Virus record (IMG/VR): IMGVR_UViG_3300008267_000164
Coordinates: 1-35,024 of that record
Strand: one strand, 5' to 3'
Length of the DNA: 35,024 nt
From: a virus
Positions 1 to 35,024 of the stretch are shown piece after piece (the stretch's first letter is position 1; each line of letters opens with the position of its first letter). The notes under the pieces were generated by a model. It had not been told where the DNA came from and did not search any database. It saw only the letters and a list, made by a program, of their open reading frames with translations. The position numbers were made by a program, and so were the translations under genes.

Positions 1-3000
1 AGCTAAATATCCTTTTATCTCCGATGAAACAGGTTGAATTTGGTATTGTTGCAATTTTCCGTTTTTGCCTACATAGGCTTTAACGGATTGCAAGTTTTTG
101 TCTATTACATATTTGGATGGTAATGTAAAACTAATACTTGCACCAGACCCACCGATTTTTCCATAACCATTTCCTGTAAATTGATATAAAACACTACCGT
201 TTGTATATGGTGATTGTCTTTCAATCGAAATATCCAATGTAAAATCGGCAGAATAATTTGAGTCAGTATTAGTAACAGTAACTGCATATAATCCCGCAAA
301 CATTTTATTTGTGCAATTTTCTGATGGTGTAGGAATATTAGGTGTCCATTTTAGATTATATTTATTATTTTCTTGACTTGTAGGCAATTCACATCCTGAT
401 GCTGGTATCGCATTGATTACTATTTTTGCCAATTGTTTAATGTTCTCTGTAAATTTAGAATCATTAATTTTAGTTATTATTGATTGTTTGAAATTACTAA
501 AAGTTACGGAGTTTATTGAGAATGTATCTATACCAAAAGGATCGGATGGGATAAATGGACCACCGCCGCCGACAATTTCAAATTCTGGATCATAACCTCC
601 TCGTTGTAAAGTATAACCATTTAATGTTGGATGTGTAGATTTTACTGTATTCCAACTGCCTGTTACCGATGGGTCATAATATTTTTTAAGATTATAAGAT
701 GAACTGGTAATATCAGAATTCAACTGACGTGTTAAATTATTTCCACTAAAATTATATATGTCGGTGAATATGTATATAAAATCTCCGATATTTAAGTTCG
801 CCGTTTGATAGACACTGATGTTAGTGCCGGGTGATGATGCTACTATCTTATACGTTCCAACCGCTGATGGTTTTGCATTTGACCCATTATATGTAATAGT
901 AGGATTTACAGAGTTTGTTATATCAATATCTCCGTTTCTGGATGGAATATAAATTTTATTTATCTTTACATCTTTTATCTCATCCGATACAGTTTTTACA
1001 TTCTTTAAATTCTCTGTTGTGTAAGGATATTCTTTGATGGAATTTACTTGTGTTAAATTATCAAATACAACGGTTGCGGTTGTAGGTTTAATTGTAACAG
1101 TTGCGGTTGATAAATACCCACTCTCTGAAGTTAGTCTGATCGGATCTTCTTTTGATATAAATATTTTATACGTATTCGCATCTAAAGGATAATACTGTAA
1201 TTCAGTTAACGGCTTCTGTGAGGGTTTTGTAACATTATAATCAGGATATATAACGGATGACACTTTTGTATAATTGACATATTTATCTGTTCTGTATAAT
1301 GTAGGATACGTTACTCCATTAACTATTTTGTTTGAAAACGCACTTCCGTAACTTATGTAGTAAGTATCATTTGGACTGAAATGAGAAGTTGCAACAAATG
1401 TAATTCCATTACCAACAAAATATGGGTAAGTGTCATACGTAACGGTCTGAGATTCAATACTAACAGATTTATCAACTTTTACAGTTATACTTGGTTGGGT
1501 CAAACTATATTTTGCTGAATCTGTTCCTATAATTGTATAATTGCTGCTCAAAGTAACTGAAAAACTACCCTCTGATGCGGATGATGTTATAGTTCCTGTT
1601 GAAGGTTTCGAATTAATAGTTACAATGTTACCGTCTACTATACCGATTAAATTTGCAGTTTGATTGTTTATATTTATCGTCGTTGAATCTCCAATTTTTA
1701 TATTATTTGCACTTACGCCTGTAATTTGTAGAGATTTTTGTGTAACCGTAAATGTGACTGTCGTCGAAACTGAAGCAAATCCGTTGATAGTAGGCATTGT
1801 TTCGGCCTTCACAGTAACCGTTCCCAAAGAAGCAGCAGTTTTACTAGGAACTATATCCAATTGGTTATTATTTAGTATTCTTGCTAAATTTCCACCGCCG
1901 GTTATAGTATATTTTATTGGAAACCCATTAATACTGTCTGTCGCACTGAGTGTTCTAAAATTAAAATCTCCGTATACTATATTGTTTATAGATGGGAAAT
2001 TAATAGAAGACGCTGCCGCGGTTATTGATAATGTGCCAGTTGATTTTCCTGTATATCTAGAATCTACAATAGTTGCCGTCACTGTATATGTTCCAACATT
2101 TTTAGCTTCATCGACATTTGATCCTACCGTGTTATATTGTAAAGAATAATTTAATCCGGCTGGAATTGTAGTAACCGAAAGAGTTTTTGGATTTCCATCA
2201 TATGCAAAAGTTGCCGAAGTAACTGTAATAGTTGCCGGTGCTTTAGTAATTTCCAATGTTCCTGTTTTAGTTCCACAATAAAAACTGTCTACTATTTCAC
2301 AATAAACAGAATATACACCAACTTCTGTCGGCGGAGTTTCAGATCCGTTATAAGTTACTTTTACTGTTAAGTTTGGTGGAAGTGTGGTAACTGAAACTGA
2401 TTTTGAAGATCCATCATAAGCATAGTTATTATTACTTATTTGAATAGTAGCATCTACGCAGTTAAAGTTTGCATTTTGTCTATCAACGAAAGTGCTTCCA
2501 CTTATGACTAAGTTTGTATTACCGTCATCTATTGCGGTGACGTGACAGTCTTCAAGTTCTTGGTTTATTTTTACACTGTAAGGAACAATTTTTTCACCAA
2601 ACTTATTTTGCGGAACAGAAAATACAGATATTTGTGAAGGCAAAGATCTATTGACTCCGCTTGTATCAAGCGATTCTAATCCAAATATTTGAGTAGGATT
2701 TTCACTTTCTTTATAATACAGATTTTTAACAGTATTATATACCAGTCTTTGATAACTATCATCGATGTTTACAGGATTGGTATCAGAGTTATAATATTTG
2801 CTATCTACTGTATAAAAGGTAGATCCGGTAATTTCTTTGCCAATTTTGAATCTTACAAAGTCTGGATCTTGTTGTTGATATGCAATTGCAGAGGAAAATG
2901 CAGAAGAAACCTCTGACATTTTTGTTCCATCACCATAGTCAAAAAACGTTAATAACAATGATCCACTTTCACTACCACTTTGCCAACTTATTAAATCTTC

Positions 3001-3084
3001 GAATCTTTGATTTTGTGCGTTCCAAGATTTATTGGCAACAAATGGTGTGTATCTGATATCATTTCTTTTTAACGATTTGATCAT
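1..3084 (-). CDS. Very large virion adhesin-like protein with MBG/Ig-like repeats (C-terminus beyond window)
   Basis: An open frame of 1028 codons starts at the ATG at 3082-3084 (MIKSLKRNDI) and stays open to base 1; I spot-checked the frame at several places along its length and found no stop. The first ~190 residues look like a virion-attachment region. After that come at least two tandem MBG-type Ig-like repeats (about residues 200-350), each with a YDG core and a VGTYTVTA-like or VGVYSVYC-like strand. More beta-rich repeats follow, then a segment near residue 900 ending GLYAVTVTNTDSNYSAD that resembles SprB/PKD-like Ig folds. MBG domains are best known from bacterial surface proteins, so a role in binding host surfaces or glycans is inferred. 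It is the last gene of the baseplate block and starts 1 base after the preceding gene ends. Confidence 0.8.
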   Translation of the reverse strand, partial: MIKSLKRNDIRYTPFVANKSWNAQNQRFEDLISWQSGSESGSLLLTFFDYGDGTKMSEVSSAFSSAIAYQQQDPDFVRFKIGKEITGSTFYTVDSKYYNSDTNPVNIDDSYQRLVYNTVKNLYYKESENPTQIFGLESLDTSGVNRSLPSQISVFSVPQNKFGEKIVPYSVKINQELEDCHVTAIDDGNTNLVISGSTFVDRQNANFNCVDATIQISNNNYAYDGSSKSVSVTTLPPNLTVKVTYNGSETPPTEVGVYSVYCEIVDSFYCGTKTGTLEITKAPATITVTSATFAYDGNPKTLSVTTIPAGLNYSLQYNTVGSNVDEAKNVGTYTVTATIVDSRYTGKSTGTLSITAAASSINFPSINNIVYGDFNFRTLSATDSINGFPIKYTITGGGNLARILNNNQLDIVPSKTAASLGTVTVKAETMPTINGFASVSTTVTFTVTQKSLQITGVSANNIKIGDSTTININNQTANLIGIVDGNIVTINSKPSTGTITSSASEGSFSVTLSSNYTIIGTDSAKYSLTQPSITVKVDKSVSIESQTVTYDTYPYFVGNGITFVATSHFSPNDTYYISYGSAFSNKIVNGVTYPTLYRTDKYVNYTKVSSVIYPDYNVTKPSQKPLTELQYYPLDANTYKIFISKEDPIRLTSESGYLSTATVTIKPTTATVVFDNLTQVNSIKEYPYTTENLKNVKTVSDEIKDVKINKIYIPSRNGDIDITNSVNPTITYNGSNAKPSAVGTYKIVASSPGTNISVYQTANLNIGDFIYIFTDIYNFSGNNLTRQLNSDITSSSYNLKKYYDPSVTGSWNTVKSTHPTLNGYTLQRGGYDPEFEIVGGGGPFIPSDPFGIDTFSINSVTFSNFKQSIITKINDSKFTENIKQLAKIVINAIPASGCELPTSQENNKYNLKWTPNIPTPSENCTNKMFAGLYAVTVTNTDSNYSADFTLDISIERQSPYTNGSVLYQFTGNGYGKIGGSGASISFTLPSKYVIDKNLQSVKAYVGKNGKLQQYQIQPVSSEIKGYLA

Positions 3085-3085
3085 T

Positions 3086-4132
3086 TTAGAAATCTAGTCT
3101 AACTTTTATCAGTGCTTCGTTGTCGAATTTCTTAAGAATGGGTTGACTAGTTTTTGCTACTGCAACTAAATCGTTATTTTCATTATATAAACCTATGGTA
3201 GTTATATACGTTCTTGGGTCTGTATAAAACTCGGTGAAACGTATCTTTCCAGTGGTTGGTGACAAGACATAAGTTGGGTTATTAGAATAATTAAATTCTT
3301 GATTTTTAACACGAACAAAATAATGTCTTGATGGTAAATATTCAGATTTTCTTGCGTAGAAATAACTATTATTACATAAAGTTATAGAATTTAAAATCTT
3401 TTGTTGATTTAACTTATATGCGCCTGTATTGGTTATGTCGGGAGTTAAATTAGTTCCAACAATTGATGCAACCTTATCTGCGTTTAAAACTATTATTCCA
3501 TTTTTTGGATATAAAGTTCCGATACCGTCATATACTGCACTTACAGTTCCTCCTTTTGTATATGGTGATGCGATTCCATCAACAATACTTCCACTAACGA
3601 TGTTATATGAATCTGAAAGGTTTTCAGTAACAACATAATCGTCAACGAATGTAAAAATTCCCTTACTGCCACTCAAACTAAATTGAATATGTCCTTCATC
3701 AAGACGATCTTTGAACTTATTTGTGGAAAATGATATAACATAAATGTTAGACGACGTTATCGTATTAGAAGCAGATGAAGTTGCAAATGAAAATTCAGTT
3801 GTATTTGATGACAATAGAATATTCTTATATTGAGAATATATTACTTTGCTAGGATATGCTTTTACCGTGCTTACATCTACAGCGGAACTTCCACTTCCAT
3901 ATAAATTTCCAAACGCCACCGAAAAATATGGTTCGCCTGCATAATAAACATCATTATAATACAACCCATTTTTCAAATCATTGATGTTAGAACCGCTTGC
4001 GACAAGCTGATATGGGTTTGTATAAAACGAAGATTGTAGAGCACTTATATTTCCATTGCCCCATAAAGGTGAAGATACTCTGGAAATCTTTCCAGTAATT
4101 ATATCAGTTGTTTCAAATTGTTTGAATGTCAT
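3086..4132 (-). CDS. Virion structural protein (348 aa), cyanophage-like
   Basis: A 348-residue protein starting MTFKQFETTD, rich in Ser, Asn and Tyr, with no signal peptide or membrane segment. A central stretch (IYVISFSTNKFKDRLDEG followed by HIQFSLSG) resembles, from memory, a motif in structural proteins of T4-like cyanophages where a similar R/K-x-R-L-x-x-G-x-x-x-L-x-L-S-G pattern occurs. It lies 3 bases after the previous gene and 1 base before the MBG-repeat protein, so the three are almost certainly co-transcribed and probably assemble together at the baseplate or tail tip. Its exact role is unknown. Confidence 0.6.
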   Translation of the reverse strand: MTFKQFETTDIITGKISRVSSPLWGNGNISALQSSFYTNPYQLVASGSNINDLKNGLYYNDVYYAGEPYFSVAFGNLYGSGSSAVDVSTVKAYPSKVIYSQYKNILLSSNTTEFSFATSSASNTITSSNIYVISFSTNKFKDRLDEGHIQFSLSGSKGIFTFVDDYVVTENLSDSYNIVSGSIVDGIASPYTKGGTVSAVYDGIGTLYPKNGIIVLNADKVASIVGTNLTPDITNTGAYKLNQQKILNSITLCNNSYFYARKSEYLPSRHYFVRVKNQEFNYSNNPTYVLSPTTGKIRFTEFYTDPRTYITTIGLYNENNDLVAVAKTSQPILKKFDNEALIKVRLDF

Positions 4133-4135
4133 AAA

Positions 4136-4762
4136 TTAAACGGTTACAGTTACTGGAATTGTGATACTACCGCCGCTTTCATTACCTATTATAGTCAAAT
4201 TTGCAGTTGTAGTTTCGGCAATACCTGGATTTGGTAAAAACTTAAATTGCAATCCTATTACCACTTGAGAAGTTTCACTTGAAACTCCGGTAAAAGATGT
4301 CACCGTATTAGATACCGTATTTGCAGTAACGTTTACGGTAGGAACGATTGTTCCAAGGTTCTTATTTGATAGAATTGCCGTATAACCAACTGTTGTATTA
4401 TAAACAGGAGTAGTGCTTGGTGAAATAATTGAATCTCCTGTGAATGTATTACGAACATTGATGTTAGTAATATTCAAGGAAATAATAGGAATAGTAGTAA
4501 TACCTAAATTTAGGGTTACTAACTTATATTTCATTAGTTGGGTCTCATCAAAAAACGCTTCTAAAATTGGTGTTTTTCTTATGGCAAAATCATTAAAATT
4601 AGAACCCTCAGGATGATTTGGATCATATAAACTATAATCAATTTCATCGTCAGCCAATGCAAAGGATGTTATGTTAAGATTGCCATTTTGAGCCAACAAT
4701 TCTCTTCCTTTTTTAGTTAATGTGGCGTCCACTATGATTGTTTTGTTGTCTAAATATGCCAT
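4136..4762 (-). CDS. Conserved phage structural protein (208 aa)
   Basis: The first ~70 residues (LDNKTIIVDATLTKKGRELL, then FALADDEIDYSLYDPNHPEG) match the pattern of a virion protein common in T4-like cyanophages and related marine myoviruses: a short hydrophobic start, T-K-x-G-R-E-L-L, and an ADDEIDY-x-LYDPNHP block. The C-terminal half is Thr/Val-rich and looks beta-structured, possibly an Ig-like domain (GIAETTTANLTIIGNESGGS). Function is not established. The start ATG at 4760-4762 has an AT-rich leader (TATATAACATATG) and no Shine-Dalgarno sequence. It is separated from the upstream 1398-residue gene by about 40 bases. Confidence 0.65.
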   Translation of the reverse strand: MAYLDNKTIIVDATLTKKGRELLAQNGNLNITSFALADDEIDYSLYDPNHPEGSNFNDFAIRKTPILEAFFDETQLMKYKLVTLNLGITTIPIISLNITNINVRNTFTGDSIISPSTTPVYNTTVGYTAILSNKNLGTIVPTVNVTANTVSNTVTSFTGVSSETSQVVIGLQFKFLPNPGIAETTTANLTIIGNESGGSITIPVTVTV

Positions 4763-4801
4763 ATGTTATATAAATAGTGTAGAATTCCAGTTTTTATTAT
4801 T

Positions 4802-7800
4802 TTATATATTGAAAATACTTTGACTTAAAGATAAACTTTGAGTTAAAATTGGAGAATAAGATAAAGAACTTGTCGTAGTAGATGAAGTTATCTCATAAGA
4901 ACTGATGATAGTAGTCAAGTCGGTATTACGAGATTTTACATATATTCTGTCTAAATAAACATTTCCAATTCCCGATGTAGTTTTACTTATAGTAACTGTA
5001 TTATCATTGGTATCTTTAAATGAATCGTCATTAAAATATAAAGGTTTATCGTTCAAATAGATTTGAAACTTTGAAAACGGATTATTTTTATAAATATAAT
5101 GTTGGAAAGGCAATACATTTGTTATTTGTAAATTAGAATCTTTTAATGGAATATATTGACTTCCAATTTGTGTAAGATCATTAGAACTTGATACGGGAAA
5201 TATCTTTTCTAATTTGAATTCTATAGGATTTGAAACCTTATCATTGCTATATATGTATTGAATTTCTTCAGATTTTACCAAATAACACATCTGTTTTTGT
5301 TCATAATCATAAAACGGTTTGTTATCCGGAACATATTGGCTCAAATAACTTATATTGTCATCTGAGGATATATATCCGTTGTTAAAATTATATTGTTTAA
5401 TTTCATTTCTACTATCATTTACTTCCAATATAGGAGAATAATCATCTGTAGATGTAATTTGACTATCAACATTATCATATAAGCTTATAGAACCGTTATA
5501 AGACGTAAGTTCTTCTTTGGATGCAAATCCAGTAGAAAATTTTGGTCTTTCTAAAACCGAAGGTTCTACTAAAATACCACCCAAAAATTTTGTTCTTGCC
5601 GGAATGATATTTCTAATTACATCAAATATGGAATTATCGATGTAATTTTTGTATAATGTTATAAATTCTTGATATAAAACTTGTTCACCGTCAAATTTAT
5701 AATAATTCTCTCTGAGAGTGTTTAGATCCTTATATGAACTTTGATTTAAGTTTCCAGGATCAGCAATCGAATCCATCACATTCAAATCGCCATAAAAGTT
5801 TAAAATATCATCATCTTTTGACTTGAATGGTGAAATATAAACTCCCAAAATGTTTGAATCCGGAGACATTACATTCAAATTTGTCGCTACACTTTGAACG
5901 GGAGAAGGTGCAGTTGTTAATTCTTGTTCAATTCTACGGATTTTATTGTTTTTTAATTTATTTGGACCGTATTGTGATAGTATTATGCTTTGTGGCAATT
6001 CAATTACTTCAAATTGATATGGGTATACCGATTGAGAATAGAAAGTGCAAGAGTTTGACTGTGTTACGGAATTGTAGGTAAAATTATAAGCATACCCATT
6101 TTGAGTTTCGTTGCGTTTAGTTTCTGGGAAGTCTGGATAAATTGGAACTACTGCAGAAGAACTTTGTAAATTTACAGGATAATCATAACTATACTTGAAA
6201 TTTAAGTAGTCCCAAGTCTTATCAATGTTTTCATTTCCATAAAAACCGTAATTTCTACAATATTCTGTAAAATCATAATCGGATATTGGGTTTTGAATAA
6301 GTTGTATTTTATCTAATAACCCTGTAAAAATATTAGAACTATTGTAATTTCCAAAACTTATAAACTCTTTACTAGAAAATAGTTCGTTATAGGTTCTGGT
6401 TAATACAATGCTTGATGAATGCGCAAACGTTTCTCTATCTGAATCATATGATTTAACAACTAAATCATATTTTGTAGGAACATAATTCTCATCATTGGAT
6501 GAATCGAGCAACGACGATGTTTCATTTCTTCTTAATAGAACATTGAAGAAAGAATCGTTGTTAAAAATTGGAACATTAGTAATTGATGTAGATTTATCTT
6601 GTATCTGAAATACAACATCTCCGTATTTATCTACCTTTCCTTTTTTAAGGTATATTTTCCAAGTATTAGATCCTTTATTAACCAATTCAACAACATTATT
6701 TGTCAAATAATTTTTGTTTAACTTGAATGTAAATTCTAAAGATTTAGAACCTGAATATGGAATCGATAAATATTCATTGTTCGAATTAAATTTAGTAAAA
6801 TAATATTTTGCATCATACAAGTATGATGTCTTTTTATTTTTAAATACATCATTGCTTCCGAATTCTCTTACAGTTAAAATGTTTAATGGTATTCCGTGAC
6901 ATGACAAAATTAAGTTTATACATTCTTGGGTTCCTTTTGTTTTATAAATTTGAGGAAGCGTATCAAGAATTCTTTTCCAGATAGATTCGGTTTTATCCTT
7001 GTATGATACTGTATTTGAAATATAAGATACAATCTCACTCTTGTTTGCGAAATCGGTAGAAGTATCCCAACCGAAAGTTTTTAACATGTAATATACAAAA
7101 TCACTAATATAAGTGTCGCTTGATTCCGTATTATTCAATATAGGGAAAGATTTTATATACTGGTATATATTATCGAAATGGTGTCCCGTCATTGACAAAA
7201 ATAACAAATAATCCGAGTTATTTTCATCATTCTTTATATTCTCAGGAGTGTTATTTACTAAACTGTCTATATTTTCTATATCGTATTCTTCTGCTGTCAA
7301 TATATAATTATAGTAGTTTGAATTAGGATCTTTTAAACTTCCTTCTATAAGAGATTGATTGTTATACAAATACGATTCATAACCATCAAATGAATTTAAA
7401 GTTTCGTTAATTTTATCATTATTCTTTTCGATTTGAGACGAATAAGAAGATGAAATTACAATGTTAGATGCGAATGATGCAGATACCGATAATTCTGATA
7501 TACTTCCGCTCAAGGAAGTTATTAACTCCAATTTGTTTTTGAACACTTTAGTTCTTATTGCGGCGGATGAAAATACCACAAATTCTGAAAAATTAGAATA
7601 GTCTACATTTAAAGTATTTAATTTTTTAATTACATTGATTTCCGATAAATCTCTATTCGATACATTGTCGCCTAAAGAAGAAACATTGTTTATCTTGTTT
7701 TTCTCGGCATTCTTCATCGGAATTGAAAAATCAGGACCCGATATCTTGAAATTTCGTGTGATTGTCTTATTAATTAATATTACATTTTGAACAATTGGTG

Positions 7801-8998
7801 CAATACTAACATTTGAAATCCAACATCTAGTTTTTACATCAAAGTCGCTTGGAAGAGGAGAGTCAAGTTTTATGTATAGTTCAATTTGTTGTTCGTCCGT
7901 TTCATTTTCATTTGAATACGAATGATCTATGAATCTTACAAGTATACCATCGCCAAAGTTTAAAGCGTTTTTGTAATATGAATAGAATTTATTTATATAC
8001 GTATTTTGAACAAGATTTATAACTTGTTTTACAAATAAATCGTATACTATAGCAGAAATGGTTTGTAAATTTACAACTAAATCAGAGTTGAAAAAATTTA
8101 TAATTAATAATTGATTTAAATATTCTTTTTCAACAATATATTTTATTTGTTGATATAACTCATCAAATGTTACGATATTCTTAGAATATGTATACATCCA
8201 GTATTTAATATAATTATTTACTCCGAACAAATCTTTAAACGTGATTTGATTTAAAAGATTTAACTGAACGCTTTTTGCACCATTATAAACTGAGTTTATA
8301 AACAATATAGCATCATCGTCGGATTTGAATCCGAATGAATTTTTAAAATAATTTATTTCATTAGGAAATCTTGATGCGAATAACTTATAGTTATTTTCGC
8401 AATTGAAATTTTGTGTTCCTGTAGAAATTAATTCCAAAACATCTTCAATTAAAACAAGTTTTCTTGTGAAAGATTCGTATGCTAAGTTCTGATAAAATAT
8501 ATTATTATCATTTGAACGTTTTGCAAATGATGGAATAAGTTTTAATTCGGTTCTTGAAGGTGAAATTTCTGAAATTATAAGTGGATAGTCTCGATTTCCA
8601 GCAACGTTTCTTAAAAAATTATAAGAAACTACATGTTGACCATCAAAAATATTTGACGAAGAAAGATCTGATTGAACATCGACCAAAATATTATTTTGGT
8701 ATTTAATATAATTGGTTTGAACCTGTCTGTAATTATATGTTATTGAGTTTCGATCAACGTCTTTATAAACTCCTACTTGCGACAAATATTTTATAGAAGA
8801 CGTATTATAATTCCACGAATTTTGTTCTCCAATTGTATTATAAGATGAAAACTCAACAACGTCTCTATCAGACTTTCCAAAGAATAGTTCAGGAGAATTA
8901 GTATTTTGATCGTAATTTATAACATCCGTTTCATTAAAATATGAAGCGGTATTAAAACTAGATGTAAAATTACTTATATATGGGTATGGAAATGTCAT
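4802..8998 (-). CDS. Giant virion structural protein with LamG-like domain (1398 aa)
   Basis: The longest complete gene in the window, Asn/Ser/Tyr-rich, with no signal peptide. At about residues 670-715 the motif ILDTLPQIYKTKGTQECINL followed by ILSCHGIP resembles the conserved core of phage tail-protein I-like baseplate components (L-P-x-I-Y-x-x-K-G-T ... L-x-x-x-G-I-P). Residues ~730-900 (EYLSIPYSGSKSLEFTFKLN ... FTGLLDKIQLIQNP) look like a concanavalin/LamG sandwich, often used for glycan binding. A motif FLGGILVEPSVLERPKF sits near residue 1150. It begins 1 base after the 141-residue gene ends. A baseplate or tail-tip role is inferred from the neighbours; the specific function is unknown. 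Confidence 0.65.
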   Translation of the reverse strand: MTFPYPYISNFTSSFNTASYFNETDVINYDQNTNSPELFFGKSDRDVVEFSSYNTIGEQNSWNYNTSSIKYLSQVGVYKDVDRNSITYNYRQVQTNYIKYQNNILVDVQSDLSSSNIFDGQHVVSYNFLRNVAGNRDYPLIISEISPSRTELKLIPSFAKRSNDNNIFYQNLAYESFTRKLVLIEDVLELISTGTQNFNCENNYKLFASRFPNEINYFKNSFGFKSDDDAILFINSVYNGAKSVQLNLLNQITFKDLFGVNNYIKYWMYTYSKNIVTFDELYQQIKYIVEKEYLNQLLIINFFNSDLVVNLQTISAIVYDLFVKQVINLVQNTYINKFYSYYKNALNFGDGILVRFIDHSYSNENETDEQQIELYIKLDSPLPSDFDVKTRCWISNVSIAPIVQNVILINKTITRNFKISGPDFSIPMKNAEKNKINNVSSLGDNVSNRDLSEINVIKKLNTLNVDYSNFSEFVVFSSAAIRTKVFKNKLELITSLSGSISELSVSASFASNIVISSSYSSQIEKNNDKINETLNSFDGYESYLYNNQSLIEGSLKDPNSNYYNYILTAEEYDIENIDSLVNNTPENIKNDENNSDYLLFLSMTGHHFDNIYQYIKSFPILNNTESSDTYISDFVYYMLKTFGWDTSTDFANKSEIVSYISNTVSYKDKTESIWKRILDTLPQIYKTKGTQECINLILSCHGIPLNILTVREFGSNDVFKNKKTSYLYDAKYYFTKFNSNNEYLSIPYSGSKSLEFTFKLNKNYLTNNVVELVNKGSNTWKIYLKKGKVDKYGDVVFQIQDKSTSITNVPIFNNDSFFNVLLRRNETSSLLDSSNDENYVPTKYDLVVKSYDSDRETFAHSSSIVLTRTYNELFSSKEFISFGNYNSSNIFTGLLDKIQLIQNPISDYDFTEYCRNYGFYGNENIDKTWDYLNFKYSYDYPVNLQSSSAVVPIYPDFPETKRNETQNGYAYNFTYNSVTQSNSCTFYSQSVYPYQFEVIELPQSIILSQYGPNKLKNNKIRRIEQELTTAPSPVQSVATNLNVMSPDSNILGVYISPFKSKDDDILNFYGDLNVMDSIADPGNLNQSSYKDLNTLRENYYKFDGEQVLYQEFITLYKNYIDNSIFDVIRNIIPARTKFLGGILVEPSVLERPKFSTGFASKEELTSYNGSISLYDNVDSQITSTDDYSPILEVNDSRNEIKQYNFNNGYISSDDNISYLSQYVPDNKPFYDYEQKQMCYLVKSEEIQYIYSNDKVSNPIEFKLEKIFPVSSSNDLTQIGSQYIPLKDSNLQITNVLPFQHYIYKNNPFSKFQIYLNDKPLYFNDDSFKDTNDNTVTISKTTSGIGNVYLDRIYVKSRNTDLTTIISSYEITSSTTTSSLSYSPILTQSLSLSQSIFNI

Positions 8999-8999
8999 A

Positions 9000-9425
9000 T
9001 TACGATGGAGGAGTTAATTGAGATACTATAGTATTAAGTTTAGTATTTGCATCATCTCTCTCAGCTTTTAATTGCAAAATTGCATATTCTAATTCTGCAA
9101 GAGCTTCTGGAGTTATTGTTATTCCATTGCTTGAAATATTCAAACTTCCACTTGCACGAAGTATAGATTCTACGAAATTAGTTGAAGTATTCACGTTTGT
9201 ATCGATTGGAACAGTAATTGTAGGAACAAATTCATTAAATTGAACTTCAGTAATGGATTGTATTTTATTTATGTTATAATAATAATCGTATAATCCTACG
9301 TTCAAATATTTGGTTTCAAAACTAGGATTGTTATCATCAATTACAAAATTCCCAACGCTATCTAATTTATAGGTATAGGTTCCATTTTGGATAAATTGAT
9401 TTAACTGTTCTTGATACATAATCAT
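9000..9425 (-). CDS. Small tail/baseplate-associated protein (141 aa), unknown
   Basis: A 141-residue protein whose start overlaps the stop of the preceding 800-residue gene in an ATGA arrangement (9422-9425), suggesting translational coupling; a second ATG two codons in is an alternative. The N-terminal half is Tyr/Asn-rich (KYLNVGLYDYYYN). Residues ~105-135 (ALAELEYAILQLKAERDDAN) form a likely helical coiled coil, and the protein ends QLTPPS. I do not recognise the family. A trimeric connector or fibre-cap role would fit the coiled coil and the position between two large tail proteins, but this is inference. Confidence 0.5.
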   Translation of the reverse strand: MIMYQEQLNQFIQNGTYTYKLDSVGNFVIDDNNPSFETKYLNVGLYDYYYNINKIQSITEVQFNEFVPTITVPIDTNVNTSTNFVESILRASGSLNISSNGITITPEALAELEYAILQLKAERDDANTKLNTIVSQLTPPS

Positions 9426-11824
9426 CTCGTTATAGTAAATATATTACCGTTGTCAAAAATTTTAGTTTCGCCATCTATTACTGTCTTTATCAACAATCTA
9501 TAATATCTTTCAACTGGTAAAGTTGTAGTATCAAGATTAAAATAATGAATCGATCCGTCACAACTTAACTTAGTATAATCGTCAAAATCCATTATCATAT
9601 TTTCACTGTTGTTATCTTTGATCGCAAAATAAGTTTCAGATGGCAACAAACTTGAACTCAAATATTGAGACTGTTGATATCCTTTGACAAAATTCTTTAA
9701 TGGAGACTTTTCTCTTGCAAATACATTTATTCTTACTACTGATCCAAATTTGTATGTTCTATTTAAGTTCTTAACAACCACGGTATATGGATTGAAAGTA
9801 TTTAACGGAACTAGATTACCAGTTATGTATTCACTATCGTCGTATGCAATATCCAAATATGGAGAATAAATGGTATTGCTTTCTTTACTAAAGAATTTTA
9901 TTGTCCCATTAACATTATCTGCATCAGATAATTCTAAAGACGAAAGTAAAATAATTCCCTCGTTAGGGACGCATCCACATATCCATCCCTTTACAATATC
10001 AGTTACGTCAATATTAACATCAGATGTCTCATAATTAAACTGTTCTGAACAAATTAATGAACTTCCTGTCACCAAATTACAGAATTTCGGAGCAAATTTT
10101 TGAATCAAACTTTGTGAAACTTGTAAACGAGTTGATTCTTTTATATTATCAATTTTAGAATTAATACAACTCATCAAACTTGCAGAGAAGTAAGTCAATA
10201 CACTTGATGAAAATGACGTTTGATATACATTTAACGATGTTGATAGTAATGATGAAGATACACTTGAACTCAAATATCCAATATATGATTGATTCATCAA
10301 ACTTGATGATATACTAGAACTTTGATATTCAGAAGAACAACTACATTCGGTTGAATTAAACGTTAAACAATCAGATGAAACAGAGGATACTAAACTATTA
10401 TAGTAATTGTTATATGTATTATACAATGATGATGCAGATACACTTGATGATATACTTGCAGTTACCAAATTATTAATTGCAGTGTATAATTCAGAATATA
10501 TTGTTGAATGAGATATACTGCTAGATAATACAGAAATATATTGACATCTTTGATTTGTATAATTTACTAAAGATGCGGATGATTCTAATACCGATTGTAT
10601 ACTTGATGATAAACAAGATAAAAAGGCAGTGCTTGATGTATAAGCATAATTATATACACTTGCAGTTCCATACAAAGATGTCAATGAAGAGGACACACTT
10701 TGAGAAGTTTGATAATATGAAGATGATGCAAAATTAAATAGAAGACTATAATTTTCAGACGCAACCGAACTTGAATCCGAACAAGATGTCAATATAGAAT
10801 TGAGACAATCTGAAAGAGAACTGCTAAAACTTGAAGTTAAATTAGTATTTAAACTAGAAGAGTATTGACTTTCAAATGTAGGAGTAGAACTTGCAGTATT
10901 ATAAAACGATGTTTTTATACTTGAAGTAGGCGTAGTATAAGTATTTGGGACCGAATAAAACCAAGTTCCACCTTCATTTTGAAATGACGCAGATGCAGAT
11001 GCAGAATCTATCAAGTAATTACTTGAAGTTCCATAATAACCAACTGAGCCGGTTCCATACCAATATAGTCCTGATGTTACAGATTCGTTTCTATAATTCC
11101 AACTTACACCTATACTATCACCGCCTGTTGCATATCTTCCAATACCCATTTCCCAACTTTGACTGATTGGATATGCATAAACTGTATAATTTAATGGAAT
11201 CTCATCAACTTGAGTTGCTTTAAGTTTTAAATAAAACTTGATATCATCGGTATTTATATCTCCAGTTATTATAGATGAAGAAATTTTAGATAAATCAAAT
11301 TTTAAAAGTATTCTACTTAAATCAGGATTGTTTATGTAACTATAATATGGTTGATAAACATCAGCACTTCCGCTTAGTTGACCATTTATAGATCCATTAA
11401 ATTTATATAAAGTTCCGCTCGCATAACAAATGGAACCTGTAAATGAAGATGTTAAACTTCCAGTTACTGTTCCTGAAAAATGACCACTTGCATTTGAAAA
11501 ATTTGTTAATGTAATAGGTCCGCCATTATAAGAACCTGATAATCCTCCATTAAACATCGAAGCACTAAAGTCCGCAGATTTTGATACATATAATAGAGCA
11601 TAACTATCACCACCATAGATATTACCTATCACAGATCCGGAGTAATTAACGAATGATTGACTGTAATTTCCTGTAATAGATATGCGAGTATAATTGTTTA
11701 ATACTCTAGTAAGTTGAGGAATAGACTTCAACTCTAGAATTTCATCAATTCCAAAGTTTTTATTCTTATACGAACTTTCGTTGTTGATATACGTATCTTT
11801 TTCTGGATATAAGAATATATGCAT
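9422..11824 (-). CDS. DNRLRE-type tail protein with serine-rich insertions (800 aa)
   Basis: The N-terminus (MHIFLYPEKDTYINNESSY, with NFGIDEILEL just after) and SRILLKFDLSKISS near residue 171 match the DNRLRE / CBM96-like jelly-roll fold seen in some phage tail proteins. Its later strands appear near residue 605 (VNIDVTDIVKGW) and 640-660 (IKFFSKESNTIYSPYLDIAY). The fold is interrupted twice: residues ~50-160 carry G-S-x-x-G repeats (GTVTGSLTSSFTGS) like those in the tail fibres, and residues ~310-590 form a Ser-rich tract with recurrent SSS, Tyr and Leu. The C-terminal ~140 residues look like a further Ig-like domain. It is 1 base downstream of the gp6 homologue, so a baseplate-proximal fibre or carbohydrate-binding role is inferred. 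Confidence 0.65.
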   Translation of the reverse strand: MHIFLYPEKDTYINNESSYKNKNFGIDEILELKSIPQLTRVLNNYTRISITGNYSQSFVNYSGSVIGNIYGGDSYALLYVSKSADFSASMFNGGLSGSYNGGPITLTNFSNASGHFSGTVTGSLTSSFTGSICYASGTLYKFNGSINGQLSGSADVYQPYYSYINNPDLSRILLKFDLSKISSSIITGDINTDDIKFYLKLKATQVDEIPLNYTVYAYPISQSWEMGIGRYATGGDSIGVSWNYRNESVTSGLYWYGTGSVGYYGTSSNYLIDSASASASFQNEGGTWFYSVPNTYTTPTSSIKTSFYNTASSTPTFESQYSSSLNTNLTSSFSSSLSDCLNSILTSCSDSSSVASENYSLLFNFASSSYYQTSQSVSSSLTSLYGTASVYNYAYTSSTAFLSCLSSSIQSVLESSASLVNYTNQRCQYISVLSSSISHSTIYSELYTAINNLVTASISSSVSASSLYNTYNNYYNSLVSSVSSDCLTFNSTECSCSSEYQSSSISSSLMNQSYIGYLSSSVSSSLLSTSLNVYQTSFSSSVLTYFSASLMSCINSKIDNIKESTRLQVSQSLIQKFAPKFCNLVTGSSLICSEQFNYETSDVNIDVTDIVKGWICGCVPNEGIILLSSLELSDADNVNGTIKFFSKESNTIYSPYLDIAYDDSEYITGNLVPLNTFNPYTVVVKNLNRTYKFGSVVRINVFAREKSPLKNFVKGYQQSQYLSSSLLPSETYFAIKDNNSENMIMDFDDYTKLSCDGSIHYFNLDTTTLPVERYYRLLIKTVIDGETKIFDNGNIFTITR

Positions 11825-11825
11825 A

Positions 11826-13805
11826 TTAATTTACATTTCCTATTATGTCTATATCTGGATATTTGACCTCAAACACACATGGGTCCAATGAAGGATATAT
11901 TATTTTATTCTTTGTTGCGGCATTGATGTCATATTGATGTGGAGAATAATTTCCATCTTCGGATGTTAAATTATAAACACTCAATTGTGCTAGAGATTGA
12001 ACACCTTCAACTCTTGCGATTTCTAATTCTAATTGACTTAAATTAATTGGTTGGGAAAATCCCCATTTATCAATATCAAAAAACTCCTTGACTTTCTGAT
12101 TACAGTAATTTAAAACATCTCGTTTGTTATAATTGTTATAAATTACAATATTATACTTGACACCGACATTAATTATGTATCCGTCAATTATATTAATTCC
12201 GTCAGTGAGTAATCTGTATTTTGATAAGTATTGTTTTAAATTATAAGATAAAACATCATTTATCGGAGTTAAATGTTTTTGAGAATCGTATGATAACACA
12301 TACAAATTAATGGAGAATGGATTACTTATATCGTAATTAATCTTTCTAAAATAATTTTCGATATCATTTGTAACTCCTGTTGCATTATTGTTGTAATCTA
12401 CAAACCCACTAACATTTTTTTGCAAATTAAAATTTAAATCTGTATCAGATTTTACGTATGCCTTTGCTACACTTCCAAATCTGGAAGGCATGGATAATGA
12501 TCTAAGAACATAATCATCTTTAGTAACTGCTCTGTTTTGAGAAACAAATGTTGATGTTGCATTTTGACGTATTTCTTCAACACTTTCACTATCCTTCCCA
12601 CCAGTCGCTGCGATATAGTTATTAACTCTTAATGATTGCACCATCGTGTTAAATAAGTTTTGTTCGACTGGATTTAACGATGTAGAATCGTTTAACAATT
12701 CATAAGATTGTATTCTTATGATTTCATTTACATTACAGTTAGACAATAATCCTCCACCAACGATGTAGTTTATTGTTAAAACTGTATTTGAAGGTGATAC
12801 ACCATACGTATTTGTTTTTAAAAAATTGCTACTATCAAGTGAAATATCAATATTTTCAATATTAGACAATCCTATTCCAATAACATTTGAATTTGGATAT
12901 ACAATTTCATCTGAATTATTATCAATATTTGCACCAAACTCTAAATATGTTATGTTATTAGCCGTAATATTACGTGTAAATTTCTTAGAAGTCTTCAAAG
13001 ACTTCATGATCTTAGGAACTTCTGTTTTATATATATAAAAACTTCCATCGTTCGTCTCTATATTATCAATTTCAGTAAAAATTACGTCTTGTGCCAAATA
13101 ATCGACTTCATACCACTTGTTATTTTCAGAATCTCTTACATCAATAATTTCCAAAACATCAGTTTCATCAAATTCTACTTTATAAAACGGAGTAGCACTT
13201 CCAACGGAAACAGTTTTTGTAACTATTCTACCCGCAAACGCTTTTGCGGTTTTTCGTATTAAGAAAAATTGAGGGACGCCAAGAGAATCTCTTGAATATA
13301 CTGAAACTTCTCTTGGAGAAAACTTCGTATCGACTGAAAAATCTACTGGGTCACTAATAAGATATGATTGTCCAGATATATTTTCGAGTTGCATGTATTG
13401 TCGTAATGACAAAGCATACTTATCGTCTGGAATGTAGTTTCCATCACTATCAATCTTGGACGGAACCAATTGAAACAATTCTATTTCAGTTACCGCAGAC
13501 TTTGCCGCGTATGGTTTATAACCCAAATATTTAGCTAGAGTTAAAACATTCTTCCTTTCCTCTGCAAATGGAAGTAAACTTTCCTTGAATTGATAATCAA
13601 TATAGTAGGATAAAACATCGCCTACATACGCTGCCTGTTCAATAAACATTGTTCCAGGTGAAGCATCACTAAAATCTTGATAACTTCTCGGATAATAATT
13701 TTTAGCAAAATCAATCAAACCTTGCTTAAAGGAATTAAAATCCCTATTAAGATATCTGACATCTTTGTTTAGTGGTTGAAATGATTTTTGTATAATCTCT
13801 GGCAT
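11826..13805 (-). CDS. Baseplate wedge protein, T4 gp6-like (Baseplate J family)
   Basis: 659 residues, similar in length to T4 gp6 (660 aa). The N-terminus has the typical myovirus pattern of a disordered start followed by VRYLNRDFNSFKQGLIDFAK, NYYPRSYQDFSDASPGTMFI and a long YVGDVLSYYIDYQFKESLLP helix. The middle contains ESVEEIRQNATSTFVSQNRA followed by VTKDDYVLRSLSMP, the hallmark of Baseplate J/gp6 proteins. The C-terminal part (VGVKYNIVIYNNYN ... FGFSQPINLSQLELEIARV-like block) matches the rest of the family. gp6 forms the wedge ring that triggers sheath contraction. It follows gp25 after a 5-base gap, the order seen in many T4-like phages. Confidence 0.92.
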   Translation of the reverse strand: MPEIIQKSFQPLNKDVRYLNRDFNSFKQGLIDFAKNYYPRSYQDFSDASPGTMFIEQAAYVGDVLSYYIDYQFKESLLPFAEERKNVLTLAKYLGYKPYAAKSAVTEIELFQLVPSKIDSDGNYIPDDKYALSLRQYMQLENISGQSYLISDPVDFSVDTKFSPREVSVYSRDSLGVPQFFLIRKTAKAFAGRIVTKTVSVGSATPFYKVEFDETDVLEIIDVRDSENNKWYEVDYLAQDVIFTEIDNIETNDGSFYIYKTEVPKIMKSLKTSKKFTRNITANNITYLEFGANIDNNSDEIVYPNSNVIGIGLSNIENIDISLDSSNFLKTNTYGVSPSNTVLTINYIVGGGLLSNCNVNEIIRIQSYELLNDSTSLNPVEQNLFNTMVQSLRVNNYIAATGGKDSESVEEIRQNATSTFVSQNRAVTKDDYVLRSLSMPSRFGSVAKAYVKSDTDLNFNLQKNVSGFVDYNNNATGVTNDIENYFRKINYDISNPFSINLYVLSYDSQKHLTPINDVLSYNLKQYLSKYRLLTDGINIIDGYIINVGVKYNIVIYNNYNKRDVLNYCNQKVKEFFDIDKWGFSQPINLSQLELEIARVEGVQSLAQLSVYNLTSEDGNYSPHQYDINAATKNKIIYPSLDPCVFEVKYPDIDIIGNVN

Positions 13806-13810
13806 AAAAA

Positions 13811-14209
13811 TTATATATTATTAGTAGTTACAAAAGAGAAACTACTGGTTTGTTTGTTAAATGTAAATTGCACGTTCACCCTTATTATATAATTATTGGT
13901 ATCATTGTCTTTTTGTGCGGAAGAAATGTCTAAAAACACTTGATTTACAAAAACATTTGGAAACCACGTCTGAATATCTTCTTTAATTATGTTTTTTAAG
14001 ATATCTTCAAAATCATCGGTTCGTTGTTCGAATAGAAAATTATACAATCTAGTTCCAAATTCTGGATTAAATCTTCGTTCAGATGGTCTTGTTAGGAAAA
14101 AGTTAAGCAAATTAGAACGTATTTGAGTGAGTGAATCATATGATTGTTGAAAATACCCACTGTTACCACGCTCTATTGGCAATGTTAATCCTATTGTAGA
14201 GTTTGCCAT
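13811..14209 (-). CDS. Baseplate wedge protein, T4 gp25-like
   Basis: 132 residues, the same size as T4 gp25. The sequence GLTLPIERGNSGYFQQSYDS, then IRSNLLNFFLTRPSERRFNP followed by EFGTRLYNFLFEQ, carries the conserved gp25/GPW core: an N-terminal loop, then R-x-N-L-x-x-x-L-L/F-T-x-x-x-E-R, and P-x-F-G-x-x-L. gp25 belongs to the lysozyme-like family named for historical reasons and is a structural wedge component that helps start sheath polymerisation. It sits immediately upstream of gp6 and 3 bases after the 156-residue gene. Its start lacks a Shine-Dalgarno site (AATAATTTATG). Confidence 0.92.
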   Translation of the reverse strand: MANSTIGLTLPIERGNSGYFQQSYDSLTQIRSNLLNFFLTRPSERRFNPEFGTRLYNFLFEQRTDDFEDILKNIIKEDIQTWFPNVFVNQVFLDISSAQKDNDTNNYIIRVNVQFTFNKQTSSFSFVTTNNI

Positions 14210-14212
14210 AAA

Positions 14213-14683
14213 TTATTGAGATTGAACCATTCCTGTAGGTATATTACCCGATTTTTTCTTATTATCGACCGCTTTCATTAATTTTCTATAATCTCGGTTC
14301 ATTACATTCAATACCTTTGACTGTTCCTCATTTACCACTGGCGTAGGTGTGGGTGTATCAATATTAATAGATTCATTCAAAGGTTGAGAATTTAATATGC
14401 TTGAATATCCAACGAAAGATCCTTCTTGAGGAACACCCCCAGTAGTTTCATTCAAAATTTGATTTAACATCTCATTATTTGTATACTTTTTATATTGTTT
14501 TTGAGGTGCGGGTTGTTTAACCTTCTCAGAAATAGGTTCTTTTTCTATTTTTTGGGTCGGTTCTACCTTTACGTTATTAGACAATACTTCAGTCAATATT
14601 TTTGGAATCATTGTAGGTAAAACTACCTTCAATTCCTCTTGGATAATTGATCTTACGATGGATTTAAATTCTTCTGTTTTCAT
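14213..14683 (-). CDS. Small helical baseplate-region protein (156 aa)
   Basis: Residues 1-40 (MKTEEFKSIVRSIIQEELKV) form an amphipathic helix. The centre is a low-complexity linker rich in Lys, Pro, Gln and Glu, and the C-terminal part has short helical stretches (NEMLNQILNETTGG; NVMNRDYRKLMKAVDNKK). Proteins of this architecture sit beside the baseplate genes of T4-like cyanophages, but I do not recognise a named family. It might be a small scaffold or tail-completion factor. The neighbours are gp25 (3 bases downstream) and the proline-rich protein (34 bases upstream). Confidence 0.5.
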   Translation of the reverse strand: MKTEEFKSIVRSIIQEELKVVLPTMIPKILTEVLSNNVKVEPTQKIEKEPISEKVKQPAPQKQYKKYTNNEMLNQILNETTGGVPQEGSFVGYSSILNSQPLNESINIDTPTPTPVVNEEQSKVLNVMNRDYRKLMKAVDNKKKSGNIPTGMVQSQ

Positions 14684-14717
14684 ATACTATAATTATCAAA
14701 TAAAATTCGAATATTCA

Positions 14718-15329
14718 TTAACTTATTAATGAGGTTGGATTAGAAGCGGCATTTGTGACAGATCCGGCTACATTACCTAAATTTTGAGTTGATGGTAATT
14801 GATTGCATGGAAGTGTAAAAAATGGTGGTTTTGGTATTTCCGGCAGATTAGGTAACATATCTTTAATATTGGGTAACGTAATTGGTTCGTTCAACCACAA
14901 TTTAACCTTTTCTTTATAACCAGGAAAAGGATTTAATGCTGATAATGTAGGAACTTCAGGTATTTTGATAGATGGAAGTGATGTTAGATTAGATGATGGT
15001 AAATTCAAAGACGGAACTTGTGGCAATGACGGAATACCAGGTGCCGTTGGAATAAATTGAGTTATTCTATCTGTCAATTCTTGTTTACTTGGTAATTGAG
15101 GTAGTGGAATATCAGGTAGTGGAGGCATCGGTAATTTATCAAGTGATGACAAAGGAAAAGTTGTGCAATCAATTTGTGCCTTTTCATATTTCAATCCGGC
15201 AACGTTTTTAAGAGGTTCCGTTTTATTTATACTTGAGACCGTATTAGTTATAGATCCATTCGCTTTATTTGATATTCCAGATAAAGGGTTTGATGGCAGT
15301 GATGGTGGAGATGGAAGTGAGATAGACAT
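14718..15329 (-). CDS. Proline-rich protein with repeated P-x-L-P motifs (203 aa)
   Basis: Starts MSISLPSPPSLPSNPLSG and continues with many short proline motifs: LPMPPLPDIPLPQLPS near residue 65, PSLPQVPSLNLPSS near 100, and LPNLPEIPKPPFFTLP near 165. No membrane segment or signal peptide. Such sequences favour extended polyproline II helices and could wrap around or cement baseplate parts, but function is inferred only from position between the hub and gp25. The ATG is directly preceded by the AT-rich TATATATAAATAT, with no Shine-Dalgarno site. It begins 15 bases after the hub gene's stop. Confidence 0.5.
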   Translation of the reverse strand: MSISLPSPPSLPSNPLSGISNKANGSITNTVSSINKTEPLKNVAGLKYEKAQIDCTTFPLSSLDKLPMPPLPDIPLPQLPSKQELTDRITQFIPTAPGIPSLPQVPSLNLPSSNLTSLPSIKIPEVPTLSALNPFPGYKEKVKLWLNEPITLPNIKDMLPNLPEIPKPPFFTLPCNQLPSTQNLGNVAGSVTNAASNPTSLIS

Positions 15330-15344
15330 ATATTTATATATAAT

Positions 15345-17192
15345 TTACTCAAAATTTATTAAATTATTTCCCTCCGTAGGTTGGGTCTGATTTAAAATAG
15401 ATTCCATAGTCATAATATTTTTTGTAAATTTATCACTTAAATCAGCAGGATTTTCACGACGAACATTACTAAATGGTGCAGATTTATATCCACCAGGAAC
15501 TCCTTCTCCATTATACGGATTTATATTAGTTTTGGAAACTAAAGAAGAATATACACCAGGAGCATAACCACCACCTGTTAAAAATACACGTTTGCTTAAA
15601 ATGATGCCTAAAGAATCTCTTATTTCTCTTAATTTTACTTGATCTCCCGATTTTTCAACATTACTTGGAACTGCATTCAATGTGCTTACCGGAGTTGCAT
15701 TCAAAGTAGGGTCTAATCCAATGGTTTTTGTAAGATCCAATGGAGATGGATTTGCTATGCTAGTTAAAGCCGCCATAGTTCCATCATCTGCTATTCCTGT
15801 AGATATTCCTTCCTCTGTAAAAGGAGGAACATTCGGTCCTGTCGGTCCACCACCAGAACCGCCATCTGGATGAATGTGTGGGTCAGGATGAATATGTGGA
15901 TTTGGATGAATATGCGGATGTGGGTGGGTGTGATTCATTCCATGAGTATGATCCAACAACCAATTACATAAATCATATAACCAATCAACTAATCTTTGTC
16001 CCAAAACTGCGGGTTCATTTGTTTGATCATATTCTCCCAGATATATTACTGGAGAATTTAACACAGTTTTTGTATTTGAAGTAATAACAATTTGATTATC
16101 AGCATCAACTGTAAATTCATCATCCGTAGTTACCGCATATCTTTTTTTACTGAAATGAAATGTTTCGCCTGCTTTACTGCTGAATATTAATCTATCACTA
16201 TTTACAACAATTTGATCCCCAGTCAATTTTGGATATTTAAACAAAGAACAACCTGTAGGAGAAAATTGTTTTATTTCTTCGTTTCCTTCTTCAAATATTT
16301 TCTTTTTGACAGTTGGTATAAATGGAGATTGTGTCAATCCAGAAGTAATGTGGATTGAAGAACCATCGTTATTAACATCTTCTGTTACAAAACCTCCTGG
16401 ATTAGCTTCCGTCGGAGTATTTTTAATTGGTCTCTGACGGTTTCTAATTAAGATCATTGGATTCCCACCACCCGCTGGTTTATTTGTATACGGATTTTTT
16501 ACTTCGTTATAATAATCTTTATATTCTTTTGCACCTGTATCGTTATTTCTATTAGAATCATATGCGGAAAATCTTATTGATTGACCAAATCTACTTTCTA
16601 ATACCGTATCACCTTCATATTTTTTAATACTTCTTACATTTTTGTTTGCTAAAAAATATCTTCCCAAAGCTCCTTTATCATCGTTTCCCGCATATTCCAT
16701 GGAAATTAAAACTGATTCCGGACCTTGATATGGTTTTAATTTTTCATTCGGGTTTGTTCTTTTTTCAACGTTTTTGTTATTGGGACCGGCGGTTCTTTCC
16801 TTTGAAAAATCAGCGGAATTATTTATAAATCCATTTAGAATATTTAATTTTCTAGTATAATATAACGTTTTAAAATATCTTCCAACAATGACTGTTTCAT
16901 TTACTAATGGATATTCTATTATTCCAGTATCTTCCATTGGAATTGCCCAGTCATTAATGTCATCTTTATTAACTTTATAGGATGAAAATAATGGTCGGAC
17001 CAAAACACGACCTATCCAAGAATAGTCAATCGCATTTTCAGCTAATTTACCTTCGGTATTTTCTGGAACTGATGTATAATCTAATTTTACCGTTTTTGTT
17101 TTAAAAATCGGATGGTTCTCATCTAAGATTACGTCTAAAACAACGGCAGGCTCTAGTTCATAGAAGTATTTGTTTTCGTCAATATAAGACAT
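15345..17192 (-). CDS. Baseplate hub / needle protein, gp5-like, with His-rich segment (615 aa)
   Basis: Residues ~10-110 (SWIGRVLVRPLFSS ... WAIPMEDTGIIEYPLVNETV) look like the OB-fold of gp5/gpV hub proteins. Residues ~314-384 alternate short polar beta strands (IVVNSDRLIFSSKAGETFHF; FTVDADNQIVITSNTKTVLN), consistent with the triple-stranded beta-helix of the membrane-piercing needle. No lysozyme domain is visible, unlike T4 gp5. Residues ~415-440 hold a dense histidine-proline repeat (HTHPHPHIHPNPHIHPDPHI), which could bind metal. A Gly/Pro-rich C-terminus (~440-615) follows. Hub identity is inferred from the OB-like start, the beta-helix and the neighbours (gp25, gp6). Confidence 0.7.
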   Translation of the reverse strand: MSYIDENKYFYELEPAVVLDVILDENHPIFKTKTVKLDYTSVPENTEGKLAENAIDYSWIGRVLVRPLFSSYKVNKDDINDWAIPMEDTGIIEYPLVNETVIVGRYFKTLYYTRKLNILNGFINNSADFSKERTAGPNNKNVEKRTNPNEKLKPYQGPESVLISMEYAGNDDKGALGRYFLANKNVRSIKKYEGDTVLESRFGQSIRFSAYDSNRNNDTGAKEYKDYYNEVKNPYTNKPAGGGNPMILIRNRQRPIKNTPTEANPGGFVTEDVNNDGSSIHITSGLTQSPFIPTVKKKIFEEGNEEIKQFSPTGCSLFKYPKLTGDQIVVNSDRLIFSSKAGETFHFSKKRYAVTTDDEFTVDADNQIVITSNTKTVLNSPVIYLGEYDQTNEPAVLGQRLVDWLYDLCNWLLDHTHGMNHTHPHPHIHPNPHIHPDPHIHPDGGSGGGPTGPNVPPFTEEGISTGIADDGTMAALTSIANPSPLDLTKTIGLDPTLNATPVSTLNAVPSNVEKSGDQVKLREIRDSLGIILSKRVFLTGGGYAPGVYSSLVSKTNINPYNGEGVPGGYKSAPFSNVRRENPADLSDKFTKNIMTMESILNQTQPTEGNNLINFE

Positions 17193-17194
17193 AA

Positions 17195-17572
17195 TTATTT
17201 CTTGGTAAATTCAATTGGGGTATTTAATTCTTTAGTTATTTTTTCAGCTTCTTCCATCAATTGTTTGCGTTCATCGTCTGAAAGTGCAAATCCCGATTCA
17301 CCTTCTCCATTTTGATTTGTAGAACTTACTAAACGTTGAACGATTGCTGCAAGTTTTATCAACTGTTCATCATTGCGAACACCTACATCTAAATAATCTT
17401 TAATTAACGGCACAATGACTATCGCATCATTGGCCGTTTTTATCATACTACGAAGGTCGGAAATCAAAATATCTATTTGATTTCGTTTGTCATCTGAATT
17501 GACAACAATATCTTTAAGTACAGAAGAATATTTCTTACCTTTATATAATTCAAAATCTAAATCCATATACAT
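17195..17572 (-). CDS. Conserved-looking small helical protein upstream of hub (125 aa)
   Basis: A 125-residue, mainly helical protein. The block VLKDIVVNSDDKRNQIDILI, followed by IVPLIKDYLDVGVRNDEQLI and KLAAIVQRLV, has regular hydrophobic spacing and no membrane segment. Acidic/charged C-terminus (ERKQLMEEAEKITKELNTP). I cannot name the family. The ATG chosen (17570-17572) has an in-frame alternative two codons later (17564-17566); both are preceded by AT-rich DNA, without a Shine-Dalgarno site. Ends 2 bases before the hub gene, which suggests joint expression and possibly a chaperone or tail-assembly role; this is inference only. Confidence 0.5.
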   Translation of the reverse strand: MYMDLDFELYKGKKYSSVLKDIVVNSDDKRNQIDILISDLRSMIKTANDAIVIVPLIKDYLDVGVRNDEQLIKLAAIVQRLVSSTNQNGEGESGFALSDDERKQLMEEAEKITKELNTPIEFTKK

Positions 17573-17598
17573 ATATATATGGATTATTGAAGATTTAT

Positions 17599-18474
17599 TT
17601 AGTATAAATTGGACTGTAAAGACCCTTTGTTTAGATATGCCTTTGTTATAATATTTTGATAGTGTTTCATTTTATTTATAACCTTGGTTATCTGTTGTGT
17701 CTTACATGAACTTATTTCACGAATATAAAGATATAATGACTTTTTATTGAACGAATCGATTCTTCCGCCATTTCTAAATAGTTCAATAACGGCATTCGCA
17801 ATTCCTAAGTCTCGTTCTTTGGTAAAAATCTTATGTATATTTTTTTCCCAATAATCTATCATAAGAGCCATAAACTCAGACATTTCGGTATTTTTATGAT
17901 ATGCATCTTCTACTTGTAAACATACTGTAGATTCATCGGGAGTATCCGAGATATTTACATGTTGATTGAACTTCTTATAATTTCCGTTGTTGTGGAAAAT
18001 TAAATAATTTTTGGCAACTATGCTGAAATAACTAAATGCTTTACCTTTACCCTTTTCAAATTTATGCATATTTGCTACCAAATGTGCAACCGTTTCTTTT
18101 TTGATCTCAGATGGACTATTATCAAAATAAGTAAATTTAAAGGTATTGAATATATTTTCAACCAATTTATCAAACGCATTTTTTATATGCATTTCATATA
18201 TATTATTACGAATATTTTGATCTTCTTCTTCGTTATATAATATAATATATTTTTCGGTATCATCTGTAAAATACATTTTACTTACAGATGCCTTTCTTTT
18301 CTTTCTTTTTTTAACAGGAGCAACTTCTTCTGAAATCGTAACTTCCTTTTCAGGAACAGAAACTTTTGGTTTCTTTATGGGATTCTTTTTGAGAATTGTT
18401 TTAATTTTTACTTTCTTTTTTGTAGTTGGTTTTACTACTTTTTTAACCTTTTTTAGTTTCTTAATTTTTTTCAT
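17599..18474 (-). CDS. gp55-like late-transcription sigma factor with Lys-rich N-terminus (291 aa)
   Basis: Residues ~85-200 (NAFDKLVENIFNTFKFTYFD ... ETVAHLVANMHKFEKGKGKA followed by FSYFSIVAKNYLIFHNN) match the pattern of T4 gp55 and related phage sigma factors: a helical core, a conserved D/E-x-x-V ... F-D/E-x-x-x-G-x-x-F-S-Y-F-x-x-I-A-x-x-x-x-x segment, here without an obvious region 4. This sigma directs host RNA polymerase to late phage promoters. Unlike T4 gp55 (185 aa), it begins with ~60 mostly Lys-rich residues (MKKIKKLKKVKKVV ... KKRKKRKAS). It overlaps the previous gene by 4 bases (ATGA) and sits directly upstream of the virion block. The gp55 assignment is by motif recognition only. 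Confidence 0.6.
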   Translation of the reverse strand: MKKIKKLKKVKKVVKPTTKKKVKIKTILKKNPIKKPKVSVPEKEVTISEEVAPVKKRKKRKASVSKMYFTDDTEKYIILYNEEEDQNIRNNIYEMHIKNAFDKLVENIFNTFKFTYFDNSPSEIKKETVAHLVANMHKFEKGKGKAFSYFSIVAKNYLIFHNNGNYKKFNQHVNISDTPDESTVCLQVEDAYHKNTEMSEFMALMIDYWEKNIHKIFTKERDLGIANAVIELFRNGGRIDSFNKKSLYLYIREISSCKTQQITKVINKMKHYQNIITKAYLNKGSLQSNLY

Positions 18475-18731
18475 TCAGTCCTCTTGTTTAATTTTTCAAT
18501 TAACTTTAGTATTTCAGAAAAAACAAAACCTACATCATCATCTTTTTGAAAAATTTGTCTATCATCAATTTTCTTTAACTGTTCTAATGTTGCACTTACA
18601 TCATTTTTGTATTCCTCTATCCAATTAGATAGTGTTTCAACACGGTCATATAATCTATCCACTGACATGCTAAAATATACATTTACGCATATAGATACTG
18701 TTAATAGTATCGTCAAAACTATTATTGTCAT
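18471..18731 (-). CDS. Small membrane-anchored coiled-coil protein (86 aa)
   Basis: Residues 3-22 (IIVLTILLTVSICVNVYFSM) form one transmembrane helix or uncleaved signal anchor. The rest is charged and helical (DRLYDRVETLSNWIEEYKND; FVFSEILKLIEKLNKRTE), likely a coiled coil facing the cytoplasm or periplasm. The stop overlaps the start of the sigma gene by 4 bases, so the two are probably translationally coupled. It is 3 bases downstream of the 46-residue gene. Family unknown; a spanin-like or membrane-tethering role is possible but unsupported. Confidence 0.5.
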   Translation of the reverse strand: MTIIVLTILLTVSICVNVYFSMSVDRLYDRVETLSNWIEEYKNDVSATLEQLKKIDDRQIFQKDDDVGFVFSEILKLIEKLNKRTE

Positions 18732-18734
18732 AAT

Positions 18735-18875
18735 TTATTCCTCGTCATCATCATAATCGGAATCATCTAAGTATTCCTCCAAATATGATATTGCTTCATC
18801 CACAAGTTCCCAATCTTCGGTTTTATATGAAGACTTTAATAAACTTAAAATTTCTTTAATATCTGCTTGGTCCAT
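18735..18875 (-). CDS. Small acidic protein (46 aa)
   Basis: A short gene with ATG at 18873-18875 and TAA at 18735-18737. It encodes an acidic helical protein (start MDQADIKEILSLLKSS; middle EDWELVDEAISYLEEYL; end DDSDYDDDEE). It lies 3 bases upstream of the membrane coiled-coil gene in the same orientation, which supports its being real. The highly acidic tail (DDSDYDDDEE) recalls phage DNA-mimic or RNA-polymerase-binding peptides, but nothing in the sequence proves that. Family unknown. Confidence 0.5.
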   Translation of the reverse strand: MDQADIKEILSLLKSSYKTEDWELVDEAISYLEEYLDDSDYDDDEE

Positions 18876-18939
18876 AATTATGCTGATATCTAAATATAGT
18901 ATTCAATATGAGAAAATCAATAAAATTTTTAATTTTAAT

Positions 18940-19950
18940 TTAAAAACTAAAATATCCCTTCAATCCGTCAGAGGATACATTTACTTCTTTTATTACTTCT
19001 TTCTCAACAGGAACTTCTTTAATCACCTCTTTGATAATCTCCTTTTCTACTGGCACTTCCTTCACTACTTCTTTCTCAACAGGAACTTCTTTAATCACTT
19101 CTTTTGTTATGGAACTAACACCATTATTCGTGTCAGCCTCGTTTGTTGTTTCTTTTTTAGGGGTAAAAACGAGTGTTGTATTATAAGCTAACAACAAACA
19201 CACTGCTAGTGGATCAAATACCGAAATCAATGCGATGATGAACCATTTTACTACTTTTGTAAGTTCTACACCAAATTCATCCGCGATAAATTTGAAAGTT
19301 TGAATATCTTTCTTATTTCCATTTTGTATTTTTAATTCTGTAATTTGTTTATCGAATGATTGTAATTCATCTATATTTTTTTGAATCTTTTGGTTTTCTG
19401 ATTCAATGTCTTTTTGATTTTGTTCTATGAAATCTGTAGTTTGTTGTTGTATCTGACGCAATTGTATTGGGTTTCTTGCAATTAATGAATTGGTCATACT
19501 TTCATTCAATCTGGATTCTTGACTGTTTCTCAAAGTGATTAGATTTTCAATTCTTTTCTTAGATGCATCAATTTTATCTTGAGAATATTTTTTCTGATCC
19601 ATTATTAATGAAATTTTTTCCTCAGATATCTTGGTTTCTAACGCCGATTGTTGATACGCACCAGTTAAATAACCAAATATACCTGCACTGGTTATCATCA
19701 TCAATACAATAACCGCCACAATCAAATATGTTTTTAAAAATAGTTGGGATTTTTGCCAGTATCTATATAGAAAGCTTGTTGCTACTAATTTACCTATCTC
19801 CAATGAACTTGCCATTATCATTGCTGCAATAGAAGAACCACTAAATAACATTCCAATTCCAATTATGCTAAAAAATGCTGCACAACTGGCAATGAATAAT
19901 GACGACAAACCTACTATTTTTTCAAACGTGAATTGATATTTCATATTCAT
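18940..19950 (-). CDS. Multi-pass membrane protein with coiled coil and KEV repeats (336 aa)
   Basis: Three N-terminal hydrophobic segments (LSSLFIASCAAFFSIIGIGM; SSIAAMIMASSLEIGKLVAT; YLIVAVIVLMMITSAGIFGY) are followed by a long charged coiled coil (about residues 100-200, KISEEKISLIMDQKK ... DELQSFDKQITELKIQN). A fourth hydrophobic segment is WFIIALISVFDPLAVCLLLA. The C-terminus is a tandem of KEV and VPVEKE units. I chose the ATG at 19948-19950 because a longer frame would begin inside the Hsp20 terminator (TTG at 19992). Similar membrane proteins occur in large environmental phages, with unknown function. An envelope-remodelling or secretion-interfering role would be speculation. Confidence 0.6.
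   Translation of the reverse strand: MNMKYQFTFEKIVGLSSLFIASCAAFFSIIGIGMLFSGSSIAAMIMASSLEIGKLVATSFLYRYWQKSQLFLKTYLIVAVIVLMMITSAGIFGYLTGAYQQSALETKISEEKISLIMDQKKYSQDKIDASKKRIENLITLRNSQESRLNESMTNSLIARNPIQLRQIQQQTTDFIEQNQKDIESENQKIQKNIDELQSFDKQITELKIQNGNKKDIQTFKFIADEFGVELTKVVKWFIIALISVFDPLAVCLLLAYNTTLVFTPKKETTNEADTNNGVSSITKEVIKEVPVEKEVVKEVPVEKEIIKEVIKEVPVEKEVIKEVNVSSDGLKGYFSF
18995..19026 (-). repeat. 32-bp direct repeat, copy 1 (C-terminal KEV/VEKE coding)
   Basis: A 32-base segment identical to the one at 19067-19098, 72 bases away, inside the 3' part of the membrane-protein gene. It encodes the KEV-x-VPVEKEV unit. The 72-base offset equals 24 codons, so recombination between copies would stay in frame. 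Confidence 0.85.
19067..19098 (-). repeat. 32-bp direct repeat, copy 2
   Basis: Second exact copy of the 18995-19026 repeat, with a diverged relative between them (the KEVPVEKEII-like unit). Could let the tail lengthen or shorten in frame. Confidence 0.85.
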
Positions 19951-19961
19951 ATATATGGCAA

Positions 19962-20000
19962 AAATAAAAAACCCTCCATTGTTTTGTAACAACAGAGGGT
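19962..20000 (-). terminator. Rho-independent terminator downstream of Hsp20
   Basis: On the minus strand the RNA forms a 12-bp stem (ACCCTCTGTTGT with ACAATGGAGGGT, including two G-U pairs) around a short TACAAA loop, followed by TTTTTTATTTTT. The two G-U positions become C-A mismatches on the plus strand, so the structure favours termination of leftward transcripts. It sits 22 bases after the Hsp20 stop. Confidence 0.85.
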
Positions 20001-20021
20001 ATTATATAAATATATAACCAA

Positions 20022-20504
20022 TTACTTAATCGTAACTTTTCTTATTTCAGGCATCGCAGGTTTTACCTTATTGAGAGTAATTAATAAAATACCATTTTCA
20101 AAAGTTGCTGATACGGTATCTTTATCAATATTTTCCCCTAAAGTAAATGATCTACGAAAACTAGAACGTTTCAATTCTCGTCTAATATATTTTCCACCTT
20201 GAGAATCTGTAACATTTTTACTTTTACCTCCACTGACTGTAAGCACATTTTGTTCCACTTCAACATTTACATCTTGTTTACTTAAACCTGGAACTTCGGC
20301 TTCTATAACAACTTTATCACTGTAATCAATAACGTCTACTCTTGGATAAGACCCCTTTTCAAAAAAGTCTACACCAAATTCTTGGCTGAAATTAGGGACG
20401 TTTGCTTTGAAAAATTCATCGAAAATTTGATCAAATGGAGTTAAAAACTCATCACGATGAACTGCACGAAATAACGGATTAGTTTGATATTTTACTACTG
20501 ACAT
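20022..20504 (-). CDS. Small heat shock protein, Hsp20/alpha-crystallin family (160 aa)
   Basis: The alpha-crystallin domain spans about residues 47-140 (YPRVDVIDYSDKVVIEAEVP ... FRRSFTLGENIDKD ... FENGILLITLNKVK), with the canonical A-x-x-x-N-G-L-like turn written as ATFENGILLITL, and a C-terminal VTIK tail in place of an I-x-I motif. Hsp20 is an ATP-independent holdase that keeps unfolding proteins soluble, and it is a frequent gene in T4-like cyanophages. One of only two starts in the window with a clear Shine-Dalgarno sequence (AAAGGAAAATATATG). Preceded by a structured leader and a sigma70-like promoter, and followed by a strong terminator, so it is a transcription unit of its own. Confidence 0.9.
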   Translation of the reverse strand: MSVVKYQTNPLFRAVHRDEFLTPFDQIFDEFFKANVPNFSQEFGVDFFEKGSYPRVDVIDYSDKVVIEAEVPGLSKQDVNVEVEQNVLTVSGGKSKNVTDSQGGKYIRRELKRSSFRRSFTLGENIDKDTVSATFENGILLITLNKVKPAMPEIRKVTIK

Positions 20505-20522
20505 ATATTTTCCTTTCTTAAA

Positions 20523-20589
20523 TGGTCTATTTTAGACCCATTTTCATGTATTCCTTTTGGGACATACAAGGATAATCGTTTTGATTATC
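20523..20589 (-). promoter_or_regulatory. Structured Hsp20 leader with short ORF
   Basis: Between the promoter and the Hsp20 start the minus-strand RNA can form a GATAATC-AAAAC-GATTATC hairpin (20571-20589), a TCCTT/AAGGA hairpin (20552-20572) and a GGTCTA-AAA-TAGACC hairpin (20524-20538). The first and second overlap by two bases and cannot form together. A 12-codon frame (MSQKEYMKMGLK, 20527-20565) lies inside, with a better-placed AAGGA before its internal ATG. The TCCTT segment could also pair with the Hsp20 Shine-Dalgarno. Confidence 0.4.
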
Positions 20590-20596
20590 TAATTTA

Positions 20597-20625
20597 TATA
20601 TATCAACAAAATTAAAAACTTTCAA
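20597..20625 (-). promoter_or_regulatory. Sigma70-like promoter of Hsp20
   Basis: Minus strand TTGAAA (20620-20625), 17-base spacer, TATATA (20597-20602). Expected start about 20590, giving an ~85-base leader before the Hsp20 ATG. Confidence 0.5.
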
Positions 20626-20631
20626 TTTTTT

Positions 20632-22179
20632 TTATTGCCATTCGATAATAACTTGTCCATGCGATCCGCTTCCTCCATTTATTGAAGTTAATGAATAGAA
20701 TGAACTTGCACCGCCACCCCCACCGCCTGGGAAATCTCCGTTATTGCCGAACCAAGAAGATGTTATTACTCCGGATGAAGAAATACTAGTGTTAAATAAT
20801 CCACCAGCTCCACCAAAATAACATGCTCCGCCAGCTGAACCGGATACTACTATTGATGTATATCCATCCTCACCACTTACAATTACACTACCTGAAGAAA
20901 GCGATCCTTTGCCGCCTGATCCACTGTTTGGTGTAGTTACCCCGCCACCGGCACCGTATCCACCGTCGGCAAGAACTATAATAGTGCTCGATGTCAAATA
21001 TACATATGAATCTCCACCATCAATTCCACCACTTCCGAATGAAGCTGGGTTTCCTAAAGAACCTGTTCCTCCAGAACCTCCTCTTCCTACAATTACGGTT
21101 AGAATGTCAGATGATGCAGTTGGTAATAGATAGTAAGATTGTGCATATGCACCACCGCCTCCGCCTGATCCTCCTACGGAAGTTCCATAAGAAGTGGCAC
21201 CACCGCCACCACCGCCAGCACCAATTGCGGTAATTCTAAGTAATAGAGAACCAGTTGTAGGTTGAGCCGAATATGGATCAAAATTACCTTTAAATCTAAA
21301 AGTATGTGTTCCAGGAGAAGAATATGAAACTTTTCTTGTTGGTGTAAAACTTAAAATACTAGAAGTCAATGAATAACTTGAAGATATCGAATTGTTAGAC
21401 AATTGAGTAAGACTGCTAGTATATGCATATAAAGAATTAGTAGAATAATCTGATGTATCAGATTTTAATGCATGTGATGAAGATTCGTTATAACTTGCAG
21501 TTATCGAAAACGAAGATGATATTGATGTGTTGCTATAACTAGATGTTAATGAATAACTTGACGACGTGCTTTGATCTGAAACCAAAGATAAAGAAGATGA
21601 TGTAGATGTAAAAGCGTAACTAGATGCATTACTATAACTAGACGTTAATGAATAACTTGATGATGGAGCAAACGCCGAACTTACAGCCGTTAGTGAAACT
21701 AGAGATACTGATGATGTTTCAGCAAATGTTGTCAATGAAGAATAACTACTACTTATAGAATTTAACGCATTAGTAGATAAACTTGAAGAATCTGAAAATA
21801 TAGAAACAATCGAATACGAAGATGTGGAGATATTTGGCCAATTTAATGATAATGCAATTGAGGATACAGATGCCGTATTTGATGATTCTGATGATACGGA
21901 ATATGAAGCAGTTGATGAGTTTGGATATTGTAATGATTCTGCCGATATCGCAATAGATGACGTTGAACTAAACCCAATAACATTGCCTGTTAATGATCCC
22001 GTTACATTTCCTATTAATTCTCCTGTCAATGATCCGCTAAAACTGCCCGTCGAAATATTAACGATTAAATCAGACACGGATGCTCTATATGTAGTAAGAG
22101 AACTACTCTGAACGAGTGGAAAAAAATCTTCTCCAATCACTTGTCCTGGATATTGTGATAAATCGCTGATCTTTGGCAT
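20632..22179 (-). CDS. Tail fibre/adhesin with serine repeats and glycine-rich tip (515 aa)
   Basis: First in gene position but last transcribed of four fibre-like paralogs. Residues 1-60 carry the shared start (MPKISDLSQYPGQVIGEDFF ... GSFSGSLTGELIGNVTGSLT). Residues ~90-285 form imperfect 11-residue serine repeats of the type SSYSLTSSYSN. Residues ~310-515 are glycine-rich (GAGGGGGG, GGSGGGGGAYA, GYGAGGG, GGGGGA), ending GQVIIEWQ, as in the receptor-binding glycine-rich domains of phage adhesins such as gp38 and many environmental tail fibres. The tip would bind the host surface. It ends just before the Hsp20 promoter. Specificity cannot be read from the sequence. Confidence 0.75.
   Translation of the reverse strand: MPKISDLSQYPGQVIGEDFFPLVQSSSLTTYRASVSDLIVNISTGSFSGSLTGELIGNVTGSLTGNVIGFSSTSSIAISAESLQYPNSSTASYSVSSESSNTASVSSIALSLNWPNISTSSYSIVSIFSDSSSLSTNALNSISSSYSSLTTFAETSSVSLVSLTAVSSAFAPSSSYSLTSSYSNASSYAFTSTSSSLSLVSDQSTSSSYSLTSSYSNTSISSSFSITASYNESSSHALKSDTSDYSTNSLYAYTSSLTQLSNNSISSSYSLTSSILSFTPTRKVSYSSPGTHTFRFKGNFDPYSAQPTTGSLLLRITAIGAGGGGGGATSYGTSVGGSGGGGGAYAQSYYLLPTASSDILTVIVGRGGSGGTGSLGNPASFGSGGIDGGDSYVYLTSSTIIVLADGGYGAGGGVTTPNSGSGGKGSLSSGSVIVSGEDGYTSIVVSGSAGGACYFGGAGGLFNTSISSSGVITSSWFGNNGDFPGGGGGGASSFYSLTSINGGSGSHGQVIIEWQ
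21533..21561 (-). repeat. 29-bp fibre repeat, copy A
   Basis: 29 bases nearly identical (one mismatch) to 21632-21660; both encode the SSYSLTSSYS unit of the 515-residue fibre. Further degenerate copies lie nearby. Confidence 0.75.
21632..21660 (-). repeat. 29-bp fibre repeat, copy B
   Basis: Partner of 21533-21561, 99 bases (33 codons) away, so recombination between copies would keep the frame. Confidence 0.75.
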
Positions 22180-22214
22180 AATATATTATATATATCTTTG
22201 AGTTATTAAAATAA

Positions 22215-23447
22215 TTAACATTTACTTGATAATGTTGTAGGTGGTTTTTCATCAGAAGAACCAGTCACGTTTGCAGGAGAAGAAAATGCAGCAAATGAAA
22301 ATACTGCATTTTTCATATATTGTAATGGACTCTGACTTTGAGATGACAAATATCTTGATTCTTCCCATGCACCGCCATCCCAAGGTGTTTTGGTATAAAC
22401 GAGATTGTGAATATAAATGATGCCGGAAGTATTAGAACAATTGACTCCCCAACATGATATATTTTTATTTATCTCTATACAATTGGTAACTATATTGACA
22501 TCTTGAGAATAATCTGATGGTAGACATCCGCCTAAAGGAGAACAATCGGCTTTAACTGTTATATATAAATTGGTTGGAACAACCTTATCGTAATTAACTA
22601 CGATCATACACCCGGGAAAATCATCAGGTTCTGTAATAAGTGATATTTTGGAAATATTATACCATGTCAATGGCAATACATTAAAATTTTCATCTATTTT
22701 AAATGAACAGTGTGCAAAACAGTCATTTACATTTGATAATATTGATTTTGCACGAAATGTTTTTTCAGAATATAATGACTGTGGTGCAAAAGATGCTGTT
22801 GTGGATGTCTTTGAATTTAAACTTTGATATGAATATGACATCGTAGTAACGTTATTTGCATCTAATAAAATAGAATTATCTGCATATGAACTTTTATCAC
22901 TATGAAACGAATGATAAATTGTGCCGTTATTATCTGAAGGAATTATATATCTTGCTTTGTTAGATATGCTTGATGTCAATGCATATGAAGATGTATCAGA
23001 TGTTTGCGTATATTTGATATTCGAATTGTAAAAAACATAAGATGCGGTTGTTGAATAATCGGAATTGTTAACAAACGAAGATGTGTTAGAATAAATCGAA
23101 TAATCAGTTACACTTGATGTCACTGAATTTATAGAATATGATGATGTTCCATTTTGAGAAGAATAATTCAAATGGTTAGTATACAAAGAATTACTACTAG
23201 TAATCGACAACGAAGACGAGTCTATCGAACCTGTAAAAACGCCATATAAAATTCCATTATATGATCCTGTTCTAAACGTATTGAAGACATTCGATGACGT
23301 AAATGAATAATTGGTAAATTCAGATATGCTTATGTTTTTAGTTTCGGGTTTTCCGTCACTACTAGTGACATCCGTTACTACAATTAAATCATCTCCTTGT
23401 ATTAAGGATAAAAGTAATTTTTTTAAATTTGTAATTTGATACGGCAT
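22215..23447 (-). CDS. Tail fibre-like paralog with Cys-containing C-terminal domain (410 aa)
   Basis: N-terminus MPYQITNLKKLLLSLIQGDD, then IVVTDVTSSDGKPETKNISI and G-S-Y-N-G-x-L-Y-G repeats: the same start module as its neighbours. A Ser/Tyr-rich region covers residues ~70-230. The C-terminal domain (~240-410) is distinct. Its first part (FKIDENFNVLPLTWYNISKI) is similar to a segment of the 909-residue paralog (VDDNNNINITPISWKNIKNI), and it then has several cysteines (DCSPLGGCLP, NCIEINKNISCWGVNCSN). These may form disulfides or bind metal in the particle. Six bases separate it from the 421-residue gene. Receptor binding is inferred. Confidence 0.6.
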   Translation of the reverse strand: MPYQITNLKKLLLSLIQGDDLIVVTDVTSSDGKPETKNISISEFTNYSFTSSNVFNTFRTGSYNGILYGVFTGSIDSSSLSITSSNSLYTNHLNYSSQNGTSSYSINSVTSSVTDYSIYSNTSSFVNNSDYSTTASYVFYNSNIKYTQTSDTSSYALTSSISNKARYIIPSDNNGTIYHSFHSDKSSYADNSILLDANNVTTMSYSYQSLNSKTSTTASFAPQSLYSEKTFRAKSILSNVNDCFAHCSFKIDENFNVLPLTWYNISKISLITEPDDFPGCMIVVNYDKVVPTNLYITVKADCSPLGGCLPSDYSQDVNIVTNCIEINKNISCWGVNCSNTSGIIYIHNLVYTKTPWDGGAWEESRYLSSQSQSPLQYMKNAVFSFAAFSSPANVTGSSDEKPPTTLSSKC

Positions 23448-23453
23448 ATAAAA

Positions 23454-24719
23454 TTATAATTTTGCACATCCTTGTATTAAATTAGATGTCTTGACAGTTT
23501 CTGTAAATGGTATTTTATTTGGCGTCGGTTCTCCAATTGTATTTGCAAACATTACCACTGAAATATTTGATCCTATTAAAACACCATTATATGCATTTGT
23601 TGGGTCACCATCAGCTACAGTTCCTACTCTCAGTGCAATTCCAAATTTATCATTTCCAATTGGAAATCCATAAGATCTATAAAAAAACGAAGTAGGAGTA
23701 TACATTGGAAATCCATTCAATGCGATCTCAGATAAAACAGTAGTGGATTGTAAATTGACACCATTATTAATTGATACAGGCGGAGTAAAATATGATCCTG
23801 TAAATACAATCATATTAGAAAATGTTTTTGCCATTCCTATACCTGGATCGGCAATATTTTTATATTGATTTACATTAAAATGATATTTGACATTAGGAAC
23901 ACCATCAACAACTGAACCGGATAATATTACATCAAAATTAATATATGCAAATATCGTATTGTCAGAATTTTCTGCGAATTTTGCATTCAGAGAATATTCT
24001 ACATTCTTTATATAATCCGCAGAGTCTGAGTAATCTGATATTGACGATGATATTGCAAATGATGCAGTAGATAGATTTACTGAAACACCATTTACATTTA
24101 ATGCAGGATCGATTTCATAATCAGACACGGATTTTTTGATGACGCCGTTATCTATTAATCCTTTAGCATAAGAAGAAGAAACTGAAAATTCCGATAATAT
24201 AGAATTATAAATTTTTCCATTATATTTTCCGTCAAATATCAAATAATCTGCAGAATTTGAATATCCGGCTATTGAAGAATCGGAAGAAACATTTGTGGAA
24301 TCGGAAGATTTATATATTAAAATATCTACATGAGATGAAGATATACTTGTATCTGAAAGAACAGAATATGAAGATGTTAAACTAACGCTTGAAGATATAG
24401 AATATGAGGCAGAAACTGAAGATACGGAATATGAAGATGTAGAATTATTAGGATAATTTAAATAATTTGAAAAATCTGAATTCAAAGATAAAACAGAAGA
24501 AGTGGAATTTGTTGATTTTCCATAATGATTTCCGACAAAATCTCCAACAAAACTTCCCGTTTTTAAATCAGTATATAATCTTGATGAGGTCAAAACGTAT
24601 TTCGCCAAATCAGATACTAACAAAGCTTTAGTTTCTTTTTCACTGACATCTTGTGAAAATACAAGATCAATATCTGATACGGTATTTTTAATTAATTCAT
24701 TAAGAGTTGATAATTGCAT
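23454..24719 (-). CDS. Tail fibre-like paralog (421 aa)
   Basis: The common module is present: MQLSTLNELIKNTVSDIDLV, then FSQDVSEKETKALLVSDLAK and G-S-F-V-G-D-F-V-G-N-H-Y-G. A Ser-rich stretch follows (SSYSVSSVSASYSISSSVSL), to about residue 250. The C-terminal domain (from ~260: FDVILSGSVVDGVPNVKYHF ... GIGMAKTFSNMIVFTGSYFT ... SFFYRSYGFPIGNDKFGIAL) is unlike those of its neighbours and ends TSNLIQGCAKL. The ATG is separated from the upstream gene's stop by one base, so all four paralogs probably form one operon. A shared head-domain for attachment and a variable tip is inferred. Confidence 0.6.
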   Translation of the reverse strand: MQLSTLNELIKNTVSDIDLVFSQDVSEKETKALLVSDLAKYVLTSSRLYTDLKTGSFVGDFVGNHYGKSTNSTSSVLSLNSDFSNYLNYPNNSTSSYSVSSVSASYSISSSVSLTSSYSVLSDTSISSSHVDILIYKSSDSTNVSSDSSIAGYSNSADYLIFDGKYNGKIYNSILSEFSVSSSYAKGLIDNGVIKKSVSDYEIDPALNVNGVSVNLSTASFAISSSISDYSDSADYIKNVEYSLNAKFAENSDNTIFAYINFDVILSGSVVDGVPNVKYHFNVNQYKNIADPGIGMAKTFSNMIVFTGSYFTPPVSINNGVNLQSTTVLSEIALNGFPMYTPTSFFYRSYGFPIGNDKFGIALRVGTVADGDPTNAYNGVLIGSNISVVMFANTIGEPTPNKIPFTETVKTSNLIQGCAKL

Positions 24720-24720
24720 A

Positions 24721-27450
24721 TTAGTTATCTCTTGTCAATTGATAGATGTTTAAAAATCCGTCTCCACCAAATAGATATTGGTCATCACTTATTTTAGAAC
24801 TACATTTAACATTTATAGTAGAATCGATATCTCCAGAAGTATAAGGTGTATATGTGCCTATGGAATAATTATAATACGAACCACTGTCAAATGAGTTATA
24901 TCCTACGACAATAGATGAAGAATTTTCTGCAAATATATTATTAAAAGAACTCTGTTTATTAGTAATTAACTGGTTTGTTTTATTATTTCTAGGCAAAATA
25001 GTTTCAAATTTTATAGGATTCCAATTCCACATATTTGGATTTAAGTCTTGACCAGACGGTGGAACTGTGCATCCCAAAATAAAAGATTGTCTTGTATTTT
25101 TATAATCAGAATGTCCTGTCATAATTATAAATTTATCAACTGTATTATTTGCATTTACAATGTCCAGAACATTTACGCTATTAATTTTAGTTGGATATAA
25201 AATTGAGGATTTAAGATTGAAATTATCGGTTCTGACTATATAATCAATTCTGTGCCATTTCTGTCCACTATCATTTGTATATAAAACTACTCCGTTATCT
25301 CCTACAACTATAGCTTTTGTAGAATCTATTTTTGCAACATCTGTAAACACTGTAGAATTTATACTAATAGTTCTGGTAATTTCATCCAAAGATACGCCGC
25401 TAGGTAACTTAGTTGGATCTGTCACCGTTGATCCCAACTTAACATTTTGTGTAACAGGAATTGTGCCAGCAGTAGATTGGTTTGGCGCACTTGTTGTAGT
25501 AACGTCGGACGCAACATATATAGGCAAAGTAGGATTACTTAATGTATAAGAATCACCACGAACCAATATATACTTTTTATCTGTCAATCCCACAGCTGAT
25601 ACTAAATTTGTTAAAGACGCATTAGTATAAGATTTAAAAATTGGAGAAGTAGGATTAAAAATAGATCCTTGATAATCCGAACCAGTATAGTTGTTAATGT
25701 ATGCCGAAGATGTATATATTAATTTATTAGCGGAAATTCCGTAATAATCTCCTGATACTTCATTATATCTAACTTGTTTTAAATCTTGAATAATATCTGA
25801 TGATTCAGATCCTGTTCTAGGATAATGTATAGATGTAACTGTTAAATTTGAACCTGTCGAAGTAAGTATTTGTCGGTCATTTGAGTCATTCGATTCTGCC
25901 ATCAGAATTAAATTTTTATCACTGTTTTTTTGGTGAGCAATCGATACAACTTTATTATAAATCCCAGGAGCAGTAGAATTTTGAGATATATTTATTTTAC
26001 TTTTATTTATGGGAAAATCTGATACCGATTTGAAAAATTTTAAAGAAGTGACTCCGAGTGATGCAAGATTGTTTAGTTTCTTGACAAATTGACTCAATGT
26101 TGATTGTGGACCTACGTCTATAAAATTGTTAACATTACAAATTGTTTGCGCAGAAATGTATGTTCCGTTTAAATATTTTTTCCAATATAATGGACCTGTA
26201 TTTGAAACTGCACCATCATCATTGCCAAAGAAATATGCAATCAATGCACCACCACCGGCTGCGAGTAATATATAACCGGCCACATTTAAAACTGCTGCAA
26301 TTGTAGCAAGAAACGCAGGTAATGCGGCAAATGCAAAAATTCCGCCGATTAGACCTGTAGCGATTGCAACTACTAATTGTGCCCAACCCGCCTTCTTTTC
26401 TTCTTTATAACATGTATAATGTGTAAATCTTATTACATAACCTTCTTTTCCACATGGAAATACGGTTGTATTCCATACGGGAACATTAACGGAATTTGTG
26501 GTTAAATTATCATTTTGTAACTGAACAGAACCAATTGTTGCTAAATTCATACTTTCAGCAAACTTTTCATCTTGTAGATCAATTAACGGTTTATTTTTAT
26601 ATTTTACATAAAAATCTAAATAATAATTCCCAACTTTACCAGCAGATATATTTTTTATATTTTTCCACGAAATTGGAGTTATATTAATATTATTGTTATC
26701 ATCAACTTCTACGGAAAATTCAACAGATGAAAATAGTCTTGGAACCGTTTCCTCTGCAACATCCGAATAATTAGAAGTAGAAGATGTTATTGCAGTAGAA
26801 CACTCTTTTGTATAAAAAGAATACTTAGAATTCTTTGATAAAGCGGTTTGAATACTTGAACTTAATGCAAACTCTGTCAATAAATTATCAGTTTTTAATG
26901 AATATATACTTCTCTCGGCAAAACTTGAACTTAATACAGTTCCATTATTTTGTCCGTAGTAATTTAAATATGATGATGTTAACGATTCGTCTGAATGTAG
27001 AGAACGAGACGCAAAATTAGAACTCAAAGAATGATTTGACGATGAATTTAATGTATACGATGATACATTAGATCTTGAAGATGATATCGAATAAGATGAA
27101 GATACCGAGTATGAAGATGATAACGAATAGCTACTATCATTTGTTATAATAGAAAGAGATGCCGTTCCATTTACATTTCCGTCAAACAACAATTTACTTG
27201 AAGTCAAAGATAAGTTAGATATCTGAGACAAAGAAGATGTATTTGAATTGCCTTTTAAATTTCCATAAAAACTACCAGTAAAAGATCCAGTTAATAAAAA
27301 ATCAAGTTTAGAATTAATATAAGATACCAATTCCGAAATCTCAATATTTTTAGTTTCTTTAGCACTTACATCGGTAATAAGTGCTAAATCACTTCCCGAT
27401 AAGGAAGTTTTCGTTAAAGAATTTAGATCTGAAATAGTCTTTTGACCCAT
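24721..27450 (-). CDS. Long tail fibre-like protein with hydrophobic segment and propeller-like region (909 aa)
   Basis: Begins MGQKTISDLNSLTKTSLSGS, then ALITDVSAKETKNIEISELV: the shared module, then GSF-x-GS-FYG repeats and serine repeats to residue ~200. A domain similar to the 410-residue paralog follows (~235-270). Residues ~357-410 are very hydrophobic (AQLVVAIATGLIGGIFAFAA; YILLAAGGGALIAYFFGND), unusual inside a fibre. Near residues 706-727 (AKIDSTKAIVVGDNGVVLYT followed by NDSGQKWHRI) is a Ycf48/BNR-like beta-propeller blade motif. The C-terminal ~480 residues otherwise look beta-rich. It is the first and largest of the four fibre genes, downstream of PhoH, with a T4-late-like TATAAATA upstream. 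Host attachment and possibly membrane contact are inferred. Confidence 0.65.
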   Translation of the reverse strand: MGQKTISDLNSLTKTSLSGSDLALITDVSAKETKNIEISELVSYINSKLDFLLTGSFTGSFYGNLKGNSNTSSLSQISNLSLTSSKLLFDGNVNGTASLSIITNDSSYSLSSSYSVSSSYSISSSRSNVSSYTLNSSSNHSLSSNFASRSLHSDESLTSSYLNYYGQNNGTVLSSSFAERSIYSLKTDNLLTEFALSSSIQTALSKNSKYSFYTKECSTAITSSTSNYSDVAEETVPRLFSSVEFSVEVDDNNNINITPISWKNIKNISAGKVGNYYLDFYVKYKNKPLIDLQDEKFAESMNLATIGSVQLQNDNLTTNSVNVPVWNTTVFPCGKEGYVIRFTHYTCYKEEKKAGWAQLVVAIATGLIGGIFAFAALPAFLATIAAVLNVAGYILLAAGGGALIAYFFGNDDGAVSNTGPLYWKKYLNGTYISAQTICNVNNFIDVGPQSTLSQFVKKLNNLASLGVTSLKFFKSVSDFPINKSKINISQNSTAPGIYNKVVSIAHQKNSDKNLILMAESNDSNDRQILTSTGSNLTVTSIHYPRTGSESSDIIQDLKQVRYNEVSGDYYGISANKLIYTSSAYINNYTGSDYQGSIFNPTSPIFKSYTNASLTNLVSAVGLTDKKYILVRGDSYTLSNPTLPIYVASDVTTTSAPNQSTAGTIPVTQNVKLGSTVTDPTKLPSGVSLDEITRTISINSTVFTDVAKIDSTKAIVVGDNGVVLYTNDSGQKWHRIDYIVRTDNFNLKSSILYPTKINSVNVLDIVNANNTVDKFIIMTGHSDYKNTRQSFILGCTVPPSGQDLNPNMWNWNPIKFETILPRNNKTNQLITNKQSSFNNIFAENSSSIVVGYNSFDSGSYYNYSIGTYTPYTSGDIDSTINVKCSSKISDDQYLFGGDGFLNIYQLTRDN

Positions 27451-27461
27451 AAAAATATATA

Positions 27462-27469
27462 TATTTATA
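27462..27469 (-). promoter_or_regulatory. T4 late-promoter-like TATAAATA box
   Basis: TATAAATA on the minus strand, 11 bases before the ATG of the first fibre gene and just past the PhoH stop. It matches the T4 late consensus and could be used by the gp55-like sigma at 17599-18474. The surrounding tract is almost pure A/T, so the match has limited weight. Confidence 0.4.
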
Positions 27470-27477
27470 AATATATA

Positions 27478-28224
27478 TTAGGTCAGCTTTTTTATTTTTT
27501 TAATGATATAAGCAACTAATCCGCTTCTAACAACATCTTCTTCAGTGAATTTAAAGACATGTATACCATTATCTTTACTTTCTTGATCATCAAATAGATT
27601 CATGACCTTAGAAAAACCACTTTTACCGTTAATATCACTTTGATCTGGATCTCCTAGTATAAATACCCTACTAAACTCTCCTATTCTGGTTATTAATGTA
27701 ATTAATTCCTTTTGAGTCATATTTTGAGACTCGTCGGCAACAATAACCTTTGCATTCCAATTTAATCCTCTCAAAAATCCAATTGGAATACTATCAATAC
27801 GTTCTTCTTTTTCAAGGAAATCAATGTTGCTTTTAGGTAATAATTCTGACAACTTTTCTAAAAGGGGTTGTATATATGGTGACATTTTCTCATGGGCTTC
27901 ACCAGGCAAAAATCCTATCTTATTTTCGGAACTTTCAACTGCACTTCTTAGATATAATAAATCACTTACTTTCTTTAAATTCATCAATTTAAGAGCCGCA
28001 TATATAGACATATAAGTCTTACTTGTTCCGGCGGGGCCACTAACAAACATCATTTTCGTATTTTTATCTAACGCAACTTCTAAAAATTGTTTTTGTTTTT
28101 CTGTTAAATCTCTGTCAAATATCGATAACTCATGTTTTAATTTTGACCGTTGATATATTTTTGGACTAGTATCAATTGGAATTTCATTTGTGTTTTCTGG
28201 TTTTACTTTTTTATTTTTTTTCAT
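27478..28224 (-). CDS. phoH: PhoH-like ATPase (248 aa)
   Basis: A P-loop NTPase with Walker A GPAGTSKT (residues ~60-68, serine replacing the usual glycine) and Walker B VIVADESQ (~156-163). The typical PhoH motifs IGFLPGEAHEKMSPYIQPLL, GFLRGLNWNAKVI, MTQKELITLITRIGEFSRVF and LGDPDQSD are all present. Phage PhoH proteins are compact single-domain versions; host PhoH is usually longer or fused to a PIN domain. The function in infection is unsettled; RNA-related or phosphate-stress roles have been proposed. It overlaps the upstream 112-residue gene by 14 bases. A charged Lys-rich N-terminus precedes the domain. Confidence 0.9.
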   Translation of the reverse strand: MKKNKKVKPENTNEIPIDTSPKIYQRSKLKHELSIFDRDLTEKQKQFLEVALDKNTKMMFVSGPAGTSKTYMSIYAALKLMNLKKVSDLLYLRSAVESSENKIGFLPGEAHEKMSPYIQPLLEKLSELLPKSNIDFLEKEERIDSIPIGFLRGLNWNAKVIVADESQNMTQKELITLITRIGEFSRVFILGDPDQSDINGKSGFSKVMNLFDDQESKDNGIHVFKFTEEDVVRSGLVAYIIKKIKKLT

Positions 28225-28549
28225 GCGGTTTTTTGTTAGTAAGAATTCTCTTCAGTTTGGTTTCTACTAATTTAACTCTAGCACATAACTCATAATTTTC
28301 AGTATCAATATAATACTTGAAAACGTTTTCCAAATTTTCCATGAAACTTTCCAAAGGAATTGTTATCACAAAATCTGAATTTTTAAATGAAAATACTTCT
28401 ACAAAACTTAAATTTTTATTTAATGCATATTCTATAGAAGAAATTACTTGTTCTGTCATTTGGACTTTGTGGTTCTCAATATGATATTCCATTTCTCCAA
28501 AGTCAGAAGGCAACATGTAAATTTTATATTTGAATGCTTTTTTAGGCAT
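28211..28549 (-). CDS. Small unknown protein upstream of PhoH (112 aa)
   Basis: Starts MPKKAFKYKIYMLPSDFGEM and contains a helical run (NKNLSFVEVFSFKNSDFVIT) and a C-terminal Lys-rich tail (KRILTNKKPHEKK). No signal peptide or membrane segment. Overlaps PhoH by 14 bases, so translation of the two may be linked. It follows the terminator at 28575-28608 and has no Shine-Dalgarno site. I do not recognise the family. Confidence 0.45.
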   Translation of the reverse strand: MPKKAFKYKIYMLPSDFGEMEYHIENHKVQMTEQVISSIEYALNKNLSFVEVFSFKNSDFVITIPLESFMENLENVFKYYIDTENYELCARVKLVETKLKRILTNKKPHEKK

Positions 28550-28574
28550 ACAGATATAAATATCATATATACAT

Positions 28575-28608
28575 GAAAAAACGCCGTCAAAGTTAATTGA
28601 CGGCGTTT
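28575..28608 (-). terminator. Rho-independent terminator (28.6 kb)
   Basis: A perfect 12-bp inverted repeat (AAACGCCGTCAA / TTGACGGCGTTT) with a 6-base loop, followed on the minus strand by TTTTTT. It ends the leftward small-gene operon before the 112-residue gene and PhoH. The plus-strand side has only a weak T run. Confidence 0.85.
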
Positions 28609-28639
28609 ATTGTTATTAACAATAAATTGTTGTTAAATA

Positions 28640-28870
28640 TTACTTTTTCTTTTTCTTTAGAATCTTCTTTGACTCGACTGGTTGATCTGGAGTCTGCGAA
28701 GGAATGGAATTACTTAGTTCGGCAAGTCTAAATTTAGCAGTAGACTTCCACGCACGTTTAGTAAACTCTGATGCCCATTCATAAGTTTTTCCTTTGAGGA
28801 GAAGTTCAGTGACTTCTTTTTCTGATTGAGCATGTTTAATTTGTTCTCTTAGACCGAATGTTTTAGTCAT
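28640..28870 (-). CDS. Small basic protein (76 aa)
   Basis: MTKTFGLREQIKHAQSEKEV begins a helical protein with a WASEFTKRAWKSTAKFRLAE segment and a strongly basic end (VESKKILKKKKK). It could bind nucleic acid, but no motif proves it. It lies 3 bases after the 72-residue gene and is followed by the 28.6 kb terminator, so it is the last gene of the early-type operon. Family unknown. Confidence 0.5.
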   Translation of the reverse strand: MTKTFGLREQIKHAQSEKEVTELLLKGKTYEWASEFTKRAWKSTAKFRLAELSNSIPSQTPDQPVESKKILKKKKK

Positions 28871-28873
28871 ATA

Positions 28874-29092
28874 TTATAGTCTATGCTTATTTTCGTCGAA
28901 CTCTACGATTTCAATCTTTGTTCCATCGGGCCAACGATTTACGATTCCTTTCCAATGATCGTATTCGACTTGTGCGTCTTGTTTGTTTTGATACTCCTGT
29001 TCACTCACACGCAATCCACTTCGTGTGACCACATACCGTTTATTACTATCTGCGGATTCGGCATTGCCATTCTTAGTTTTCTTATCAGACAT
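28874..29092 (-). CDS. Conserved small phage protein (72 aa)
   Basis: The segment RYVVTRSGLRVSEQEYQNKQ followed by DAQVEYDHWKGIVNRWPDGT resembles, from memory, small proteins in T4-like and other phages with Y-V-V-x-R-x-G-x-R-V-S-x-x-E-Y ... W-x-x-I-V-N-R-x-P-D-G-T. Role unknown. Preceded by a 10-bp hairpin at 29144-29170 and by AT-rich DNA. A TATAAATA match lies only 3 bases before the ATG, too close to be its promoter. Confidence 0.55.
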   Translation of the reverse strand: MSDKKTKNGNAESADSNKRYVVTRSGLRVSEQEYQNKQDAQVEYDHWKGIVNRWPDGTKIEIVEFDENKHRL

Positions 29093-29143
29093 ATTTATTT
29101 ATATGTTATTGATTTTACTTATTCATTGGTTTTATACATGATG

Positions 29144-29170
29144 CAAATCGTGATAACCAGTCACGATTTG
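29144..29170 (-). terminator. Hairpin overlapping a stop codon
   Basis: A perfect 10-bp stem CAAATCGTGA/TCACGATTTG with 7-base loop. Its right arm covers the last codons and TGA (29161) of the 84-residue gene. There is no T run, so it is more likely an mRNA stabiliser or processing site between genes than a strong terminator. Confidence 0.45.
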
Positions 29171-29415
29171 AAACTTTGTTTTATAAACTTTGCAAGATCA
29201 AGTGACTTAGACTCATCTAATACTATCATATCTGTATAAGGATGTCCATTTTTTATAATATAGAAACACCATTTCAATCGTTCGAACATTGACATCTTTC
29301 TACCATCAAATCCTCGTTCAAAACAATTAATTAACATTGAATTTGTTTCATCATCTTTTTCAACAAGAAGTCCGTGACTATAACAGTCACACAAATAAAA
29401 TACTTCAGTCTTCAT
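29161..29415 (-). CDS. Small phage protein, HGLLV-type (84 aa)
   Basis: Chosen start is the ATG at 29413-29415 (MKTEVFYLCDCYSHGLLVEK), which overlaps the upstream gene's stop by 11 bases; a longer frame to 29553 would overlap that gene by about 150 bases. The pattern C-D-C-x-S-H-G-L-L-V ... FERGFDGRKMSMFERLKWCF followed by YIIKNGHPYTD-M-I-V-L resembles a widespread phage family of unknown function that has CxC, HxLLV/Q, a central W/F-rich stretch, and a D-x-I-V-L end. The two cysteines may bind metal. No function is known. Confidence 0.55.
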   Translation of the reverse strand: MKTEVFYLCDCYSHGLLVEKDDETNSMLINCFERGFDGRKMSMFERLKWCFYIIKNGHPYTDMIVLDESKSLDLAKFIKQSFKS

Positions 29416-29803
29416 GGATTCTGCACTTATCTTTTTTTGTTGGATGGACTGCAACGCTTTCATAGTAAAAAGATTGAACTTGATCAAATGTTTGATTATA
29501 AACTTTAATTCCGCCTCTTGGATATGATGGCCGTCCCACTTCAATAAATTCAATCAAATATATTTTGTAATAAGTTGGATATTTAGCAACAACAACTCTT
29601 GTTCCTTTTTCGGTAAATATATCTATTTTTTTATCGTGTGGGACATTCAAGAATACTTCATGGTCAATTCTACTTTCATGATTGAAAATTTTAGAATAGA
29701 CTGAATATGCTTTCTCGTCGATCTCTTCAATTTTTTGTTTTTTAGAATTGCCTAACTTTTCTGTTACTAATTCTTTAAATGTGTCTTTAGATTTCTTTGG
29801 CAT
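29405..29803 (-). CDS. Unknown small protein at head of early-type operon (132 aa)
   Basis: Starts MPKKSKDTFKELVTEKLGNS; a beta-rich middle (KKIDIFTEKGTRVVVAKYPT ... KIYLIEFIEVGRPSYPRGGI) and a C-terminal His/Lys end (KKDKCRIHED). No signal peptide. It has an excellent sigma70-like promoter just upstream, and its start lies only 10 bases after the -10 element, implying an almost leaderless mRNA. Precedes the 84-, 72- and 76-residue genes as one operon. Family unknown. Confidence 0.55.
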   Translation of the reverse strand: MPKKSKDTFKELVTEKLGNSKKQKIEEIDEKAYSVYSKIFNHESRIDHEVFLNVPHDKKIDIFTEKGTRVVVAKYPTYYKIYLIEFIEVGRPSYPRGGIKVYNQTFDQVQSFYYESVAVHPTKKDKCRIHED

Positions 29804-29813
29804 ACCGCCAATA

Positions 29814-29841
29814 ATTATACACGTAATTTAAATACAGTCAA
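29814..29841 (-). promoter_or_regulatory. Sigma70-like promoter of the 29.8 kb operon
   Basis: Minus strand TTGACT (29836-29841), 16-base spacer, TATAAT (29814-29819). The ATG at 29803 is 10 bases after the -10 box, so the RNA would start about 3-4 bases before it. Confidence 0.7.
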
Positions 29842-29846
29842 TTCTA

Positions 29847-30020
29847 TTAAGGTTTTTTTGGTGTAGATGATTCCGCTTCCTCTACAACTGCCTTAATTTC
29901 ACTCTCAAGTTCTTTAATTTTTTCTTTATATCCCGCCGCAACATCCTTGAAATCTCGTTTCACAAACAAGAGTTTCTCAGTTAATTCGTATACCTTTTTT
30001 TCTGCTTCAATTTTTGTCAT
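29847..30020 (-). CDS. Small coiled-coil protein directly downstream of tmRNA (57 aa)
   Basis: ATG at 30018-30020, TAA at 29847-29849. The sequence TKIEAEKKVYELTEKLLFVK, with YKEKIKELESEIKAVVEEAE later, predicts one long charged coiled coil, ending in a Pro/Lys tail (SSTPKKP). It begins 21 bases after the tmRNA 3' end, in the same direction. No family recognised. The tight coupling to the tmRNA raises a possible link, but this may be chance. Confidence 0.5.
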   Translation of the reverse strand: MTKIEAEKKVYELTEKLLFVKRDFKDVAAGYKEKIKELESEIKAVVEEAESSTPKKP

Positions 30021-30041
30021 AGTTATATATTTAATTTTAAA

Positions 30042-30429
30042 TGGTGGACATGGAGGGAGTCGAACCCTCGTCTTTAATATGTTATCACAATCAGACTACG
30101 TGTGTATACATTTTTCAGTTGTTAAGAACGATTATATTAAATGTCAAAACTAATCGTTCTAAAGATTTACTGAATACTCAACCAACAACGCAAATCAAAT
30201 TGTTGATATAGCCTGATAGTTTACACCCAATATAATTATCAGACATCATTATATTGAATGTGCAGCCAAATTAGGCCGCTAGTGCTACCTTCGCATCGCG
30301 AGATACAAAGTCATAGCTGATTACATTATCTTCAGCAGTTAATGTTTTGATAGAAGTTTTAAGAGGCCAACTATCATCCTCTACACGCCTAACTGGTCAA
30401 ATTTATTAAATCGAAACCAGTACATGCCC
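30042..30429 (-). ncRNA. ssrA: tmRNA (ssrA)
   Basis: A 388-base RNA on the minus strand. The acceptor stem pairs GGGCATG (5' end, 30429) with CATGTCC, then A and a genomically encoded CCA (3' end 30042). The 5' region reads ACTGGTTTCGA, the tmRNA D-arm. A T-arm GAGGG-TTCGACT-CCCTC precedes the 3' end. A segment GTTGGCCTCTTAAAA closely matches E. coli tmRNA's GTTGGCCTCGTAAAAA and lies in a PK1-like pseudoknot (GATAG/CTATC and GAGG/CCTC). The tag frame starts at GCT (Ala) and ends VALAA-TAA. tmRNA rescues stalled ribosomes and marks the product for degradation. It is unusual in phages. Confidence 0.93.
30271..30336 (-). other. tmRNA tag-peptide reading frame
   Basis: Resume codon GCT at 30334-30336, stop TAA at 30271-30273. 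Encodes a 21-residue tag that begins AEDNVISYDF, continues VSRDAK, and ends VALAA. It is about twice the length of the E. coli tag, but the ALAA end needed by ClpXP-type proteases is kept. Position of the resume codon is set by alignment to E. coli's A-rich stretch after the PK1 pseudoknot. Confidence 0.8.
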
Positions 30430-30437
30430 ATAAACTC

Positions 30438-30689
30438 TCAAAGATCAAAAAATTCTTTATAACCAACTACTTCGTCTAAACCAAGTTCTTTTCTCATTTT
30501 GGCAAATAGTTCTTTACCTCTCTCAACCGAAACTGGTTGACGTAATTTTTCTTTTTCAATTTCTTTAACTGTTGCCTCTATATCACGACGAATTCTATTA
30601 GATTCAATAGGATTATTATCCTTTTTTTCTAATTCATCTTGTAATTTACTCAGTTTATTCTCTAAATCGGTTAATTTATTTTCATTCAT
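30438..30689 (-). CDS. Small coiled-coil protein between tRNA-Gly and tmRNA (83 aa)
   Basis: Start is the ATG at 30687-30689 (MNENKLTDLENKLSKLQDEL); a longer frame from 30761 would run through the tRNA-Gly gene and is rejected. Residues 5-50 (KLSKLQDELEKKDNNPIESN ... TVKEIEKEKLR) form a coiled coil, followed by a basic RGKELFAKMRKELGL region and a YKEFFDL end. Its stop is 8 bases before the tmRNA 5' end. It may share a transcript with the tRNA and tmRNA, with the tRNA and tmRNA ends processed out. Family unknown. Confidence 0.5.
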   Translation of the reverse strand: MNENKLTDLENKLSKLQDELEKKDNNPIESNRIRRDIEATVKEIEKEKLRQPVSVERGKELFAKMRKELGLDEVVGYKEFFDL

Positions 30690-30717
30690 TCTTATAAATA
30701 TAAGAATTTTATAAAAA

Positions 30718-30791
30718 TGGAGCGGGTAGCCGGAATCGAACCGGCACATCGACCTTGGCAAGGTTGCAGGCTACCACTACATCATACCCGC
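30718..30791 (-). tRNA. tRNA-Gly (GCC)
   Basis: 74-base cloverleaf on the minus strand. Acceptor GCGGGTA pairs with TACCCGC, followed by T and encoded CCA. Anticodon loop TTGCCAA gives anticodon GCC. T-arm GCCGG-TTCGATT-CCGGC is canonical. One A-C mismatch lies in the anticodon stem. Glycine is heavily used in the phage's fibre tips. Confidence 0.93.
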
Positions 30792-30804
30792 GCTTCATTA
30801 CATA

Positions 30805-30832
30805 AGTATATGTCAAATATGCAAACTGTCAA
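30805..30832 (-). promoter_or_regulatory. Sigma70-like promoter before tRNA-Gly
   Basis: Minus strand TTGACA (30827-30832), 16-base spacer, TATACT (30805-30810); expected start near 30798, about 7 bases before the mature tRNA 5' end. A second TTGACA at 30811-30816 lies directly before the -10 and is probably fortuitous. Confidence 0.7.
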
Positions 30833-30835
30833 ATA

Positions 30836-31045
30836 TTATTTGCAACTCTTTGACAGTGCAAGAATTTCATCCAATGATTCTCTCACTCTAATTGGTTGTT
30901 GATTATTTTTTGTAAATACCAAACTATGAATTTTTGACGGTTCAATATTGATAACCATATCAAGATTAATAAGAGTCGGATTATAAACCCGTTTACCATT
31001 ATCGTGACTAGGATCAAGAACGTTTAATTTAATTAAGTGTGCCAT
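30836..31045 (-). CDS. Small FlbD-like protein (69 aa)
   Basis: Starts MAHLIKLNVLDPSHDNGKRV; the rest (YNPTLINLDMVINIEPSKIH ... RVRESLDEILALSKSCK) follows the layout of FlbD-family and similar small phage proteins: an N-x-x-x-I-x-x-I-E-x-x-P/K turn, a strand with a 'V' and an E-S-x-E/D-E-I helix. The role in phages is unknown. It has its own strong promoter upstream and is only 13 or so bases from the predicted RNA start. Moderate confidence in the family comparison. Confidence 0.5.
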   Translation of the reverse strand: MAHLIKLNVLDPSHDNGKRVYNPTLINLDMVINIEPSKIHSLVFTKNNQQPIRVRESLDEILALSKSCK

Positions 31046-31064
31046 ATGTTTTTATTACTTTATT

Positions 31065-31093
31065 AGTATAACCTATAAAACTATCCATGTCAA
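31065..31093 (-). promoter_or_regulatory. Sigma70-like promoter of the 69-residue gene
   Basis: Minus strand TTGACA (31088-31093), 17-base spacer, TATACT (31065-31070). It lies just after the outer-membrane-protein terminator, so it restarts transcription there. Confidence 0.7.
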
Positions 31094-31125
31094 TAAAAAA
31101 TCCGTTGGAGGTTATCCAACGGATT
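31094..31125 (-). terminator. Rho-independent terminator of the outer-membrane protein gene
   Basis: An 11-bp perfect stem AATCCGTTGGA / TCCAACGGATT with a 5-base loop, followed by TTTTTT on the minus strand. It starts about 20 bases after the OMP stop and closes that gene as an independent unit. Confidence 0.85.
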
Positions 31126-31146
31126 GTGATAATTTCTAATTAAATC

Positions 31147-31896
31147 TTAGAAGGTCAAAGAAAGACCGGCAGTGTATTGAACTACACCGTCATAAGAATA
31201 CTTTTGACCAAGGTCAATGTTGTTATCAATATAATCAACACCAGCGAATGGAGACAACTTGTTCCAGAGAACAAATGCAACTCGGCCACCACCCTTGAAT
31301 GCTTGATAGTTTTCATAATGAGTAAACTCTGCATATGGGGTGAGAGTCAAGTCAAGCCAACTGGTCAATCCAAATGTAAATGGACGCTTACCACCAAAGG
31401 TAATACCTTGGTTGGTAAAATCAGCAGCAGCAAGATTTCCAAGATTCAAACCGGTAACATCATACGTATATCCAACATATGGTGTAACAACCTTGTTCAA
31501 TACCCACAACTTTTCGAGGGTAAGAGTTGCATTTACGGTATTACGATCTTGTCCATCAACAACATAATATCCAGTTCCAGCAGCAGCGTTGATCGCCAAC
31601 CAATCGGTCAAATTCAAAGTCTTATCCAAACCTGCTTGGAAAGCACTGAACTTTTCACCTGTGGTTTGTGCAGACAAATTGAAGTCAACATACTTGAATG
31701 GAGTTGATAGTGCGACACTGCCATAAGCAGCACCGGGACTCAACTGAAGACCAACTACATCGTATGTAGATTGATATCCAGCTTCAAACGTTACACTTGG
31801 CTTATCAGTTGGGAACAAAGATTCCACTGATGCCGCTTTGGCAGACATACCGAGAGCTGCCAATCCAATTAATACACTAATTAATAGTTTTTTCAT
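31147..31896 (-). CDS. Outer-membrane beta-barrel protein (249 aa)
   Basis: Residues 1-21 (MKKLLISVLIGLAALGMSAK, then A) are a classical Sec signal peptide with likely cleavage after AKA. The mature part alternates amphipathic strands (VTFEAGYQST, AAYGSVALSTPFKYVDFNLS, TPYVGYTYDVTG, LTLTPYAEFTHYEN) and ends with phenylalanine (VVQYTAGLSLTF), the usual outer-membrane barrel signal. One sampled 60-base line is about 45% G+C, versus about 28% in the nearby small-gene region, pointing to recent acquisition. It has its own Shine-Dalgarno (AAAAAAGGATAAAAACATG), promoter and terminator. Possible roles are altering the host surface, excluding other phages, or nutrient uptake; none is proved. Confidence 0.75.
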   Translation of the reverse strand: MKKLLISVLIGLAALGMSAKAASVESLFPTDKPSVTFEAGYQSTYDVVGLQLSPGAAYGSVALSTPFKYVDFNLSAQTTGEKFSAFQAGLDKTLNLTDWLAINAAAGTGYYVVDGQDRNTVNATLTLEKLWVLNKVVTPYVGYTYDVTGLNLGNLAAADFTNQGITFGGKRPFTFGLTSWLDLTLTPYAEFTHYENYQAFKGGGRVAFVLWNKLSPFAGVDYIDNNIDLGQKYSYDGVVQYTAGLSLTF

Positions 31897-31919
31897 GTTT
31901 TTATCCTTTTTTATATTTT

Positions 31920-31949
31920 ATTCTACGGAATGTAGAACTTCTAACACAA
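31920..31949 (-). promoter_or_regulatory. Sigma70-like promoter of the OMP gene, with palindrome
   Basis: Minus strand TTGTGT (31944-31949), 18-base spacer, TAGAAT (31920-31925). A TTCTAC-GGAAT-GTAGAA palindrome (31921-31937) overlaps the spacer and -10, where a repressor could bind. Confidence 0.4.
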
Positions 31950-31980
31950 TAACCTATGCTGAAGAAATCTTCAAGTTATT
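31948..31980. promoter_or_regulatory. Nested inverted repeat between divergent genes
   Basis: TGAAGAAATCTTCA (31960-31973) sits inside AATAAC...GTTATT (31948-31953, 31975-31980), between the OMP and nuclease genes. It could be an operator for one or both divergent promoters. No regulator is known. Confidence 0.3.
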
Positions 31981-32038
31981 ATATAGATAACAAATAATTA
32001 GTGATTTAAATATATAAAATATATATTTATTTTGTTAT

Positions 32039-32509
32039 ATGCCATACGAATATAATGCAAAAGTAACAGAAGTGGTTGATGGAGATACAGTTGTTATTGA
32101 TATCGACCTCGGATTTGATGTAATTTTTACCAAGCAAAAAGTAAGACTATTGGGTGTAGATACACCTGAAAGTCGCACGTCAGACAAAACAGAAAAAGTA
32201 TTTGGTTTGGCAAGCAAAGACTACGTTAAAAAATTTATAGAGTCTTGTCCTGATAAATATGTAATTATAAAAACACATGTAAGTGATGACGTAGATAGTA
32301 ATGGAAGAGAAAAGTTCGGAAGACTGCTCGGCGAAATTATACATCCAAATACTAAGAAAGTATTGAACGAAGAATTAATCAATAATGGTTATGCTGTTCG
32401 TTATATGGGTGAAAATAAAGATAAAGTAAAAGACCTCCACCTAAAAAATCGTAAACGACTTATAGATGAAGGTCTTGTTAAAATGTCTTATAAAGACGCT
32501 GGATTATAA
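32039..32509 (+). CDS. Thermonuclease / staphylococcal-nuclease-like protein (156 aa)
   Basis: The only plus-strand gene. SNase fold with catalytic residues matched to staphylococcal nuclease: D16, R36, D41, E44 and R95 (motifs VVDGDT, VRLLGVDTPESR, REKFGRLLGEI, corresponding to D21, R35, D40, E43, R87). It also has the NEELINNGYA and downstream charged helix typical of the family. No signal peptide, so it would act in the host cytoplasm unless exported otherwise. The likely role is degrading host or competitor DNA or RNA, or nucleotide scavenging. It ends exactly where the tyrosinase gene ends on the other strand (zero gap) and diverges from the OMP gene. Confidence 0.88.
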   Translation: MPYEYNAKVTEVVDGDTVVIDIDLGFDVIFTKQKVRLLGVDTPESRTSDKTEKVFGLASKDYVKKFIESCPDKYVIIKTHVSDDVDSNGREKFGRLLGEIIHPNTKKVLNEELINNGYAVRYMGENKDKVKDLHLKNRKRLIDEGLVKMSYKDAGL

Positions 32510-33994
32510 TTATCCTAGTGACATCCACTCAACATTTTTGATATACATTCTTACCCCATTCTTTGGTGGCACGAATGTTAACTCAACATTGCCCGTAGGT
32601 GGCGCAGTCATAAGTTTTAATGCTACACTAAACTTGTGCGTGGTCTTTGGATTAGTATCTTTTCGATGTTCACCATCCAACATACGAATACGTCCCACTT
32701 TAGTTTGCACACCATTTGCATCTTTGATATAAATATCAATTTGATATTTTCCTGTATAAGTAATCGGTCCCATCGTCACATCTAATAATGCAGTTTGTGA
32801 TTTCAAAATATCATCTACTGATTTTACATTTACAACAACTGGTTTATTAGTGATTTCTTGATTGATTGTCGATTTTACAGAACGTGTTACTTTCTTAGGT
32901 TTTGTTGATGTAAGTAACCCAGAATAGTTACTATCACCATAACTAATATTACCACTTATACCCGTCATAATATCTTTAACACTAACAGTAACCCAAGAAC
33001 CATCAATATCAGTATATTGATATGTTTGCTGACCCCAAGGACCGTCCAAATCTGGCATTGGGTTCTTATACATTGAGAAAATACGATCAATGTTACCATG
33101 ATGCATGTAGAAAATAGGATCTAAAGCTGCATATCGTAGTGTTCCCATAGAACGATTTTTACCAATACGAGTTCCAACCCAATCATGTCCATCGTTATGT
33201 GGACCTTGTTCAAGTAATCCTTGGCCTGTAGTTCTATCAATAGTTGATCCACCGCCAAATTGTTCAAATGGAGCTGCCAAAATCTGTCCAATATATTCTG
33301 GGCTCATATAATATAATGTTTCTTTTACGTGATTTTGAGAATCAACAGTAAGTTCATTATTTGGGTCCATCGTTGGTTTCAAAATTGTTGGTCCACGATT
33401 ACCATCGTATAATGCAGTATTATCAAATCCAAGATTATCTGCATTTACCATATCTTCTTGGGTAATGTCATATCCAAATAATGGACTTGCCAAACCAGCT
33501 TGAACACGCAAATGAGTATTAGGAATCTCCTTATGAGTCATCCAATCCCAATATGGATATGCAAATTTAGAACCGTCAACTTTAAATTGAGTGGTCAAAA
33601 TATTAGCTAGAATACGTTCCAAGAAATAAATATAACCTCTATGCCACGGAAGAAAATACCAACTCCAATGAACTTGCGGATTACCTTCACTGGCTTCTGT
33701 GCAGTGATGCGCATGTTGTCTGCCATAGTTTTCCCAATGTAGAGGACTGTCAGTAGGTATATCATTTCTCATATAACCTACAGCTTTACATAAATTACGC
33801 AACTCGTCATCCGTCAAATCATAAAAACTTTTTCTAATTCTTTTCGGTTCGTTGTTGAGTGTAAATTTCTTAATTGATTTTGCAGGAGCACATAATGGAT
33901 CACTAACTATTTTTTTAGGTGATGCATTTAAATTTAATCCAATTGTGCTTGTAATTAAACCTGATTTTAAAAACGTTCTTCTTGTTGTATTCAT
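32510..33994 (-). CDS. Tat-exported tyrosinase / polyphenol oxidase (494 aa)
   Basis: Start chosen at ATG 33992-33994 because TTRRTFLKSG directly follows, a twin-arginine (Tat) signal with a hydrophobic stretch after it; a longer frame from a TTG at 34022 is unlikely. CuA site: HAHHC (~96-100) and PWHRGY (~116). CuB site: PHNDGHDWVG (~265) and DPIFYMHHGNIDRIF (~293-307). These match the two type-3 copper centres of tyrosinases. The C-terminal ~110 residues (DVTMGPITYTGKYQI ... IRMLDGEHRKD) resemble the polyphenol oxidase C-terminal domain. The enzyme oxidises phenols to quinones, and Tat export puts it in the periplasm. Locally about 40% G+C by one sampled line, above the phage background. 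A phage tyrosinase is very unusual. Confidence 0.85.
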   Translation of the reverse strand: MNTTRRTFLKSGLITSTIGLNLNASPKKIVSDPLCAPAKSIKKFTLNNEPKRIRKSFYDLTDDELRNLCKAVGYMRNDIPTDSPLHWENYGRQHAHHCTEASEGNPQVHWSWYFLPWHRGYIYFLERILANILTTQFKVDGSKFAYPYWDWMTHKEIPNTHLRVQAGLASPLFGYDITQEDMVNADNLGFDNTALYDGNRGPTILKPTMDPNNELTVDSQNHVKETLYYMSPEYIGQILAAPFEQFGGGSTIDRTTGQGLLEQGPHNDGHDWVGTRIGKNRSMGTLRYAALDPIFYMHHGNIDRIFSMYKNPMPDLDGPWGQQTYQYTDIDGSWVTVSVKDIMTGISGNISYGDSNYSGLLTSTKPKKVTRSVKSTINQEITNKPVVVNVKSVDDILKSQTALLDVTMGPITYTGKYQIDIYIKDANGVQTKVGRIRMLDGEHRKDTNPKTTHKFSVALKLMTAPPTGNVELTFVPPKNGVRMYIKNVEWMSLG

Positions 33995-33998
33995 AATT

Positions 33999-34163
33999 TT
34001 ATTTTTCTTTATTAACCCATCCAATTCTATGTTTATTAATCCAATCCGTTAATGCTTGTTCAAAACCTATGTCTTTACCTACCTTTTCACTCTCAATCCA
34101 TTTGTGTTTAAGTATTTCACTTTTCATATCCATAAATTTTGAATAAAGACATTTCTTAGACAT
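33999..34163 (-). CDS. Small phage protein near tyrosinase (54 aa)
   Basis: Start chosen at ATG 34161-34163 (MSKKCLYSKFMDMKSEILKH); a TTG-started longer version (34181) is less likely. The core ILKHKWIESEKVGKDIGFEQ followed by ALTDWINKHRIGW resembles small phage proteins with K-H-K-W-x-E-S-E-x-x-G-x-D-I-G ... A-x-x-D-W-x-x-K-H-R. Function unknown. Its stop is 4 bases before the tyrosinase start, so they are probably co-transcribed. Confidence 0.5.
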   Translation of the reverse strand: MSKKCLYSKFMDMKSEILKHKWIESEKVGKDIGFEQALTDWINKHRIGWVNKEK

Positions 34164-34186
34164 AAAAATACATATCATCAAAAATT

Positions 34187-34882
34187 TTAAAATTTTGACA
34201 ATTTTATTGTGAAAGGATTTTCATTTATCACATCATAACAACCAGGCTTTAGATAAAACGTAGCTTCATTTTGATATGTAGATATCCAATAAATTTTGTG
34301 ATCAAACAGATTGTTTCTCAAAGGAACCCAAAATCCATATTGATATTTGTCAATATATTCAAAATTATCAATAGAATTTGAAAGTTTAGATACCTTAAAT
34401 ACTTTTCTAACCGGTAAATGAGACAGATTTAATCCGTATTCATTCAATAAAGAAATCGATTGGGGGAATATATAATTTACTTTTATATAAGATTTATAAT
34501 AAAAATCTGTTTTATTTAAATACAAACATATCATTTCTCCATCTAAATCATAATACAATTTATAGGCACCATCGTCTATTCCTATTCCAAAATCAATTGT
34601 ATCAGAATAATATTTATCAATAAAACTATAAACTCTGGATATATGTGTAGAATCAAATATTTGTTTTTCAAATAACTCATCGACAAAATTATAAATTTTA
34701 TTGCGGTTAATTTCCTCTGACAAAATAATAACCAAATACCTATTATACTTGCGATTATTATGTTTTATCTTAACACTCGCCTCGGTAACAAGATTGTTTA
34801 CATGATTCTTATATACATAAAACAATGATAAATCTGTAGCATATTTCTTTAAAAAAGACTCATGTATCTCATAATCAATCAT
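34187..34882 (-). CDS. Unknown protein (231 aa)
   Basis: Start at ATG 34880-34882 (MIDYEIHESFLKKYATDLSL); a GTG-started longer frame would begin inside the upstream terminator. Tyr/Asn/Ile-rich, with a central segment (IDFGIGIDDGAYKLYYDLDG, then EMICLYLNKTDFYYKSYIKV) and a C-terminal beta-like end (ATFYLKPGCYDVINENPFTI). No signal peptide, membrane segment or recognised family. Its start follows the terminator T run directly, so expression needs read-through or a promoter embedded in the hairpin. Confidence 0.45.
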   Translation of the reverse strand: MIDYEIHESFLKKYATDLSLFYVYKNHVNNLVTEASVKIKHNNRKYNRYLVIILSEEINRNKIYNFVDELFEKQIFDSTHISRVYSFIDKYYSDTIDFGIGIDDGAYKLYYDLDGEMICLYLNKTDFYYKSYIKVNYIFPQSISLLNEYGLNLSHLPVRKVFKVSKLSNSIDNFEYIDKYQYGFWVPLRNNLFDHKIYWISTYQNEATFYLKPGCYDVINENPFTIKLSKF

Positions 34883-34928
34883 AAAAAACAAAAATACCAC
34901 CGTTGACTTATATTGTCAAGGTGGTATT
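34883..34928 (-). terminator. Rho-independent terminator downstream of tRNA-Cys
   Basis: AATACCACC-(G)-TTGAC pairs with GTCAA-GGTGGTATT around a TTATATT loop, followed on the minus strand by TTTTTGTTTTTT. The opposite strand also has a short T run, so it may work both ways. It would end the tRNA transcript arriving from the right. Confidence 0.8.
34891..34919 (-). promoter_or_regulatory. Possible promoter inside terminator
   Basis: Minus strand TTGACA (34914-34919), 17-base spacer, TATTTT (34891-34896), embedded in the terminator arms. The start would be about 34885, giving an almost leaderless mRNA for the 231-residue gene. Weak -10. Confidence 0.3.
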
Positions 34929-34939
34929 ATATTTTTAAA

Positions 34940-35014
34940 TGGAGTCCCGTGTTGGATTTGCACCAACCTAATGCGATTTTGCAGATCGCCGCCTAACTAC
35001 TCGACCAACGAGAC
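34940..35014 (-). tRNA. tRNA-Cys (GCA)
   Basis: 75-base cloverleaf on the minus strand. Acceptor GTCTCGT pairs with ACGGGAC (one G-U), followed by T and encoded CCA. Anticodon stem GCGAT/ATCGC encloses loop CTGCAAA with anticodon GCA. T-arm TTGGT/ATCCAA-type is present. Eight bases past its 5' end the window ends with TGG, which could be the CCA of another tRNA just outside. Confidence 0.92.
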
Positions 35015-35024
35015 ATTAAAATGG

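Follow-up and report, generated by a model that had tools for sequence, protein, structure and literature searches.

We studied a stretch of viral DNA of 35,024 bases, an IMG/VR record without end repeats (the whole of it is called the window here), that carries a gene for a tyrosinase, i.e., a copper enzyme oxidising phenols. The tyrosinase/polyphenol oxidase gene lies at 32510..33994 in the negative strand, from its start codon (ATG) at 33994 to the stop codon at 32510, exactly where an earlier note on this DNA had placed it, and encodes 494 aa. It converges with the gene of an SNase-like endonuclease at 32039..32509 in the positive strand (PF00565, 7e-13; phrog_452, 4e-38), a conserved neighbour of the tyrosinase that is 91% identical in contig L187 (see below). 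A small ORF directly upstream, at 33999..34181 in the negative strand, is 70% identical over 57 aa to its L187 counterpart and is likely co-transcribed with the tyrosinase gene. Beyond the endonuclease, positions 31147..31896 (negative strand) encode a predicted exported beta-barrel protein, 48% identical in contig L189 and 86% in L209, which AlphaFold2 modelled with about 12 strands at a pLDDT of only 63.

Judged from its genes, the virus belongs to the T4-type myophages and has Flavobacterium phage immuto as a distant relative. The marker used to place it was a gp6-like baseplate wedge protein (11826..13805, negative strand; phrog_219, 7e-14), which showed 37-42% identity to its counterparts in immuto and in Microcystis phage Mel-JY01. 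The window also encodes a gp25-like baseplate wedge protein, serine-rich repeat proteins and a PhoH-like ATPase (27478..28224, negative strand; PF02562, 6e-49); the latter shares a contig with the tyrosinase in L187 and L189 too (73-77% identity). Shine-Dalgarno motifs were scarce, found at 5 of 27 starts vs a 7% background. From this scarcity and the relation to immuto, both weak evidence, the host is probably a diderm and perhaps a member of the Bacteroidota. INPHARED held no near-identical phage DNA for the window.

Other features of the window were a large tail-region protein (1-3084, negative strand) cut by the window end and containing three MBG_3 domain stretches, and an Hsp20-type small heat-shock gene among the structural genes (20022-20504, negative strand; phrog_432; 86% identity in L209). 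A tmRNA, a tRNA-Gly and a tRNA-Cys were located at 30042-30429, 30718-30791 and 34940-35014, respectively, all in the negative strand. The tmRNA (Rfam RF00023, 131 bits) has the tag AEDNVISYDFVSRDAKVALAA; in Bacteroidota and Verrucomicrobiota genomes only its 3' end and short pieces found matches, and other phages likewise matched short parts only.

Active site, fold and export signal

The protein consists of a putative Tat signal (residues ~1-28), a di-copper core (~42-360) and a C-terminal beta-domain (~365-494). The HMM search against PF00264 that the earlier note had proposed gave a match with an E value of 3.6e-34 (119.5 bits, curated cut-off 22.6), and a search of the genome located the core as matched by this model at 33065..33736 in the negative strand (E 9e-37). 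The copper ligands, numbered from the ATG, are H94, H109 and H118 for CuA and H266, H270 and H299 for CuB. All six were invariant in the ten aligned virus proteins (10/10), as were C98, E262, N267, D271 and H298, so that the loss of ligands on alignment, which the earlier note had named as fatal to its assignment, did not occur; the histidine motifs it had quoted were all present. Residue roles were assigned from published work (PMC10526336, PMC11608171), those at CuA from the alignment with grape polyphenol oxidase (PPO): C98 corresponds to the thioether cysteine, E262 to the water-keeper, N267 and D271 to the residues after HisB1 and HisB2, and H298 to the seventh histidine. By the PF00264 match and these residues the ORF is identified as a type-3 copper tyrosinase in an apparently intact gene. 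Both N267 and E262 would suit an enzyme with tyrosinase activity, the residue at HisB1+1 not being decisive for monophenolase vs diphenolase activity (PMC11608171).

An AlphaFold2 model built on an alignment of 31 proteins reached a mean pLDDT of 82 and a pTM of 0.86. Its best structural matches were latent plant PPOs, aligned over residues 42-494 including the C-terminal domain (Foldseek E ~3e-22; Z 28-30); latent apple PPO had a Z of 29.8 over those residues, and 6els and 4z12 likewise aligned through residue 494. The tyrosinases of Ralstonia, Hahella and Verrucomicrobium spinosum came next (Z 26-27), and the core fold gave Z values of 20-30 against solved tyrosinases and PPOs. At E 0.01 the protein matched neither of the plant PPO domains PF12142 and PF12143 but PF00264 alone. 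The polyphenol-oxidase-type C-terminal domain that had been claimed from the letters was therefore recovered by fold but not by Pfam, and the modelled protein resembles latent PPOs while falling outside the plant PPO sequence family. In the model the C-terminal domain, of PPO type, packs on the core as a shield; since the sequence of this part is poorly conserved across the family, the shielding may differ among relatives.

The N-terminus carries the twin-arginine motif TRRTFLK, and an RRxF motif is kept near the N-terminus in all ten aligned virus proteins of lineage I (see below). The tyrosinase is thus a well-supported putative Tat substrate, as the earlier note had proposed.

Relatives in viruses and bacteria

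A scan of IMG/VR with a degenerate DNA pattern that covers the CuB motif (DPxFxxHHxNxD), together with an alignment search, found relatives of the window tyrosinase on 19 further contigs, 49-73% identical where full-length, which we call lineage I; a pattern scan of IMG/VR based on the single protein had returned nothing, the peptides chosen being variable. The barrel, endonuclease, tyrosinase and small upstream ORF occur in L187 in the same order as in the window, and L189, whose gp6 is at 78%, likewise keeps barrel and tyrosinase together. Contig G018 (297 kb) holds a gp23 capsid gene, a terminase gene, gp6 at 49% and the tyrosinase, and G014 (109 kb) holds gp23 and terminase genes alongside the tyrosinase. 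The tyrosinase lies in real phage genomes. Among related phages it is an accessory gene: in L209 (G815) the barrel is kept but flanked by other genes, without an adjacent tyrosinase, whereas L208 (G830) has a wholly different gene set there. One of 42 gp6-bearing contigs carried the tyrosinase, most of these contigs ending short of the locus. The ratio dN/dS was 0.13 for the pair L004/L008 (at a dS of 0.78) and 0.09 for L020/L203, remoter pairs being near saturation; values of about 0.1 indicate that the lineage I gene is under purifying selection.

Two explanations that would deprive the gene of any meaning for the phage can be weighed at this point. A chimeric assembly, about which the earlier note had cautioned, or a bacterial contig misclassified as viral is conceivable for an environmental IMG/VR fragment lacking end repeats; it is scarcely credible here because the gene order recurs in other contigs and the tyrosinase is found on the same contigs as capsid and terminase genes, and the GC3 of the tyrosinase (0.218) is the phage's own (0.17-0.22 in the surrounding genes). 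The gene might otherwise be a bacterial one acquired recently and without a role for the phage, as its sporadic distribution among related phages would allow. Against this stand the low dN/dS of both pairs, a base composition like that of the phage, and a clade that is old, diverse and almost wholly viral, and we regard such a passenger as very unlikely.

Note that a fixed partnership of barrel and tyrosinase was rejected, given the L209 barrel without an adjacent tyrosinase, and a pattern scan of IMG/VR found the window-type barrel on only two other contigs. Membership of the TorF/Gcw_chp family was also rejected, because no Pfam or NCBIfam model matched the protein of the window; it was only in L018 that a distant barrel scored just above the Pfam cut-off for Gcw_chp (TorF porin). 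Exported barrel-like proteins within a few kb of tyrosinases recur (window, L018, L016, L022, L187 and L189), and L209 has such a protein as well. Beyond the barrel of L209 there is an ORF of 124 aa (18107-18481, negative strand) with a Tat-like start, MNKLNRKGFFSTLFGG, and for this reason the locus may be one where exported proteins are exchanged for one another.

Cellular relatives were sought in 84,980 species genomes with two peptide patterns, by which divergent relatives could be missed. The closest gene, L106, came from a Verrucomicrobia MAG and showed 47% identity along almost the entire protein; other matches were at about 31% or less, short cores of up to 35% excepted. The L106 tyrosinase (5538-7508, positive strand) lies on a contig of 63% GC (VHCG01000074.1) whose neighbouring genes look bacterial by our own reading, and at 1e-20 the only match among 388 Verrucomicrobiota and 395 Bacteroidota genomes was the L106 genome. 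No plasmid relative was found. In the trees the lineage I viruses grouped with L106 with full support, and the best tree had L106 inside the virus clade, which perhaps reflects a virus-to-bacterium transfer; an all-virus clade without L106 was not rejected (p-AU 0.137). The phylogeny that had been suggested as a way to the donor lineage names no cellular donor, since its best tree nests the closest cellular gene among the viruses.

A second group of virus tyrosinases, lineage II, was first represented by pattern matches in L003, L010, L013 and L014, about 25% identical to the window tyrosinase, and an alignment search placed it on 18 contigs (L220-L237), some of 253-476 kb. The tyrosinase contigs G020 and G024 have terminase and gp23 genes, and G023 a terminase gene. 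The N-termini look, by our own reading, like Sec or lipoprotein signals. Relatives were present in 4 of 335 Bacteroidota genomes (E ~1e-106 to 1e-116), and in the tree the lineage II viruses formed one clade, sister to the Bacteroidota genes. Lineages I and II fall in separate parts of the tree, whose deep branches are weak, and this suggests an independent uptake of the two. The Verrucomicrobia gene within lineage I and the Bacteroidota genes next to lineage II offer cases in which the passage of genes between viruses and bacteria can be followed. An isolated third virus tyrosinase on a long branch, with a signal-like N-terminus, was seen in L006 (2982-4412, negative strand), between ORFs resembling phage structural genes.

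Proposed role

We propose, as a probable reading, that the gene is an auxiliary metabolic gene of a large T4-type phage for a latent, Tat-exported tyrosinase making o-quinones; its benefit may be the detoxification of phenolics and the relief of copper-catechol stress. In the infected cell of a diderm host, the protein would be synthesised and folded in the cytoplasm, presumably be loaded with copper, and reach the periplasm through the host Tat system. Until it is displaced or cut off, the C-terminal beta-domain would keep the di-copper site covered; that latency is relieved by removal of the domain we infer from the V. spinosum and plant enzymes. The active enzyme would then oxidise phenols with O2 to o-quinones, both within the periplasm and, once the cell has lysed, outside it. 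The likeliest benefit would be that toxic phenolics and copper-catechol stress are removed while the infected cell matures.

In the order of likelihood that we would assign to the possible benefits, detoxification comes first, tanning of the envelope second, and effects of pigment or oxygen third. Tanning would mean that the enzyme in the periplasm oxidises exposed tyrosines as well as phenols to quinones and that these cross-link envelope proteins, barring a second phage or delaying lysis. The Tat motifs of lineage I and the Sec/lipoprotein-like N-termini of lineage II both point to the envelope, and an exported barrel protein adjoins the tyrosinase in several contigs, but the quinones could harm the phage's own release, and we think this use unlikely. 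A bolder version holds that at least two independent uptakes, with different export routes, occurred because quinone tanning bars competing phages, i.e., a chemical superinfection exclusion; we give it a distinctly smaller chance, and if true it would be a form of exclusion not yet known. Melanin-like products might instead shield the cell or the virions from light or reactive oxygen, or oxygen might be lowered locally. Such effects follow from known tyrosinase chemistry, with no particular pointer in the sequence; no other pigment gene was recognised in the window, and they seem to us similarly improbable. Detoxification is our preferred reading. Whatever their benefit, virus tyrosinases would extend the possible effects of phages on infected cells by copper-dependent phenol oxidation, apparently placed beyond the cytoplasm. 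Viruses could thereby be tied to the chemistry of phenols and humic carbon, for which a part played by cellular tyrosinases has been proposed (PMC9454253).

Comparison with known systems

Like phage auxiliary metabolic genes in general, the tyrosinase gene encodes a metabolic enzyme, is sporadic among relatives and is under purifying selection. It differs from the known ones in its absence from the phage databases searched: PHROGs v4 gave no match for six virus tyrosinases of both lineages, INPHARED none for one member of each lineage, and a fold search of BFVD gave weak partial matches only, with no tyrosinase among the matches listed. In the open literature, a scope that leaves subscription papers and preprints mostly outside, no phage or virus tyrosinase was found; papers that bring viruses together with polyphenol oxidase or tyrosinase turned out to be irrelevant. 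The suggestion of the earlier note that this is a new kind of auxiliary metabolic gene is supported, and the gene is apparently such a kind. It is not a lone example: such genes occur in two or more virus lineages, on about 38 contigs besides the window.

Among cellular enzymes, the tyrosinases of Streptomyces and Bacillus (1WX2, 3NM8) share the di-copper core with the window model at Z 20-21; the former needs a separate caddie protein, and the latter has neither caddie nor C-terminal extension (PMC9454253). The L106 protein resembles the window protein in its twin-arginine N-terminus and differs in a longer C-terminal end. Latent plant PPOs (MdPPO1, 6ELS; aurone synthase, 4Z11-4Z14) match residues 42-494 at Z 28-30 with 24% identity. 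They have a plastid peptide, whereas the window protein has a bacterial Tat signal and undetected PF12142/PF12143 domains, and the residue after HisB1 is N in the window protein and A in MdPPO1 (PMC11608171).

The tyrosinase of V. spinosum (vsTyr; PDB 8BBQ/8BBR) is made as a pre-pro-enzyme, in which a Tat signal peptide is combined with a C-terminal extension holding the enzyme inactive (PMC10526336), and it serves as the model for the latency and export proposed here. As in the window protein, Tat signal, di-copper core and C-terminal extension are joined in one chain, and both have a glutamate water keeper and an Asn after HisB1 (PMC10526336); its core matches the window model at Z 26 with 29-30% identity. 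The thioether cysteine, however, is at the plant position (HxxxC) in the window protein, whereas vsTyr links C84 to H86, and the residue after HisB2 is Asp in the former and Asn in the latter. The window protein is, in addition, encoded by a phage, and its chain as a whole fits plant PPO better than vsTyr.
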